A DNA stretch of 64,000 nt from Pelobacter propionicus DSM 2379. Its GTDB lineage: Bacteria; Desulfobacterota; Desulfuromonadia; Geobacterales; Pseudopelobacteraceae. Each line of letters begins with the position of its first letter. The stretch's first letter is position 1. Where the stretch lies: assembly GCF_000015045.1 (NCBI RefSeq), contig NC_008609.1:496001-560000 (forward strand). Reading direction: 5' to 3'. Below, piece by piece: positions 1-64,000 of this stretch. The translations under genes were made by a program, and so were the position numbers. The notes under the pieces are model-generated. The model was not told the origin of the DNA, made no database searches, and saw only the letters and a list, made by a program, of their open reading frames with translations.

Positions 1-96
1 GCTGCAGTCACAGCGTTCGGCCAGTTGCTCCCGGGTAAGGCCGAGTGATTCCCGTATGGTGGTGATCTTGTCGCCGATGCGGTTACGGTCTGTCAT
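1..96 (-). CDS. XRE-type HTH regulator, N-terminal fragment cut by window edge
   Basis: Reading leftward from an ATG at 96-94, 32 codons are open to the window edge and start MTDRNRIGDKITTIRESLGL. The pattern of a short polar lead followed by IGDKI..IRESLGLTREQLAERCDCS is that of the first helices of an XRE/Cro-type helix-turn-helix, as found in XRE-cupin regulators such as the one at 60899-61462. A GGAGGGAG ribosome site lies about 7 bases upstream of the ATG. Only the first half of the DNA-binding domain is visible, so target and effector cannot be stated. Confidence 0.6.
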   Translation of the reverse strand, partial: MTDRNRIGDKITTIRESLGLTREQLAERCDCS

Positions 97-496
97 GGTT
101 TTTGTCTCCCTCCGGCATTGGGATGAATCGTAAATAGCAGTGGGCCACATGTGCAGAGATGTTCCCGGATAAAACCGGAAAAACGGCCGCACCTCCCGTC
201 ACGCCGAGCGGATAAATCTGAACCCCGGAATTTGTTTGGGTGATTTCTTCCTGTTCACGGCGGTGTCGTGGCTTTTGTACGGTTGTAAAGCGGCCGCCCC
301 AAGAAACCGGCGACCGGGCGCAGATTGTATAGCACCCGACTCAAACCGTCGTCAACGCAATTATGGCGATTTCTGGGGGTACAACGGGGAGCGGGGAGGC
401 GCATCTCGGGTGAAGGGGATAGAGCGGAACGGCGGGGGAGAGGCGGGATGTGAAAGGGGGACCGAGCGTTGCCCGGCCCCCCTGGTGGTGATCGTC
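97..496. other. Intergenic region between partial XRE gene and L,D-transpeptidase
   Basis: No credible gene is seen in this 400-base stretch. Open frames crossing it have poor composition and no ribosome site. It holds the transpeptidase terminator at 453-482 and presumably the upstream region of the partial XRE gene near 97-200. No recognisable riboswitch or repeat was found. Confidence 0.5.
453..482 (-). terminator. Terminator of the L,D-transpeptidase gene
   Basis: On the minus strand the RNA has a 12-pair stem: five G-C pairs, then CCG/CGG and GC/GC blocks separated by G-U wobbles, around an AAC loop. It is followed by UUUC and begins about 14 bases after the stop codon at 497. The plus strand would carry A-C mismatches, so the hairpin is specific for leftward transcription. 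The U tract is short. Confidence 0.6.
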
Positions 497-1375
497 TCAT
501 GGAACCGGGCTGCGTTCCAGGTAGCGGGGAAGGGTGCCGCGCACCTCAACCAGTGGCCCATCTTCCAGTTCCTCCACGTTCCCGCTGTCTTCGCCGTACT
601 CATCCTCGCCGACTGCCCAGCTGTACAACTTCTGGGAGTCGATCAGCACCGGATTCAGGGGATTGTTGAACATGCGTTTTTGCATCTCCTCATCATACAG
701 TCCGATGCAGCCGTGTGAGGCGGGGCGCCCGGGGAGGTCGCGGGCATGCAGCCAGTAGGAGACGCCGTCCGGGCCGACGTGGAAGCGCATGGCGTTGTCC
801 ATGGGGTACTGCTCCTCGTCGTTGGCTGTCTTGTACAGCGACGAGGTGTGGGTCAGGTGCCGGGCGGTGATGCGGAAGAGCCCGGTGGGGGTTTCGTTGC
901 CTGCCTTGCCGGTGGCGGCCGGGGTGGAGAAGACCAGCCTGCCGTTTTCGTAGGCGCCCAGCCACTGCTCGGTGAGGTCCACCAGGATGTACTTGTCGTA
1001 CCTTCTGGCCGGTTCGTACTGTTTTGGCATGGGGGTATAGCCGCGGCTGGCGGCGATGTCGTCCGGAACCTTGATGGTCATGCCGGGGTAGACGTGGCGG
1101 CGGTCGATGCGGTTGAAGCGGGCGACATGGACCCAGTCTGCGCCGAAGAGCGACTCCAGGGACTCGTTTGGCTTGATGAAGTGGGCATGCCACTTGACGT
1201 CCTTCAGGCTGGGATACTCCACCCGGGACAGGTCCTCCTGGGCATCGTCCTGGGGGGATGCGGCCGGGTCGGCGGTCAGGGTTGGCACCCGCAGGACCAT
1301 GTAACCGACCAAGAGGGCGGTGAAGATGGCGATCAGAACCAGTTTGTGGGAGAGCCGCATCCGGCTGTAACGCAT
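497..1375 (-). CDS. L,D-transpeptidase (YkuD domain), membrane-anchored
   Basis: The 292-residue protein starts with a basic segment and one hydrophobic helix (about residues 11-28), so it is anchored in the inner membrane with the bulk in the periplasm. A LysM-like stretch follows around residues 85-105 (YPGMTIKVPDD). The YkuD domain (about 125-245) carries the catalytic signature SHGCIGLYDEE with its Cys. Enzymes of this family make 3-3 peptidoglycan cross-links or attach proteins to the wall by Cys chemistry. An AAGGA ribosome site precedes the ATG. It has its own promoter (1419-1447) and terminator (453-482), so it is probably monocistronic. The exact substrate is unknown. Confidence 0.85.
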   Translation of the reverse strand: MRYSRMRLSHKLVLIAIFTALLVGYMVLRVPTLTADPAASPQDDAQEDLSRVEYPSLKDVKWHAHFIKPNESLESLFGADWVHVARFNRIDRRHVYPGMTIKVPDDIAASRGYTPMPKQYEPARRYDKYILVDLTEQWLGAYENGRLVFSTPAATGKAGNETPTGLFRITARHLTHTSSLYKTANDEEQYPMDNAMRFHVGPDGVSYWLHARDLPGRPASHGCIGLYDEEMQKRMFNNPLNPVLIDSQKLYSWAVGEDEYGEDSGNVEELEDGPLVEVRGTLPRYLERSPVP

Positions 1376-1418
1376 GGGGGCAGTTCCTTTTCAGGTAAGC
1401 TCATTAAGACTGAAATGC

Positions 1419-1447
1419 ATCTTAGGCATTTATGTCCTGTTGATCAA
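1419..1447 (-). promoter_or_regulatory. Sigma-70-like promoter for L,D-transpeptidase
   Basis: On the minus strand a TTGATC -35 (1447-1442) and a TAAGAT -10 (1424-1419) are separated by 17 bases. This gives a leader of roughly 37 bases before the ATG at 1375. Confidence 0.5.
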
Positions 1448-1560
1448 GTCCCTGTTGATGTAAAAGGTTTAAATATTCTGTAAAAATAACAGCCAACCTG
1501 GCGAAGGCTAGCCGGTTCGCCCCGTGATGCGGGAGAGGGTAAAACGATCACGGGCACATG

Positions 1561-1585
1561 AAAAAAGCCCGCGTCTCGCGGGCTT
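1561..1585 (-). terminator. Rho-independent terminator of the OmpH-like gene
   Basis: A perfect 9-bp stem AAGCCCGCG/CGCGGGCTT (1565-1573 and 1577-1585) with a 3-base loop is followed on the minus strand by six T residues. It lies about 35 bases beyond the stop codon of the OmpH-like gene. Confidence 0.85.
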
Positions 1586-1617
1586 GTAGATTTATGGCTG
1601 CACGCATTGCGTTATGG

Positions 1618-2259
1618 CTATTTCTTCTTTACCCATTTTTCATTCATCAGCTTGATGACCCCCTCGCTCACATCCCGGGTCTCGACGCTGCCCGCCTGGT
1701 AGAGAATCTCGCGCTTGAGTATCACCAGGGCCAGGCTGTTGGCCGTGCCATACTCGGTAGCAGCCTGCTGGACCGCCTCGTTGAACGACTTGCCGAGCCC
1801 CTGCTGCAGGGTCTGCATCTCTTTTTCGGCGTTCATGCCGAATTTCTGAAAACTCTCCACCTTCTTCTGGAACTCTTTGGCCTTGGCATCGCGTTGCGCA
1901 GGGCTTAAGGAGGCGAACTGGGTTTCCAGCGCCTTCTTCTGCCTGTCGAGCTGCTTCCGTTTCTCCGTGATCTGGGCCTGGAGTTTCCCCTGCTTCTGCT
2001 TGGCCTGGGCAGCGGATGCCTTGCCCAGACTGCTCTCGGTGCTGATGCGGACGATGTCGATGTAGCCGATGCGCAACTGTTGTGGTTTGGGCGCCTCGGT
2101 GGTTGCCGCAGGCAGCGGTGCCGGAGTCGGTGCCTCAGTCGGGATCGGCGCCGCGGGCTTTGCCTCCGCGGCCTGGGGAGCCTGTTCCGCTGCGGATCCC
2201 AGGGAGGGCAGGGCGCAAATCAGGAGCGCAAACAGGATTCTGGTAATGATTCGTGGCAT
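1618..2259 (-). CDS. OmpH/Skp-family periplasmic chaperone
   Basis: The 213-residue protein opens with a cleavable signal peptide (basic start, hydrophobic core, ALPSLGSAA-type cleavage near residue 23). A Pro/Ala/Thr-rich linker runs to about residue 62. The Skp/OmpH core follows: a short strand (LRIGYIDIVRI), two long Lys/Gln-rich coiled-coil helices (about 80-160) and a closing strand with ALVILKREILYQAG. Skp proteins hold unfolded outer-membrane barrels in the periplasm. The Pro-rich linker is longer than in enterobacterial Skp. The gene has a strong terminator and is not next to bamA or lpxD, so it is likely a second, stand-alone family member. Confidence 0.75.
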   Translation of the reverse strand: MPRIITRILFALLICALPSLGSAAEQAPQAAEAKPAAPIPTEAPTPAPLPAATTEAPKPQQLRIGYIDIVRISTESSLGKASAAQAKQKQGKLQAQITEKRKQLDRQKKALETQFASLSPAQRDAKAKEFQKKVESFQKFGMNAEKEMQTLQQGLGKSFNEAVQQAATEYGTANSLALVILKREILYQAGSVETRDVSEGVIKLMNEKWVKKK

Positions 2260-2468
2260 GGCTGTACCTCGTGGGCAGAGCGGGTCTGCCGGAATGATGG
2301 GATGGCCGGGAAAGAATAGAACCTTTTCAGGCGCGAGACAACAACTCTTTTGAGTGATGCCCGATCAAAGGCGCTCCTCGGCTCCGCCCCTGTTCCGCGT
2401 TCAGGGGGAGCGGGGGCGCTTCAGAGAAGGGGGACATTTCGGGGGGAGGGAGGAACTCCGCAGGGCTG

Positions 2469-3776
2469 TTACAGCTCCAGGGCCCAGCCTCTCCCCTGCC
2501 TCCTGACCCCTCCCTTTACCGTTGCCAGGAAAACGGAGCGCAGGCTGTCGCTGAGTAGCGCCCTCTTCACCGGGGGGAGCCTGAGGAAGGCGCCGGTGAA
2601 GAAGCGCAGGAAGGTCTGGTCGATCCTGGCCGGGTTGTCGAAGAGCAGGTTCTGCAGGGTCCCCTTTTCCAGGGAGTGCAGCATGACCCGCTCAAAGGTG
2701 CTCTCGGGGGTGATCACCCGCTGCTCCCGGCTGGTCAGTCGGCAGGCGCCGCTGGGGCACTTCAGGGCGCAGACGCCGCAGCCAAGGCAGATGGCGGTGT
2801 CGATGACTGCATCCTGTTTTCGTTTCGGTGACCGGGTGTCAGCTGCGACCATGGCGATGGCGTTGATCGGGCAGGCCTGGGCGCAGAGGCCGCAACCGCT
2901 GCACTTCTCCCGGGTGATTCCGGCGATGTAGCCGGAGGTGAGGATGATGCCGGTGAAGCCATGTCTGCTGATCCCGCGCAGGAGGTAGCAGCAGCAGGAG
3001 CAGCAGTGGCAGACGAAACGCATGTTTTTGCGCACGTTGTCCGCCGTCAGCACCAGGCCCAGATCCCGCGACCGGGCGAAGTGCTCCTTCATCTCGCGCC
3101 TGCCCACCTCCCGCCCTAGCCCGTTCCTGATCATCATCTCCGCCGCGTAGCCGAATTGCGTGCACGACTCCAGGGGGGTGTCACAGCTTTTCTCCCCCAG
3201 GTGCAGCATCTCGTGTCGGCAGCTGCAGAGCCCGATGGAGAAGCGCTTTGTCCCGGCTATGAGGGCCGACGCCTTGTCGTAGTCCAGGATCTCGGCACAC
3301 TCCGCCTGGCGCAGTGCCTCCTCGTGGGGCAGGGTGCGGAAGATGGAGAAGCAGCTGCCGTCCCCCCAGTTCGCCTCGCAGAAGGCCTCGTCCATGTAGT
3401 CGTGCAGCAGCCTGGCCCATTCCCGGGTGTTCAGGTCCGGTCCCACCCGCATCAGGGTGAATTCGAACAGGCCGACGATCATGGGGGAGGGGGTGTAGCG
3501 GTACTCGCCCCCCAGCCAGAGGTCCATCACCAGCCCTTTGCGGGTCATTTCTCCCAGGAGGCGTAGCACTGTCGCGCTCTCCTGGCCGCTGGCCCGCTCG
3601 ATCTCCTGGACCGTGGAGAGGCCGTAGGGCATCCTGACGATCAGTTCCGCCTCCTCCGCCGAGTAGAGTTCCTTCAGCACGGCGTGCAGTTTCTCGTTCC
3701 AGGGGACCCGGATCTCCAGCCCATCCAGTTTTCTGCCCAGCCTGCGGAAAACATCCTTGCCTACCAGGTGTCCCAT
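2469..3776 (-). CDS. Winged-helix plus 4Fe-4S dicluster ferredoxin protein
   Basis: This 435-residue soluble protein has three visible parts. Residues about 35-85 look like a winged helix (LSTVQEIERASGQ...VLRLLGEMTRKGLV). The middle carries unusual Cys clusters, CSCRH then CHCCSCCC. Residues about 290-350 hold a bacterial-type ferredoxin with CSGCGLCAQACP and CLGCGVCALKCP, which should bind two 4Fe-4S clusters. Proteins with this layout occur in anaerobes, where a redox or regulatory role is assumed but not proven. A GGAGG ribosome site sits 5 bases before the ATG. The gene is divergent from T-box leuA with about 145 bases between it and the leuA promoter. The function is not known to me. Confidence 0.6.
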   Translation of the reverse strand: MGHLVGKDVFRRLGRKLDGLEIRVPWNEKLHAVLKELYSAEEAELIVRMPYGLSTVQEIERASGQESATVLRLLGEMTRKGLVMDLWLGGEYRYTPSPMIVGLFEFTLMRVGPDLNTREWARLLHDYMDEAFCEANWGDGSCFSIFRTLPHEEALRQAECAEILDYDKASALIAGTKRFSIGLCSCRHEMLHLGEKSCDTPLESCTQFGYAAEMMIRNGLGREVGRREMKEHFARSRDLGLVLTADNVRKNMRFVCHCCSCCCYLLRGISRHGFTGIILTSGYIAGITREKCSGCGLCAQACPINAIAMVAADTRSPKRKQDAVIDTAICLGCGVCALKCPSGACRLTSREQRVITPESTFERVMLHSLEKGTLQNLLFDNPARIDQTFLRFFTGAFLRLPPVKRALLSDSLRSVFLATVKGGVRRQGRGWALEL

Positions 3777-3920
3777 TCCAGCCTCCCTGGTCCTGCGCTC
3801 TTGGTGCGATGATTCATGTTCTATGGTAATGGCAAATCCGCTCCGTGCAACGGTCCGCGGCTGTTTCCGCGGTGATTACGTTTGCTCTGTAACTGTCCCC
3901 ATGGGCGGAGATAAAACAGC

Positions 3921-3950
3921 TTGACTTTGTTCGGCTGTTTTTTCTATGAT
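3921..3950 (+). promoter_or_regulatory. Sigma-70-like promoter for T-box-leuA
   Basis: TTGACT at 3921-3926 and TATGAT at 3945-3950 are spaced by 18 bases. The predicted start near 3957 lies just before the T-box stem I sequence, which supports the assignment. Confidence 0.7.
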
Positions 3951-3956
3951 CCAGCT

Positions 3957-4216
3957 ACAGTTTCAAAGGCAGTGAAGAGGAGTAGTAGTCGTTGTCTGCT
4001 TTCCAGAGAGCCGGTGGTCGCTGCGAACCGGCAGGCATGCACGATGAACTCGCCTCCGAGCCGTTCCGGTGAACAGCAGTTTGCTAGCCGGAGCCGTTCT
4101 CCCGCGTCAAGGGTGCACGAGGCCTGACGAGCGTTGCTCTTCAGGCGAAGTAGGGTGGTACCGCGAATGAGCACACATGCCTTCGCCCCTTTTGTGGGGT
4201 GGAGGCATTTTTATTT
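3957..4216 (+). promoter_or_regulatory. T-box leader (tRNA-Leu-sensing) upstream of leuA
   Basis: The leader contains the hallmark T-box AGGGTGGTACCGCG at 4152-4165. An AGTAGTAG element near 3981 fits the 5' side of the stem I specifier loop. On its 3' side GAACTC places a Leu CTC codon at 4049-4051 as the specifier. GCGAAG (4145-4150) can pair with CTTCGC (4181-4186) to form the antiterminator. Alternatively ATGCCT...AGGCAT with CCCC/GGGG (4177-4207) forms a terminator followed by a T-rich run to about 4216. Uncharged tRNA-Leu should stabilise the antiterminator and turn on leuA. T-boxes are mainly from Firmicutes but are described for leuA in delta-proteobacteria. Confidence 0.93.
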
Positions 4217-4249
4217 TCCGGACAGCGGAGCGAAAAAGGAGCCACGACA

Positions 4250-5806
4250 ATGGCACAGGAAACGAAAAACGGCGCGGAACGTCGCTTGATCAGGATTTTC
4301 GATACGACGCTGAGGGATGGCGAGCAGTCCCCCGGCAACAGCATGAACATGGAGGAGAAGCTGCGGGTTGCCCGCCAGCTGGAAAAGCTGAACGTGGATA
4401 TCATCGAGGCAGGCTTCCCCATCGCCTCGGTGGGTGATTTCGAAGCGGTCAAGCGCATCGCCCAGACCCTGACGAAGCCCCAGATCGCCGGGCTCTGCCG
4501 CTCCAGCGACAAGGACATCGACCGGGCCTGGGAGGCGGTGCAGTACGCCGGGGAGCGGGCGCGCATCCACACCTTCATCGCCACCTCGGACATCCACATG
4601 AAGTACAAGCTGCAGATGGAGCCGGCAAAGGTCTTGGCAACGGCGGTCAAGGCGGTGAAGTACGCCAAAGGCTACACCTCCAACGTGGAATTCTCCTGCG
4701 AGGATGCGGTCCGCACACGGCTCCCCTTCCTGGCCGAGGTGGTGGAGGCGACCATCGATGCCGGCGCGACCACGGTCAACATCCCGGACACCGTCGGCTA
4801 CACCACCCCCAGCGAGTTCTATAACATCATCAGGTACCTGAAGGAGAACGTCTCCAACATCGAGAAGGCGGTCATCTCGGTGCACTGCCACAACGACCTG
4901 GGGCTGTCGGTGGCCAACTCCCTGGCCGCCATCCAGGCCGGCGCCGGACAGGTGGAGTGCACCATCAACGGCATCGGCGAGCGGGCCGGCAACTGCTCTC
5001 TGGAGGAGCTGGTCATGGTGCTGCGCACCCGCCACGACATCCTCCCCTACTACACCAACGTGGCCACCGAGCAGCTGACCTCCTCCAGCCGCCTGCTTAG
5101 CACCATTACCGGCATCATGGTGCAGCCCAACAAGGCCATCGTGGGCGCCAACGCCTTTGCCCACGAGTCGGGCATCCACCAGCACGGCATGATGATGGAT
5201 AGCTCCACCTACGAGATCATGACTCCCGAATCGGTTGGCCTGGCCGCCGGCGCCCTGGTGCTGGGCAAGCATTCCGGACGCCACGCCTTCAAGAAACGGC
5301 TGCAGGAGTTGGGGCATGAGCTGGACGACGAGATGCTCAACCGTGCCTTTGTCCGCTTCAAGGCCCTGGCGGACCTGAAGAAGGAGGTCTTCGACGAAGA
5401 CCTGGACGCCATCGTGGCCGATGAATCCCGCGAAGAGGAGATGTACAAGCTGGTGCTGCTCAACGTCTCCTGCGGTTCCCTCTCCGTGGCCACCGCCACG
5501 GTCAAGATGGAGATCAACGGCCAGCTGCTGCGCGCAGCCGAACTGGGCGACGGTCCGGTGGACGCCACCCTCAAGGCCATCCGCAAGCTGACCAAGAGCA
5601 AGGCCAAGCTGGAGCAGTTCAACGTCGGCTCCATCACCGGCGGCACCGACGCCCAGGGGGAGGTGACCATGAGGGTCTCGGACGGCAACCACCTGGTGGT
5701 CGGCAAGGGCTCCTCCACCGACATCATCGAGGCCTCGGCCAAAGCCTTCGTCCATGCGCTTAACCGCCTCCACTACCGCCAGAAGAAGATGAACGGCGGG
5801 GTGTGA
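4250..5806 (+). CDS. leuA: 2-isopropylmalate synthase
   Basis: This is the first committed enzyme of leucine synthesis: acetyl-CoA plus 2-oxoisovalerate gives 2-isopropylmalate. The 518-residue protein has the HMGL-like TIM barrel with the [13 protein letters not shown] entry motif, the metal-binding HCHNDLGL motif near residue 220, and NGIGERAGN. The C-terminal LeuA regulatory domain (about 370-510) normally binds leucine for feedback inhibition. The ATG at 4250 follows an AAGGAG site by about 8 bases. An upstream in-frame GTG at 4199 falls inside the T-box terminator and is rejected. The gene is alone downstream of its T-box, so it is controlled by tRNA-Leu charging and probably by leucine itself. 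Confidence 0.97.
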
Positions 5807-5911
5807 CGGAGCGCTGGTCTACGCCTCTTCCGAATGCCTGCCCAGCGGTCTCGTCGGTATTCCGGCGGGGCCGCTGTTTGCGGCCAGGGAAGATGGCGGA
5901 TGATCAGACAC

Positions 5912-5941
5912 TTGACAAACCAGAGATCAAATCATTATCTT
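5912..5941 (+). promoter_or_regulatory. Sigma-70-like promoter for fmdB-like gene
   Basis: A perfect TTGACA (5912-5917) and TATCTT (5936-5941) are spaced by 18 bases, giving a leader of about 35 bases before the ATG at 5982. Confidence 0.6.
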
Positions 5942-5981
5942 ATAACACGTTACACCAAGAACCAGGAGGTAAGTGCTCGCC

Positions 5982-6215
5982 ATGCCAGTGTACGAATATC
6001 GTTGTTCATCGTGCGACCATCAATTCGAATTGAGACAGAAGTTCTCCGATCAGCCTGCCAGCCAGTGCCCGGAATGCGGAGGTACGGTTCAGAAAATGAT
6101 CTCCTCCACCGCTTTCAGTCTGAAGGGAGACGGCTGGTTCAACCAGGGGTACTGTTCCAAGACACAGTCTCCCAAACCGGCCTCCTGCCCCGGAGGCGGG
6201 TGTTGCGCGGCATAA
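5982..6215 (+). CDS. FmdB-family zinc-ribbon protein
   Basis: The 77-residue protein begins MPVYEYRCSSC and pairs that CxxC with CPECGG around residue 31, forming a one-zinc ribbon typical of the FmdB/CxxC_CxxC_SSSS family. The tail is Ser/Pro-rich and ends CPGGGCCAA. The family was named from a regulator next to formamidase, but for most members no role is proven. The ATG was chosen because AGGAGGT lies 11 bases upstream. A GTG at 5973 is too close to that site. The gene is monocistronic, with a promoter at 5912 and a terminator at 6239. Confidence 0.8.
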   Translation: MPVYEYRCSSCDHQFELRQKFSDQPASQCPECGGTVQKMISSTAFSLKGDGWFNQGYCSKTQSPKPASCPGGGCCAA

Positions 6216-6238
6216 TCCGCCGCTGCAACGAAGCGCAA

Positions 6239-6278
6239 AGACCTGCCCGGTTATATGGCCCGGCAGGTCTTCTTTTTT
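6239..6278 (+). terminator. Rho-independent terminator of fmdB-like gene
   Basis: AGACCTGCC (6239-6247) pairs with GGCAGGTCT (6262-6270), with further GG/CC pairs inside, and is followed by TCTTTTTT. Confidence 0.85.
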
Positions 6279-6294
6279 GTCGAACGGAACAGTC

Positions 6295-6324
6295 TTTACA
6301 AGACCGGCTTCATGCCGGTATTAT
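6295..6324 (+). promoter_or_regulatory. Sigma-70-like promoter for folD with inverted repeat in the spacer
   Basis: TTTACA (6295-6300) and TATTAT (6319-6324) are spaced by 18 bases. The spacer contains the inverted repeat ACCGGC/GCCGGT (6303-6308 and 6314-6319), which could be a protein-binding site. Confidence 0.5.
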
Positions 6325-6353
6325 TGATACATTTTTACCCCCAAGGAGATAGT

Positions 6354-7205
6354 ATGGCCCACATAATCGACGGCAAAGCGATTGCCGCCAAAATCAGATC
6401 GGAAATTGCGTCCGGTGTCCGCGAACTGCAGGGTAAGGGGGTTACGCCGGGACTGGCGGTGGTGCTGGTGGGAGATGACCAGGCCAGTCGCGTGTATGTC
6501 AGCATGAAGGAGAAGGCCTGCAACGATGCCGGTATTTTTTCCGTCGAGCACAAGCTGGCGGCAGAAACCAGCGAAGCGGAACTGCTGGCTTTGGTGGAAC
6601 TGCTCAACAACGATCCGAAAATACATGGAATACTGGTACAGTTGCCGCTGCCTTCCCAGATCGATACGGACAAGGTTCTGGAGGCCATATCTCCTTTCAA
6701 GGATGTTGACGGCTTCCACCCCTACAACGTGGGACGCCTGTCCGTCGGCAAGCCGGTCTTCCAGCCCTGCACACCCTACGGCGTCATGGTCATGCTTCGC
6801 GAAGCCGGGGTGGAGCTGAAGGGCAAGGAGGTGGTCGTGGTGGGGCGTTCCAATATCGTTGGCAAACCGGTGGCCATGATGTGCCTGGCCGAGCACGCCA
6901 CGGTGACCCTCTGTCATTCCCGCACCCGCGACCTTCCCGATGTGGTGCGTCGGGCCGACGTGGTTATCGCGGCGGTCGGTCGGCCGGAGATGATCAAGGG
7001 GGACTGGATCAAGGAAGGGGCGGTGGTGATCGATGTGGGCATCAACCGCGTGGGAGAGAAGAAGCTGGTGGGCGATGTGGAATTTGCCGGCGCCAGCCAG
7101 AGAGCCAGCGCCATTACGCCGGTTCCGGGAGGAGTCGGGCCCATGACTATCACCATGCTGCTCCAGAATACCCTGGAGTCGGCCAAGAGGGGCATGGCGG
7201 AATAG
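6354..7205 (+). CDS. folD: Methylenetetrahydrofolate dehydrogenase / methenyl-THF cyclohydrolase
   Basis: FolD interconverts 5,10-methylene-THF and 10-formyl-THF in the cytosol, feeding purine synthesis and Met-tRNA formylation (compare fmt and purA in this window). The 283-residue protein shows the YVxxK catalytic motif ([10 protein letters not shown], about residue 45), PLP near residue 98, [13 protein letters not shown], and the dinucleotide-binding [11 protein letters not shown]. It ends with [14 protein letters not shown]. The ATG at 6354 follows AAGGAGA. Upstream in-frame ATGs lie inside the terminator and promoter and are rejected. Confidence 0.96.
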
Positions 7206-7286
7206 GGCGCGAAGCAGGGAAACAGTAGCTGCCTGTCGTTTGTGTGTCGTGCAATTGCCGAATATTTCATCTGGAGGTCTGCATCC

Positions 7287-8150
7287 ATGAAGGTCAGAAA
7301 AGCCGTTTTCCCCGTTGCCGGACTGGGCACCCGATTTCTTCCCGCCACAAAGTCGTCGCCAAAGGAGATGCTGCCGCTGATCGACAAACCGCTGGTACAG
7401 TATGTGGTGGAGGAGGCGGTTGCCTCGGGCATCGAGCAGGTCCTGTTCGTCACCGGCCGCGGCAAGCGCTCCATCGAGGACCACTTCGACATCTCCGTGG
7501 AGTTGGAGGCGCATCTCAACGGCCAGGGCAAGGCGCGGGAACTGTCCAGTGTCCGCAGGATCGCCGAGATGGCGGAGATCTTCTACGTGCGCCAGCGCCA
7601 GGCGCTGGGTCTTGGCCACGCCATCCTCTGCGCCAGGGATTTCATCGGCAACGAACCCTTTGCCGTGCTGCTGGGTGATGACATCATCGACAGCCAACGC
7701 CCCTGTCTGCGCCAGTTGCTGGATGTGTTCGAAGAGCACAACGGCTCGGTGCTTGCCCTGGAAAAGGTGCCGATGGAGAATATCTCATCCTATGGTTGCG
7801 TGCGTGCCACCGCCCTGTCCGATCGGGTCTTCGACGTGCTGGATATGGTGGAGAAGCCGAGTCGGGCGGAAGCCCCCTCGGATATGGCCATCATCGGTCG
7901 CTACGTGCTGACCCCGGCCATATTCGACATCCTCATGCAACAGCAGCCGGGCAAGGGGGGCGAGATACAGCTCACCGACGCGGTTCTGACCCTGTCCAAG
8001 GAAGAAAAGGTCTATGGTTGTCTGTTTGAGGGGTTGCGCCACGATTGCGGCGACAAGCTGGGATTTCTGAAGGCAACGGTTGATATGGCCCTGAAGCGGG
8101 ACGAGTTTCGCGAGGAGCTTTCGGCGTATCTTCGTGAGCGGCTGGGGTGA
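7287..8150 (+). CDS. galU: UTP-glucose-1-phosphate uridylyltransferase
   Basis: GalU makes UDP-glucose from UTP and glucose-1-phosphate for envelope polysaccharide and glycogen-type metabolism. The 287-residue protein begins MKVRKAVFPVAGLGTRFLPA, the nucleotide-binding loop of the family, and continues SSPKEMLPLIDKPLVQYVVEEA. VLLGDDII is the Mg/UTP Asp region and EKP...GRYVL the sugar-binding end. Length is typical. The ATG follows GGAGGT by 8 bases. It lies 81 bases after folD on the same strand and closes with the terminator at 8179-8206. Confidence 0.94.
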   Translation: MKVRKAVFPVAGLGTRFLPATKSSPKEMLPLIDKPLVQYVVEEAVASGIEQVLFVTGRGKRSIEDHFDISVELEAHLNGQGKARELSSVRRIAEMAEIFYVRQRQALGLGHAILCARDFIGNEPFAVLLGDDIIDSQRPCLRQLLDVFEEHNGSVLALEKVPMENISSYGCVRATALSDRVFDVLDMVEKPSRAEAPSDMAIIGRYVLTPAIFDILMQQQPGKGGEIQLTDAVLTLSKEEKVYGCLFEGLRHDCGDKLGFLKATVDMALKRDEFREELSAYLRERLG

Positions 8151-8178
8151 TGCTCCGACCTGGATTGCGTGAATAAAG

Positions 8179-8206
8179 AAAGGCGAGCCCTGCGGGGCTC
8201 GCCTTT
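8179..8206. terminator. Bidirectional terminator between galU and the TIGR04073 gene
   Basis: AAAGGCGAGCCC (8179-8190) pairs perfectly with GGGCTCGCCTTT (8195-8206) around TGCG. T-rich DNA on the right and A-rich DNA on the left allow use from both converging genes. Confidence 0.9.
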
Positions 8207-8209
8207 TTG

Positions 8210-8641
8210 TTATTGCTGTGCCGCTTCCGGCTGTGGCTGTGGGTTTTCTCCCTCCAGCATGGGAGAGGTATCCCCCCTTGGTTCCCATCCCTCCCACACA
8301 TAGGCAGGATCGATCATGGAATCGTAGTATCCCGGTTGCGGTATCAGGAAGAAGGCTGCCTCGGCGGCGCCCATGGTGGCACGGAAGACGGTCATGCCGA
8401 TTCCCTTGAGCGGTCCGACGACATAGCCAGCCGCTCCCATGTCGCGCACGCTCAGGATCGTCTGCTTGGGAATCTCCACGATGCACGTAACGGCATTGGT
8501 CAGGCCGCGGGTAAGCTTGACCGCCATCTTCTCGGCAATCAGTTCGTCCCTCTGTTCGATCTCTTGCTCGGCAAGGGCTGAAAGGGGCAGGGCGAGCAGG
8601 AAAGCAACCACGAGTGTACAGTACAGCTGGCGTCTCTTCAT
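8210..8641 (-). CDS. TIGR04073-like exosortase-system-associated exported protein
   Basis: The 143-residue protein has a signal peptide (MKRRQLYC then a hydrophobic core to ALPLSALAE). The mature part carries KLTRGLTNAVTCIVEIPKQ, then GPLKGIGMTVFRATMGAAEAAFFLIP and a P..YDSMIDPAYV ending. This ordered set matches what I recall of TIGR04073, small proteins that co-occur with exosortase/PEP-CTERM systems. Their function is unknown. No exosortase gene is visible here. The ATG at 8641 follows AAAGGAGAT. Longer in-frame versions lack a ribosome site. The mature C-terminus is Pro/Gln-rich. Confidence 0.65.
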   Translation of the reverse strand: MKRRQLYCTLVVAFLLALPLSALAEQEIEQRDELIAEKMAVKLTRGLTNAVTCIVEIPKQTILSVRDMGAAGYVVGPLKGIGMTVFRATMGAAEAAFFLIPQPGYYDSMIDPAYVWEGWEPRGDTSPMLEGENPQPQPEAAQQ

Positions 8642-8830
8642 AAAATCTCCTTTGTGAGCCGACACAGGGATGTCTGATAGATCTGCTGTGTCATACCACA
8701 AAGAATCCGCACATGCAAGCCGGGGAATGTGCAGTAAGTTTGGGATGTTCGGGAGCTCCGGGCACGGTGGCTGCGCAGGTTTGGCGTGCAATGGCGCACA
8801 GGGTGCAGTCCCTTGACCGCGCCCCACGAG

Positions 8831-9427
8831 TCAGCGGGCGAATCTGGTCAGGTAGTCGGCAACCCCCTCGGTGGTAGGTTTCATCGCCTCCTCGCCCTCC
8901 TGCCAGTTGGCGGGGCAGACCTCGCCGTGGGTGTCGGAAAACTGGATCGCATCGAGCATCCTGATGGCCTCCGTGACGCTCCGCCCCAAGGGCAGGTCGT
9001 TGATGATGCAGTGCCTGACCGTCCCCGTCGGGTCGATCAGGAACAGGCCGCGCAGGGCCACGGAATTGTTCAGCAGGATACCGTATGATTTGGCGATCTC
9101 CCTGTCCAGATCCTGGACCAGCGGGAACTGGATGTTGCCGATGCCGCCGTTTTCGATGGGAGTGTTCTTCCATGCCAGATGGGTGAACTTGGAGTCAACG
9201 GAGATGCCGATCACCTCGCAGTTCTTTGCCTTGAAGGCTGCAATCTGTCGGTTGAAGGCCAGTATCTCGGACGGGCAGACGAAGGTGAAATCCAGGGGAT
9301 AGAAGAGCAGCAGGACAAATTTTCCCTTCAGGCTGGAGAGCGTGATGGAGGCGAAGCTATTGTCGGCCATGACCGCCTCGGCGGTGAAGTCGGGAGCCTG
9401 CTGGGTGACCAGGGTTGTCAAACTCAT
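8831..9427 (-). CDS. 2-Cys peroxiredoxin (AhpC/Prx1 type)
   Basis: A cytosolic thiol peroxidase reducing H2O2 and organic peroxides. The 198-residue protein has the peroxidatic Cys in DFTFVCPSE (about residue 51) with the following Glu, an Arg in GTVRHC, and the resolving Cys in GEVCPANW (about residue 171), so it is a typical 2-Cys dimer. AAAGGAGG precedes the ATG. A good promoter lies at 9469-9497. The electron donor (thioredoxin, AhpF or other) is not encoded nearby. This is oxidative defence expected of a strict anaerobe. Confidence 0.93.
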   Translation of the reverse strand: MSLTTLVTQQAPDFTAEAVMADNSFASITLSSLKGKFVLLLFYPLDFTFVCPSEILAFNRQIAAFKAKNCEVIGISVDSKFTHLAWKNTPIENGGIGNIQFPLVQDLDREIAKSYGILLNNSVALRGLFLIDPTGTVRHCIINDLPLGRSVTEAIRMLDAIQFSDTHGEVCPANWQEGEEAMKPTTEGVADYLTRFAR

Positions 9428-9468
9428 GGTATATCCTCCTTTTTCGAATAGTTGCGCTGAATGAGCGA

Positions 9469-9497
9469 TACATATCAGTCCCGCGCGCTCTTGTCAA
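9469..9497 (-). promoter_or_regulatory. Sigma-70-like promoter for peroxiredoxin
   Basis: On the minus strand a perfect TTGACA (9497-9492) and TATGTA (9474-9469) are separated by 17 bases, ending about 40 bases before the ATG. Confidence 0.65.
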
Positions 9498-9788
9498 TAG
9501 GATAAAAACAATCTTCTTTGTTTTTTTGTGATTTGCTGGAGAAAGATGGCTTGGGGAGGAGATTTTTAAGAAGGGGGAAGGCAAACGCCGAATGGCGCGC
9601 GGTTTGTGCCTGTTTTTTGCGCAGCACTCCGTCCGGAGGGCGTGATGGCGGGGATTGCCGTCGGGACGCTCTATGCGAGGCAGTGCGCCGGCAGAGCTGT
9701 ATAAAAAATATGCAGAGGCGCTTTGGTCTCGGGCTGCGGAAACAAGGGAGAAGCTGATTTTAAAGGAAAAATCGGATACTGACGATTA

Positions 9789-9804
9789 TGGCACGCTCCA
9801 TGCT
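9789..9804 (+). promoter_or_regulatory. Sigma-54 (-24/-12) promoter of the PII/Amt cluster
   Basis: TGGCACGCTCCATGCT matches the sigma-54 consensus TGGCACG-N4-TTGCW at every fixed position except one (A for the first T of TTGC). The GG and GC dinucleotides are intact at the right spacing. It is on the plus strand about 135 bases before the beta-barrel gene that opens the nitrogen cluster, so NtrC-type activation under nitrogen limitation is expected. Confidence 0.8.
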
Positions 9805-9938
9805 GACAGGTAGTCACAGACACAGGTTGTACGGCCCCTGATGTCTCCACATTCTACTCTACAGAACGTGCAGCGATGAGACCAACGAAGCTTTCATCCC
9901 ATCACCGTTCAAAATCAACGATGAAAAGGAGAGGAAAG

Positions 9939-10694
9939 ATGAAATTGGGAAGAGTTGTGGCAACGGCATGCGCGACAGTGGCACTGGCGAGTGGCGTGGC
10001 AATGGCGACACCTGCGACGCAGGTCTGGATACCGTCGCCTGACGTGAAGGGGTTTGGCGACGTTCACATCGATGTTGACTATTACGGCCGCTTTTCCAAC
10101 AAGAACAATGCGGGCGCCAACATGTACGACATCGGCGTGGGCGTGGGTATCTCCCCCTTCGAGAACCTGAAACTGGAGATCGGCGCAGATTTTCTCAAGC
10201 AGAGCATCCACGACTATGACAGCCACCCCTTCTATTTCAACGCCAAGCTGGGTACGCCCGAAGATGCCTTCGGTATTAAGGGGTTGCCGTCATTTGCTGT
10301 CGGCATCTACAACATGGGCACCTACAACGATACCTCGAAGGGGGTCTACACCCGTCAGAACATAGCCTATGGCCTGGCCGGCAAGACTCTGCCGGTCATC
10401 GGCCGTATATCCGCCGGTGGCTACTACGGCTCGGAGAGCGCACTGGGCAAGGGGGCCAACAGCGGCGCACTGGTTTCCTGGGATCGTACCATGGGCGAAA
10501 TCTCCGACAAGCTCTGGCTGGCAGCTGATTACATGAGCGGCAACAACGCCAATGGCGCGGCAAGCATCGGCGCGGCCTGGGCATTTTCCAAGAACGTTTC
10601 CGTATTGGTGGGCGCCGTGTTCTTCAACCCCTTCCAGGAAGAGAAGCCTGGCGGGAAGCCTGCGTTCACCACCCAGTTGGATCTTTCGTTCTAG
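9939..10694 (+). CDS. Exported outer-membrane beta-barrel-like protein of the nitrogen cluster
   Basis: The 251-residue protein has a signal peptide with likely cleavage after AMA (about residue 25). The mature chain is rich in Gly and aromatic residues with alternating strands (IDVDYYGRFSN, MYDIGVGVGISPFENLKLEIGADF, FAVGIYNMGTY, VSVLVGAVFF). It ends LDLSF with a terminal Phe, the usual signal of barrels inserted by BAM. I do not recognise a named family. It is first in the sigma-54 cluster, 89 bases before PII. A channel helping ammonium or small nitrogen compounds across the outer membrane is an inference from context only. AAAGGAGAGG precedes the ATG at 9939. Confidence 0.6.
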   Translation: MKLGRVVATACATVALASGVAMATPATQVWIPSPDVKGFGDVHIDVDYYGRFSNKNNAGANMYDIGVGVGISPFENLKLEIGADFLKQSIHDYDSHPFYFNAKLGTPEDAFGIKGLPSFAVGIYNMGTYNDTSKGVYTRQNIAYGLAGKTLPVIGRISAGGYYGSESALGKGANSGALVSWDRTMGEISDKLWLAADYMSGNNANGAASIGAAWAFSKNVSVLVGAVFFNPFQEEKPGGKPAFTTQLDLSF

Positions 10695-10762
10695 GTAGTC
10701 CCTCCTTCAATCGGGGGCGGGATGTTTCCACCACCATCTGTTGAGGAGTTTTAACCACATAA

Positions 10763-11122
<360 letters not shown>

Positions 11123-11167
11123 CGCTGCACACACGGGTGCACTGGAAAACCCGAGGGAGGCTTCGCT

Positions 11168-12619
11168 ATGAAACTCAAATTATTCCTAAGTATAAGCATG
11201 CTCATGCTTATACTGGTTGCCGGCAGGATGCCGGTTGTCGCACACGCCGAAGAAAACAAGGATACTGCTTTCGCCGTGACTGCCCCGGCAGCGGCAAGCG
11301 TGGCCGTCGCCGAGACCGCTCCGGCTGCTGCCACTGAAGCCGCGCCTGCCCCGAAGCCGGTGACCGCCGAAGATGTCCAGACCAATCTGAACTTTGTCTG
11401 GACACTGATTGCGGCCTTTCTGGTCTTTATCATGCAGGCCGGTTTCGCGCTGGTGGAAATCGGCTTTACCCGGGCCAAGAACGCCTGCAACATCCTGATG
11501 AAGAACATGATGGACTTCTCCGCCGGAGCGATCGCCTACTGGGCGGTAGGATTCGGGCTCATGTTCGGTGTCAGCAACGGCTTCTTCGGAACCACGCACT
11601 TCTTCTTCAACGGCGTTGCCGAGGCTGATCAGCCGTGGAACTTCGCCTTCTGGATGTTCCAGGTTGTCTTTGCCGCCACCACCGCCACGATTATCTCCGG
11701 AGCTGTGGCTGAACGCACCAAGTTCAGCGCCTACATCGTCTACTCCTTCGTCGTATCGGCCGTGATCTACCCCATCTTCGGCTCCTGGGCCTGGGGCAAT
11801 CTCTACAAGGGGACCGGCTGGCTGGCAAGCATGGGCTTCATCGATTTCGCCGGTTCGACGGTCGTTCACTCCATGGGGGGCTGGCTCTCCCTTGCCGGTG
11901 CCATCATCGTCGGTCCGCGCATCGGCAAGTACGACAAAAATGGCAACCTGAAGCCGATTCCCGGACACAATATACCCTTGGCTGGCCTGGGTGTCTTCCT
12001 GCTCTGGTTCGGCTGGTACGGCTTCAACCCCGGTTCCACTACCACCGGCACTACCGGCATCGCCATCATCGCGGTGACGACGACCCTGGCTGCTGCAGCT
12101 GGCGCCAACTCGGCCATGTTCTTTACCTGGCTCAAGTTCGGTAAACCGGATGTGGGCATGACCCTGAACGGGGCCCTGGCTGGCTTGGTGGGTGTCACCG
12201 CCGGCTGCGCCAACGTCTCTCCCCTCTCCGCAGTGATCATCGGAATGGTGGCTGGCGTGCTGGTGGTTCTGTCGGTCATGTTCTTCGACAGAATCAAGAT
12301 CGATGACCCGGTCGGCGCGGTGTCGGTGCATGGCGTTTGTGGCGCCTGGGGGACCTTGGCGGCCGGACTCTTCAACAGCGCCGGTTTCAGCCTGAAACAG
12401 GTCGGTGTCCAGCTGGTCGGAATGGGCGCCTGCTTCGTCTGGGCTTTTGGATGCGGCCTGATCCTCTTCAAGCTGATCGACATGGTCATCGGCATGCGGG
12501 TCTCCAGGGAAGAGGAAATGGCCGGACTGGATCTGTGCGAACACGGCGCATCGGCTTACCCCGACTTCCAGACGGTTCACTTCGGCGCAATGTTCAACCC
12601 GGACGAAGGAAAGAAATAA
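11168..12619 (+). CDS. amt: Ammonium transporter, cyanobacterial-type Amt subclass
   Basis: The 483-residue protein has an N-terminal signal-like helix, an Ala/Pro-rich spacer (to about residue 70), then the 11-helix Amt core. Function-defining residues are present: Phe and SGAVAERTKFSAY of the vestibule, DFAGSTVVHSMGGW with the first pore His, and VSVHGVCGAWGTLAAG with the second. The first core helix reads FALVEIGFTRAKNACNILMKNMMDF, and the VVHSMGGW...GPRIGKY segment is of the kind seen in the cyanobacterial-like Amt subclass, unlike the E. coli AmtB-type partner downstream. It is 45 bases after PII with a good GGGAGG site. It should carry ammonium across the inner membrane. Confidence 0.92.
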   Translation: MKLKLFLSISMLMLILVAGRMPVVAHAEENKDTAFAVTAPAAASVAVAETAPAAATEAAPAPKPVTAEDVQTNLNFVWTLIAAFLVFIMQAGFALVEIGFTRAKNACNILMKNMMDFSAGAIAYWAVGFGLMFGVSNGFFGTTHFFFNGVAEADQPWNFAFWMFQVVFAATTATIISGAVAERTKFSAYIVYSFVVSAVIYPIFGSWAWGNLYKGTGWLASMGFIDFAGSTVVHSMGGWLSLAGAIIVGPRIGKYDKNGNLKPIPGHNIPLAGLGVFLLWFGWYGFNPGSTTTGTTGIAIIAVTTTLAAAAGANSAMFFTWLKFGKPDVGMTLNGALAGLVGVTAGCANVSPLSAVIIGMVAGVLVVLSVMFFDRIKIDDPVGAVSVHGVCGAWGTLAAGLFNSAGFSLKQVGVQLVGMGACFVWAFGCGLILFKLIDMVIGMRVSREEEMAGLDLCEHGASAYPDFQTVHFGAMFNPDEGKK

Positions 12620-12713
12620 TCTGTTCCTGCACGAGGGGCCGGCCCCATCGCCATGATGGTGGCCGGACTCTCGTTTTCCGCACCCACACACCACTTATCG
12701 AAGGAGATACTGC

Positions 12714-14237
12714 ATGAAAGCTCAAGGATGGCTTTCACACTACTGTTTCATTCCCCGGATGGAGCAGCTTGCCGTCGTACTGATCCTCGGCATTACGCTG
12801 TTTCTGTCTCCCTTTGTCGCATCGGCCCCGGCTGAAGAGACGTCGGCCACTGCTCCCGCGGCAACCTCCTCTGCCGCTCAAGGCGCGGCAGCCGCGAACT
12901 CTCCGTCCGCCGAAGCCGTGTCGGTCGTCGCTCCTGCCGAGCCCCCCGATGTCGCTCCGGTGCTCGACACCGGCGACACCGCCTGGATGCTTGTCTCCTC
13001 TGCCCTGGTGCTGCTGATGATCCCCGGCTTGGCGCTCTTCTACGGCGGCATGGTCCGCCAGAAGAACGTGCTCTCCACCATGATGCATTCCCTGGTGGCC
13101 ATGGGCATTGTCGGCGTGCAGTGGGCGGTGATCGGCTATTCCCTTGCCTTTGCTCCCGACATGGGGGGCATGGGGCTGGTCGGAGACTTCAGCAAGGCCA
13201 TGCTGGACGGCCTGGTTATCGTCAAGGACGCTGCCAGCGGCACGGTTGACTGGGCCCTGTTCCAGAATTACACCAAGGAGCCGGGCGCGATTCCCGAGCT
13301 GGTGTTTGCCATGTACCAGTGCATGTTCGCCATGATCACCGTGGCGCTGATTTCCGGCGCCATGGCGGAGCGGGTCAAGTTTTCGGCCTACTGCCTGTTC
13401 GTGCTGCTCTGGACCACCCTGGTGTACGATCCGCTGGCACACTGGGTCTGGATGACCGAAGGCTGGCTGTTCAAGAAGGGGGCGCTTGATTTCGCCGGTG
13501 GCACGGTTGTTCACCTCTCCTCCGGTATTTCGGCCTTGGTGTTTCTGAAGTTCCTGGGCAAACGCCACGGATTTCCCCATGAGCGCATGGCGCCCCACAA
13601 CCTGCCCCTGACACTCTTGGGCGTGGGTCTGCTCTGGTTCGGCTGGTTCGGATTCAACGCCGGTTCGGCCATCGTGGGCGTCAACAACTCCGACGCGGCC
13701 GGTGGCCTGGCAGGTCTGGCCTTCGCCACCACCACCATAGCGCCGGCAGCAGCCGGTCTCTCCTGGATGATCGCCGAGTGGATCCACTCAGGGCGCCCCA
13801 GCGCCCTCGGCTTCGGCTCCGGTGTCGTGGCCGGCCTGGTGGTCATCACGCCGGCAGCCGGGTTCGTGCAGCCGGGAGCCGCCCTGCTGATGGGGCTTAT
13901 GGCCGGTGTGGTCTGCTACGGCGGCGTGCTGATGAAGGCCAAGCTGAAGTACGACGACTCCCTGGACGCCTTCGGTGTTCACGGCGTGGGCGGTACCTTC
14001 GGCGCCATCCTGACCGGCGTGTTCGCCACGGTGGGCGCCACCGGCCTCCTGGCCGGCAACGCCCAGCAGCTGATGACCCAGCTGATCGCCATCCTGGCGG
14101 CAGGCGCCTATGCCGTCATCGTAACCCTGATCATATCCTTTGTTCTCGACAAGACCATTGGTCTGCGGGTGGAGAAGGAAGACGAGATCATGGGTCTGGA
14201 CCAGACACAGCATTCCGAGTCGGGCTACAACATGTAG
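12714..14237 (+). CDS. amtB: Ammonium transporter, E. coli AmtB-like subclass
   Basis: The 507-residue protein also has a signal-like helix and an Ala/Ser/Pro-rich spacer before the 11-helix core. The core starts DTAWMLVSSALVLLMIPG and carries ALFYGGMVRQKNVLS, the vestibule QCMFAMITVAL, DFAGGTVVHLSSG and FGVHGVGGTFGAILTG with both pore His. These match the classic AmtB subclass and differ from the preceding Amt. It is 94 bases after that gene, with GGAGAT before the ATG, and ends at the 14266-14301 terminator. Two non-identical Amts under one PII suggest division of labour in affinity or gating, which is inference. Confidence 0.93.
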   Translation: MKAQGWLSHYCFIPRMEQLAVVLILGITLFLSPFVASAPAEETSATAPAATSSAAQGAAAANSPSAEAVSVVAPAEPPDVAPVLDTGDTAWMLVSSALVLLMIPGLALFYGGMVRQKNVLSTMMHSLVAMGIVGVQWAVIGYSLAFAPDMGGMGLVGDFSKAMLDGLVIVKDAASGTVDWALFQNYTKEPGAIPELVFAMYQCMFAMITVALISGAMAERVKFSAYCLFVLLWTTLVYDPLAHWVWMTEGWLFKKGALDFAGGTVVHLSSGISALVFLKFLGKRHGFPHERMAPHNLPLTLLGVGLLWFGWFGFNAGSAIVGVNNSDAAGGLAGLAFATTTIAPAAAGLSWMIAEWIHSGRPSALGFGSGVVAGLVVITPAAGFVQPGAALLMGLMAGVVCYGGVLMKAKLKYDDSLDAFGVHGVGGTFGAILTGVFATVGATGLLAGNAQQLMTQLIAILAAGAYAVIVTLIISFVLDKTIGLRVEKEDEIMGLDQTQHSESGYNM

Positions 14238-14265
14238 TGCCATCCTCCTGGTATTCAGCATAACC

Positions 14266-14301
14266 GGCAGAAGCCGCCCATTCGGGAGGCTTCTGCCCTT
14301 T
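14266..14301 (+). terminator. Terminator after the second Amt gene
   Basis: A perfect 10-bp stem GGCAGAAGCC/GGCTTCTGCC (14266-14275 and 14288-14297) has a 12-base loop and a weak CTTT tail. The weak tract may allow partial read-through into the kinase gene 27 bases later. Confidence 0.65.
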
Positions 14302-14327
14302 GCATATAAACACACACCGGAGTGGAT

Positions 14328-15080
14328 ATGAAGAATCCGGCCGATACGTATGGCCAGGGGAGACTCGACGAAGAGCTCCTGAAGCAGCTGGTCCATAATG
14401 AAAAGATGGCCGAACTGGGCAGGATGTCCGCGGGGATCGTGCACGAACTGAATGCGCCGCTCTCGGTCATCGCCTCGGCGGCTCAGATGATCCTGCGCGA
14501 GACGGATGTGCCGGAGTTCGTGCGCGAGATGGTCGGACGCATCGGCGTCGAGGCTCAGCGTCTCTCCCATCTGGCCAGGGGAATGCTCAGTCTGAGCTGT
14601 CGAGACTCGACCCTCCAGGAGGTGGACATCAATCTCACCATCCGCTTTGTCCTTGATTTCATCTCCTACGAGGCGGCCCGGCGCGCAGTCCTGGTCGTGC
14701 CGAAACTGGATTTTCGTCTGCCGGTGATCCTGTTGGACGGCAACAAGCTCAAGCAGATCCTGCTCAATCTCGTCATGAATGCGTTGCAGGCCATGGAAGA
14801 TCAAGGGGGGGTGTTGCGCGTGGAGACCGGCTCTCCGTTGCCGGGCGAGGTCGACATCGTCATCAATGACAATGGTCCGGGGATTCCCGCCGAGTCCCTG
14901 GAAAAGATATTCCAGCCCGGTTTCACCACCAAGAAGGAAGGAGAGGGGACCGGCCTGGGGCTGTTCGTTACCAGGATGTTGGTGGAACAATTGGGGGGGC
15001 GCATTGAGGTGGACAGCCGCATTAGCGAAGGGACCACATTCAGGGTGACACTGTCAACGGGGGAGCGGAGCGAGGATTGA
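14328..15080 (+). CDS. Soluble NtrB-like sensor histidine kinase
   Basis: The protein is about 250 residues long and has no membrane segment and almost no sensor domain. It goes from a 25-residue lead straight to a HisKA box (AELGRMSAGIVHELNAPLSVI, phospho-His near residue 40). The HATPase_c core follows with N box (LLNLVMNALQAM), G1 (DNGPGIP), F box and G2 (GTGLGLFV). This minimal layout fits kinases that take their signal from a partner, as NtrB does from PII. No response regulator is adjacent. GGAG lies 5 bases before the ATG at 14328, preferred over a GTG at 14322. Linkage to the PII/Amt cluster suggests nitrogen sensing (inference). Confidence 0.8.
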   Translation: MKNPADTYGQGRLDEELLKQLVHNEKMAELGRMSAGIVHELNAPLSVIASAAQMILRETDVPEFVREMVGRIGVEAQRLSHLARGMLSLSCRDSTLQEVDINLTIRFVLDFISYEAARRAVLVVPKLDFRLPVILLDGNKLKQILLNLVMNALQAMEDQGGVLRVETGSPLPGEVDIVINDNGPGIPAESLEKIFQPGFTTKKEGEGTGLGLFVTRMLVEQLGGRIEVDSRISEGTTFRVTLSTGERSED

Positions 15081-15083
15081 TTG

Positions 15084-15569
15084 TCAGACCGGCTCTTCCA
15101 GCAGGGGGATGATGACTACTTTCATGCTTCCCCTGCGCCAGAGACCGATCTTCTGTGCGGCTGCCCGGGAGAGGTCGATGAAGTGGAACGACTTGCGTGC
15201 GCAACGGTCGTTGACGGTGACGTGAACTTCCTGTTTCGTGGCCGGGTTGACTACGCGCACAACGGTACCCAGTGGCAGGCTGTGGTGGGCGGCGGTCATC
15301 AGGTCGGGGTGGTAGCGGTGACCTGATGAGGTCCTGCGCCCCTCGAAGCGTTTGGCGTAATAGGTGGCCAAGCCGATCACCGGTTGCAGCGGACTGGCCT
15401 TGTGAACCAGTCCTTCCAACAGTGATGTTATGGGGGACGATGAATCATTGGAACGGGGCGCGGTCACTCCCTTGCTCCCCTGTTCGGCGCGTGCGGTGCC
15501 TGCCGGAGCCAGGCTCATGAACGCACAGAGTGGAAAAACCAAGGTTTTTAGATGACGTAGGCTAAACAT
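15084..15569 (-). CDS. RlpA-like double-psi beta-barrel exported protein
   Basis: The 161-residue protein has a signal peptide with cleavage near TARA/EQ. The C-terminal 95 residues form the RlpA-like double-psi barrel: GLATYYAKRFEGRRTSSG, LMTAAHHSLPLGTVVRVVN, VTVNDRC and FIDLSRAAAQKIGL. RlpA proteins are septal lytic transglycosylases that cut naked glycan strands. The canonical NDRGPF is NDRCARKSF here, a Cys replacing Gly. No SPOR domain is present. The gene converges with the kinase, with 3 bases between stops. It has no ribosome site, and its promoter (15578-15606) ends almost at the ATG, so the mRNA is probably leaderless. Confidence 0.8.
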   Translation of the reverse strand: MFSLRHLKTLVFPLCAFMSLAPAGTARAEQGSKGVTAPRSNDSSSPITSLLEGLVHKASPLQPVIGLATYYAKRFEGRRTSSGHRYHPDLMTAAHHSLPLGTVVRVVNPATKQEVHVTVNDRCARKSFHFIDLSRAAAQKIGLWRRGSMKVVIIPLLEEPV

Positions 15570-15577
15570 AGAACGGT

Positions 15578-15606
15578 TTTATACATTAATCGGGCTCCTG
15601 GGTCAA
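15578..15606 (-). promoter_or_regulatory. Sigma-70-like promoter giving a near-leaderless RlpA-like mRNA
   Basis: On the minus strand TTGACC (15606-15601) and TATAAA (15583-15578) are spaced by exactly 17 bases, with TG ahead of the -10. The ATG begins 8 bases after the -10, so the expected start lies within 0-3 bases of it. The -35 overlaps the end of the upstream gene. Confidence 0.65.
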
Positions 15607-16499
15607 GTCTTTGCATGCCCCTTTTTAAGGTATTCCCTGATTCCCTCTTTGAAATCGCGTGGTTCGAAGCCGAAGGTTTTTTGCCAGCCGCCGTCGCAGA
15701 TGCTCTCCTCCAGCAGCATGCGCAACTGATCGCTGGTGATGGGGAACTGGGGTATGTGCTGCATGATCGGGATGATCAGTTTCATCAGGGCCAGGGGGGC
15801 GTGGGGCTTGAGCGGCGCCGGTTTTCCCATGGCATCGGCTATGGCGTCCAGCAGTTCCAGATAGCTGAGCCGGTTGGCGCCGCAGAGATCGTAGCAGTGA
15901 GCGATGGTCTCGCCCAACTCCAGGGAGAGGGCGAAACAGCGGGCCACGTCATCGGCATGGATCGGTTGCAGCCGGTAGCGACCGTTGCCCATGACCGGCA
16001 TGACCGGGGCGTGACGCAACTGTCCGGCCAGCATGTTGATGAACGAGTCCCCGGGGCCGTAGATCAGCGAGGGGCGCAGGATGGTCCACTCCAGGCCGGA
16101 GGCGCGTACCAGCTCTTCTGCCCGGAACTTGCTGCGGTGGTACTCGGCGCGGGCGTCCTTGCGCGTACCCAGGGCCGACATCTGCAGGTAGCGCCCGATG
16201 CCTGCAGCCTTCGCCGCTGCCAACATATTGGCGGTGGCCTGAACGTGCAGTCGCTGGAAGGTGATTCCGCGGGAGGGGAATTCGCGGATGATGCCCACCA
16301 GGTTGATGACTGCCTGACATCCCTGGGCCGCGTCCAGAAAACTCTCCGGCCTGGTCACGTCCCCCTCGACCTGCTCCACCCCCTCGATGGCCGGAGCGCG
16401 CCGATGTACCAGCAGGCGCGGTTCGTGTCCCCGGCTGATGAGTTCTCGGATCAGGTGCCCGCCTACGAATCCGGTGCCGCCGCTGATGAAGATCTTCAT
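15603..16499 (-). CDS. NAD(P)-binding NDUFA9/atypical SDR-family protein
   Basis: The 298-residue protein starts MKIFISGGTGFVGGHLIREL, a Rossmann GxxGxxG dinucleotide-binding loop. It continues with GDVTRPES, AVINLVGIIRE, and a YHRSK motif near residue 120 in place of the classical YxxxK. These features match the atypical SDR group that includes complex I NDUFA9 and bacterial nucleoside-sugar epimerase-like proteins. The substrate cannot be read from sequence. An envelope sugar or quinone-linked role is only suggested. A GGAGG site precedes the ATG. It lies 22 bases downstream of the DUF3124 gene on the same strand and is probably co-transcribed. Confidence 0.8.
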   Translation of the reverse strand: MKIFISGGTGFVGGHLIRELISRGHEPRLLVHRRAPAIEGVEQVEGDVTRPESFLDAAQGCQAVINLVGIIREFPSRGITFQRLHVQATANMLAAAKAAGIGRYLQMSALGTRKDARAEYHRSKFRAEELVRASGLEWTILRPSLIYGPGDSFINMLAGQLRHAPVMPVMGNGRYRLQPIHADDVARCFALSLELGETIAHCYDLCGANRLSYLELLDAIADAMGKPAPLKPHAPLALMKLIIPIMQHIPQFPITSDQLRMLLEESICDGGWQKTFGFEPRDFKEGIREYLKKGHAKT

Positions 16500-16521
16500 G
16501 GGGTCTTCCTCCGTTGGTCTG

Positions 16522-17022
16522 TTATCTGCCGCTTCCTCGTATCTCCCGTCCCTGGCCGGTGAAGGAGATGCCCTGCCCTGATTTCATGCCGGTCATGACG
16601 CTCTCGATCAGGGGAATATTCACCTCCCTGGCAGCGTACCATCTGACGATGAAATTAGCTCCCGTTCCTCCTGAAACGTCATCCTCGGGGATAAACACGT
16701 ACGTCGATTCCAGGGGGGCCAGGGTGAAGGGACGCTGGTAGAAGCGCTTCAGCAGCCTCCCCTTGGTGTCATAGTAATCGGCCGAGGCGACGGTGATGGA
16801 GTGGGTCATGTCGGTGTTTCTGATGCTCAGCATGGTTGCCAGGTTGAAGGGTATCTTTCGCGGCGCACTGAAAATATTGGAATAGACCGGCACATACAGG
16901 GTCTGTCCGCGGGAGAGGCGGTAGTCGGGGGCTGCCGGAGACTCTTCGCCGGTCGCCGCGATGACGAGCAGGCAGAGCAGGGCGGCCAGGCAGAGTTTTG
17001 AGAGCCGAAGTGAGTGGCACAT
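16522..17022 (-). CDS. DUF3124 exported protein
   Basis: The 166-residue protein has a signal peptide (hydrophobic LCLAALLCLLVIAA). Its mature part reads LSRGQTLYVPVYSNIF, LATMLSIRNTDMTHSITVASADYYDTKGRLL, LAPLESTYVFIPEDD and GANFIVRWYA. This is the DUF3124 domain as I know it, a small beta-sandwich-like periplasmic module. No function is established. GGAGG lies 6 bases before the ATG. The neighbours are the SDR gene (22 bases downstream) and a GGDEF gene (31 bases upstream), suggesting one minus-strand operon. Confidence 0.75.
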   Translation of the reverse strand: MCHSLRLSKLCLAALLCLLVIAATGEESPAAPDYRLSRGQTLYVPVYSNIFSAPRKIPFNLATMLSIRNTDMTHSITVASADYYDTKGRLLKRFYQRPFTLAPLESTYVFIPEDDVSGGTGANFIVRWYAAREVNIPLIESVMTGMKSGQGISFTGQGREIRGSGR

Positions 17023-17053
17023 GGGTTCCTCCTCTGGATGCAGATGGCGTCGG

Positions 17054-18109
17054 TCATGTCGCTGGAGCCGGGCTCGTGTAAAGGGTCAGGCGGTTCTTGC
17101 CGCTGCGCTTGCTGGCGTACATGGCGGTGTCGGCGTTGGCCATGACCGACTTGACATCGGAACCGTCAGCGGGAAAATCCGCCAGCCCGGCGGAAATGGT
17201 GGTGGTCAGGTACTCGCTGCCGAAGGGGAAGGGGGTGGTGGCCATGCCGCTTAGGATCCGCTCCACCGTGGGGGCCACATCTTCCTTGCTGGTCTCGTTG
17301 AACAGGATCACGAACTCGTCGCCGCCGTAACGGGCGCAGATGTCGGAACAGCGGATGGTGGAAGAGATCATGGCTGCCACCTGACGGATCAGTTCCGTGC
17401 CGGCCAGATGGCCATGCTCGTCGTTGATCGCCTTGAGGTTGTCGGCGTCCAGCATGCAGATGGCAAAGCCGCGGTCGTGGCGTTTGGCCAGTTTCTCCTG
17501 GACGTCGGAGAGCAGGAAGAAGTTGCGCATGTTGTGCATGCCGGTCACTTCATCGGTCAGCGAGAGGTGCTCCACCTCCCGCCGCGCGCTCTCGGTCTCT
17601 CCGGCCAGCATGGCACCCAGGTGGGCGATCAGCATGTAGGGGAACAGTTCCAGGATGCGGGACAGGTTGTAGAAATCACGCAGCTCATCGGACGCCAGCA
17701 GGATGTAGGAGGTAATCGCCAACCCGGCCATGAGGTAGGTGATCCGCCGCCCCTGGGTCAGGGCCGTGGCCATCAGCACCAGGTAGATCAGCGATATGAA
17801 GGGACTGGTGATGCGGCCGGTGTACCAGCAGACCGCTATGATGAAGGCCAAAAAAACCATCAGGTCGATGAAGGTCTTGAACTGGCTGTGGCGGTTGCAG
17901 AACAGTCCGTAGCGGGCGTTCATGTTGTAGAAGAAGAGCAGCAGACAGAGCAAGGCCAGAAATACCAGGCTTGAGTGGTCGGTGGGCATGAGTTTGATGT
18001 CCAGCGCCACAAGGGCGATTAGCAGCCAGGAGATGCTTCCCATGATGCGGTCGTACCCCTTGAAACGCTGCTGCAGGCTGAGTTGTATCTCGGCCGAATC
18101 CATGCGCAT
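17054..18109 (-). CDS. Membrane-bound diguanylate cyclase (GGDEF)
   Basis: The protein is about 351 residues. The N-terminal half has five or six hydrophobic helices (roughly residues 25-175) and is probably a membrane sensor. The GGDEF domain occupies about 190-350. The catalytic RYGGDEF is intact, and RCSD five residues ahead is the inhibitory I-site, so it should make c-di-GMP from GTP with product feedback. The start at 18109 (MRMDS) was preferred because GGAGA precedes it. An ATG 30 bases further upstream lacks a site. The signal it senses is unknown. Confidence 0.87.
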   Translation of the reverse strand: MRMDSAEIQLSLQQRFKGYDRIMGSISWLLIALVALDIKLMPTDHSSLVFLALLCLLLFFYNMNARYGLFCNRHSQFKTFIDLMVFLAFIIAVCWYTGRITSPFISLIYLVLMATALTQGRRITYLMAGLAITSYILLASDELRDFYNLSRILELFPYMLIAHLGAMLAGETESARREVEHLSLTDEVTGMHNMRNFFLLSDVQEKLAKRHDRGFAICMLDADNLKAINDEHGHLAGTELIRQVAAMISSTIRCSDICARYGGDEFVILFNETSKEDVAPTVERILSGMATTPFPFGSEYLTTTISAGLADFPADGSDVKSVMANADTAMYASKRSGKNRLTLYTSPAPAT

Positions 18110-18230
18110 GAAGGTTCTCCGGGCCGGCCGGGCATGCACTCTCCGACCGGCTAGATGTAAAGTTGTAGCTTGTATAAACGCCCTGTCCGGCAGTCGGGGC
18201 AGCCCTGCCGGCGGGATCAGGTGCTGCGTA

Positions 18231-18680
18231 TCAGGTGGCCGCCCGCAGGCTGACCCAGGCCAGAGCGGCGTAGCGGATCAGCTTTCCCGAGGCCACCAGC
18301 AGGGTGAACAGCCGGAAGTCCGTGCGCATCATGCCCCCCACCAGGCAGAGCGGGTCGCCGATCAGCGGCAGCCAGGAGAAGAACAGCGTGCAGACCCCGA
18401 AGCGTCGATACCGTCCGCGTGCCCGCTGCAGCTGTTCTTCCGAGATCCGCAGCACGCGGGTTATCAGCCATTCGCTGCCCAGAACGCCGATCAGGTAGGT
18501 GGTGACCGCACCGAGGAAATTGCCCAGCGTGGCGGTCATGACCGTTGCCAGGGGGGGATACCCCTTGACCAGCATCATCACCAGCAGCCATTCGGAGCCA
18601 AGGGGGAGCAGGCTGGACGCCAGAAAACTCAGCACGAACAGACAGCCGTAACCGGGCTGATGCAACCGGTCAAGGAGCAT
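18231..18680 (-). CDS. YqaA/DedA-type (VTT domain) membrane protein
   Basis: The 149-residue protein closely follows the E. coli YqaA pattern: LSFLASSLLPLGSEWLLVMMLVKG, TATLGNFLGAVTTYLIG, RRFGVCTLFFSWLPLIGDPLCLVGGMMR, and GKLIRYAALAWVSL. Four to five membrane helices with the SNARE-associated/VTT core are visible. DedA-type proteins are implicated in lipid or undecaprenyl-phosphate flipping, but YqaA's role is unproven. The start is uncertain. The ATG at 18680 has no ribosome site, and a TTGACA lies about 22 bases upstream. The gene is divergent from the WYL regulator. Confidence 0.8.
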   Translation of the reverse strand: MLLDRLHQPGYGCLFVLSFLASSLLPLGSEWLLVMMLVKGYPPLATVMTATLGNFLGAVTTYLIGVLGSEWLITRVLRISEEQLQRARGRYRRFGVCTLFFSWLPLIGDPLCLVGGMMRTDFRLFTLLVASGKLIRYAALAWVSLRAAT

Positions 18681-18812
18681 GAGGGTAGTGGAAAGAAATG
18701 GGTTGTCAAAAAGGCTCAATCGATTACACTGCCCGGATTGGTTTTTTTTCTGTTGTATCGCAGAAGTTGGCTCCCATTGTAGCGGGATTTTCGGTTTCGG
18801 CAAGGAGTGATT

Positions 18813-19823
18813 ATGGGGCAGGGTAAACCGGCGCGGAAATATTCCCAGGCAGGCCGCCTGCACAGCATCATCCGTCTCTTGGAGACGCGGCGCGGCATGA
18901 CCCTGGATGATCTGGCCGCCGAGTGCGGCGTGGACCGGCGCACCATCCAGCGCGACCTGGCCGCGGTTGAAGAGGCCGGCTACACGCTCACCACCGAATG
19001 GCAGGAGGGAAGAAAGGTTTTCAGCTTTCTGACCAGGTCCCGCGCCATCCCCCCCATCAGTCTCACCCTGAATCAGCTCATGTCGCTCTATCTGCTGCGC
19101 TCCCTGGGTGTGCACCTGGCCGGCACTCCCTTGCTGGCCGAGCTCGACGACCTGTTCCGCACCATCAGGTCGCTGCTGCCGGACCGCTACGCGGCGCACC
19201 TGGAGCGCATCGCGCGGGTCTCCCTGCCCCGCTTGCACGGCCCGCGGGACTATGCCGCCGCGGCCCCCCACTTCGGGGGGCTGCAGCGTGCCCTGCTGCA
19301 GCAGTACCGGATGCGGCTGGTCTACGCGAAAAACGGGGCGGGCGAGAGTCAGGCGTACGAACTGGATCCCTACACCCTGGTATTCCACAAGGCCGGCATC
19401 TACCTGCTGGGGTATGCCCATAACCGCAAGGGAATGCGGCTGTTCGCCCTGGAGCGGATCCGCGGCCTGGAGGTCAGCCGGCAACGCTTCGAGATACCCG
19501 ACGCCTATGAGCCGGAAGGCTACTTCAGCGATGCCTTCGGTCTGGTGAACGACGCTCCCCTGCGGGTACGGGTGCGCTTCTCCTCCGCAGTTGCCCATGC
19601 CGTCCGGGACCGCATCTGGCGGCCGGGGCAGGTGGTGGAGAACGATGCCGGGGGAGGGGTGGTCGTGTCCTTCGAGGCCTCCGGGGAGAAGGAGCTGCTC
19701 TCCTGGATACTCTCCTACGGCGACCAGGCCGAGGTTCTGGAACCGCCCGGCCTGCGAGCCCTGGTGGAACGCCAGGTCGACGCCATGGTCCGTCTCTACC
19801 GTGGTGATGGAGTATCGCCATGA
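18813..19823 (+). CDS. HTH-WYL domain transcriptional regulator
   Basis: The 336-residue protein opens with a winged helix (LHSIIRLLETRRGMTLDDLAAE...DRRTIQRDLAAVEEAG, about residues 10-65). A WYL sensor core (about 150-220) reads YELDPYTLVFHKAGIYLLGYAHNRKGMRLFALERIRGL, with YLL replacing WYL. A WCX-like C-terminal extension follows. WYL regulators bind nucleic acid or nucleotide ligands and often respond to DNA damage or phage, but no such genes are adjacent. The ATG at 18813 follows AAGGAG. The stop overlaps the next gene by ATGA, so the two are translationally coupled. Confidence 0.85.
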   Translation: MGQGKPARKYSQAGRLHSIIRLLETRRGMTLDDLAAECGVDRRTIQRDLAAVEEAGYTLTTEWQEGRKVFSFLTRSRAIPPISLTLNQLMSLYLLRSLGVHLAGTPLLAELDDLFRTIRSLLPDRYAAHLERIARVSLPRLHGPRDYAAAAPHFGGLQRALLQQYRMRLVYAKNGAGESQAYELDPYTLVFHKAGIYLLGYAHNRKGMRLFALERIRGLEVSRQRFEIPDAYEPEGYFSDAFGLVNDAPLRVRVRFSSAVAHAVRDRIWRPGQVVENDAGGGVVVSFEASGEKELLSWILSYGDQAEVLEPPGLRALVERQVDAMVRLYRGDGVSP

Positions 19824-20521
19824 TGGCCCGGCTCGTGACCGGCAGCACAGCTGTTGTCCGGGAGGGAGGAACGTCCCTCCCTCCCGCTACCCGGATCCGG
19901 GCCATCGTCTTTGACTTGGACGGCACCCTGTACGTATCCGACGAATTTGCCGCTGTTATTAAGGATGCTGCCGTGGCCTATCTGGCCGCTCTCCTGGGCC
20001 TGGATCTGGAGCAGGCCCGTACGGCGATGGCCGAAACCCGCGACCGCCTGACCGCGGAGTCGGGCGCGCAGCCTACCCTCTCCGCCGTCTGCCGGGCAGT
20101 GGGGGGAGCGCTCCCCGGCATGCACGAATTTTTCCAGCAGCGGCTCAGGCCTGAATCGTATCTGGTGCCTGACCGGCGGGTGATTGACCTGCTGGAACGT
20201 CTCCGTTGCCAGGCTGCGCTGTACATCTACACCAACAACAGCCGGCCGCTGGTGAACCGCATCCTGGTTGCCCTGGGCTTGGAGGGGCTTTTCAGGGGGG
20301 TGTTCACCATCGACGACTCTTGGAGGGCCAAGCCGGACCAGGTCGGGCTGGAGCAGATCCTGGCCATCGTGGCCGAGCCTGCCGAAGGAGTGCTCTTCGT
20401 GGGTGACCGCTTTGATGTGGATCTTCGTCTGGCAAAACGGTACGGCTGTCCGGTCTTTCTCTGCCGGACCATCGAGGAGCTGCTGCAACTGGACCGCCTG
20501 ATCGTCAACCGGCAGGGATGA
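19820..20521 (+). CDS. HAD-family hydrolase
   Basis: The 233-residue protein carries all four HAD motifs: the nucleophile in IVFDLDGTLY (about residue 37), YIYTNNSR (motif II), the Lys in KPDQVGLEQIL (motif III), and FVGDRFDVDLRLAKRYG (motif IV). The helical cap between motifs I and II is of the C1 type, so a small phosphorylated substrate is likely (phosphoglycolate- or nucleotidase-like). It begins inside the stop of the WYL gene (ATGA), so the regulator probably controls or senses the same pathway. The first about 28 residues before the HAD core are unusual and may mean a slightly later start. Confidence 0.85.
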   Translation: MMARLVTGSTAVVREGGTSLPPATRIRAIVFDLDGTLYVSDEFAAVIKDAAVAYLAALLGLDLEQARTAMAETRDRLTAESGAQPTLSAVCRAVGGALPGMHEFFQQRLRPESYLVPDRRVIDLLERLRCQAALYIYTNNSRPLVNRILVALGLEGLFRGVFTIDDSWRAKPDQVGLEQILAIVAEPAEGVLFVGDRFDVDLRLAKRYGCPVFLCRTIEELLQLDRLIVNRQG

Positions 20522-20602
20522 TTCCACGGGTTCGCGGATGGCAGTGGGCGTGAACGTTTACGGCTAACGCTTCCCCTGCCTGTGCCCTGTGCCATCTCTT
20601 GG

Positions 20603-21040
20603 CTATCTCTCCAGGATAAAGGTCACCGGCCCGTCGTTGACCAGGCTGACCCGCATGTCGGCCTGGAAGATGCCTGTGGCGGTCGCCACGCCCTTTGCCC
20701 TGACCGCCTGCACGAAATGGTCGTACAGCCGCCTGCCCTCCTCCGGCGGGGCGGCACTGTCGAATGAGGGGCGCCTCCCCTTGGCGCAATTGCCCGCCAA
20801 GGTGAACTGGGAGACGGCCAGCAGGCTTCCCCCCACGTCCCGTAGCGACAGGTTCATCTTGTCGCTGTCGTCGCCGAAGATGCGCAAGGAGATGATCTTC
20901 TCCGCCAGCCAGGAGGCCTTTGCCTCGTCATCCCCCTTCTCCACCCCCAAGAGCACCAGGATGCCTTGGCCGATTTCCCCCACAACCTCTCCCTCCACCA
21001 CCACGCTGGCTGAACAGACCCGCTGGATCACCGCTTTCAT
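20603..21040 (-). CDS. dtd: D-aminoacyl-tRNA deacylase
   Basis: DTD hydrolyses D-aminoacyl- and Gly-mischarged tRNAs, protecting translation. The 145-residue protein begins [17 protein letters not shown] and has the active-site [18 protein letters not shown] with the family Ser-Gln-Phe-Thr, and the Gly-cisPro-type motif near the C-terminus ([13 protein letters not shown]). The length is exactly that of the family. An AGGAGGT site precedes the ATG. It converges with the HAD gene, with 81 bases between. Confidence 0.95.
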
Positions 21041-21382
21041 CGAACACCTCCTGGTTTCATGTGTTGTTCCCCTGCCGGCCGGGTGTGTGCCCTCCGGTCA
21101 GCCATCTCCAGCGGTCTCTGGACGGGACGGAGCACTTGCCTGTTCCCGGCATTCGAGGGATACTACTAGCAAAAAGAGCGAGCCGGGGAATTGTGGCGTG
21201 GCTTCGACGTTGGACCGGCACAGACGCCTGGCCTGACGAGCCCCGCGACATGCTCTCGGCTCGGTTCGGGCATGGGGGGCACCTTCTCCGCCCATGGGGA
21301 GCACAAGGGAAATCCTGTTCGGAAGCATGGGCTGGTGCCGTTGACGTCAGTTCGCATCTCGTATGCATGGAGGGTTGAATTC
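21041..21382. other. Intergenic region between dtd and the exported protein pair
   Basis: This 342-base divergent stretch must hold promoters for dtd (minus) and the gene at 21383 (plus). No well-spaced -35/-10 pair stands out. No gene, repeat or structured RNA could be supported. Confidence 0.4.
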
Positions 21383-22414
21383 ATGAGACGGTGGACACTC
21401 TTCCTGATGTTCGTTATATGCTGCTCAGCCTGCGTAACGGTTTTTGCCCAGGACATCGACCCGCTTGCGAGGCTGAAGCAGGTCAGCGCTTTTCCGAAGA
21501 TCGATGTCAAACTTCTGCTGGACGGCGAAATCCTCTCCAAGCGCGGACCGTTGATGACGTTCCCGACCGGTATCTCGTCCCAACTCTGCTTTGCCGTGCC
21601 CACATCTCCGGCAGAGACGGTCAAGCGCCTCCAGACCTGGGATCCGACGCGCTGCTCATCTCTCAAGGTGTACGCCGCCCACGATCTGAATGACCCGGCT
21701 GAACTGAAGGAATTCAATAACATCCATCTCTTCCTGGAGCCCGGAGACCATCCCGTCAGGTGGTTGTGGGACCAGACCCTGGCCACAACTGACCGCAGGT
21801 CGGATCTTAACCTGACCAGGGTCGAAGCGCAGGAGCTTGCCCGTTGTGTCGGCAAATCCCCGGATACGAAAACCATGGGTGACTGCTGGGGGCAGGTGTT
21901 GTTTGCACGCCTGTCGGATTTTCAGCGCAACGGCTTTGCCAGTTCGCTCTCCTATGAATTCGACGTGGCGCCCATAAACCCGGCCGCACACCTACTATCC
22001 CTGGTACAGGAACAGCCCCTGGTCGCCCGCGAATTTGTTCCTCTCCTGCGTAGGGCTGGCCTGGTGAATGGCGCAGCCGCCATGCCGTCCATCAGGCCAA
22101 CGTACTACTGGAGGCTGTTCGAAGCCGGACACCACGCCACCTTCAGCCTGGGAACGGTGTACCTGCTGGACGCGGGCGACCATTACAAGCTGCTGGACAT
22201 CGAATATTACGTCAGCGGCACCTACTATACCTCTGCCACACTCTACGAAATCTGGCCGATCCGCGATGGCGAGAGAAGAGGTTCCCTGGTCTGGTGCAAC
22301 GTGCTCTGCTCGGCCCCCATGTTCCGGTTCGCATCGGGGATTGAGCGTCTTGCATCCAGCATCATCTTGACCCTGGAATTCAAAAAATGTGTCCGCTGCT
22401 TCCAGGAAAGTTAG
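21383..22414 (+). CDS. Unrecognised exported protein
   Basis: The 343-residue protein has a signal peptide (MRRWTLFLMFVICCSACVTVFAQ) with a possible lipobox-like SAC, though cleavage after FAQ looks as likely. I recognise no domain. The mature part is mixed alpha/beta with several Cys (positions near CFAVP, RCSSL, ARCVG, GDCWG, WCNVLCSA, KKCVRC) that could form disulfides. Sequences such as YYWRLFEAGHHATFSLGTVYLL and YYVSGTYYTSATLYEIWPI look like paired beta strands. GGAGG lies 9 bases before the ATG. It is followed after 6 bases by a second exported protein, so the two probably act together in the envelope. Confidence 0.6.
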   Translation: MRRWTLFLMFVICCSACVTVFAQDIDPLARLKQVSAFPKIDVKLLLDGEILSKRGPLMTFPTGISSQLCFAVPTSPAETVKRLQTWDPTRCSSLKVYAAHDLNDPAELKEFNNIHLFLEPGDHPVRWLWDQTLATTDRRSDLNLTRVEAQELARCVGKSPDTKTMGDCWGQVLFARLSDFQRNGFASSLSYEFDVAPINPAAHLLSLVQEQPLVAREFVPLLRRAGLVNGAAAMPSIRPTYYWRLFEAGHHATFSLGTVYLLDAGDHYKLLDIEYYVSGTYYTSATLYEIWPIRDGERRGSLVWCNVLCSAPMFRFASGIERLASSIILTLEFKKCVRCFQES

Positions 22415-22420
22415 AAACCC

Positions 22421-23338
22421 ATGATCGCTGCCTGCGCCACTACCCGGAAGATTGATACGCAAGGAGGGATTTCCCCGGCATTCCTCCTGGCTACCCTGCT
22501 GCTGGCACTGCTGGCGCTGCTTGTCGGGGTTTCGGCCGCCGAATCGGTGGCCGTTACCCAGGAAGTCGATGTCGGGGTGGGATACGCGGGGCACGGGGCA
22601 ACTGATGTGTCCCCCGGCAGCGAACTGAATACGAATCTGAAATACGTCGCCTCGCGGCAGGTCACCAGGAACCTCCTGCTGCGGTTCGGCGCCGAATGGC
22701 AGCGGTTTTCCTTCGCGGAATCACGCCCCTCCGCGGCCCCCTCCACGCTGCAACAGCTCAATGCAATCGTCGGATTGGATTACCAGCTTGCCGAGCAATG
22801 GCTCATGCGTGCCGAACTGCAACCGGGCATATACGGCGAGTTGGGTCAGGTGGATGGACGGCGCTTTGGCGCGCCGCTCATCTTGGGTTTCGTCAAGCTG
22901 GTCGATACCGATCTGCAGTGGTTCCTCGGTCTTCGTGTCGACCTGAGGAGCCACTACCCCGTGGCTCCGGCTGTGGGCGTCCGTTGGCAGTTCGCCGATC
23001 TCTGGACTCTGAATCTGATGTTGCCCAATCCGCGCCTGGAGTACGATGTGAACAGCAGGCTCAAGGCGTACGTCGGAGGGGGGATCATGGCCGGGACCTA
23101 TGTGGTAGGCGACCATTTCGGCGATGGCCGTGGTAACAAGCGGCTCAACCACGCAACGCTCGACTATATCGAGCTGCGTGTCGGCCCCGGGCTTGCGTGG
23201 AAGGTTCGCCCCAATCTGACCCTGGAGGCTGAGGCGGGGTATGTGGTCCACCGAAGCTGGGATTTCTTTGACGAGCATGTCAAGTCCACCGATGACCCAG
23301 TGCCGTACCTGCAATTCTCCTGTTGCGCCCGGTTCTGA
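22421..23338 (+). CDS. Unrecognised outer-membrane beta-barrel-like protein
   Basis: The 305-residue protein has an unusually long lead (about 18 polar residues) before the hydrophobic signal core (FLLATLLLALLALLVGVSAA). The mature chain shows repeated amphipathic strands (VDVGVGYAG, LLLRFGAEWQRFSF, WLMRAELQPGIYGEL, WFLGLRVDLRSHYPVAPAVGVRWQF, LRVGPGLAWKV, LTLEAEAGYVVHRSW) and ends CCARF with a terminal Phe, consistent with a 10-12-strand barrel. No named family is recognised. It lies 6 bases after the previous exported protein. A later start closer to the hydrophobic core is possible. Confidence 0.6.
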   Translation: MIAACATTRKIDTQGGISPAFLLATLLLALLALLVGVSAAESVAVTQEVDVGVGYAGHGATDVSPGSELNTNLKYVASRQVTRNLLLRFGAEWQRFSFAESRPSAAPSTLQQLNAIVGLDYQLAEQWLMRAELQPGIYGELGQVDGRRFGAPLILGFVKLVDTDLQWFLGLRVDLRSHYPVAPAVGVRWQFADLWTLNLMLPNPRLEYDVNSRLKAYVGGGIMAGTYVVGDHFGDGRGNKRLNHATLDYIELRVGPGLAWKVRPNLTLEAEAGYVVHRSWDFFDEHVKSTDDPVPYLQFSCCARF

Positions 23339-23423
23339 CGCGTCTTTTGGCCTGGCGTCCCGCCTGCGGCACAAAATCAGATTCAGTTCGCAAGGAAGCC
23401 GGTGCTGGCCACTGCCATGACGA

Positions 23424-26400
23424 TCACGTCTTCTGCTGTGCTGTTTCCGTTGGCAGGAGCCGTAGCAGCGCCGTGCGGGCCGCATCGATGATCTCCTCGA
23501 AGGCGGTACCCTTGACGCCGCAGGTCAGGCGGTAGTCGGGCGTGAAGCGGTATCGCTTCGGCTCGTTCCTCATCATGGCTATGATCGTATCCGGCGATGC
23601 CGGTGTGCGGGGGTGGAAGCTGATCACCACATCCTTGCCGTCGTAGTCGATCTGGCGCACCAGAAGTTTTTTCAGCATGATGCGCAGCTTCATGGTCTCG
23701 AACAGGTAGGCGGTGGCCAGCGGGTATTTGCCGAAGCGGTCGCTCACCTCGTTCTGCACGTCCAGCACATCCTCCTCGCTTTCGGCCTGGGTCAGCTTCT
23801 TGTAGATCACCAGCCTCTGCCCGGTGTCCCTGACATAGGTCTCGGGGATGAAGGCCGGCACCTTCAGGTTGATCTCCGGCTCCACCTGCTCGATCATCTC
23901 CTCGCCCCGCATGCGGCAGATGGTCTCCTCCAGCATCTGGTTGTACAGCTCGAAGCCGATCTCGATCACCGTGCCGGACTGGCGGCTCCCCAGCATATCT
24001 CCGGCGCCGCGAATCTCCATATCGTGGGTGGCGATGCGGAAGCCGGCCCCCAGTTCGGAGATGTCCTGCAGGATCTTCAGCCGTTCCCGGGCGTCGGAGG
24101 TGAGCGAGCCCTCCCCCGGGATCAGCAGGTAGGCGTAGCCGCGCTGGCTGGATCGTCCCACCCTCCCCCGCAGCTGGTAGAGCTGGGAGAGGCCGAACCT
24201 GTCGGCGTGGTCCACGATCAGGGTGTTGGCGTTGGGAATGTCCAGGCCGGACTCGATGATGGTGGTGCAGATCAGGAGGTTGGTCTCGCCGTGCATGAAG
24301 CCGAGCATGACCTTTTCCAGCTCCTGCTCCCCCATCTGGCCATGCCCCACGGCGATCTTGGCCTCCGGCACCAAGGCGGCGATCAGCTCGGCCCGTTTGG
24401 CGATGGTCTGGACCCGGTTGTGGACGAAGAAGACCTGGCCGCCGCGGCGCAGTTCGCGCATGATCGCCTCGCGCACCAGCTCCTCGGAGAAACGGGCCAC
24501 GATGGTCTTGACCGCCAGGCGGTCCACCGGAGGGGTGTCGATGATGGAGAGGTCGCGGATGCCCATCATGGACATGTACAGGGTGCGGGGGATGGGGGTG
24601 GCGGTCAGGGTCATGACGTCCACCACGGCCCGGAAGGCCTTCAGCCGCTCCTTGTCCTTGACGCCGAAGCGCTGCTCTTCGTCGATGATCAAGAGCCCCA
24701 GGTCCTTGAAGGCCACGTCCTTCTGCAGCAAGCGGTGGGTGCCGATGACGATGTCGATCTCCCCCTTCTTCAGCCGCTCCAGGATGGCCTTCTGCTCCTT
24801 CGGCGTCCGGAAGCGGGAGAGCGCCTCCACCCTGACCGGGTACTCCTTGAGTCGTTCGTGAAAGGTCTCGAAGTGCTGCTGGGCCAGGATGGTGGTGGGG
24901 ACCAGCACCCCCACCTGCTTGCCGTCCAGGGCCGCCTTGAAGGCTCCCCGCAGGGCCACCTCGGTCTTGCCGTAGCCCACGTCGCCGCACACCAGCCGGT
25001 CCATGGGGCGGGAGTGCTGCATGTCGGCCAGCACGTCGTTGATGGCCGAGAGCTGGTCCGGCGTCTCCTCCCAGGCAAAGGAAGCCTCGAACTCGCGGTA
25101 CATCTCGTCCGGCGGCGAGAAGGAGAATCCCTCGCAGATCTGGCGTTTGGCGTAGATCTCTAAGAGCTCCCCCGCCAGCTCCTCGATGGCCTTCCTGGCC
25201 TTGCCCTTGGATTTTTCCCAGGAGACCCCGCCCAGCTTGTCCAGGGAGGGGGAGCTCCCCTCCGGCCCCACATAGCGCTGAACCAGGGCCAGGCGGTCCA
25301 CCGGCAGGTACAGCTTGTCGCCCCCGTTGTACTCAAGCAGCAGGAAATCGCCGCCGACGCCGCTGACGCTGATGTGCTGCAGGCCGCGGTACAGGCCGAT
25401 GCCGTGGTCCACATGCACCATGTGGTCTCCCGGCTTGAGCTCGGCCAGGGATGACAGGATCTGCTTCTTGCGCACCTCGGAGATGCCGCGCCGCCGCACC
25501 CGCTTGCCGAACAGCTCCTCCTCGGCGATCAGGACCAGCCTGGCCTCCAGCAGGCGGAAGCCCCGGGACAGGTCCCCTTGCAGGAGGGTGACGACGCCAT
25601 CCGGAGATGCATCGCCCTGGGCCTCACCCTGTACCGTTTCCGCGAACGAAGCCTCGCTGATGGCGCAGGGGATCCGGTAGGGGGTCAGCAGCTCCCTCAG
25701 GCGCTCGGCCTGGGCATTCTGGTGGCAGGCGATCAGGACACGGAAGCCGCTGTCCAGCCATTGCCGCAGGGAGCGGGAGAGCGGGGTCAGGGCCTGGGTG
25801 GTCTCCTTGGAAACGGTCACCCGCAGGTCGGTATTGTCCTGGCAGGGGATGGTGATCACTGCGGGTCCCTGGGGTTCCTCCAGGAGCAGGCCGGACAGCT
25901 CCAGGCGGCCGCGGTTCTCCATCAGCTCCCGCAGCTGTTCGCCGTCCAGGTACAGCTCCTGGCGGGGGGAGTGGGGCAGGCCGTTTTGCCTGGCTGTAGC
26001 TTCGCCATCTTCCAGCTCTCTGCCGAAAGTCGTTATCGCCTCTTGAATGGCCTGGGGGTCAAGCAACGCCAGGGAGGCGTCCGGCGCGTAATCGAAGATG
26101 GTCTCCAGGCCGGGGTGCAAGAGCGGTTGCAGGTACTCCACGCCCCGGAAGTAGACGGCGCTCTTCAGGTTCTCCAGGATCTCCCGCCTCCGGTTGGCCG
26201 GGATCTCCAGGTCGTCGCAGCAGCCCTTTAGCCGCGGGGCGATGTCGGCCAGCACCCCGTCAGTGAGGATGATCTCGCGGGAGGGGAGCAGCACCAGTTC
26301 TTCCAGGGGGTGCAGCGAACGCTGGGTGAGCGGATCAAAGGTGCGTATGGTCTCGGCCGTGTCGCCGAAGAACTCGATGCGCACCGGAGCGGAGAGGTTG

Positions 26401-26957
26401 GGGGGGAAGATGTCCAGGATCCCGCCCCGCACGGCAAAGGTGCCGCGGTCCTCCACCAGGGGGACGTTGGCGTAGCCCATCTTGACCAGTCTGCCCAGCA
26501 GTTCGTCCCGCTCGAACTCCTCGCCGCTGACCAGGTAGCAGGAGGATTCGCTGAAGAGTCCGCGGCCCAGGACCCGCTGCAGGGCTGCCGCCACCGGCAT
26601 GACCACCGCCCGTGCCAGGCCGTTCTGCAGGCGGAAGAGCGTGTCAAGTCTGGCGCCGGAGATGTCCGGATGGGGCGAGGTGGCCGAAAAGGGGGCCATG
26701 TCCCAGGCCGGAAAGGAGAGCGGGGCATGGCTGGGGGAGGCGAAGAAGGTCAGTTCGCGGAGGAATTCGTCGGCGGCAGCCTGGTCGGGGGTGAGCACCA
26801 GCAGGGTGCGGGTGGACCGGGCCAGGATGTCGGCCAGGATGCAGGCCGGGCTGGAGCCCTTCAGGCCGGGCAGGAGGATGTGTCTGCTGCCGCGCTCCAG
26901 CGCGTCAAGAATCGTGGCAGTGTGGGATATGCGTGATGGGGTGTCGGATTGTGTCAT
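23424..26957 (-). CDS. mfd: Transcription-repair coupling factor
   Basis: Mfd pushes stalled RNA polymerase off lesions and recruits UvrA. The 1177-residue protein has the UvrB-like N-terminal region (about 30-350), the RNA-polymerase-interaction domain around 500-570 (HVDHGIGLYRGLQ...YLPVDRL), and RecG-like helicase domains. These carry Walker A GDVGYGKTEVALR near residue 660, DEEQRFGV, TATPIPRTLYM and the QLRGRVGRSSQRGYAYLL motif. A C-terminal TRCF domain ends the protein. Length fits the family (about 1150). No clear ribosome site is seen at the start. The stop is followed by the converging barrel gene at 23338. Confidence 0.97.
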   Translation of the reverse strand: MTQSDTPSRISHTATILDALERGSRHILLPGLKGSSPACILADILARSTRTLLVLTPDQAAADEFLRELTFFASPSHAPLSFPAWDMAPFSATSPHPDISGARLDTLFRLQNGLARAVVMPVAAALQRVLGRGLFSESSCYLVSGEEFERDELLGRLVKMGYANVPLVEDRGTFAVRGGILDIFPPNLSAPVRIEFFGDTAETIRTFDPLTQRSLHPLEELVLLPSREIILTDGVLADIAPRLKGCCDDLEIPANRRREILENLKSAVYFRGVEYLQPLLHPGLETIFDYAPDASLALLDPQAIQEAITTFGRELEDGEATARQNGLPHSPRQELYLDGEQLRELMENRGRLELSGLLLEEPQGPAVITIPCQDNTDLRVTVSKETTQALTPLSRSLRQWLDSGFRVLIACHQNAQAERLRELLTPYRIPCAISEASFAETVQGEAQGDASPDGVVTLLQGDLSRGFRLLEARLVLIAEEELFGKRVRRRGISEVRKKQILSSLAELKPGDHMVHVDHGIGLYRGLQHISVSGVGGDFLLLEYNGGDKLYLPVDRLALVQRYVGPEGSSPSLDKLGGVSWEKSKGKARKAIEELAGELLEIYAKRQICEGFSFSPPDEMYREFEASFAWEETPDQLSAINDVLADMQHSRPMDRLVCGDVGYGKTEVALRGAFKAALDGKQVGVLVPTTILAQQHFETFHERLKEYPVRVEALSRFRTPKEQKAILERLKKGEIDIVIGTHRLLQKDVAFKDLGLLIIDEEQRFGVKDKERLKAFRAVVDVMTLTATPIPRTLYMSMMGIRDLSIIDTPPVDRLAVKTIVARFSEELVREAIMRELRRGGQVFFVHNRVQTIAKRAELIAALVPEAKIAVGHGQMGEQELEKVMLGFMHGETNLLICTTIIESGLDIPNANTLIVDHADRFGLSQLYQLRGRVGRSSQRGYAYLLIPGEGSLTSDARERLKILQDISELGAGFRIATHDMEIRGAGDMLGSRQSGTVIEIGFELYNQMLEETICRMRGEEMIEQVEPEINLKVPAFIPETYVRDTGQRLVIYKKLTQAESEEDVLDVQNEVSDRFGKYPLATAYLFETMKLRIMLKKLLVRQIDYDGKDVVISFHPRTPASPDTIIAMMRNEPKRYRFTPDYRLTCGVKGTAFEEIIDAARTALLRLLPTETAQQKT

Positions 26958-26991
26958 GTGGGATTCTGGATCGAACAGGGGCTGCTGGCGG

Positions 26992-27549
26992 CTATTTGCG
27001 CGTGCCGGCCTTGATTTTGGGCTTGCCGTTTTCCACCACCACGCGGAAGTGGAGATCGTCGGTTCCCAGCCTGGCGATCAGGGCCGGTGTGCTCTTTGCG
27101 ATGCTGGCGGCCACCATTTCACGGGTCAGGCTCTCCACCGGCATGTGGCAGGTCATGCGCGCTTCGCGCAACTCGTTGAACAGACGGTCAATATCTGCAT
27201 CCCGGGATGGCTGTTCCCCCTGTTCCCGGCCAAGGGCGCCGCTGTCGCGCTGCCGCTGTCGCAAGTCGCTGATGAAACGGTCACGGGAGTACCTGCCCTC
27301 TTCCATCAGGCGAAGGATGCGGTTCCAGTGCTCGCGGTAGGTGTTCAGGCGGGCCGTCAGCATGGTGAAGCGGTGCCTGAGCATGGTGTTGTTGATGGTG
27401 GTGCCGGCGTGACGGCGCACCAGCTTCTCCACCTCGCCCAGCAGTTGCAGCGGCTCACGCTTTTCCATGCCGATGAAGTACTGTTCGTAGCGGGTAATCA
27501 AGTTTGTCAGCTGGCGCTCCAGCAGAGCCAGGTCGTCGACGAGGGCCAT
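26992..27549 (-). CDS. Small conserved protein, MXAN_5187 C-terminal-domain-like
   Basis: The 185-residue soluble protein starts MALVDDLALLERQLTNLITRYEQYFIG and continues EKREPLQLLGEVEKLVRRHAG...NNTMLRHRFTMLTARLNTYREHWNRILRLMEEGRY, all helical and charged. This run resembles the C-terminal domain named after Myxococcus MXAN_5187, which I recall from Geobacter proteins. No function is known. The C-terminal 60 residues (VESLTREMVAASIAKSTPA, FRVVVENGKPKIKAG) form a separate small alpha/beta unit. It sits 34 bases upstream of mfd on the same strand, so co-transcription is likely. The ATG at 27549 was chosen because the domain begins there. A longer in-frame version reaches 27687 without support. 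Confidence 0.6.
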   Translation of the reverse strand: MALVDDLALLERQLTNLITRYEQYFIGMEKREPLQLLGEVEKLVRRHAGTTINNTMLRHRFTMLTARLNTYREHWNRILRLMEEGRYSRDRFISDLRQRQRDSGALGREQGEQPSRDADIDRLFNELREARMTCHMPVESLTREMVAASIAKSTPALIARLGTDDLHFRVVVENGKPKIKAGTRK

Positions 27550-27641
27550 GGTGTTTTGTTCTTTCAGGATCAATGGGATAGGCGCGGTAAGAATATATCC
27601 AAAGCCCATGGCAAGTAAAGTCCTAATCGGCGCATATTGAC

Positions 27642-27670
27642 TTGACGCTGGTTCGGGCATCGCATAAACT
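27642..27670 (+). promoter_or_regulatory. Sigma-70-like promoter for glmU
   Basis: TTGACG (27642-27647) and TAAACT (27665-27670) are spaced by 17 bases, about 45 bases before the start codon. Confidence 0.5.
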
Positions 27671-27719
27671 GATTCGCGCTTATACATTAATACTCTTTAT
27701 GATAGGAATGGACGATACC

Positions 27720-29102
27720 ATGGAGAATGTCGCAGCCATCATCCTTGCTGCGGGCAAGGGAACCCGCATGAAATCCGGGCTGGTCAAGGTGCTTCACCCC
27801 ATAGCGGGACGACCGATGATTGACTGGCCGCTGGAGGCTGCCCGTGGAGCGGGGGCCGCGCCGGTGGTGCTGGTGGTGGGGCATCAGGCCGAGGCGGTAC
27901 GGGAGAGATTTCAGGGGGCAGGGGATATCGCCTGTGCCCTGCAGGCCGAGCAGTTGGGCACCGGCCATGCCGTTGCTTGCGCGGCTCCGGCCCTGGCCGG
28001 CTTTTCCGGTACGGTGCTGATCCTCTGCGGCGACACGCCGCTTTTACGCGGCGGAACTCTGACTGACCTGCTCGCCTTCCACCGCTCGCAGGGAGCGGCG
28101 GTCACGGTGCTGACCGCCCGCATGGAAAACCCCCACGGCTACGGCCGGGTGCTGCGGGACGAGGCGGGACGGGTGCTGCGCATCGTGGAGCAGAAGGACG
28201 CCAGCCCGCAAGAGTGCTCCGTCCGCGAGATCAACAGCGGCATCTACTGCATGGAAGCCGGTTTCCTGTTCGACAACATCGGTTCCTTAGGCAACGATAA
28301 CGCCCAGAACGAATTTTACCTGACCGACCTGGTGGCCATGGCTGCCCAGAAGGGGGCGACCTGCCTGGCCATGGCCATCGAAGACAGTGACGAGATCATG
28401 GGGGTCAATGACCGCGCCCAACTGGCCCAGGCGGCCCGCATCCTGCGCCGGCGCATCAACCGCGACCTGATGCTCTCCGGCGTGTCGCTGGTCGATCCGG
28501 AGCAGACCTACATCGACCAGGGGGTCGTTATCGGCCCGGATACGCTGATCCACCCCAACTGCTCCATCAGCGGCCCTACGCAGATCGGCAACGGATGCCA
28601 GATCGAAAGCGGCGTCTCCATATCCTCCTGCCGCATCGGTGACCGCTGCCGCATCAAGGCCGGCTCGGTGCTGGAGGATTCGGAGCTCCGCGCGGATGTG
28701 GCCGTGGGGCCCATGGCCCATCTGCGCCCCGGAACGGTGCTGAACGACCACGTCAAAATCGGCAATTTCGTGGAAACCAAGAAGACGGTCATGGGCGAGG
28801 GATCCAAGGCTTCCCACCTGACCTATCTGGGGGACGCCGAGATCGGACGCGACGTGAACATCGGCTGCGGCACGATCACCTGCAATTACGATGGCGTTAA
28901 AAAGCACCGCACCCTGATCGGCGACAACGTGTTCGTCGGCAGTGACGTGCAACTGGTGGCGCCGGTCAGGGTGGGGGCCGACTCACTGATCGCCGCCGGC
29001 ACGACCGTGACGCGTGATGTCCCTGCCGGTTCCCTGGCCATCAGCCGCACCCCCCAGGTGAACAGGGAAGGGTGGCGCATCAGGATGAAAAAGAAAACAT
29101 GA
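27720..29102 (+). CDS. glmU: Bifunctional GlcN-1-P acetyltransferase / GlcNAc-1-P uridyltransferase
   Basis: GlmU makes UDP-GlcNAc for peptidoglycan and LPS. The 460-residue protein starts MENVAAIILAAGKGTRMKSG, with the nucleotide loop followed by LVKVLHPIAGRPM and the CGDTPLL metal site. After the linker, the left-handed beta-helix of hexapeptide repeats (about 250-450) carries the acetyltransferase site HLTYLGDAEIG and NIGCGTITCNYDG. Length matches the family. In-frame ATGs also exist at 27699 and 27708. The chosen one has AGGA about 12 bases upstream, so the exact start is somewhat uncertain. The next gene begins about 50 bases later on the same strand. Confidence 0.96.
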   Translation: MENVAAIILAAGKGTRMKSGLVKVLHPIAGRPMIDWPLEAARGAGAAPVVLVVGHQAEAVRERFQGAGDIACALQAEQLGTGHAVACAAPALAGFSGTVLILCGDTPLLRGGTLTDLLAFHRSQGAAVTVLTARMENPHGYGRVLRDEAGRVLRIVEQKDASPQECSVREINSGIYCMEAGFLFDNIGSLGNDNAQNEFYLTDLVAMAAQKGATCLAMAIEDSDEIMGVNDRAQLAQAARILRRRINRDLMLSGVSLVDPEQTYIDQGVVIGPDTLIHPNCSISGPTQIGNGCQIESGVSISSCRIGDRCRIKAGSVLEDSELRADVAVGPMAHLRPGTVLNDHVKIGNFVETKKTVMGEGSKASHLTYLGDAEIGRDVNIGCGTITCNYDGVKKHRTLIGDNVFVGSDVQLVAPVRVGADSLIAAGTTVTRDVPAGSLAISRTPQVNREGWRIRMKKKT

Positions 29103-29151
29103 ATTCCCTGCTTCGGAAGGGGAACAGCGGAATGTGGCGCGGAGAACGACC

Positions 29152-31269
29152 GTGACGAGACTTGAGCGGCAGAGCAGCGCACGCACCAGAATCCTGATCG
29201 TGGAGGATGATTGCGGTTTCGCGGAGCTGATGGCATCCATCCTGGAAGAGGGGGGCTTTTCCTGCTGCTGTGCCTCCAGCGGCAAGGAAGCCCTGATCTG
29301 GCTGGTCGCCCAATCTCCCAAGCTGGTTATCCTGGATTACTCCCTGCCTGATATGACCGGAGCGTCATTGATCGAGCGGATGCGGGAGCTGGGCGGGAAT
29401 ACCCCTTTCATCGTCGTGACCGGCAAGGACGACGCCAGCCTGGCGGTGGAAATGATGAAGACCGGCGCCTGCGACTACCTGCTCAAGGACACCTCCTTCC
29501 TGGACCGCCTGCTTGCCGTTGTCGTCCGTGCCCTGCAGGAGGTCGAGACCAGGGAACGGCTGGATCGCGCCAAGCATTCCCTGCGTCTGAGCGAGGCGCG
29601 CCTGGCCCGTGCCCAGAAGATCGCCCGTCTGGGGAGCTGGGAATGGGACGTCAGGGCGGGAGAAATCTACTGGTCGGACGAGCTCTACCGCATCTTCGGG
29701 TTCACCCCGGGTGAGCCGAAACGGATCAGCAAGGAGTGGATCTACAGCCTGATCCACCCGGCCGATCTGCCCGCCTTCAAGCAGCAACTGCTCACCTCGG
29801 TCAAGACGCTCCAGTCCTTCAACATGATTTACCATACTACCTCACGCAGTGGTGGGGAGCTGGTGGTCAACATCCAAGGCGAGGTGGAGCGGGGAGAGGA
29901 CGGCAGGGCCTGGCTGATCTCCGGGACCGTGCTGGATATCACCGCCCGCATCAAGGCCGAGAGCGAGATTCACCACCTGATCAACTACGACACCCTGACC
30001 GGTCTGCCCAACCGCAGCCTGCTGCACGACCGCCTCAGGCAGGCCATAGCCCAGGCAGCCCAGGACAGGCACATGGTCTGGGTGCTCTGCCTGGACCTGG
30101 ACCGCTTCAAGGGGGTCAACGACACCCTGGGGCACCGTTCCGGCGACAAGCTGCTCCAGGAGGTGGCCCGACGCCTGGCCGCCTGCGTGCGCGAGAGCGA
30201 TACCCTGGCCCGGCTGGGCGGCGACGAATTCGTCGTCGTGCTGGACGGGGTGGTCAGCGAGAAGGGGGCCAGCATCGTCGCCAAGAAGATCCTTACGCTG
30301 ATAGCGGAACCGATCCCCATCGACGATCACGAACTGTACACCACCGCCAGCATCGGCATCGCCGCCTACCCCATGGACGGCGAGGACGGCCACACCCTGC
30401 TGAAGCATGCCGACCTGGCCATGTACAAGGCCAAGGAGCTGGACCGCAACAACTTCCACTTCTTCTCCCATGACATGAACATCAAGGTCATGGAGCGGAT
30501 GATGCTGGAAAACTCCATGCGCAAGGCGTTGGAGCGGGACGAGTTCTTCCTGGTGTACCAGCCCCAGGTGGATGCCCGCAGCGGACGGATCACGGGGGTC
30601 GAGGCGCTTTTGCGCTGGAATCATCCCGACATGGGACTCTTGACCCCGGACCGGTTCATCTACCTGGCCGAGGAAACAGGTTTCATCGTTCCGCTGGGCG
30701 AATGGGTACTGATGACCGCCTGCCGCCAGAATCGGGCCTGGCAGAAGCTGGGCTTCCCGCCGCTGCGGGTGGCGGTCAACCTGTCCGGCAAGCAGTTCGG
30801 CCAGCATCGCCTGGACGAGATGATCTCGGCCATTCTGCTGGAGACCGGCCTGGAGCCGGAGTGGCTGGAACTGGAGATCACCGAGAGCGCCATCATGCGG
30901 AACGCCGACCAGAACATCGCCATCCTACGCAGCCTGAAAGAGAAGGGCATCTCCCTGGCCATCGACGACTTCGGCACCGGCTATTCATCCCTCTCCTACC
31001 TGAAACACTTCCCCATCACCCGCCTCAAGATCGACAAAACCTTTGTGCAGGACATCACCACCAACCCGGATGACGCGGCAATCGCCGAGATCATCATCGC
31101 CATGGCCCAGACCCTCAAGCTGAACGTCATCGCCGAAGGGGTCGAGACCAGGGCCCAGATGGAGTTTCTCTCCACCCATACCTGCTTTGAAATGCAGGGC
31201 TACCTGTTCAGCCGCCCCCTCACGACGGACAAATTCGTCTACCTGCTCAGGGACGGGATCAGCTACTGA
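29152..31269 (+). CDS. Receiver-PAS-GGDEF-EAL signalling protein
   Basis: The protein is about 705 residues. Domains in order: a CheY-like receiver (about 8-125) with DD near the start, phospho-Asp in LVILDYSLPD and a conserved Lys in LLKDTS; a PAS/PAC fold (about 160-275) with GSWEWDVRAGEIYWSDELYRIFG; GGDEF (about 285-445) with intact LGGDEF and an RESD I-site; EAL (about 460-700) with GVEALLRW, DDFGTGYSSLSYL and VIAEGVET. Both cyclase and phosphodiesterase motifs are complete, so the net direction cannot be read off. The GTG at 29152 follows GGAGA. An upstream GTG at 29134 is possible. A partner kinase is not adjacent. Confidence 0.88.
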   Translation: MTRLERQSSARTRILIVEDDCGFAELMASILEEGGFSCCCASSGKEALIWLVAQSPKLVILDYSLPDMTGASLIERMRELGGNTPFIVVTGKDDASLAVEMMKTGACDYLLKDTSFLDRLLAVVVRALQEVETRERLDRAKHSLRLSEARLARAQKIARLGSWEWDVRAGEIYWSDELYRIFGFTPGEPKRISKEWIYSLIHPADLPAFKQQLLTSVKTLQSFNMIYHTTSRSGGELVVNIQGEVERGEDGRAWLISGTVLDITARIKAESEIHHLINYDTLTGLPNRSLLHDRLRQAIAQAAQDRHMVWVLCLDLDRFKGVNDTLGHRSGDKLLQEVARRLAACVRESDTLARLGGDEFVVVLDGVVSEKGASIVAKKILTLIAEPIPIDDHELYTTASIGIAAYPMDGEDGHTLLKHADLAMYKAKELDRNNFHFFSHDMNIKVMERMMLENSMRKALERDEFFLVYQPQVDARSGRITGVEALLRWNHPDMGLLTPDRFIYLAEETGFIVPLGEWVLMTACRQNRAWQKLGFPPLRVAVNLSGKQFGQHRLDEMISAILLETGLEPEWLELEITESAIMRNADQNIAILRSLKEKGISLAIDDFGTGYSSLSYLKHFPITRLKIDKTFVQDITTNPDDAAIAEIIIAMAQTLKLNVIAEGVETRAQMEFLSTHTCFEMQGYLFSRPLTTDKFVYLLRDGISY

Positions 31270-31373
31270 GTCTCCCCCTTCCGCAGCACTGATCCTGAAC
31301 ACATCTTCCCGCCAGCCGTCGTCTGAAATGTCTGCGTGTTGGTGTCTATGTGGGGAAGAATGAAGGGCCTGCC

Positions 31374-31709
31374 TCAGGCGATGAGCCCCTTATCCCGCAG
31401 GATCTGCTCAACCCGTTGCGAGTCCTCCACGGTAAAGGCAACCTTGACCCATTTGTTTTTGAGTTTGGCGAAGAAGATCCTGTCGCGGGTGGGGCGGTTC
31501 TGGTCTTCGGGAAACCAGGTGGTGAAGGTGCCGGTGCCGTGCAGCCGCCACTTGCCGTTCCAGAGGGAGGGGCTTTTGGGGATGATACGCTTGATGTCCG
31601 TGAACATGACCCGTTTGGGCTCGCCTCTGGGGTAGTAGTAGCGCTTGAAGATGATGGCGTCACTGGTGATGATCACCAGCCTGTCGGAGTAGATCGGTTC
31701 TATTCTCAT
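31374..31709 (-). CDS. Small PH-like hypothetical protein
   Basis: The 111-residue soluble protein has no signal peptide. Alternating strands (DRLVIITSDAIIFKRYYYP, RVMFTDIKRIIP, WRLHGTGTFTTWFPED, RIFFAKLKNKWVKVAFTVED) followed by a C-terminal helix (SQRVEQILRDKGL) resemble a bacterial pleckstrin-homology-like fold. I do not recognise a named family. It is convergent with the GGDEF-EAL gene and isolated from its minus-strand neighbour by about 220 bases. The function is unknown. Confidence 0.55.
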   Translation of the reverse strand: MRIEPIYSDRLVIITSDAIIFKRYYYPRGEPKRVMFTDIKRIIPKSPSLWNGKWRLHGTGTFTTWFPEDQNRPTRDRIFFAKLKNKWVKVAFTVEDSQRVEQILRDKGLIA

Positions 31710-31928
31710 GGTTTGTTTTTCCGTGATTTGGAGTGGTATCCGTTCGCGGTACAGGAGGGGCGTTTTCCTTTGCTCTGGAGAGATTCCTTTGGAAGCGTAT
31801 ATGAATAGGTATCAAGTGGAGCGCTGTACCTAATTATTGCGTATCGTACCTATACGTGATTTGTCCATGCGCCCCTCGGATTTCAAAAAGTCAAATACAG
31901 TACCCCAGTGCTTACCTACCTGTCAAAC

Positions 31929-33212
31929 TCAGACCCCCTGAATGGTTCTCAAGCAGTGGATCAGCCCGTCCAGATCAGCCGGGCTTGCGTGGCCTGCCCG
32001 CTCCAGCAGGGAAGGGACCGCCTGCTCGGCCGGGATGCGGGGGAACCCGTTGTCGGTCAGGTAATGCATCAGCCGCATGGTGCGGAAGGCGTCGAACCAG
32101 CCGTGGAATGCGGCCATCAGCCGTTCCCCGTCGCGGCTGTTTCTTTTCAGGTTGTCCCAGGCGTCGGCGAAGCCGGCCTGTTGCAGGAATGACCGCAGAA
32201 GGGGCGAGATGTCTTCGGCGCGGTGCAACAGGCGGGCGCCGTCGGCGCCGTCGTGGCTGGCCACGCATTGGAGCCACTCCCCCACGATCCCGAACAGGTG
32301 CGGTTGGTAGAAGAGAAAATCTTCCCCCTTGACGAGTATGTCCCCCACGGCGCGGCCGGTGCCGAAGGGGACGCGCTGGGAGGAGCGGGGCGAGGGGTGG
32401 ACCATGGTGCCTCGAAGAGGCGCAACGCCGCTGGTCTTGTGGATCTGTTGCAGGAAGTAGAAGTCCTCGCCAGCCTGGCGCTTGTTCATGCCGCCTGCCA
32501 TGGCGTAGGCCGAGGCGCGGCAGGCCATGGCGCTCCCCACGGTATGAAAGGCATAGGGGGAACCGGCCAGCTCCATGCCCAGCACATAGGCTCGCAGGAA
32601 CAGTTCGTAGCGTTCGATGGCCTCTTGTCCGCGAGGAGTGTCGGCCGACTGGTGGCGGAAGGGGAGGGATGCGCCGCCAGCCCGGCTGGTGGCGAAATGG
32701 TCTGTGATTGCCCCCAGGTAGTCGGGCTGCACCAGGGTGTCGGCATCCAGGCAGATCAGCTGGGGGTCGCCCTCGCCATAGTCGAGATGCCCGAGAGCCA
32801 GGTCCAGGCCGATCTTGCGGGCCAGCCCCACCCCCTGTTTGGGGGGCAGCCTGTTCCCGGGGGTTGCCGCATCGACCCAGCAGAGGTTGTCCAGTCCGAA
32901 TGCCTGTTTCCAGCGGGTCAAATCCTTAAGGGTCGCGAGATTGTCCTCCGTCTCCCGTTCCGAGGCGTTGTCCCGCTGGTTGACCACCACTAGGATCAGC
33001 GTATCCCGCAGCAGGCGAGGCGGGTTGGCTGCCAGGGAACGCAGGGTCGCGGACAGGTTTTGCTGTTCCGCCAGGGCCGGGATCACCACGGCGGCGGCGA
33101 AGCCCCTACCCGGCTGCTCACTCAGCCGCCACGCTCCCCCTGTTGCGCGCGTTCGCAGGTAGGTCGCCACCTGGCGGGGCAGGGGGTGCTCATGGGGGGA
33201 GGTCCGTTGCAT
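31929..33212 (-). CDS. Family 2-type glycosyltransferase
   Basis: The 427-residue protein has a GT-A core: AAVVIPALAEQQNLSATLRSL (nucleotide-binding first strand), LILVVVNQRDN, and LICLDADTLVQPDYLGAI with the DxD-type DAD motif. An acceptor region follows with GGASLPFRH, GSAMACRASAYAMAGGMNKRQAGEDF (ED near the catalytic site). No membrane helices are seen, so it is soluble or peripheral. The donor and acceptor cannot be deduced. The ATG at 33212 overlaps the stop of the upstream gene (TGATG), giving translational coupling, which fixes this start over a longer version. Confidence 0.78.
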   Translation of the reverse strand: MQRTSPHEHPLPRQVATYLRTRATGGAWRLSEQPGRGFAAAVVIPALAEQQNLSATLRSLAANPPRLLRDTLILVVVNQRDNASERETEDNLATLKDLTRWKQAFGLDNLCWVDAATPGNRLPPKQGVGLARKIGLDLALGHLDYGEGDPQLICLDADTLVQPDYLGAITDHFATSRAGGASLPFRHQSADTPRGQEAIERYELFLRAYVLGMELAGSPYAFHTVGSAMACRASAYAMAGGMNKRQAGEDFYFLQQIHKTSGVAPLRGTMVHPSPRSSQRVPFGTGRAVGDILVKGEDFLFYQPHLFGIVGEWLQCVASHDGADGARLLHRAEDISPLLRSFLQQAGFADAWDNLKRNSRDGERLMAAFHGWFDAFRTMRLMHYLTDNGFPRIPAEQAVPSLLERAGHASPADLDGLIHCLRTIQGV

Positions 33213-33796
33213 CACTTCTGGTTCCAATAGGTTTTCGGATCGAAATCGGCGACGTCGATCTTTCCGAAATCCCGGGGCGGGATGTGGCGGATTGATCTCC
33301 CCTGCTCCGGGTCGCTGACGTGGAACGAGTCGGTCTGCACCAGCACCAGCTGCCAGGTATCGTCCCTGCGGGAGTAGTTGAATCTGGTGGTGACCGACCA
33401 GCGCCAGGCGCTTCCCCCGTAGTGGGAAATGGAGAAGCTCTTCCGCCCCGCGCTGATTCCCTGGAAGGGGTCGCCCATCATGCCGCCGCAGCTGGAGCAG
33501 TACACGGCCCTGTCGTTGCGCTTGGCCAGCTTCAGCGAGCCATCCTTCCAGCGGGTGATGATCAACAGGGAGCGTTCTCCCCCGTCGTTTCCGTTTGTTT
33601 CCAGCACGATCAGATAGTCCGTCAGGTTGTCGCCGTTCAGGTCGGCGGTTTCAAGGGCGAGCAGACAGGTTCCCGCAGGGATGAACGGCCTGATCTCCCC
33701 TGGTGCCTTGATGTCGTCTGCGCACGAAGAGTCCGCCCGGGCACTGCTGGCTACCAGCAGAAACAGCATCACCACAACCATTGTCGATCGTATCAT
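33212..33796 (-). CDS. Exported protein with an FG-GAP/EF-like Asn-Gly-Asp segment
   Basis: The 194-residue protein has a signal peptide (MIRSTMVVVMLFLLVASSARA). The mature chain has LALETADLNGDNLTDYLIVLE, a calcium-loop-like DxNGDxxxD typical of FG-GAP/VCBS repeats, then a beta-rich stretch (RSLLIITRWKDGSLKLAKRND) and a CSSCGG pair. The C-terminus contains RFNYSRRDDTWQLVLVQTDSF. I recognise no named family for the whole protein. GGAGAGGA lies 5 bases before the ATG at 33796. Its stop overlaps the start of the glycosyltransferase, so it may work on the same glycan or cell-surface task (inference). Confidence 0.6.
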   Translation of the reverse strand: MIRSTMVVVMLFLLVASSARADSSCADDIKAPGEIRPFIPAGTCLLALETADLNGDNLTDYLIVLETNGNDGGERSLLIITRWKDGSLKLAKRNDRAVYCSSCGGMMGDPFQGISAGRKSFSISHYGGSAWRWSVTTRFNYSRRDDTWQLVLVQTDSFHVSDPEQGRSIRHIPPRDFGKIDVADFDPKTYWNQK

Positions 33797-33825
33797 CAAT
33801 CCTCTCCAGTGAGTCCGGCCAGATC

Positions 33826-34074
33826 TCATCGCGACTGCTCCCCGGCATTCCCGGCCAACCGCTCCATCTCGAAGCGCAGCACCATGGGCGCTATCCTACT
33901 CTGATCCAGGATGTCGCAGGCGATGTGCCGTTCCTCCTGGCGGCAGATCCTGGCCAGGCCGCTTTCAACACCCTGGTCGTCTCCGGGGTTGCTGAAAGTG
34001 TAGACCCGGTTTTCGCAGCCAATCCTGACCCCTGCTCCACAGGCGCTTGCGTAGTATTCGGCGTCTCTGTTCAT
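33826..34074 (-). CDS. Small hypothetical protein downstream of response regulator
   Basis: The 82-residue protein starts MNRDAEYYASACGAGVRIG and is soluble and charged (GLARICRQEERHIACDILDQSR). It has three Cys but no recognisable metal motif. An AAGGTG site is near the ATG. It lies about 95 bases after the response regulator and 29 bases before the next exported gene, all on the minus strand. No family is recognised. It may be an accessory of the two-component operon, but this is only positional. Confidence 0.45.
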   Translation of the reverse strand: MNRDAEYYASACGAGVRIGCENRVYTFSNPGDDQGVESGLARICRQEERHIACDILDQSRIAPMVLRFEMERLAGNAGEQSR

Positions 34075-34169
34075 GGATTCACCTTCGGCGGTTGCCGGTT
34101 TCCGTGGAGGCCTGCTGCTGATGGCGCATGATGCCCCCATGTTCCCCGGGTTCCTGGAAAAGCGCTACC

Positions 34170-34880
34170 CTACCCCTTCCTGCTGAACCTGTACCCCACC
34201 CCGCGCACGGTCTGGAAGTGCGTCGGCTTGGCCGGGTCCGGCTCGAAGTAGCGGCGCAGGCGGACGATAAAGTTGTCCAGGGTCCTGGTCTCAGTGTCGC
34301 TGCTGTAGCCCCACACCTTCTGGAGCAGCTCCCCCCGCGGGATGGCCTGACCCTCCTTCTGGAAGAAGATCGACAGTACCCTCACCTCCATCTCGGTCAG
34401 GTCGATCTCTCCCTGGGCGGTGCGGGCGCGGTAGGAGAGCAGGAACACCTCGTTGGAGCCGAAGCAATACCCCTCCTCCACCGGGTCGGGACGGTACCAG
34501 GAGGAGCGGCGCAGCATCCCCTTGACCCGCAGCAGGAATTCCACCAGGTTGAACGGCTTGGTCAGGTAGTCGTCGGCGCCGGTCTCCAGGCCGTGCACCC
34601 GGTCGCTCTCCTCGGAGCGGGCGGTGAGCATCAGGATCGGCACCCGCCCGTCCATCCGGCGCACCGACTGGCAGACCTGGAAGCCGTCCATGCCGGGGAG
34701 CATCACGTCCAGGATGATCAGGTCGAAATGCTCGAACTGCAGCGCTTCCAGTGCCTTCTCGCCGGTGGCGAAGTGGCTGATCCGGCATCCATCTTCCTCC
34801 AGGTTGAAACAGATCCCCCGCGCCAGGTGAATCTCGTCCTCGACCAGCATGATGTGCGGTTTTTCCGTATCCCTGTTCAT
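34170..34880 (-). CDS. OmpR/PhoB-type response regulator
   Basis: The 236-residue protein has a receiver domain (about 8-125) with acidic VEDE, phospho-Asp in LIILDVMLPGMDG, Thr in LMLTAR and Lys in YLTKPFN. A winged-helix Trans_reg_C domain (about 135-233) follows, with DLTEMEVRVLSIFF, a recognition helix in TRTLDNFIVRLRRYF and GVGYRF. It should bind direct-repeat operators when phosphorylated. Its start is 2 bases after the stop of the histidine kinase, which is the obvious partner. The target genes are not evident. Confidence 0.93.
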   Translation of the reverse strand: MNRDTEKPHIMLVEDEIHLARGICFNLEEDGCRISHFATGEKALEALQFEHFDLIILDVMLPGMDGFQVCQSVRRMDGRVPILMLTARSEESDRVHGLETGADDYLTKPFNLVEFLLRVKGMLRRSSWYRPDPVEEGYCFGSNEVFLLSYRARTAQGEIDLTEMEVRVLSIFFQKEGQAIPRGELLQKVWGYSSDTETRTLDNFIVRLRRYFEPDPAKPTHFQTVRGVGYRFSRKG

Positions 34881-34882
34881 CT

Positions 34883-35833
34883 TCAGCTACCCTTTGTCTG
34901 TGGTTTGGGCAGGGTGATGGTAAAGGTGCAGCCCTGGCCAATGCCTGTGCTCTCCGCCGTTACCGTGCCGCCGTATCCCCGTACGATGGTATCCACGATG
35001 TACAGCCCCAGGCCGGTCCCGCGCACATTCTCCCCGTCCTGCTGCACGCGGTAGAACCTGTCGAAGACTTTCTTCAGCTCGGCGCCGTCCAGGCCGCGTC
35101 CCCGGTCCTGTATGGCCAGACTGACCGTGTTCCCGCCGCGCGCCAGGCGAACGGTGATGTCCGGGGTTCCGGGCGAGTAGAGTACCGCGTTTTCGAACAG
35201 GTTGCGCAGGACGATCTCCAGCTCCTCCGGGTCCACCAGCAGCTTGACATCCTCCTCCGTCTCCAGGGTGATCTGCCCCCCCTGGGGCAGCTTGTCCCGT
35301 TCCCGCTCCACATACTCCCGTACAAGCTCGGATATGTTGGCCATCCTGCGCTCCGCCGGCTTGCGGCGCTGTTCCAGGCGGGCGGCCATGAGCAGGTTGT
35401 TGATCAGGTAGTGCAGACGCTCCGTGTCAGCCAGCATGGTGTTCACAAAGGCGTCCAGACGTTCTTGGGGGAGGGTGCGCAGCCTGATGGTCTCCAGGTG
35501 CAGCTGGATGGAGGCCAGGGGGGATTTCAGCTCGTGGGTGACCTGGGAGATGAAGGTGCGCTGGTTTTCGTACAGTCGGGACTGGCGGTTCCAGTAGTGG
35601 AAGATGACGTACACGCCGGCCAGGATGACGGCCAGCATGACCAGTCCCTCGGTCATGACCACCCAGTTGAAGCCCTCGCCCAGCAGTTCCGGGCGGTACT
35701 TCTCGGCCAGTTCGCGGAACTGGCGGTTCTTGCCCACGAACCAGTAGATCCAGGAGACCACCAGGGTGATCCAGACCAGCTGGATGGCGATCAGCGTCTT
35801 GACCGGGCTGAAAATTTTTCTCAGCAGCTTCAT
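34883..35833 (-). CDS. Membrane sensor histidine kinase
   Basis: The 316-residue protein has two membrane helices (about 12-32 and 55-85) enclosing a short, roughly 25-residue periplasmic loop. That loop is too small for a normal ligand-binding domain, so sensing is probably in the membrane or through a partner. HisKA (about 95-160) contains FISQVTHELKSPLASIQLHL with the phospho-His. HATPase has LRNLFENAVLYS (N), DRGRGLDG (G1) and GTGLGLYIV (G2). Its start overlaps the stop of the JAB-DinG gene by 4 bases (ATGA) and its stop is 2 bases before the regulator. The three genes form a tight operon. Confidence 0.92.
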   Translation of the reverse strand: MKLLRKIFSPVKTLIAIQLVWITLVVSWIYWFVGKNRQFRELAEKYRPELLGEGFNWVVMTEGLVMLAVILAGVYVIFHYWNRQSRLYENQRTFISQVTHELKSPLASIQLHLETIRLRTLPQERLDAFVNTMLADTERLHYLINNLLMAARLEQRRKPAERRMANISELVREYVERERDKLPQGGQITLETEEDVKLLVDPEELEIVLRNLFENAVLYSPGTPDITVRLARGGNTVSLAIQDRGRGLDGAELKKVFDRFYRVQQDGENVRGTGLGLYIVDTIVRGYGGTVTAESTGIGQGCTFTITLPKPQTKGS

Positions 35834-38361
35834 GGCAACGGATCTCCCTGACCTGTCTCGGTAGTACCGGAGAAGAACGCCTCCATCCTGGCGAACAGTG
35901 TGTCGGAAGCGCCCCGCACCAGCTCGGTGTCCGGCAGGGAGCGCAGGAAGGTCTTGCCGTACCCCTTGGTGGTGACCCGGCGGTCCAGGATCAGCACCGC
36001 CCCTCGGTCCTCGCGGCTGCGGATCAGGCGTCCGAATCCCTGGCGGAACTTGATCACCGCCTGGGGGATGGAGAATTCCCGGAACGAGTTGCCGCCGGTG
36101 GCGTCGATGCGCTCGCAGCGGGCCTGCTGTACCGGTTCGGTGGGCACCTGGAAGGGGAGCCTGGTGATGATCACCAGCCTGAGCGCCTCCCCCTTCACAT
36201 CCACCCCCTCCCAGAATGAATCGGTGCCGAACAGCACGGCGTGCTGCTCCTTGCGGAAGCGGGCCAGCAGGCTGTGGCGTCCGGTCTCCCCCTGTCTGAG
36301 GGCGGTCAGCCCCAGTCGGGCCAGTTCCGGCGCCAGGGAGGAGTAGACTTTCCTCAGCAGGTCATGGGAGGTGAACAGGACAAAGGCGCCTCCCCGCGAG
36401 ATGCTCAGGCTGCGCAGGATTGACTCCTGCAGCGCCTCGCGGAACCCGGGCGCCGTCGGATCGGGCATGTCGTCCGGGACAGCAGCGAATACCTGGGAGG
36501 CGTAGTCGAAGGGGGAAGCCAGGCGCAGTTCGTCCAGTCGTCCCTTGTCCAGCAGGCTGAAGCCGGTCCTCTTCTTGAGGTAGCCGAACTCTCCCCCCAC
36601 GGTCAGGGTGGCCGAGGTGACGACGATGGTCTTCATGCGGTCCAGGATGCTCTGCTTGATCTGGCCGGAGATGTCCAGCGGCGCGGCGCAGAGCCGGGCC
36701 TGGAGGCCGCGCTGGGCCGTGGAGGTCTCGATCCAGCGGCAGTACCCCTCCGGGTCGCCGATCATGAACGAGAACCCCTCGGTCATGGCCTGCAGACGCC
36801 CCTCGATGCCGGCGATGTCCAGGATCTGGTTGGCCAGCTTCTCTTTAAGCTGTTCCGGCAGATCTTCACAGCGGCGCACCAGTGTCCTCAGGCCGCTGAC
36901 GTAATCGCCCAGGCTATGGGAGAGCGCCCGTAACCGCGTGCCGCACTCCTGCCAGAAGGGGCGCTGCTCCACCTCGCTGGTGATGCGCAGCTTGCGCTCC
37001 CGCCCCTCCCCGCCCGTTTCCCGGGTGAGGGCCAGGGCCAGCCAGTCCATGGTCTGCTCGGTCAGCAGGACGACGTCTTGGGTCTTGGGGAGCAGGCTCA
37101 CCTCCAGCAGGGCGGAGAGCTCTTCGTAGAGCCCCTCCATGGATTCGGGCAGGTCGCGGGCCAGGCGGTTGGAGAGGATGTTCAAAAGCCCGGCGCGATT
37201 GGCCTTGGAGGGAACCAGGCGATGCAGCTGCTTGAGGATGGCGCCGCGGGAGATGATCAGCGACAGGTGGCTGGTGGCCACGTCCTCCAGGTGATGGCCC
37301 TCGTCCAGGATCAGGCGGCTGAAGGGGGGCAAAATGGCGGTGGCATCGTAGCCGCTCTCCCGCTTGAGTACGATGTCGGAGAGCAGCAGGGCGTGGTTGA
37401 CCACCAGGATCCGGGCGGCCGAGGCGTCGCGCCGCGCCCGGTAGAAGAAGCAGCGGTTGAATTGCTTGCAGCGCGAGCGTCCGCACTGGTCCGCCTCGCA
37501 GCAGATCTCCTCCCAGACCCCGCTGCGGGGGGTGAAGCTCAGGTCGCTGCGGCAGCCGTCCCGGGCACCCTTGCTCCATTCGACAATGGCGGTCAGTTCC
37601 GTGGAGGATTCATCGGGGAACAGGCCCGGTTCGGCCTCGGCGGCCTCCAGCTTGCGCAGGCAGGCGTAGTTGCCGCGCCCCTTGATCAGGGCGGCCTTGA
37701 AGTCGACCCCGCAGTGGCGGGCCAGAAAGGGGAGATCCTTGCGGATCAGCTGCTCCTGCAGGTTGATGGTGTTGGTGGAGATGACCACCCGCTCGTTGTT
37801 GCGCACCGCCCAGAGGATGGAGGGAACCAGGTAGGCCAGGGATTTGCCGGTGCCGGTGCCGGCCTCCACCAGTACCACCCGGTCGCGGTTGAATGCCTCG
37901 GCCACGGTCAGGGCCATGCGCAGCTGCTCGTCCCGTTTTTCGTACCCCGCGAGGCTTGTGGCCAGCAGGCCGTCGTCGCCGAAGACCCGGCCGATCTCCT
38001 CCAGGGAGAGTAGCTCTCCCTTCTGCTCCCTGTGGGGGGAGACCACCAGGTAGCAGCGGCTGCAGTCGTTGTCCACGATGGCGAAGCCGATCCCCTGGTT
38101 GCCGGCAACCGAGGCGATGTCCATGTCGGCCGCCGAGGGGGTCAGGTCGCCTCCCGGGTGGTTGTGGATGACCATGTCGCTGCCCGATGCGCGGGAGAGG
38201 ATGGCCGGCACGGCCTGGTGTGAGCCGCGGGCGATGGCCTCCACCTCGCAGACCACACCGTCCAGGTTGGTGTGACCGATGAAGAAGACCTCGTTACCCC
38301 TGGCCTGGGCGATCTCGAAGCGCATCAGAGCGCGGCTGTCGGCGGTGAAGTGAGTTTCCAT
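35830..38361 (-). CDS. JAB/MPN (RadC-like) domain fused to a DinG/XPD-type helicase
   Basis: The 843-residue protein has two parts. Residues about 1-120 are a JAB/MPN domain with the metalloprotease-type signature HNHPGGDLTPSAADMD (His66, His68, Ser76, Asp79) and a possible catalytic Glu near residue 24. The rest is a superfamily 2 DinG/XPD helicase. It has Walker A EAGTGTGKS, an Fe-S region with four spaced Cys (YACLRK, ICCEADQC, SRC, NRCFFY), LILDEGHHLEDVA (DEAH), a SATL motif and GTDSFWEGVDVKG near the end. DinG enzymes unwind damaged or R-looped DNA. A JAMM peptidase fused to one is unusual. The start at 38361 avoids a longer frame without a ribosome site. Confidence 0.85.
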   Translation of the reverse strand: METHFTADSRALMRFEIAQARGNEVFFIGHTNLDGVVCEVEAIARGSHQAVPAILSRASGSDMVIHNHPGGDLTPSAADMDIASVAGNQGIGFAIVDNDCSRCYLVVSPHREQKGELLSLEEIGRVFGDDGLLATSLAGYEKRDEQLRMALTVAEAFNRDRVVLVEAGTGTGKSLAYLVPSILWAVRNNERVVISTNTINLQEQLIRKDLPFLARHCGVDFKAALIKGRGNYACLRKLEAAEAEPGLFPDESSTELTAIVEWSKGARDGCRSDLSFTPRSGVWEEICCEADQCGRSRCKQFNRCFFYRARRDASAARILVVNHALLLSDIVLKRESGYDATAILPPFSRLILDEGHHLEDVATSHLSLIISRGAILKQLHRLVPSKANRAGLLNILSNRLARDLPESMEGLYEELSALLEVSLLPKTQDVVLLTEQTMDWLALALTRETGGEGRERKLRITSEVEQRPFWQECGTRLRALSHSLGDYVSGLRTLVRRCEDLPEQLKEKLANQILDIAGIEGRLQAMTEGFSFMIGDPEGYCRWIETSTAQRGLQARLCAAPLDISGQIKQSILDRMKTIVVTSATLTVGGEFGYLKKRTGFSLLDKGRLDELRLASPFDYASQVFAAVPDDMPDPTAPGFREALQESILRSLSISRGGAFVLFTSHDLLRKVYSSLAPELARLGLTALRQGETGRHSLLARFRKEQHAVLFGTDSFWEGVDVKGEALRLVIITRLPFQVPTEPVQQARCERIDATGGNSFREFSIPQAVIKFRQGFGRLIRSREDRGAVLILDRRVTTKGYGKTFLRSLPDTELVRGASDTLFARMEAFFSGTTETGQGDPLP

Positions 38362-38510
38362 TGGTAGGTCCGCACCATAGCACAGCCCGCGAAAAAAGGC
38401 ACCGGGGAAACCGGGTGCCTTTGTCGTTGCCTGAATCTGCGGCACCATGATACAAGAAACGACGATTGACAGCTTCTTTTTCACCACCAGCAACCAAAGG
38501 AGCACGAGCC

Positions 38511-39551
38511 ATGTCCTTCCGCACCATCGAGTGGCGCGACGACAGCGTCATCATGATCGACCAGACCCGCCTGCCGGGTGAAGAGGTCTACAACACCTAT
38601 ACCGATTTCAAGGCGGTTGCCGAAGCCATTCGCGGCATGGTCATCCGCGGGGCTCCCGCCATCGGCGTGGCCGCCGCCATGGGGATCGCCCTGGGGGCCC
38701 GGGACATCATCGCCGATACCCATGAATCCTTCTTCCGCCAGCTGGAGAACGTGTGCGACGTCATGGCCCGCACCCGTCCCACGGCGGTCAACCTGTTCTG
38801 GGCCATCGAGCGCATGAAGCGTGTGGCCGAGGCGGGTCGTGACAAGCCGCTGGACGGGATCCGCCAACTGCTCAAAGAGGAGGCCATCCGGGTGGAAGAG
38901 GAGGACCTGACCATCTGCCGCAACATCGGCAAGTGGGGGGCTACCCTGATCCCCGAGGGGGCAACGGTCCTGACCCACTGCAATGCCGGCGGCCTGGCCA
39001 CGGCCGGCTACGGCACCGCCCTGGGGGTGATCCGGGCCGCCCACGAGGCGGGGAAGAAGATCCAGGTCTTTGCCGACGAGACCCGCCCCTGGCTGCAGGG
39101 CGCCCGCCTGACCGCCTGGGAACTGGTCAAGGAGGGGATCCCCGCCACATTGATCTCCGACAACATGGCCGGCTTCTTCATGAGTAGGGGGGAGATCACC
39201 TGCTGCGTGGTGGGGGCCGACCGTATCGCCGCCAACGGCGATACGGCCAACAAGATCGGCACCTATTCGGTGGCGGTGCTGGCCAAGGAGAACAACATCC
39301 CCTTCTATGTGGCCGCCCCGATCTCAACCCTGGACTTAAGCCTCTGCGACGGCGGCAAGATTCCCATCGAGGAGCGCCCGGCCGAGGAGGTGACCTGCAT
39401 CAGGGGGGTCGACATCGCCCCCGCCGGGGTCAGGGTACGCAACCCGGCCTTCGACGTCACCCCGGCCCGCTACATCAGCGCCATCATCACCGAGAACGGC
39501 ATCGTCAGGGGCGACTACCGCGCAGGCCTGCGCAGGATCGCGGGGAACTGA
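38511..39551 (+). CDS. mtnA: S-methyl-5-thioribose-1-phosphate isomerase
   Basis: MtnA converts methylthioribose-1-phosphate to methylthioribulose-1-phosphate in methionine salvage. The 346-residue protein starts [18 protein letters not shown] and shows [15 protein letters not shown], the catalytic Cys in [16 protein letters not shown] (about residue 154), DNMAGFFM and the catalytic Asp in [19 protein letters not shown] (about residue 234). AAAGGAG precedes the ATG. Other salvage genes are not in the window. Only 1 base separates it from glnE, so the two are co-transcribed, though they belong to different pathways. Confidence 0.95.
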
Positions 39552-39552
39552 C

Positions 39553-42500
39553 ATGCGTCTCTTGCGCTTCCTGCACGAGTTCAGCCGGATCGTCTCCCTG
39601 GACGATCCGGCCCGGCGCACGGAGCGGTTGGCCGCCTTCCTGGAGCGGCACGGCTTCAGTTATGGAGCCCGCTCGGCGGACAACATCCTGCTGATCCAGC
39701 CCTGCTTCTCCGTGCAGACCCTGCACCGCATCCTGGTCAATGCCCTGCGCACCCCGTTGCCGGACATGGCCCTGAACGCCTTCGAACGCCTGGCAGGCGT
39801 CATTCCGGGGGACGATCTCACCGCCATCGCCTGCCGCCGCAGGGCGCTCTCCCGCTTCGTGCTTGTCTGCGGCTCATCCCCCTTTCTGGTCAACCTGATC
39901 TACCGCACCCCCTCCCTGTTCCGCTGGCTCTTCCTGGAGAACTGCATCGCCGTCTCCCGCGACAGCCGGGGCATGCTGGCGGCCCTGCGCTCGCAGGTGG
40001 AGGACAAGACCGATTACGCCGGGCTGATGAAGCGCTTGCGCCTGTTCAAGCGGGTCGAGATCGTGCGCATCGCCAGCCGGGACCTGTGCGGCCTGGCCGA
40101 CCTGGAAGAGGTCACCGCCGAACTCTCCTCCCTGGCTGGCGCGTCACTGCAGGTGGCCTACGAGGTCTGCCGGCGCTGCCTGGTGGCTGAGTACGGCCTG
40201 CCGCTGATGGAATCGGAAAACGGCCCGGTGGAGGCGGAGATGACCGTGATGGGCATGGGCAAGCTGGGGGGCAACGAGCTGAACTTCTCCTCGGACATCG
40301 ACATCATCTACTTCTACGAGTCGGACAGGGGCAAGACCAGCGGCGTGGATGGCGGCTCCGGACAGGTCCGGGGAGTGGTCTCCCTGCACAGCTTCTTTGC
40401 CAAGCTGGGGGAGATGATCAGCAAGTCGCTCTCCCAGGTGACCGAGGACGGGTTTGTCTTCCGGGTGGACCTGGGGCTCAGGCCGGAGGGGAAATCGGGC
40501 GACATGGCGGCCTCGCTCCGTTCCGCCGAGATCTACTACGAATCCTGGGGCCAGTCATGGGAGCGCACGGCCATGCTCAAGGCCAGGCCGGTGGCCGGCT
40601 CCCTGGAGCTGGGTGAACAGCTGCTGCGCATGCTGCAACCCTTCGTCTACCGCAAGTACCTGGATTACACCCTGATCGAGGACATGAAGAACATGAAGCA
40701 GAAGATCGACGTTTCCCTGACCCGTTCCATGGAGGGGGAGGCCAACCTCAAGCTGGGGCGGGGGGGGATCCGCGAGATAGAGTTCTTCATCCAGGCGCTG
40801 CAACTGGTCTATGCCGGCAAGAATCCCCACCTCAGGGAGCGCAACTCGCTGAAAGCCCTGGCCAGGCTTCTGGAAGCCAATCTGATCACGGAGGATGACC
40901 ACGCAAGGCTCTCAGATGCCTACCGTTTTCTGCGCACCGTGGAGCACCGCATCCAGGTGGTGCAGGAGCGCCAGACCCACAACCTTCCCACCAAAGCCGA
41001 CGAGCTGCGCGCCCTGGCGCGACGGAGCGGTTTTCTGGGCAGCGACGGGGTGGAGCGCTTCCGGGAAACCCTGGAGCTGCATCGCTCCCATGTCTCGGCC
41101 ATCTACGGCAACCTGTTCCTCTCCCGTGACGACCGTCTGAACCGGGACCTGAGCCCCGAGGTGCTGTTCCTTCTGGATCACAAGGCCGATGCCGATCTGG
41201 TCAAGGATATGCTGGCCGAGCGACGCTTCGAGGATGTGGAGCGCGCCTACGACAACCTGCTCTCCCTGCGGGACGGGCCGGTCAGGAGCAACCTTACCGA
41301 GCGCAACCGCCGGCTGCTGGAGAAGATCTCGCCGCTGCTGCTGCAGGAACTGCTGCAGTCGCCTGATCCGGATATGGCCCTGATTCATCTGGAACGTTTT
41401 CTCACCATCGTGGGCAAGCGCACGGCCTACTATGCGCTCCTGGCCGAGAACCGCCAGGCGCTGAAGCTGCTGGTTTCCCTGTTCGGCATGTCGGAATTCC
41501 TCTCCAAGATCCTGATCAATCACCCGGAGCTGCTGGAGAGCATGCTTTCCTACAACAACGCCTCTACCGAGAAGAGCAGGGATGAGATGGAGCGGGAGCT
41601 GGCCGCAGTGCTGGAGCTCTGCGATGATTTCGAGGACCGGCTGGATGCCCTGCGGCGCTACCACAACGAGGAGGTCCTGCGCATCGGCTTAAACGACATC
41701 CATGGCAAGGTGAAGCAGACCGTGACCACCGGCCAGCTCTCCCTGCTGGGGGAAGCCTGTCTGGGGGCTGCCTATGACATGGCGGTGCAGCAGCTGGGGC
41801 GCTTCGGGTGCCCCGTGTACAACCGTGGGGAGGGAGAGGCCGAGGCCAGCATGGCGGTGATCGGCATGGGCAAGCTGGGCGGGGGGGAGCTGAACTATCA
41901 CTCCGACCTGGACATCATCTTCGTCTACGACCGCCAAGGCCTTACCAACGGCGACAAACAGATCTCCAACCACGAGTACTTTGCCAAGCTGGCCCAGAAG
42001 ATCATCTCGATCCTGACCATGCAGACCCGCGAGGGGTATGTGTACAAGATAGACACCCGCCTGCGGCCATCGGGCAATGCCGGGCCGCTGGTGACCTCCC
42101 TGGACTCGTTTCTGGACTACCACCGCCAGGAGGCCCAGGTGTGGGAACGCCAGGCACTGACCAAGGCCCGGGTGGTGCTGGGGGATGCCTCCCTGGCCGA
42201 CCACCTGTACGGCGTCATCGAGAAGACGGTGTATGGCTCGACCCTGGGGGAAGAGGGGCGCGCCGAGATCCACCGGCTGCGCATGCGCATGGAGCATGAA
42301 CTGGCCCGGGAGAGCGCCGGCAGCTACAACATCAAGACCGGTCGGGGCGGCATGGTGGACGTGGAGTTCATCGCCCAGTACCTGCAACTGCGCCACGGCT
42401 TCCGCTACCCCGAGCTGCGCACTACCAGCACCATCGAGACGCTCACCCGGATGGGGGAGCTGGGGCTGGTGCCGGCCGAGTTCGCCGAGACGCTTGTCTT

Positions 42501-42726
42501 CGGCTACCGTTTCCTGCGCAAGCTGGAAAATCGCCTGCGCATCATCCACGACTATTCGGTCAATGATCTGAGCGGGCCGAAGAGCTACCTTAACAAGCTG
42601 GCACTGCGCCTGGGATACGATTCGGCTCTGAAAAACCCGGGCGTGGCCCTGATCAGCGACTACGAGGAGATTACCGGCAGAATCCGCGACTGTTACGATC
42701 GGGTGATGGGGGAGCGGGCGGTGTGA
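39553..42726 (+). CDS. glnE: Glutamine synthetase adenylyltransferase/deadenylylase
   Basis: GlnE adds or removes AMP on glutamine synthetase in response to PII and glutamine. The 1057-residue protein contains two nucleotidyltransferase domains. The N-terminal one (about residue 233) has GMGKLGGNELNFSSDIDIIY and the C-terminal one (about residue 771) GMGKLGGGELNYHSDLDIIF, each with the GS...DxD-type metal motif. Each is followed by a GlnD-PII-binding helical region (GRGGIREIEFFIQ and GRGGMVDVEFIAQYLQL). Length is about 110 residues more than E. coli GlnE, with the extra material at the N-terminus. It starts 1 base after mtnA and ends at a hairpin. It links functionally to the PII gene at 10784. 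Confidence 0.95.
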   Translation: MRLLRFLHEFSRIVSLDDPARRTERLAAFLERHGFSYGARSADNILLIQPCFSVQTLHRILVNALRTPLPDMALNAFERLAGVIPGDDLTAIACRRRALSRFVLVCGSSPFLVNLIYRTPSLFRWLFLENCIAVSRDSRGMLAALRSQVEDKTDYAGLMKRLRLFKRVEIVRIASRDLCGLADLEEVTAELSSLAGASLQVAYEVCRRCLVAEYGLPLMESENGPVEAEMTVMGMGKLGGNELNFSSDIDIIYFYESDRGKTSGVDGGSGQVRGVVSLHSFFAKLGEMISKSLSQVTEDGFVFRVDLGLRPEGKSGDMAASLRSAEIYYESWGQSWERTAMLKARPVAGSLELGEQLLRMLQPFVYRKYLDYTLIEDMKNMKQKIDVSLTRSMEGEANLKLGRGGIREIEFFIQALQLVYAGKNPHLRERNSLKALARLLEANLITEDDHARLSDAYRFLRTVEHRIQVVQERQTHNLPTKADELRALARRSGFLGSDGVERFRETLELHRSHVSAIYGNLFLSRDDRLNRDLSPEVLFLLDHKADADLVKDMLAERRFEDVERAYDNLLSLRDGPVRSNLTERNRRLLEKISPLLLQELLQSPDPDMALIHLERFLTIVGKRTAYYALLAENRQALKLLVSLFGMSEFLSKILINHPELLESMLSYNNASTEKSRDEMERELAAVLELCDDFEDRLDALRRYHNEEVLRIGLNDIHGKVKQTVTTGQLSLLGEACLGAAYDMAVQQLGRFGCPVYNRGEGEAEASMAVIGMGKLGGGELNYHSDLDIIFVYDRQGLTNGDKQISNHEYFAKLAQKIISILTMQTREGYVYKIDTRLRPSGNAGPLVTSLDSFLDYHRQEAQVWERQALTKARVVLGDASLADHLYGVIEKTVYGSTLGEEGRAEIHRLRMRMEHELARESAGSYNIKTGRGGMVDVEFIAQYLQLRHGFRYPELRTTSTIETLTRMGELGLVPAEFAETLVFGYRFLRKLENRLRIIHDYSVNDLSGPKSYLNKLALRLGYDSALKNPGVALISDYEEITGRIRDCYDRVMGERAV

Positions 42727-42728
42727 GA

Positions 42729-42750
42729 GGGCGGGCCATGGGGCCCGCCC
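42729..42750. terminator. Hairpin after glnE
   Basis: GGGCGGGCC (42729-42737) pairs perfectly with GGCCCGCCC (42742-42750) around ATGG, directly after the glnE stop and between converging genes. There is no T tract, so it may be a weak or Rho-assisted terminator. Confidence 0.45.
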
Positions 42751-42772
42751 CCCATGGCGTTTCAAGGGGTGA

Positions 42773-43549
42773 CTACGTGCGCGGGAGTATGCGGCTGAGC
42801 GCCTCGTCGATCTTCTCCACATCCACCCTGGTGTTGAAGCAGGGGCCGAAGGGGCGTTCGTTGAGGATGCCGATCACCGGCAGGGGGTAGCAGTCCTTGA
42901 TGCCGGAGGTGAGGTCGCGCTCGCAGGCCACGGCCAGCACCAGCTTGGGGCGCTTTTCCACGATCACCTTGCGCGCCAGGGTGCCGCCGGTGGCCACGGA
43001 GATGTCGATGCCGTACCTGCGGCCGATATCCACCAGCCCCTTGATGTCGCAGCGGCCGCAGAGCACGCACTTGTTGATGTCGCCGGTGACCTTGATGGCG
43101 CAGTCGAAGAGCTGGATGCAGTGCGGCAGCAGCACCAGGATCCGATCCGGGCTGATGGAGTGGCACTGGGAGATCACCAGGCTGTTGTTCATGGCGATGA
43201 AGGACTGGCGGATGCTGTCCTTGCTGATCCCCAAGAGCCGTCCCACCAGCTCGATCATGGGGAGCAGGAACTTGATCACCACCAGTCGCAAGAGGCGGGT
43301 GAAGAAGAAGTCCCGGTTCATTGCCGTGGTCAGTACCAAAAGGACGGTGCCCAGGATGGCCAGGCCGGAGAGAATCGCCATGGCGATACCGACGATGTTG
43401 GGCAGGTCTGGGTGGATATTGGCCAGGCCCTGGTTGGGAACCCACCAGGCCAGGAAGATCAGGGCCACCAGCAGCAGGCAGGTCAGCCCCATCAGGGAGA
43501 TGAACAGCCGTTTGCGGGGCGCTTCGGGCTGGAGATTGTGTGCCGTCAC
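42773..43549 (-). CDS. DUF116 membrane protein
   Basis: The 258-residue protein has two hydrophobic helices (about residues 18-40 and 50-75) and then a cytosolic DUF116 domain. That domain has VISQCHSISPDRILVLLPHCIQLFDC, KCVLCGRCDIKGLVDI (four Cys that could bind a metal or Fe-S centre), GIDISVATGGTLARK, and VLAVACERDLTSGIKDCYPLPV. DUF116 proteins occur in anaerobes. No function is proven. It overlaps fmt by 4 bases and is last in the def-fmt-DUF116 operon, so a link to translation start or protein modification is possible but speculative. Confidence 0.85.
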   Translation of the reverse strand: MTAHNLQPEAPRKRLFISLMGLTCLLLVALIFLAWWVPNQGLANIHPDLPNIVGIAMAILSGLAILGTVLLVLTTAMNRDFFFTRLLRLVVIKFLLPMIELVGRLLGISKDSIRQSFIAMNNSLVISQCHSISPDRILVLLPHCIQLFDCAIKVTGDINKCVLCGRCDIKGLVDIGRRYGIDISVATGGTLARKVIVEKRPKLVLAVACERDLTSGIKDCYPLPVIGILNERPFGPCFNTRVDVEKIDEALSRILPRT

Positions 43550-44505
43550 GGTATCGGTCTCTCCGTTGCCGCTCCGCCCAGCAGGGTTCCCTCGGCTATG
43601 GGGCAGCCGGCCAGGAAGCTGGCGCTGTCCAAGCGCTTTTTGCCCGCCAGCTGCAGTTCCTGGATGAGCAGGCTGCCGTCCAGGCAGGCCACCTCGAGCT
43701 GGCCGCCGGTGGAGCAGAGCACCGTTCCCGGAGCTCCCGCGCCATCGGCTACCCGGGTGCGGAACAGCTTCAGGGCATGGCCGTTGAGAAGGGTCTGGGC
43801 GCCGGGCCAGGCAGCCAGTCCGCGAACCTGGTTGTGGATCTGGCGGGCAGGCCGCTGCCAGTCGATTAGGCCGTGCTCCTTCTTGAGCAGCGGAGCGTAG
43901 CAGCTCAGGCTGTCGTTCTGGGGCTGCGGCTCGATGCGCCCCTCCCGGAGGCCGTCCAGGGTCTCGGCCAGCAGCTCCGCGCCCAGGGAGGCCATGCGGT
44001 CGTGCAGCGAGACGATGTCCTCATTCTCGTCGATGGGGGTCGAGCGCTTGAGCAGCATGGGACCGGTATCGAGCCCCGTATCCATCAGCATGGTGGTGAC
44101 GCCGGTCTCTGTTTCTCCGTTGATGATGCACCAGTTGAGCGGGGCGGCGCCTCGGTAGCGGGGGAGCAGGGAGGCGTGGACGTTGACGCAGCCCAGGGGA
44201 GGAATGTCCAGCAGCGCCTTGGGCAGGATCTGTCCGAAGGCAACCACCACGATCAGTTCGGGAGCCAGCTGGCGGATGCTCTCGACGAAGGCGGAAGCGC
44301 GGACCCTGTGGGGTTGGAGCACCGGAATGTCGTGGGCCAGGGCCAGTTCCTTAACCGGGGGTGGCATCAGCTTGTGGCCGCGCCCCTTGGGCCTGTCGGG
44401 CTGGGTGACCACTGCCAGCAGCCGTTCTCCGCGGTCGATCAGGGCCTGCAGGGTGGGGCAGGCAAACTCGGGCGTTCCCATGAAGACGATGCTCCTGCTG
44501 CTCAT
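43546..44505 (-). CDS. fmt: Methionyl-tRNA formyltransferase
   Basis: Fmt formylates Met-tRNAi using 10-formyl-THF (made through FolD at 6354). The 319-residue protein starts MSSRSIVFMGTPEFACPTLQ and has the catalytic NVHASLLPRYRGAAPLNW with Asn-His, then VTTMLMDTGLDTGPML. A C-terminal tRNA-binding beta-barrel domain (about 205-310) follows, with YAPLLKKEHGLIDW and RGLAAWPGAQT. The start overlaps the end of def by 4 bases (ATGA), giving coupled translation. Length is standard (about 315). Confidence 0.96.
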   Translation of the reverse strand: MSSRSIVFMGTPEFACPTLQALIDRGERLLAVVTQPDRPKGRGHKLMPPPVKELALAHDIPVLQPHRVRASAFVESIRQLAPELIVVVAFGQILPKALLDIPPLGCVNVHASLLPRYRGAAPLNWCIINGETETGVTTMLMDTGLDTGPMLLKRSTPIDENEDIVSLHDRMASLGAELLAETLDGLREGRIEPQPQNDSLSCYAPLLKKEHGLIDWQRPARQIHNQVRGLAAWPGAQTLLNGHALKLFRTRVADGAGAPGTVLCSTGGQLEVACLDGSLLIQELQLAGKKRLDSASFLAGCPIAEGTLLGGAATERPIP

Positions 44506-45020
44506 CGCTCCCCCGCTGCTTTCGCTTCCGCCGCCTTGCGGGCCCTGCGCTGGAACAGATCGCGCTTGAGGGGCGAGAGGTGGTCGACGAAGAGTCTGCC
44601 GTCCAGGTGATCGATCTCGTGCTGGAAGGCGATGGCCAAGAGCCCCTCGGCATGCCAGGTCTGTTCCCTCCCCTCCAGGTCCAGGCCCCTGACCGTCACG
44701 CTGGCGTGGCGGCGCACGTTGGCGGCGTATTTGGGTACCGACAGGCAGCCCTCCTCCTCGTAGCTCTCTCCCTCGGCATGGACGATGACCGGGTTGATTG
44801 CTATAATCAGCTCGTTCGGCTCGTCGTGGGCGGAGACATCGATGATGATCACCCGCTGATGGACGCCGATCTGGGGGGCTGCCAGCCCCACGCCGGGGGC
44901 GTGGTACATGGTTTCGGTCATATCACTGACCAGTTCGCGGATCTCGTCGGTTATGATGGTAACCGCTGCCGATTTCTTTTTCAGCTCGGGATTTGGGTAG
45001 GTGAGAATGGTGCGAATCAT
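44502..45020 (-). CDS. def: Peptide deformylase
   Basis: Def removes the N-formyl group from new proteins, completing the formylation cycle with Fmt. The 172-residue metalloenzyme (Fe2+ or Zn2+) has GVGLAAPQIG, EEGCLSVP (metal Cys) and QHEIDHLDG (HExxH). The C-terminal tail is Lys/Arg/Ala-rich. The start at 45020 (MIRTILTYP) follows AAGGA by 6 bases. A second ATG at 45026 is too close to that site. It is first in the def-fmt-DUF116 operon, divergent from the small gene at 45116. Confidence 0.96.
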   Translation of the reverse strand: MIRTILTYPNPELKKKSAAVTIITDEIRELVSDMTETMYHAPGVGLAAPQIGVHQRVIIIDVSAHDEPNELIIAINPVIVHAEGESYEEEGCLSVPKYAANVRRHASVTVRGLDLEGREQTWHAEGLLAIAFQHEIDHLDGRLFVDHLSPLKRDLFQRRARKAAEAKAAGER

Positions 45021-45115
45021 AGACATCCTTGCGACGGAATTTTGTCGAAGCAGTATATAGTTTCAACGGTTAAAAATCAATTTTCATCTTTTCGGGGATG
45101 GCGGAGGAGGCGGTC

Positions 45116-45298
45116 ATGACGGACCCGGTGGACAGAATCAGCGGAGCAAAGGAGCTGGACAGGAACACCGCACGGGGCGAGACCTTCAAGGGTGGAAAGT
45201 CGCGCCGGCATGCGGGCGCGGCCGAGGACGACAGTGTGGATATCTCGGACGAGGCCCGCGAGCGCTCCTCCGGTGGCAAGGAGCGCGATAAGCCCTGA
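45116..45298 (+). CDS. Small FlgM-like protein
   Basis: The 60-residue protein starts MTDPVDRISGAKELDRNTARG and ends with VDISDEARERSSGGKERDKP. The VDRISG...VDISDEAR arrangement resembles the N-terminal half of FlgM anti-sigma-28 and related small proteins of delta-proteobacteria. The sigma-binding C-terminal helices appear to be missing, so the call is tentative. It is highly charged and probably disordered. GGAGGAGG lies 5 bases before the ATG. It stands alone between def (divergent) and an HDOD gene (convergent). No flagellar gene is nearby. Confidence 0.5.
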   Translation: MTDPVDRISGAKELDRNTARGETFKGGKSRRHAGAAEDDSVDISDEARERSSGGKERDKP

Positions 45299-45314
45299 CC
45301 AGTCGCCGGGTGGC

Positions 45315-45340
45315 GTCCGGACTGCCCGGGCAGTCCGGAC
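45315..45340. repeat. Perfect 26-bp palindrome between converging genes
   Basis: GTCCGGACTGCCC (45315-45327) is followed directly by its exact complement (45328-45340). It lies between the small FlgM-like gene and the HDOD gene, so a bidirectional terminator without a U tract is the simplest reading. A dimeric protein-binding site is the alternative. Confidence 0.7.
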
Positions 45341-45350
45341 ATGCGGGGGG

Positions 45351-46199
45351 TTATTCGAAGAAACTCTTGTCCTGGGTATAGGCCTGCTCGAAGCTGGTCA
45401 GCATGCACTCCAGCTGGTTCTCGTCCAGCTGGAGCAGGCGGGCGGGCATGGACTCGGCGAGGACCAGGTCGGTATCCGGTTCCCGCTGGCCGAGGCCGAT
45501 CTTGTGGCAGAAGAGGTTGGCCAGTCCCACGGTGCTGGTGAGCAGTATCTGGTAGGGGTCCTCATCCTCTACAAAGCCGAAGCGGTGGTGCTCCATGACC
45601 GCTTTGATCAGCATTTCGGGGAAATTCCATTTCTCGATGACCAGTCCGCCCACTTCGGCGTGGCTGTAGGGGTAAAACTCCTGCTCCGCCTCCTGGAACG
45701 AGATGCCTTCGTTGTAACATTTCTGAATCACCATCTGGAAACGCTGGCTGTCGATGTTGTTCATGATGGTCTTGCCGATATCGTGAAAGAGGCCTCCCAG
45801 AAAGGCCTCTTCGTCGTTTATCTGCTGGGTGGCGCCGGCGATGATGCGGGCGGCCAGGGCAGCGCCGAAGGAGTGTTCCCAGAGCATCTTTTCCGCCAAA
45901 CCGTAGTTCTTGTAAACCTGCTTGACCGATGCCGCCATGATCAGGCTCTTCAGGGTGTTGTAGCCGAGCATCATGATGGCGTGGGACAGGGTGTTGATCT
46001 GGCGCCTGCAGCCGAAGAAGGAGGAGTTGGATATCTTCAGGACCCTGGCGGCCACCGCCGCATCGGACGATACCACCCGGGCAAGGTCTTCCGCCGTTGT
46101 CGTCTCGCTCTCGATGAGCTGCAACACCTTTGTCGCAACCACCGGAATTGTCGGCAAATCGCTGGCGCTATTGATGAGTTGTTCCAGTTCCCTGTTCAT
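45351..46199 (-). CDS. HDOD-domain signalling protein
   Basis: The 282-residue soluble protein consists of one HDOD domain (about 10-210): LPTIPVVATKVLQLIES, VVSSDAAVAARVLKISNSSFFG, ISHAI-like TLSHAIMMLGYNTLKSLIM, and GGLFHDIGKTIM carrying an HD pair. HDOD proteins act in signal transduction and are often linked to c-di-GMP, but most lack proven enzyme activity. A GAGGAG site precedes the ATG at 46199. A GTG at 46205 is less likely. It is divergent from the TPR gene. Confidence 0.87.
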   Translation of the reverse strand: MNRELEQLINSASDLPTIPVVATKVLQLIESETTTAEDLARVVSSDAAVAARVLKISNSSFFGCRRQINTLSHAIMMLGYNTLKSLIMAASVKQVYKNYGLAEKMLWEHSFGAALAARIIAGATQQINDEEAFLGGLFHDIGKTIMNNIDSQRFQMVIQKCYNEGISFQEAEQEFYPYSHAEVGGLVIEKWNFPEMLIKAVMEHHRFGFVEDEDPYQILLTSTVGLANLFCHKIGLGQREPDTDLVLAESMPARLLQLDENQLECMLTSFEQAYTQDKSFFE

Positions 46200-46302
46200 C
46201 TCCACTCCTCATGCATGTCGTTGTATCCCTCCTGGCCCGTCCGGGAATGTGCGCCACATTATTGCACAAATTGGCATATAATCAAGATTTTAGCCTAAAT
46301 AA

Positions 46303-46331
46303 TTGAATTTTTAGCGGATCGTCTGTATAAT
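46303..46331 (+). promoter_or_regulatory. Strong sigma-70-like promoter for the TPR gene
   Basis: TTGAAT (46303-46308) and a perfect TATAAT (46326-46331) are spaced by 17 bases. The inverted repeat GCGGAT...ATCCGC (46316-46321 and 46330-46335) overlaps the -10 and could be an operator. Confidence 0.75.
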
Positions 46332-46370
46332 CCGCGGCTTCACAAGATTTTTTTCAAGGAAACCTGCCCT

Positions 46371-48392
46371 ATGCGTATGATTCGAACATATGGTGTACTG
46401 ATGTCCGCGGCGCTGTTGCTATGCGGTTTTGACTGGGGTTTTTCCGCTGACAAGTGCAAGGAGGCCCTGAATCTGGTGGACTCCCTGGAGTCTAGCCGTG
46501 ATGAAGGTGCGATGCGGCAGACCGAGGCCAGGATACTCGGCCTCTGCCCCGACGGCGCCCCGGGGCACTATGTCAGCGCCCTGATGCTGGAGAGGATCGG
46601 CAATGTGGATGGGGCCATCAAGGAGTATCGCCAGGCCCTGCGGCAGAATCCGCAGTTTACCAGGGCCAGCGGCAACCTGGGCCTGCTCTATGCACAGACC
46701 GGCAGGAACAGCGAAGCCTCGGTGGAGTTAAGCCGTGGTCTGGCGGCAACGTCCGATCCCCGCTACCACAAGGCGCTGGGGCATGTGCTGGCGGAGATGA
46801 AGGTGTACCCGCTGGCGATCCACCACCTGAGCGAGGCGGGAAACACTCTCACCAGTGATGCCGAGGTGTTCAATGATCTGGCCGGGGTGTATCTGGCCAT
46901 GGGAGATCAGGGCAAGGCCCTGGATGAATACGGCCGGGCGCTGAACGCTGATCCGGGCAACGAGAAGGCCCATACCGGCATCGCTTCCATCCATCTGGAG
47001 CGCAAAGACCTGGATAAGGCATTGGATGAGCTGAAGAAGGGTGAGGCCACCAATCCCCAGAACCGCACGATCCACCTGATGATGGCCGAGATCTACGAAA
47101 AGAAGGGTGATACCCGGCAGGCCAACTACCAGTACCTGTTGGGCGGCAAGGGCAAGGGACTGGCTCAGGTTGCCGATGGTGTGCCGGCTGCCGCCAAGTC
47201 CTCCCCCGCCGCGCCGCTCTTCGTGCCTGATTTTCAGAAGAGCGAGGAGTCGCTCAAGGAAATCATCGCTGAGTCTCCCGACAAGGCGGTGGACGCCTAC
47301 GGAAAACTGGGCGACCTCTACCGTTCCGCGGGCAGGGACAGGGAGGCCATGGCGGCCTACCGGGAGGCGGTGCACCGCAACAGCGCTAACAGCGACGTCT
47401 ACCTGAATCTGGGTATCCTGCATGAAAAAATGAACAACCTGGACGAGGCGGTGGTGGCCTACAAACAGGCCATACGGGTCAAGCCGGACAATGCCGATGC
47501 CCGCCTGCGTCTCGCCGATATACGCTATGAGCGCGGCTTCTATCAGGAGGCGGTGGAACAGTACAGCGAGTTCCTCAAGCTGAAACCCGACAGCCCGGAC
47601 ATTCAACTCAAGCTGGCCCGCATTCTCGCCAAAAAGAAGGAGACCAGCCTGGCCATCGATGCCTACGATGCCGTTCTGAAGAGCGCTCCCGACAATCCCG
47701 AGGCAAACCGGGAAATCGCCGCGCTGTACAAGGCCAAGGGGATGAACGACCGGGCAGTGGCGCATTACCGTAAGGCCTTGGAGTTACGGAAGGATGACGC
47801 GGATACCCGCAGCGCGTTGGTGTCGCTATATGTCAAAAACAGGCAGTACGATGAGATAACCGAACTGCTCAAGGGGGCGGTGGAACTGTTCCCGGAAGAT
47901 GCCAACAACCACTACAAGCTGGGGCTGATCCACGAATTCAAGAAGGAGTATGGCAGCGCCATCGCCTGCTACCAGAAGGCGGCCGAGCTGAGGCCGGACC
48001 ATGCCCGCGCCCTCAATGCGCTGGGCCGCATGTACATGAAGACCGACCGCATCAGCGAAGCCAGGGAGGCGCTGGAGGCCGCCAGGAAGGCGGACCCGAC
48101 CCTTGAGGAGACCGCGGTTCTGCTGAACAACATCCGCGACGAATTCAATCCCGAGCCGCGCAGGATCAGCAGGAGCGTGAAGAAATCTTCCTCACGGACC
48201 TCGCGCAGGTCGGCGTCCGCATCCGGGAAATCCAAGTCCAAATCATCAGCCAAGGCCAAAAAAACGGACAAGCGCAAGAAGAAGGGCACATCTTCCGCCA
48301 AAACAAAGTCCAAAAGCAAGTCATCGGCCAAGAGCAAGACAACATCCAAAAGCAAGTCAACGGCTAAGAGCAAGACAAAGAAAAAGAAGTAA
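46371..48392 (+). CDS. Exported TPR-repeat protein with Lys/Ser-rich tail
   Basis: The 673-residue protein starts with a signal-like segment (MRMIRTYGVLMSAALLLCGFDWGFS). At least a dozen TPR-like 34-residue helical pairs span about 50-580, for example GAIKEYRQALRQNPQFTRASGNLGLLYAQTG and EAMAAYREAVHRNSANSDVYLNLGILHEKM. A break near residues 255-300 divides two TPR blocks. The last about 75 residues are nearly all Lys, Ser, Thr and Ala in short repeats (KSKSKSSAK type), strongly basic and disordered. TPR blocks scaffold protein complexes. The tail could bind nucleic acid, LPS or peptidoglycan. AAGGAA precedes the ATG and a strong promoter lies at 46303. No neighbour clarifies the role. Confidence 0.78.
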   Translation: MRMIRTYGVLMSAALLLCGFDWGFSADKCKEALNLVDSLESSRDEGAMRQTEARILGLCPDGAPGHYVSALMLERIGNVDGAIKEYRQALRQNPQFTRASGNLGLLYAQTGRNSEASVELSRGLAATSDPRYHKALGHVLAEMKVYPLAIHHLSEAGNTLTSDAEVFNDLAGVYLAMGDQGKALDEYGRALNADPGNEKAHTGIASIHLERKDLDKALDELKKGEATNPQNRTIHLMMAEIYEKKGDTRQANYQYLLGGKGKGLAQVADGVPAAAKSSPAAPLFVPDFQKSEESLKEIIAESPDKAVDAYGKLGDLYRSAGRDREAMAAYREAVHRNSANSDVYLNLGILHEKMNNLDEAVVAYKQAIRVKPDNADARLRLADIRYERGFYQEAVEQYSEFLKLKPDSPDIQLKLARILAKKKETSLAIDAYDAVLKSAPDNPEANREIAALYKAKGMNDRAVAHYRKALELRKDDADTRSALVSLYVKNRQYDEITELLKGAVELFPEDANNHYKLGLIHEFKKEYGSAIACYQKAAELRPDHARALNALGRMYMKTDRISEAREALEAARKADPTLEETAVLLNNIRDEFNPEPRRISRSVKKSSSRTSRRSASASGKSKSKSSAKAKKTDKRKKKGTSSAKTKSKSKSSAKSKTTSKSKSTAKSKTKKKK

Positions 48393-48441
48393 AACCCGCG
48401 ATCGTCGTACCGTTTCCCCCTCTTTGCATCAGGGATTTCAC

Positions 48442-48477
48442 GGGGGCAGGTCAGCTGCGTGTCCTGCCCCCTCTTTC
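48442..48477 (+). terminator. Terminator after the TPR gene
   Basis: GGGGGCAGG (48442-48450) pairs perfectly with CCTGCCCCC (48463-48471) around a 12-base loop, followed by TCTTTC. Confidence 0.65.
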
Positions 48478-48495
48478 CCTGCCTCACCCTGGAAA

Positions 48496-48525
48496 TCGTC
48501 ATTTTCTTTGAAATCGCGGTATAAT
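48496..48525 (+). promoter_or_regulatory. Sigma-70-like promoter for the GH13 gene
   Basis: A perfect TATAAT (48520-48525) is preceded at 18 bases by TCGTCA (48496-48501), a weak -35. It lies about 34 bases before the start codon. Confidence 0.5.
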
Positions 48526-48558
48526 TGCTGATCGTCACACTGAAGGGTGGTCAGATAT

Positions 48559-51500
48559 ATGAACGTTTCGTCCGATTTCGCTGCATACTTCCCCCATGAT
48601 ATCCAGATATCCCGGCACTCCTGGCTCTCCCACGACTTGGGCGCCCTCTCGCGGCACATCTCCGAGCGGGGGATTCCCGCGATTATCTTCCACCGCCAAC
48701 TGGCCCTCAGGTTGAACCGCCGGCATAGCCATGGCAGCCTTCCGGTGCATGCCGGTCAGCTCAACCTGTTTGCCGCGCTGCAGACCATCTTCCGCTATCT
48801 GATCGACGTTACGGCTGAACAGGAGTCGCCACGAGTGCTGGAGAACGCCCTGCGCCAGGTCGGTGTGGAACCGGCCGGAGAAGCGGTGCAGTGTGCCGCC
48901 GCTACCTTCGTGGAACTGTTTCCCCCCTCTGACGTGCTCGCCGGAGCCAGCTCAGTTGATGCATGGCTCAATCCGGCCACCGGCCGTGGCGGTCGACGGC
49001 GCACCGTGCTGCGCGAACTGCTGCTGCTCAGGCTTGCTGCTGAGAATCCTGCCCTGGACAGCTTCCGGGAGATCCTCGACGATGCGCCGCTGGTGGCGGC
49101 CTTGGGGAACTATCCCCACCTGGTGACCGCCATGACCACTGCCCTCTCCCGGGGGCCCCGGCTGTCCGGATTCGATCTGACGCTGCCCGAAATCCTCTTT
49201 GCGCCGATCAAGGCATCGCCCGGTTCCCTGGCCGGCCAGGTGGAGTACATCCGCGAGCAGTGGGGCGTCTTTCTGCCCCAGGAGTTGCTGGAGATGCTCA
49301 CCGGAGCCTGGGACGTGCTGCGCGAAGAGGAGCGCCAGCGCGGATGGGGTGGGGGAGAGCCGGGGCCGTCGCGGGTACTGGAGTTCGGCCAGCGAGCGAA
49401 TCCGGCACCGGGAGGGTTCGGCCCTGGTGGCGACTCCGTGCTGGCCGGCTACGACTATCCGGAGTACGAACGTTTCTCGCGGGACGAGGACTGGATGTCC
49501 AACGTGGTCATGATCGCCAAGATGGTCTATGTCTGGCTCGAACAGCTTGGACGTCAGTACGGCCATCCCATAACCACCCTGGACCAGGTGCCCGACAGGG
49601 AGCTGGACCGCCTGGCGGGTGCCGGTTTCAGCGCCCTCTGGCTGATCGGGGTATGGGAACGTTCCCCCGCCTCCCAGCGCATCAAGCAGATCTGCGGCAA
49701 CCAGGAGGCCATCGCCTCTGCCTACTCGCTCTACGACTACGAGATTTCCGCCGACCTGGGGGGATGGGAGGCCTTGGCGAACCTGCGTCAGCGGGCGCTC
49801 GCGCGCGGCATCCGCCTGGCAAGCGACATGGTTCCCAATCACACCGGGATCTACTCCCGCTGGGTGCTGGAGCACCCGGACTGGTTCATCCAGAGCGACT
49901 ACCCCCCCTTTCCCGGCTACTGTTTCAACGGCGAGGACCTCTCCCTGAGCGGCCACGTGCGCATCCAGGTAGAGGACGGCTACTGGACCAGGAGCGATGC
50001 CGCCGTGGTATTCCGTCTGGTGGAGCGCGACAGCGGGCGCACCCGCTACATTTACCATGGCAACGACGGCACCAGCTTTCCCTGGAACGACACGGCCCAG
50101 CTCAACTACCTGCTCCCCGATGTGCGCGAGGCGGTCATCCAGACCATCCTGCATGTGGCGCGCAACTTCCCGATCATCCGTTTCGACGCCGCCATGACCC
50201 TGGCCAAGAAGCACTTCCAGAGGCTCTGGTTTCCCATCCGCGGCCTGGGGGGTGGCATCCCCTCGCGGGCCGAGCATGGCATGAGCCGCGAGGAGTTCGA
50301 TGCCGTTTTTCCGGTGGAGTTCTGGAGGGAGGTTGTGGACCGCGTGGCCGCCGAGGCTCCCGGCACGCTGCTCCTGGCCGAGGCCTTCTGGATGATGGAG
50401 GGGTATTTCGTGCGTACCCTGGGTATGCACCGGGTCTACAACAGCGCCTTCATGAACATGCTGAAGAAGGAGGAAAACGCCAAGTACCGCCAGACCATCA
50501 GGAATGTGCTGGAGTTCAACCCCGAGGTGCTGAAGCGCTTCGTCAACTTCATGAACAATCCGGACGAAAAGACCGCCGTGGAGCAGTTCGGCAGCCAGGG
50601 TAAGTACTTCGGCGCCTGCGTCCTGATGGTGACCATGCCGGGGCTGCCCATGTTCGGCCATGGCCAGATCGAGGGCTTCCACGAAAAGTACGGCATGGAG
50701 TACAAGCGCGCCTACTGGGACGAAACGGTTGACCAGGGGCTGCTGCAGGGACACCGCATGTGGATCTTTCCGCTGCTGCATCGTCGCGCCCTCTTCTCCG
50801 GATCGAAGAATTTCGTGCTCTACGATTTTCACGGCACGGCCGGGGTCGACGAGAACGTGTTTGCCTATTCCAACCGCTGCGGAGAGCAGCGCGCCCTGGT
50901 GCTGTACCACAACCGCCATGCCTCCACTTCCGGCTGGATCAGGGAGTCGGTCCCTTTCAATGTCACCGAGGGGGGGGGCGAGCCTGAACTGCGCCGCACG
51001 ACCCTGGCCGAGGCTCTGGATCTGGATGCCGGCGACGGAATCTACTACGCCTTCCGCGATCTGGCCGACGGCCGCCATTTTCTGCGCAGCGGGCGGGAAC
51101 TGGCCCTCCGTGGGCTCTACGCCGAGTTGGGCGAGTACGAGTTCCATCTGTTCCTGGATTTTCGTCGCATCTGCGACGACCCTGAGCGCTCCTGGGAGGG
51201 GTTGCACCAGGCCTTGAATGGTCGGGGGGTGGATAATCTGGACGTTGAACGGTTGCAGGTGCGCTTTGCCGCCCTGAACGCCTCCTTTGCCGGGCTCCTG
51301 AAGGAACCGCTGCCATTGGGCGAGCCAGCAGCGGGGGATGCCACGCAAGCGCCGGCCGGGAATCTGAGCGCCTCCCTTGATGGCTTCCTCACCGCTCTGG
51401 CCGAAGAACTGAAGGCTTGCGGACAGGCACCCCGGGTAACGTCGGCAGAGCTTACGGCTGAACTCTCCCTGCTGTCCGATCTTTTGGCACAGAAGACCGC

Positions 51501-52092
51501 ATCCCGTGGCGCCCGTCAGTTCCTCTCAGTCATGGCCGATCGCCTCGCTTCCATTGCCGGCGCCAGGCTGCTGCTGACCTGGATGCTCCTGCAGGGGCTG
51601 CCCGCTGCCACCCTGGATCGCTTTGGCCTGGACCATGGCTTGGCCACGCAACTCCCTCCCGGTGGGGGGGGAGACGTAGGCGCCGGGGACGAGCTCCAGC
51701 TGCTGCGGGCTTTACTGGAACATGGCGGCCGTGGCTGGCTGGGACGGGCACCTGCTGTGGAGCGGCTGTTCGCCATTCCCGCCTGTCGACGCTATCTGCT
51801 GGTTCATGAGAGCGACGGCGTGGTCTGGTTCAACAAGGAACGCTTCGAGGAGCTGGTCGCATGGCTCTTCATCTGTGGGCTGTGCGCTGCGCTGTCCCGT
51901 CGGCCGGTCAATCGGACCCTGGCCACCTGGTTGGGCGCTGCCGGTCGCGAGCTGAACCGCCTGTCGGAGCTGGCGGCCCACACCGGCTATCGCGCCAGCC
52001 TGTTCATGGGGGCCTGTGGAAGTACGGCTACAACGGCTCGCAAGCGACAGGGGCAGACACAGGGTCGGCCGCACACGCCGGAAAAGAGGTAG
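48559..52092 (+). CDS. Very large GH13 alpha-amylase-family protein
   Basis: The 1177-residue protein has no signal peptide and should be cytosolic. Residues about 1-310 are an unrecognised N-terminal region. The GH13 barrel runs from about 315 to 770: LAGAGFSALWLIGVWERS, the substrate His region DMVPNHTGIYSRW, nucleophile Asp543 in IIRFDAAM, acid/base Glu608 in LLLAEAFW, and NFMNNPDEKTA with a further Asp. The C-terminal about 400 residues are also unassigned. It likely acts on alpha-1,4 glucans or maltooligosaccharides inside the cell. AAGGGTGG precedes the ATG at 48559. Its length is more than twice that of a usual amylase. It ends at a strong terminator. Confidence 0.85.
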   Translation: MNVSSDFAAYFPHDIQISRHSWLSHDLGALSRHISERGIPAIIFHRQLALRLNRRHSHGSLPVHAGQLNLFAALQTIFRYLIDVTAEQESPRVLENALRQVGVEPAGEAVQCAAATFVELFPPSDVLAGASSVDAWLNPATGRGGRRRTVLRELLLLRLAAENPALDSFREILDDAPLVAALGNYPHLVTAMTTALSRGPRLSGFDLTLPEILFAPIKASPGSLAGQVEYIREQWGVFLPQELLEMLTGAWDVLREEERQRGWGGGEPGPSRVLEFGQRANPAPGGFGPGGDSVLAGYDYPEYERFSRDEDWMSNVVMIAKMVYVWLEQLGRQYGHPITTLDQVPDRELDRLAGAGFSALWLIGVWERSPASQRIKQICGNQEAIASAYSLYDYEISADLGGWEALANLRQRALARGIRLASDMVPNHTGIYSRWVLEHPDWFIQSDYPPFPGYCFNGEDLSLSGHVRIQVEDGYWTRSDAAVVFRLVERDSGRTRYIYHGNDGTSFPWNDTAQLNYLLPDVREAVIQTILHVARNFPIIRFDAAMTLAKKHFQRLWFPIRGLGGGIPSRAEHGMSREEFDAVFPVEFWREVVDRVAAEAPGTLLLAEAFWMMEGYFVRTLGMHRVYNSAFMNMLKKEENAKYRQTIRNVLEFNPEVLKRFVNFMNNPDEKTAVEQFGSQGKYFGACVLMVTMPGLPMFGHGQIEGFHEKYGMEYKRAYWDETVDQGLLQGHRMWIFPLLHRRALFSGSKNFVLYDFHGTAGVDENVFAYSNRCGEQRALVLYHNRHASTSGWIRESVPFNVTEGGGEPELRRTTLAEALDLDAGDGIYYAFRDLADGRHFLRSGRELALRGLYAELGEYEFHLFLDFRRICDDPERSWEGLHQALNGRGVDNLDVERLQVRFAALNASFAGLLKEPLPLGEPAAGDATQAPAGNLSASLDGFLTALAEELKACGQAPRVTSAELTAELSLLSDLLAQKTASRGARQFLSVMADRLASIAGARLLLTWMLLQGLPAATLDRFGLDHGLATQLPPGGGGDVGAGDELQLLRALLEHGGRGWLGRAPAVERLFAIPACRRYLLVHESDGVVWFNKERFEELVAWLFICGLCAALSRRPVNRTLATWLGAAGRELNRLSELAAHTGYRASLFMGACGSTATTARKRQGQTQGRPHTPEKR

Positions 52093-52119
52093 CCGCCGAG
52101 GCGGGTCATCCAAGGCGTA

Positions 52120-52158
52120 AAAAAATCCCCCCGGAACACTATTCCGGGGGGATTTTTT
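52120..52158. terminator. Strong bidirectional terminator between GH13 and purA
   Basis: A 17-bp perfect stem (52120-52136 and 52142-52158), with CCCCCC/GGGGGG at its core and A6/T6 at its base, surrounds a CACTA loop. It can terminate both converging transcripts. Confidence 0.95.
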
Positions 52159-52196
52159 ACATGATGCGTCGGTTGGATGATGCGCGCTCAGGTCGC

Positions 52197-54805
<2,609 letters not shown>

Positions 54806-54840
54806 AGGGTTGGAATCTCGGAATGTGAGCAACTCACGAA

Positions 54841-54863
54841 TCAGCCCCCGCTTGGGGGGCTGA
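54841..54863 (-). terminator. Hairpin terminator of the gene at 54874
   Basis: TCAGCCCCC (54841-54849) pairs with GGGGGCTGA (54855-54863) about 10 bases beyond the stop codon. The following tract on the minus strand is only TTCG, so strength is moderate. It separates this gene from hisZ. Confidence 0.6.
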
Positions 54864-54873
54864 GGGGAAGCGG

Positions 54874-56391
54874 TTATTCAACCTTCTTGATGGCCAGTGA
54901 AGCGGTGCCCCGTGTGGTCAGGCCGGGTCTCTGTACTGTCTGCAGAAGCAGCAGTTCGCTGCTGGCCTCGTCGAAATAGAAGTCCGGCATGTAGTTCTGG
55001 GTGTCGCGGGTGTGCCAGAGCTCGTCCAGGTTGGAGCCGTTCCAGATGAAGCAGTAGACGGCGCCCTTCTTGTAGGAGCGGGCGTTGCCCAGCACCCAGA
55101 AGCCGTCGTTCTTGCCCACCAGCACTTCGTTGCGCGAGGTTACCTGGATGCGCTGGTTCATGAAAAACCAGCGGTACTTGTCGTTGGTAATGCGGAAGTT
55201 CTCCGAGTTGTCCTTCTGGTAGTAGAGCTCGGAGCCGCCGAACTTGTCGTTGCTGCGCCAGAGTTCCTTCTGCTCCTGGTCGAAGACCACCAGGTAGCCG
55301 TCGGGGTGCAGCACCACGGTGTACAGGACACCCTGCTGGTCCTTGAACTGGTTGAAGGTGAAGATGTTGCCGAAGCGGGGCATCACGATCTCGTTGGACA
55401 GGGTTACCTTCGACCCCGTGCGGGTAAGCTCGGATACATTGCCGTAGAATTCCGTTTCGCGCCCCATGGACTGGGCATAGACCTTTTTGGGGCCGCCTGC
55501 CAGGCCGATGACGCGCAGGTAGTAGGGTAGATCCTTGGCCACGCACTCCATCCTGTTGTCCCCCACCTGCCAGATCTGGGAGGACGGCTCTTCGCCATGC
55601 ATGATGGTCAGGTATACTTCGGTCTTGCCGTCGCTGCCCTGGATGGTGTCCAGGCCGATGATCTTGTCCGTGGTGCCGAATTCGGTGGCAAAGCGCAGGC
55701 TCATGTTTTCCGCCTGATGGTAGTAGGAGAGGCGGCGGTCCTCAGCCAGAAACACTTCCCTGCTGCCGTCGGGAAGCGTCTTGCCCATTGCCAGCAGGTT
55801 GGCTGCTCCGGGAAGGCGCTTGCTCTGCCAGCCGCCAACATAGTTGCGCTCCAGGTCACGCGGCCTGATGATCTCCTGGCTCTGGTCCGGGCGCACCAGG
55901 GCGCTCTGGACGCTGTTGCCCTGGGTTACTTTGTTCGGGCGCACAACGGTGGAGGTGGCGGCATAGCTGGGTGCGCCGGAGGCTATCTGGCCGCTGGCGT
56001 ACAGCTTGGAGAGGTCAGCGCTCAGCTTGTCGGCCAGCTTGCCCATTGCCGGGATCAGTTCGTCCTGGCTCTCTCCCTGTACAAAGGCGCGGGTCAGGGT
56101 CTTGCCGTTGGCGCTTTTGGCCATGGCATCCACGCTGAATACCTTACCGATTACCACGTAGGTCCCGGTCAGCACGGCATCGGCCTCGGCGGAACTGGCC
56201 ACGGCGGTGATGTTCTCGCCGTTCAGGCGCGAAGCCAGCAGGGTCTGCAGAGTCGCTTTCAGTTCATCTTTGTTCTGGACCCCCACCACGTTCATGTCGG
56301 AAACAAACACCCGCAGCGGCTGGGCCGCGAATACGGACAGGGTGAAACAGAGTGAAAGTAAAAGGCTGATCGCCAGGGTGAATCTTCTCAT
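54874..56391 (-). CDS. Exported protein with a beta-propeller-like C-terminal region
   Basis: The 505-residue protein has a signal peptide ([24 protein letters not shown]). The first about 140 mature residues ([31 protein letters not shown]...[21 protein letters not shown]) resemble a FlgO/CsgG-like fold. Residues about 190-500 contain repeated strand blocks ([76 protein letters not shown]), like the FG-GAP/VCBS or propeller folds. A GGAGGC site precedes the ATG at 56391. It is probably an envelope assembly or sensing factor. No known gene name. Confidence 0.6.
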
Positions 56392-56449
56392 GGTGCCTCC
56401 GAGTCTTGATGTCAACTTGCGGAGTATCGCAAAACTGCCTGTTAAAGTC

Positions 56450-56480
56450 AAAAAAAAAGGGCGGGATTGCTCCCGCCCTT
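56450..56480 (-). terminator. Rho-independent terminator of the porin gene
   Basis: AAGGGCGGGA (56457-56466) pairs with TCCCGCCCTT (56471-56480) around TTGC and is followed on the minus strand by a long T run. It starts about 25 bases after the porin stop at 56505. Confidence 0.92.
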
Positions 56481-56504
56481 CAGGTTGTACTGGTACAGAT
56501 GATA

Positions 56505-57899
56505 CTAGAAGGCGTAGTTCAGCGCCAGACGGGCGGTGAAGGGGTTGGCGGGATCACGGCCGTTGTCCATGTCGCTGTAATAGCCGCCCAGGATCACATA
56601 GGCGCCCTGAACGCTGGCGGTCAGGTTGTCGTACAGTTTGTAGCCGGTCTCAAGATTGATCTCGGTACCTATGAAGTTGTTACCATGGGTCTTCAGGTTC
56701 GTCATCTGGGAGTTGTTGCTGGAAACCCAGGCAGCGCCCACGTTGGTCTTGGCGTACCATTTAGGGTTGATGGTGGCGTCATAGCCGATGGTTGCCAGGA
56801 TCACGCCCTGGTCCAGGTTGCCGGCGCCCTGTACCAGGTGGTAGTCGGTGGTGGTGCCGCCGGTGCTGGTGTTGCGGTTCAACAGCATCATGCCCGACTC
56901 GTTGTAGGAGTTGGTCATGTTCGTATTGCCGTTGGTGCCGTTGTTGGCGCCATTAGGGGACTGGTTGACAGCCTGCCAGGCGGTGTTGGTGTTGTTATCG
57001 CCGTCGTCGCCGGTTGTGTAGAGGGCGGCAACTTTCAGGGTACCCGGACCCACCGGGTGCTTGGCAGCCAGATTGAAGGCCAGGGCGGAAATGGAGACAT
57101 CACTGTTCTTTACTTCACCCTGCTGCATGGCGGCGAAGCCGCTCAGGGCCAGTTTGTTGATCTTGGCGTCGAAGTTGGCGCCGAAGCAGTGCACGGTGAG
57201 TGTGTTTGCGCTGCGGTCGTCGTTGTACAGGTAGTAGGCGCCGCCCACGCGCAGGTTCTTGTTGACGTTGTAGTCGGCACTGAGGGCCACGATGTCCAGG
57301 TTGTCGACACCCCTGGCGTTGGTGTTGTCGTTGGAGGTGGTGAAAAGGTCGGAATCGTAGGCGCGGAAGTAGCCCAGGCCAATCGTCGCCGGACCCATGG
57401 TGGTCACGCTGTTGATGCCGGCCACGTCGGCGTCGAAGAAGATGCCCTTAAACTTGTCTTTGATCGGCTGGATACCGGCGGTGATCTTGACCGGTGTGGA
57501 GGGAATTTTGAAGTCCAGGTAGACCCACTTGGTTTCAAGGTTGACCTGGTCTGCTTCCAGGGCGGCGCCACCATTGCGCGCGGTCTGCTGTGCTCTGTCG
57601 CCGAACACGGCGTCGATCTCGAAGGCAGTGACCAGTTTCAGGTCGTCGCTGGCCTTTGCGCTGTAGTAGAAGCGGGTGCGAGTGTCGAAGTAGTTGCTGG
57701 TCTTTCTACTGCGGGAGTTGGTGAAGTCATTGTCGCTGTCGCGGAAGATGTAACGGTTACCGACAGCCTCGTAGTTGGTGACGAAGTACTTCATCAGGTA
57801 GGATCCGTGGATCTCGTTGTCAAAGGCCAGGGCCGGGGTTGCGGCGGCGCAGAGGGCGCCGGCTGCGGTGATGCTCATCAGGGTTTTGCTAAACTTCAT
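56505..57899 (-). CDS. Outer-membrane porin-like beta-barrel
   Basis: The 464-residue protein has a signal peptide cleaved near ALA/FDN. The mature chain has many amphipathic strands with aromatic girdles (TRFYYSAKASDDLKLVTAFEIDAVFG, WVYLDFKIP, IGLGYFRAYDSDLF, LRVGGAYYLYND, VQGAYVILGGYYSDM) and ends LALNYAF with the terminal Phe of BAM substrates. A long Asn/Thr/Gly-rich loop (about residues 310-350) is likely surface-exposed. It resembles the 16-18-strand general porins of the order. An AAGGAG site precedes the ATG. The long upstream region (57900-58109) suggests a structured leader or regulated expression. Confidence 0.8.
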   Translation of the reverse strand: MKFSKTLMSITAAGALCAAATPALAFDNEIHGSYLMKYFVTNYEAVGNRYIFRDSDNDFTNSRSRKTSNYFDTRTRFYYSAKASDDLKLVTAFEIDAVFGDRAQQTARNGGAALEADQVNLETKWVYLDFKIPSTPVKITAGIQPIKDKFKGIFFDADVAGINSVTTMGPATIGLGYFRAYDSDLFTTSNDNTNARGVDNLDIVALSADYNVNKNLRVGGAYYLYNDDRSANTLTVHCFGANFDAKINKLALSGFAAMQQGEVKNSDVSISALAFNLAAKHPVGPGTLKVAALYTTGDDGDNNTNTAWQAVNQSPNGANNGTNGNTNMTNSYNESGMMLLNRNTSTGGTTTDYHLVQGAGNLDQGVILATIGYDATINPKWYAKTNVGAAWVSSNNSQMTNLKTHGNNFIGTEINLETGYKLYDNLTASVQGAYVILGGYYSDMDNGRDPANPFTARLALNYAF

Positions 57900-58079
57900 G
57901 GTCTTTCTCCTTCGGGATAATATGCTACATGTATGTGCTGCCTACAGGTGCTGCTATCTGTCTGTTCAAAGGCCATGCTCTGTTGTTTACTTCGGTTCAC
58001 CACCTTTTTCGGAAAGGTAGCTGCTGCCCTACGCGTCGAGCCAATGGGGCTCATCAAAATGCTTTCACAATTTTTGCAT

Positions 58080-58109
58080 AGTTTACCTGATAGAACAGTG
58101 GGTTGTCAA
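58080..58109 (-). promoter_or_regulatory. Sigma-70-like promoter for the porin
   Basis: On the minus strand a perfect TTGACA (58109-58104) and TAAACT (58085-58080) are spaced by 18 bases. The predicted leader is about 170 bases. Confidence 0.6.
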
Positions 58110-58380
58110 TAAAAAAAGAGTTAATAATCAGGTTGTTGCAAACTTGTAGCAACTAACGTCGTTTTAATGGCCCCTGTCGCGCCGGTCCGGAGGGGTCTCT
58201 TCTCTGCTGTTGTCCTCGGGAACATGGGGAAAGCATTGCAGCTGCCAGAGCATGGTTTGCCGCTATAACGCCGTGTTGCCGGGCAGGGTGTGCGCCCGTC
58301 TGCCAAACCGGAGGACACAGGCGATCGAACGTACCAGGCCCGGTGCGGTTCTCTGCACATTTCTATAACGGACTTAAAAA

Positions 58381-58411
58381 AAAGGCGAAGCATGCGACGT
58401 GCTTCGCCTTT
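58381..58411. terminator. Bidirectional terminator downstream of mce
   Basis: AAAGGCGAAGCA (58381-58392) pairs with TGCTTCGCCTTT (58400-58411) around a 7-base loop. A runs on the left and T runs on the right give U tracts in both directions. It lies about 35 bases past the mce stop. Confidence 0.88.
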
Positions 58412-58445
58412 TTATATTGTGCTTAATCGGAACCAACAGACTCCG

Positions 58446-58850
58446 TCAGTGGCCGCACTGGCACAGTTCGGTCAGGATGCCGTTGCTGCTCTTGGGGTGC
58501 ACGAAGGCGATCTTGGTGCCGTGGGCGCCGTTGCGGGGTGCGCTGTCGATCATGCGGGCGCCGTCGGCTACCATCTTGGCGATGGCGGCGGCGCAGTCGT
58601 CAACTTCATAGGCCAGGTGATGCACGCCGGAGCCGTTCTTTTCCAGGAACTTGGCGATGGGGCTGTCTTCGCTGGTCGGCTCCAAAAGCTCGATCTTGGA
58701 TTCGCCGATCTGCAGCATGGCTACGCGCACTTTCTGCTCGGCAACTTCTTCGATGCCGGCGAAGGGCATGGCCAGGTTGTCGCGGTAGAAGGGAAGGGCT
58801 TCTTCCAGTGATTTTACTGCAATGCCGATGTGGTTGATCTTCTTGAGCAT
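58446..58850 (-). CDS. mce: Methylmalonyl-CoA epimerase
   Basis: This enzyme racemises (S)- and (R)-methylmalonyl-CoA so that the mutase can use it in propionate metabolism. The 134-residue vicinal-oxygen-chelate protein has metal ligands in INHIGIAVKSLEEA (His), GVHHLAYEVDD (His) and ILTELCQC (Glu), and the paired beta-alpha-beta-beta-beta repeats. Length is typical. It lies 81 bases after the mutase subunit on the same strand, with a strong hairpin between. Decarboxylase/carboxylase partners are not visible here. Confidence 0.93.
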   Translation of the reverse strand: MLKKINHIGIAVKSLEEALPFYRDNLAMPFAGIEEVAEQKVRVAMLQIGESKIELLEPTSEDSPIAKFLEKNGSGVHHLAYEVDDCAAAIAKMVADGARMIDSAPRNGAHGTKIAFVHPKSSNGILTELCQCGH

Positions 58851-58876
58851 TTCATGTCACCTTTCTTGGGAATCAG

Positions 58877-58909
58877 CACAGGGCCAGGCTTGATCGGCCT
58901 GGCCCTGTG
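58877..58909 (-). other. Strong intergenic hairpin between mutase and epimerase genes
   Basis: CACAGGGCCAGGC (58877-58889) pairs perfectly with GCCTGGCCCTGTG (58897-58909), 13 bp around a 7-base loop. There is no T tract on the minus strand, so it is more likely an mRNA-stabilising or attenuating structure between co-transcribed genes than a full terminator. Confidence 0.65.
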
Positions 58910-58931
58910 AAGTTTGACTGCTGGTTATGAA

Positions 58932-60587
<1,656 letters not shown>

Positions 60588-60644
60588 GTCGTGCTCCTTG
60601 GGGGGGGATTAAAATAAACGAAGCTTAAAAAGACAATTTTGGGG

Positions 60645-60673
60645 ATTTTAAGGAGAAGCTGCGCGAATGTCAA
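60645..60673 (-). promoter_or_regulatory. Sigma-70-like promoter for the mutase-epimerase operon
   Basis: On the minus strand TTGACA (60673-60668) and TAAAAT (60650-60645) are spaced by 17 bases, both near consensus. It lies about 57 bases before the start codon. Confidence 0.8.
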
Positions 60674-60678
60674 TTAAA

Positions 60679-60699
60679 GATTTTAGCGCGACTAAAATC
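60679..60699. promoter_or_regulatory. Palindromic operator candidate next to the mutase -35
   Basis: GATTTTAG (60679-60686) and CTAAAATC (60692-60699) form a perfect inverted repeat around CGCGA. It lies 5 bases upstream of the mutase -35 on the minus strand, so an activator or roadblock repressor could bind here. Confidence 0.6.
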
Positions 60700-60835
60700 A
60701 AATCAATGATTCTGCGGTGATCCGGGTTGATCGGGCGAAGAGTCGCGGGCTTTGGGGCTTTCGGTGCCGTTTGTCGGGGTTGCTCCTGATCCTGGTTTTG
60801 CTTTCGCCAGCTGTGGCCCTGCTGGCCCGGCAACG

Positions 60836-60867
60836 AAAAACCCCCTTCGCGGTGGACTCGAAGGGGG
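60836..60867 (-). terminator. Terminator of the XRE-cupin gene
   Basis: CCCCCTTCG (60841-60849) pairs with CGAAGGGGG (60859-60867), with five T residues following on the minus strand. It starts about 30 bases beyond the stop codon. Confidence 0.9.
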
Positions 60868-60898
60868 ATCGGGATGTGTGAATGGATGAGTGGATCGT

Positions 60899-61462
60899 TC
60901 AGCGCGTGACGACCGTCAGCAGGTTGACCTCTTTACCGTCCCGCGAACGCAGGCGGTGTTTGATTGACGAGTCGAAATAGATGCTGTCCCCCTCGGAGAG
61001 CGAGATGCTCTTGTCGTCCAGTATCAGCTCCACGTCCCCCTTGGTGACGAAGAGGAACTTTTCGCCGTCATGGCTGTAGGCGCTCTCCTCGTTGGCCTTT
61101 TCGGTCACGGTCAGGAAGAAGGGTTCCATCTTCTTGTTCTGCTTCCGGAAGGAGAGGGACTGGTAGGAATAGCCGTGGCTGGTCCCGATGGGGGCGAAGA
61201 CCTTGGAAACCGATTTGCGCTGGTTGGCGTGCACGATTTCAAAGCCGCACTCGTCGTCGTCCTCGATGAAGAAGTAGCCGATTTTGACATCGAAGAATTT
61301 GGCTATCTTGGAGAGTGTGGCGATGGGGGGTGAGACGTTGTTGTTCTCGATCTGGGATATCAGGGCCGGCGAAAAGCCGATCTCCTTGGCCACCGCCTGC
61401 AGGGTGAGTTTCTTTTCCTGGCGAAGTTTTTTGATTTTTGCACCAATATTCAAGCCGCTCAT
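60899..61462 (-). CDS. XRE-family regulator with cupin sensor domain
   Basis: The 187-residue protein has an N-terminal helix-turn-helix (about 7-62, IGAKIKKLRQEKKLTLQAVAKEIG...PALISQIENNNVSPPIATLSKIAKFF). A C-terminal cupin barrel (about 110-185) follows, with SAYSHDGEKFLFVTKGDVELILDDKSISLSEGDSIYFDSSIKHRL. Regulators of this class sense small metabolites or metals and often control neighbouring catabolic genes. An AGGTGA site precedes the ATG. Two TGTATACA palindromes lie in its own promoter (61506-61548). The gene sits between the mutase genes and a GlcF-like oxidoreductase. A link to organic-acid metabolism is inferred from position. Confidence 0.88.
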   Translation of the reverse strand: MSGLNIGAKIKKLRQEKKLTLQAVAKEIGFSPALISQIENNNVSPPIATLSKIAKFFDVKIGYFFIEDDDECGFEIVHANQRKSVSKVFAPIGTSHGYSYQSLSFRKQNKKMEPFFLTVTEKANEESAYSHDGEKFLFVTKGDVELILDDKSISLSEGDSIYFDSSIKHRLRSRDGKEVNLLTVVTR

Positions 61463-61496
61463 GTGGTCACCTGTTTTTAAAATAAAACCGAGTTGT

Positions 61497-61548
61497 ATTA
61501 TATGGATTGTATACAGTATGCACTATTGACTATGTATATTGTATACAG
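61497..61548 (-). promoter_or_regulatory. XRE-cupin promoter with twin TGTATACA operators
   Basis: A TATAAT -10 (61502-61497, minus strand) is preceded by two identical palindromes ATTGTATACAG at 61506-61516 and 61538-61548. The spacing is 32 bases, about three DNA turns. One copy falls inside the promoter spacer, fitting autorepression by a dimeric regulator. The -35 is weak. Confidence 0.65.
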
Positions 61549-61698
61549 AATTGTAAGTCAATAAAAATTTATTACCAGTAAAAAAATCACGAAAAAAATG
61601 GTAACAAAAGTTTATTGATCGGATTTTGCGTTAAATTCCGGTTAAATGGCGGCGGGAAAAATAATTGGATTTTAGTGGAATGAAAAGCAAAACGATGT

Positions 61699-62985
61699 TT
61701 ATGGCTTTGCCAGTTTGCGTGCAAGCAGCTCAAGGGTGTGCACGACCTCGACCTTTGAGCCCTGTCGCTTGAGGCCGTCGGAAAGCTGCATCATGCAGCC
61801 GGGGCAGCCGGTGGCAACTGCCTGGGCGGCGGTTTTGAGTATGGCACGGCTCTTGGCTTCGTTGATGCTCATGGATGAGTCGTAGTGGTAGACGTTGAAG
61901 GTGCCGCCGAGGCCGCAGCAGCGGTCGGCGAATTCCATTTCCGTAAGCTCCAGGCCGGGGGCGGCGCGCAGCAGGTTTCGGGGCTGTCCGGTTAAGCCGC
62001 GGGTGCGCAGGTGGCAGGGGTCATGGTAGGTAATGCGCAGGGCATCGCCGGCCCCGGTTTCGGCCGGGTTGAGTCCCAGCTGGTGCAGCAGTTGCGAGGC
62101 ATCCACCGTTTTTTTGGCCAGGGCCTCCAGGCGCGCCTTCAGTTCGGGGTTGCGCTTGCCGACGGTCAGCGGGTAGAGGCGATGCAGGGCGCCTCCGCAG
62201 GTGGCGCAGGCGCTCATCACGTAATCCGCCTGGTAGCGCTCCATTTCCGTCAGGTTCTTCTCGGCCAGCTCGCGCACCGTGGCGATGTCGCCGCCCGACA
62301 TGGCGGGCAGGCCGCAGCACTGCTGTCCCTTGGGGATGATCACGGTGCAGCCCAGGTGGCGCAGGAGCGCCAGGGCCGCTTCGCCCACGGAAGTGTAGAC
62401 GAAGTTGGTCATGCATCCCACGAAGAAGATCACCCGCGGTTTGCCCGGCTCACCCGGTATCACCTCCGGGTGGCGGTCCATAAAGGGGGTCCGGGCAATG
62501 GCCGGTATGTGGCGCTGGTTGCCGACGAAGGGGGCCGGAAAGCGCAGGCGCAGCCCGGAGGTGGCCGGGACTTTCTTGAAGAAGAGCGGGCCCAGCAGCC
62601 CGGCCATCCGTGCCCCCATGGTCATCAGGGAGCGGTTTTTGATCACTCGGCCCACCGCCGCGTGGAAGGTGGTCAGCCCGCGTTTGCGGGCCAGGGCCTC
62701 GCGGGCGGCGATGACGATCTCGTCGGTGGGTACGTCGTTGGGACACTTTTCAACGCAGCTGCCGCACAGCAGGCACTTGGACATGGCCAGATAGGTCTGG
62801 TCGTCCAGGCCGATGTCGTCCTTGAGGATGTGCTGGGCCAGAGCCACCTTGCCGCGGGCCACGGCCGGTTCGCGACCAAAGACGCTGAAGGCCGGGCAGT
62901 TGGCGCGGCAGGCGCCGCATTTGACGCATTTTTTCAGCTGGTCCTGGATCCTAGTCAGAGGTGCGTTGGTCTGCTGTTCCATCAT
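61699..62985 (-). CDS. GlcF/LldE-like (Fe-S)-binding oxidoreductase subunit
   Basis: The 428-residue protein has two 4Fe-4S ferredoxin motifs (CVKCGACRANCP and CLLCGSCVEKCP), then a HdrB-like region with two CCG domains. Its Cys motifs are VFFVGCMTNF, QQCCGLPAMSGG, SACATCGG, YHDPCHLRT, DRCCGLGGTFNVYHYD, and CPGCMMQLSDG. This layout matches GlcF (glycolate oxidase) and lactate dehydrogenase Fe-S subunits, which pass electrons from a FAD partner to the quinone or electron bifurcation. The partner flavoprotein is not visible in the window. An AAAGG site precedes the ATG. Confidence 0.85.
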   Translation of the reverse strand: MMEQQTNAPLTRIQDQLKKCVKCGACRANCPAFSVFGREPAVARGKVALAQHILKDDIGLDDQTYLAMSKCLLCGSCVEKCPNDVPTDEIVIAAREALARKRGLTTFHAAVGRVIKNRSLMTMGARMAGLLGPLFFKKVPATSGLRLRFPAPFVGNQRHIPAIARTPFMDRHPEVIPGEPGKPRVIFFVGCMTNFVYTSVGEAALALLRHLGCTVIIPKGQQCCGLPAMSGGDIATVRELAEKNLTEMERYQADYVMSACATCGGALHRLYPLTVGKRNPELKARLEALAKKTVDASQLLHQLGLNPAETGAGDALRITYHDPCHLRTRGLTGQPRNLLRAAPGLELTEMEFADRCCGLGGTFNVYHYDSSMSINEAKSRAILKTAAQAVATGCPGCMMQLSDGLKRQGSKVEVVHTLELLARKLAKP

Positions 62986-63030
62986 GAAAACCTTTCCCGC
63001 GGGAGCGGTGGGGAGAAAACGGTAGTGCTA

Positions 63031-64000
63031 GGAGTCTGTCGGGCTTAACGCATTCAGCCGTCATCTCCAGGGCGTTTTCAATTGGTTAACCTGCTGTATT
63101 TATTGAATAAGTCGTCAGCTTTAGCTTGCGTTTTCTTGGTGTATCCCGTATATTTGTCCGGTAATATCAACTGGTTAGGTATCGGGGTTGACTATGAAAT
63201 CAAAGTTTATTGAAGTTGACCGGGAAACACCCTATCTGCTCCCGCCATCGCTGCAGGATTGGCTACCAGAAAAGCACTTGGCCCGGTTTGTGGTCGAAAT
63301 TGTCGAACAGCTCGACCTGCGCTCTTTGAAAGCTACCTATGCCGGCCGAGGCTCGCAGCCCTATAACCCTGAGATGCTGGTAGCATTGTTGTTTTACGGT
63401 TATGCGACAGGCGTATTCTCCAGCCGGAAGCTTGAGCGCAGCACCTACGACTCCGTGGCATTCCGGTTCATAGCGGCAAACAGTCATCCTGACCACGATA
63501 CCATTGCCACCTTCCGCCGGCGTTTTCTGCCGCAACTGAACAAGCTGTTTGCCCAGATTCTGCTGATCGCTCATCAGATGGAGGTGCTGAAACTGGGCAA
63601 CGTTAGTTTGGATGGCAGCAAAATCAAGGCGAACGCCTCCAAGCACAAGGCGCTGAGCTATGAGCATGCCTGCAAGCTTGAAGAGCAGATCAAGGCTGAG
63701 GTTGGCGAACTGCTCAAAAAGGCCGAGGCAGCGGACCGTGCCGATATTCCGGACGGCATGAACATCCCCGAAGAACTGGAACGTCGGGAAAAGCGTCTTT
63801 CCGCCATTGCCGCAGCCAAGGTCGAGATCGAAAAACGAGCCGCTGAGCGCCATGCTCGTGAACAGGCCGCTTATGAGAAGAAAGTCGCCGAACGGGCCAA
63901 GAAGGAGCAGGCAACGGGCAAGAAGGCCAAGGGGAAAGAGCCGAAACCGCCCAAATCCGGCCCCACTGCCAAAGATCAGGTCAATCTGACCGATGAAGAG
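63031..64000 (+). mobile_element. Left part of an IS1182-like insertion sequence, cut by window edge
   Basis: The transposase gene at 63194 and the preceding 160 bases look like a complete IS left end. The first base is put near 63031, because CTAGGAGTCTGTCGGGCTTAACGC at 63028 resembles terminal sequence of IS1182-family elements I remember from Geobacter relatives. The right end is outside, so inverted repeats and target duplication cannot be verified. Confidence 0.6.
63194..64000 (+). CDS. IS1182-family transposase, N-terminal 269 residues
   Basis: The frame is open from ATG 63194 to the window edge. It begins MKSKFIEVDRETPYLLPPSL and has the DUF772-type N-terminal domain (LARFVVEIVEQLDLRSL, GRGSQPYNPEMLVALLFYGYATGVFSSRKLE). 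HPDHDTIATFRRRFL and VSLDGSKIKANASKHKALSYE follow. The Asp in LDGSKIKANAS is the first residue of the DDE triad. A Lys/Ala/Glu-rich coiled insert follows (about residues 190-250), as usual for IS1182. No stop or frameshift is seen, so the visible part looks intact. The rest is outside. Confidence 0.88.
   Translation, partial: MKSKFIEVDRETPYLLPPSLQDWLPEKHLARFVVEIVEQLDLRSLKATYAGRGSQPYNPEMLVALLFYGYATGVFSSRKLERSTYDSVAFRFIAANSHPDHDTIATFRRRFLPQLNKLFAQILLIAHQMEVLKLGNVSLDGSKIKANASKHKALSYEHACKLEEQIKAEVGELLKKAEAADRADIPDGMNIPEELERREKRLSAIAAAKVEIEKRAAERHAREQAAYEKKVAERAKKEQATGKKAKGKEPKPPKSGPTAKDQVNLTDEE

Follow-up and report, generated by a model that had tools for sequence, protein, structure and literature searches.

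A predicted outer-membrane barrel of no named family heads a PII/Amt operon of Pelobacter propionicus and may admit ammonium under nitrogen limitation

We analysed a stretch of 64,000 nucleotides from Pelobacter propionicus DSM 2379 (contig NC_008609.1, positions 496,001 to 560,000), here called the window. Five of its genes lie on one strand in the order barrel, PII, Amt1, Amt2 and histidine kinase, with a peroxiredoxin gene upstream of the barrel (Table 1). A first-pass annotation of the window had placed an outer-membrane barrel first in a PII/Amt operon. This placement is correct, since PII, Amt1 and Amt2 follow the barrel on the same strand. The histidine kinase is a candidate for GnfK from its position only, because gnfK of G. 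sulfurreducens is given as GSU0941 (PMC7962754), two locus numbers past the PII gene GSU0939 (PMC2725144). If the kinase is GnfK, the sensor may be co-expressed with ammonium uptake. On the plus strand, the stretch from 9611 to the PII gene gave no sigma-70 sites or terminators, and their counts in the region were little above those of shuffles.

Table 1. Features of the barrel locus, in positions of the window
Feature	Positions	Strand	Remarks
Sigma-54 (RpoN) -24/-12 promoter-type site	9789-9804	+	TGGCACGCTCCATGCT (GG-N10-GC); between peroxiredoxin gene and barrel
Conserved structured leader RNA	9862-9947	+	covers ribosome-binding site, reaches start codon
Barrel ORF	9939-10694	+	251 aa; signal peptide, 12 predicted transmembrane strands, C-terminal Phe
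PII signal protein, GlnK/GlnB type	10784-11122	+	PF00543 E 6.6e-35
Ammonium transporter Amt1	11168-12619	+	PF00909 E 1.7e-125; TIGR00836
Ammonium transporter Amt2	12714-14237	+	PF00909 E 7e-124; TIGR00836
Histidine kinase, candidate GnfK	14322-15080	+	HisKA + HATPase_c

The barrel gene is real, which confirms the original observation. Its start at 9939 is preceded by a ribosome-binding site (AAAAGGAGAGGAAAG) that was graded strong; an alternative in-frame ATG at 9876 would lengthen the reading frame and falls within the conserved leader. The signal peptide and the C-terminal Phe that had been noted are both present: the former ends, by sequence, in AMA, and the protein ends in ...TQLDLSF. A conserved N-terminal segment reads PATQVWIPSPD in the P. 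propionicus copy, and the segment PSTQIWIPSTD is strongly conserved among the relatives. The first-pass annotation knew of no named family for this protein, and our searches agree: zero Pfam and NCBIfam profiles match at E<=1, and no PDB chain is matched by sequence, whether by the single query or by a 17-row profile. The barrel is a single copy in the P. propionicus genome (search at E<=1).

AlphaFold2, run on 17 rows for the P. propionicus protein, returned 12 strands plus the signal helix (mean pLDDT 74.6, pTM 0.70). A second run, in which the divergent relative L016 led the same rows, again gave 12 strands plus the signal helix (mean pLDDT 73.9, pTM 0.71). The confidence of both models is moderate. 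Thus, the barrel predicted from the sequence was recovered twice, and a non-barrel fold was not obtained. In VIA-align comparisons the first model matches KdgM with Z 17.3 (rmsd 2.5 A, 167 aligned), FapF with 17.2, VhGalP with 17.1, the COG4313 channel with 17.0 and NanC with 16.0; these rows are near-tied, and KdgM, NanC, FapF and COG4313 together span Z 16.0-17.3, an rmsd of 2.5-3.5 A and 167-212 aligned residues. For comparison, a barrel of 12 strands designed de novo reaches Z 13.8, and part of the fold similarity therefore reflects the common 12-strand arrangement. Outer-membrane phospholipase A is also among the fold rows (Z 12.2), and the top Foldseek rows include general porins with low TM-scores; the fold comparison covers the families on the VIA list.

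The more polar face of each strand was taken as the lumen side. Hydrophobic and polar faces alternate clearly in nine of the 12 strands and weakly in 118-126, 142-151 and 175-184. Among the predicted lumen residues, conservation in an alignment of 141 barrels is 100% (rounded) for E80, D84, K103 and R156, 99% for D197 and 96% for D182, which lies in a weak strand; two of these six charges are basic (K103, R156). For the 87 barrels linked to PII/Amt, P. propionicus included, the predicted lumen contains on average 7.7 acids vs 4.5 bases, which corresponds to a charge of -3.2, and the mean charge for the 48 unlinked barrels is -2.9. In the models this net acidic lumen hints at a preference for cations. 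As a clue to the cargo, lumen charge was set aside: the balance is mild, it was scored without a control family and the inner face is clear in nine of 12 strands only.

The sigma-54 site upstream of the barrel was recovered in a genome-wide scan (as G000:C3:505789), in which it is one of 51 sites, compared to 26 for the reversed-pattern control. It is a putative nitrogen-limitation promoter. A looser sigma-54 score was dropped, since at low cut-offs control hits were too frequent, and the counts below refer to a strict pattern. The leader RNA that covers the ribosome-binding site has an outer stem, GAACGUG/CACCGUUC, and an inner stem, GAUGRRA/UUUCAUC, with the hexaloop AANGRN, in which A1 is kept in at least 90% and G4 is invariant. 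This motif is present in 41 loci and absent in six. Thirty-nine of the 41, together with P. propionicus, form an alignment of 40 rows with 84% mean column identity, whose consensus fold has 15 pairs, two of them with compensatory change. The resulting model, named f1 after the family of P. propionicus, has one match only in the P. propionicus genome and later matched all six motif-less loci, five of them weakly. It is possible that UUUCAU of the inner stem pairs instead with AUGAAA adjoining AAGGAG, which would make the leader a translational switch. Rfam gave nothing at the leader at E<=1; the sole match of the scan is a chance one, elsewhere and far below the cut-off.

We then surveyed the barrel family, which is without a name in Pfam and NCBIfam, across genomes. 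Of 277 class genomes, 126 carry it at E<=1e-5, P. propionicus among them, as do 29 of 395 genomes drawn across the phylum; the class count speaks against a chance reading frame. Loci were retrieved from 110 of the 126 class genomes (120 loci) and from 20 of the 22 new phylum-level genomes (20 loci), 140 in all; P. propionicus is among the 16 class genomes outside this set, and the class loci omit second copies with a weaker match, fragments and a part of the single copies. A barrel was counted as linked when PII/Amt lies within 700 bases on the same strand. Linkage is found at 86 of the 140 loci (82 with the barrel upstream, four downstream) and hence is not lost in all relatives, the outcome that would have spoken against the role first proposed. 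Another 48 loci are unlinked (orphans), and two with a PII-like neighbour only and four at a contig edge were counted as neither. Per genome, 86 are linked, 41 unlinked and three at an edge. The linked loci show three gene orders, barrel-PII-Amt, barrel-Amt-PII and PII-Amt-barrel. A quick midpoint-rooted tree of 141 barrels has linked members on either side of its deepest split and shows at least 14 switches between linked and orphan states. Linkage has been lost in two large groups, and many of the orphans are members of genus g7, which belongs to f1, or of genus g21, which belongs to the related family f4.

The sigma-54 pattern (TGGCAY-N6-TGCW within 400 bases upstream of the barrel) is present at 70 of 81 barrel-first linked loci, a count that leaves out one linked locus with less than 150 bases upstream, vs 52 of 5152 control windows (1%). 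Half of the orphans (24/48) have it: 21 of 22 in f4, the only one in family f3, one of two outside the class and one of 23 in f1.

ANTAR-target RNAs are defined by two hairpins whose hexaloops have A1 and G4 (PMC8164766). Many leaders of f3 and f4, and some other-class leaders, have two such A1/G4 hairpins, the second of which overlaps an intrinsic terminator. Judged by sequence, this arrangement is the ANTAR antitermination layout. A strict string search for the dual hairpin plus a T-run found it in 16 of 22 f4 orphans and six of 14 linked f4 loci, vs 5 of 1390 shuffles, and in one of 42 linked f1 loci. Across 15 linked leaders the terminator pairs covary (95.2% of cells paired; score 0.212 vs a shuffled mean of 0.127, with 0 of 500 shuffles reaching it); the two antiterminator hairpins hardly vary and hence lie outside this test. 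A model built from the same 15 leaders matches in 17 of 22 f4 orphans, at a distance of 92-235 bases ahead of the barrel, and in the one f3 orphan, 45 bases ahead of it. At each of the four loci with the order PII-Amt-barrel it matches upstream of PII, and it matches in none of the 23 f1 orphans. Because the f4 orphans keep both the sigma-54 site (21/22) and the leader (17/22), these barrels appear from their upstream sequences to have moved off while retaining nitrogen-type control, so that regulation outlived linkage. The f1 orphans mostly kept neither; the f1 leader model matches in three of the 23 (E<=0.05; L084 strongly, L158 and L088 weakly).

The leader of P. propionicus itself has one hairpin of ANTAR-target type only. 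A dual hairpin, searched for with the ANTAR/terminator model, was not found in it. The genome encodes one ANTAR-domain protein (G000:C3:3819332), which has a receiver domain and whose likely counterpart we take to be GnfR of Geobacter, reportedly tied to antitermination. Elsewhere in P. propionicus the model matches weakly (E 9e-4) at L309 1501-1576 (G000:C3:3829731), ahead of nifH (PF00142 E 9e-130) and with a sigma-54 pattern site just upstream, and a second weak match lies at C3:3856901. Strong matches away from the barrel were seen at L185 484-567 and L188 10231-10308. The latter is just ahead of the Amt genes, and in this locus both the orphan barrel and the Amt operon carry such a leader.

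A second family of small barrels occupies the same place in some operons. Gcw_chp (PF09694; TIGR02001, TorF family putative porin) occurs in 71 of the 277 class genomes and together with the first barrel family in four, a contrast that is inflated by shared ancestry. We fetched 40 Gcw regions out of 95 matches listed, and 24 of these 40 have PII and/or Amt adjoining (19 with the barrel after Amt, four before PII and one between). In four loci (L242, L244, L245, L246) a sigma-54 site, an ANTAR/terminator leader, a Gcw barrel, PII and Amt follow each other in this order, and other genomes of their genera (g10, g12, g14) hold the first barrel family at that position. Between the Gcw-slot loci and those of the first family, identity is 77-92% for PII and mostly 83-96% for Amt. 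The flanking genes are also alike, for example 66% on the upstream side and 62 and 72% on the downstream side for L244 vs L181, 61 and 58% upstream for L246 vs L142, and 90% upstream and 81% downstream for L242 vs L189. The orphan Gcw barrel L266 likewise has a sigma-54 site and an ANTAR-type leader.

The P. propionicus barrel matches neither TIGR02001 nor PF09694, given that no Pfam or NCBIfam profile does so at E<=1, and 0 of 17 members of its family match PF09694 in Pfam. Homology of the two barrel families was tested with hhalign (141 vs 40 rows) and not found, with a probability of 12% over 28 columns compared to 1.6% over 17 columns for the reversed control. To the extent that hhalign detects kinship, the two families thus show no detectable homology, and any common origin may be very old. 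We read the four loci, which represent four genomes and three genera, as the apparent replacement of one outer-membrane barrel by another, in either direction, within one regulated slot. Such an exchange speaks for an outer-membrane channel as a functional component of these operons.

Some Gcw barrels occur in other settings. G114 has three copies, one of which adjoins PII/Amt. L249-L255 and L275 (g28 and others) look like a separate group, with no PII/Amt within the fetched stretch. L239 and L240 lie outside the Amt operon and are probably the P. carbinolicus copies that were reported beside ethanolamine/choline lyases, which suggests small porins for amines.

Our preferred explanation, to which we assign a probability of roughly 0.55, is that the barrel is a 12-stranded outer-membrane channel of the nitrogen-limitation regulon that raises the entry of ammonium, or of a small nitrogen solute, for Amt. 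We favour it because the 12-strand models resemble channels, and because of the linkage to PII/Amt, the sigma-54 sites, the leaders of the f4 orphans and the replacement in the slot; the weak ANTAR leader match ahead of nifH and the mildly acidic predicted lumen also speak for it. When fixed nitrogen is short, sigma-54 RNA polymerase would initiate behind 9789-9804, the structured leader would tune the output, and a single transcript would encode the barrel, PII, the two Amt proteins and the sensor kinase. The barrel would raise the permeability of the outer membrane to ammonium or to small solutes yielding ammonium, the high-affinity Amt in the inner membrane would thereby not be starved by the outer membrane, and PII would gate Amt in the usual way. 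This scheme presumes an active promoter, co-transcription, an open pore, passive transport and ammonium as the cargo. Membership of the nitrogen regulon is well supported in f3 and f4 and likely in P. propionicus. That the barrel is an ammonium channel is plausible; ammonium would be the likeliest cargo, with other small nitrogen compounds possible. The role proposed in the first-pass annotation, a dedicated outer-membrane route for ammonium or some other nitrogen source, is partly supported: its link to nitrogen gains from the sigma-54 site, the nitrogen-type leader, the f4 orphans that keep both and the second barrel in the slot, but linkage is lost in two large groups.

Several observations count against an ammonium channel of this regulon. 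Orphans make up 48 of the 140 loci, and 22 of the 23 in f1 have no sigma-54 site and 20 no f1 leader (E<=0.05). The surroundings of the main Amt gene were searched in 14 genomes that have orphan barrels (12 from g7 or g21), and none of the 14 has a barrel of either family at 1.5 kb or less from it (E<=0.01); in one of them, G147, the barrel is found about 5 kb upstream of the Amt genes. The leader of P. propionicus is not of the ANTAR/terminator type, two of the six conserved lumen charges are basic, and the models are of moderate confidence. Moreover, general porins should pass ammonium freely, so that the need for such a channel is not self-evident. Finally, the start listed for GSU0939 in G. 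sulfurreducens is RpoD, and the RpoN promoter predicted there was not seen by primer extension under the conditions used, although the authors suggest that it may work in nitrogen-fixing conditions (PMC2725144).

A channel of the same regulon could instead serve other nitrogen compounds, such as amines, urea, amino acids or small peptides, and share the operon with Amt only through a shared need. We consider this rather unlikely. The f4 orphan barrels, which retain their regulation without an adjoining Amt, would fit it, as would P. carbinolicus, in which ethanolamine/choline lyase genes are reported to adjoin two relatives of the Amt-linked Pcar_1023 (PMC3543383), copies that L239 and L240 resemble. 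The amine case, however, belongs to the Gcw family, and Amt/PII recurs as the neighbour of the first family in three gene orders. Were the barrel a general, non-selective porin for envelope remodelling in nitrogen stress, any small barrel would suffice; that another family can take the slot is as expected if a hole is enough, and general porins do appear in the top Foldseek rows, if with low TM-scores. Yet the strongly conserved lumen charges and the PSTQIWIPSTD segment argue for a specific role, and we regard such a porin as improbable. We give even less credence to readings without a channel, in which the barrel is closed and acts as an enzyme, adhesin or sensor, or the gene is a passenger. 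There are enzymes among 12-strand barrels, as the phospholipase in the fold list illustrates, but the top VIA-align rows are mostly channels, and the replacement of a passenger by another barrel behind the same leader would be unexpected.

For Gram-negative bacteria, high-affinity ammonium uptake is commonly described only as far as the inner-membrane Amt. If the proposed ammonium channel exists, a broader idea can tentatively be raised, which we rate as possible and short of probable: the Amt/PII system would span the whole envelope, with a dedicated, nitrogen-regulated ammonium pore as a standard part, its slot being filled by at least two unrelated barrel families that replace each other in place, downstream of one and the same sigma-54 promoter and antitermination leader. 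If the operon includes a dedicated pore, ammonium uptake at low concentration would be limited by the permeability of the outer membrane, and this would bear on diazotrophs and on metal reducers of nitrogen-poor sediments. The presence of two barrel families in one regulated slot makes the idea testable by deletion and by swap.

KdgM and NanC carry acidic sugars, whereas the predicted lumen of the barrel is net acidic. Their folds (PDB 4fqe, 2wjq) share the 12-strand arrangement of the model (Z 17.3 and 16.0); nevertheless, the barrel has no sequence match to KdgM-type porins (Pfam E<=1, PDB). The COG4313 channel (PDB 4rl8), which aligns over 212 residues beginning at residue 29 (Z 17.0, rmsd 3.5), is tied with KdgM and FapF, but is only 10% identical to the barrel, which matches no Pfam family. 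TorF/Gcw_chp has in common with the barrel family a small barrel-type protein, a signal peptide, a C-terminal Phe and an adjoining PII/Amt; it lies mostly after Amt (19/24), whereas the barrel family is mostly upstream (82/86). In many bacteria, ANTAR RNAs are described ahead of genes for PII and ammonium transporters, and these ANTAR-controlled operons resemble those behind the f3 and f4 leaders; the terms "outer membrane" and "porin" are absent from the paper's main text (PMC3369931). In Kuenenia stuttgartiensis the BBP2 porin KSMBR1_3177 is raised under ammonium limitation and was proposed to increase ammonium influx (PMC7438415). KSMBR1_3177 is a large BBP2 barrel, and the passage that describes it does not tie it to an Amt operon. 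Our literature searches, which covered few subscription papers and some sources in part, found no description of the barrel family in an Amt operon. The view that such an outer-membrane layer is rarely described in Amt systems has to yield to the Kuenenia porin (PMC7438415) and to the P. carbinolicus paralogue beside an ammonium transporter, which has been remarked on (PMC3543383); it holds in part only. Thus, an ammonium-influx porin as a kind is already in print, and what is new is the barrel family and the swappable regulated slot.

A few loci deserve separate mention. No neighbour gene common to all orphan barrels was seen in the 11 loci examined. In L123, L141 and L081 (g7) the adjoining gene is presumably threonine-aldolase-like; these three orphans have neither sigma-54 site nor leader, and their job may have changed. 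A small PII-like protein lies ahead of a barrel paralogue in L089, L116 and L012. The f1 leader model matches weakly in L089 and L116, and in L012 what we take to be a hemerythrin-like protein after a KdpC-like one also precedes the paralogue. Neither the barrel family nor the L241 Gcw protein was found in plasmid records at the limits used, and a search centred on another genome led to the same phylum again only. Finally, a barrel relative with 45% identity (L017 638-1390) lies directly behind the end of an Amt gene on a 3.4-kb contig labelled Bacteroidales, which reflects either a wider spread of the barrel family or a binning error.
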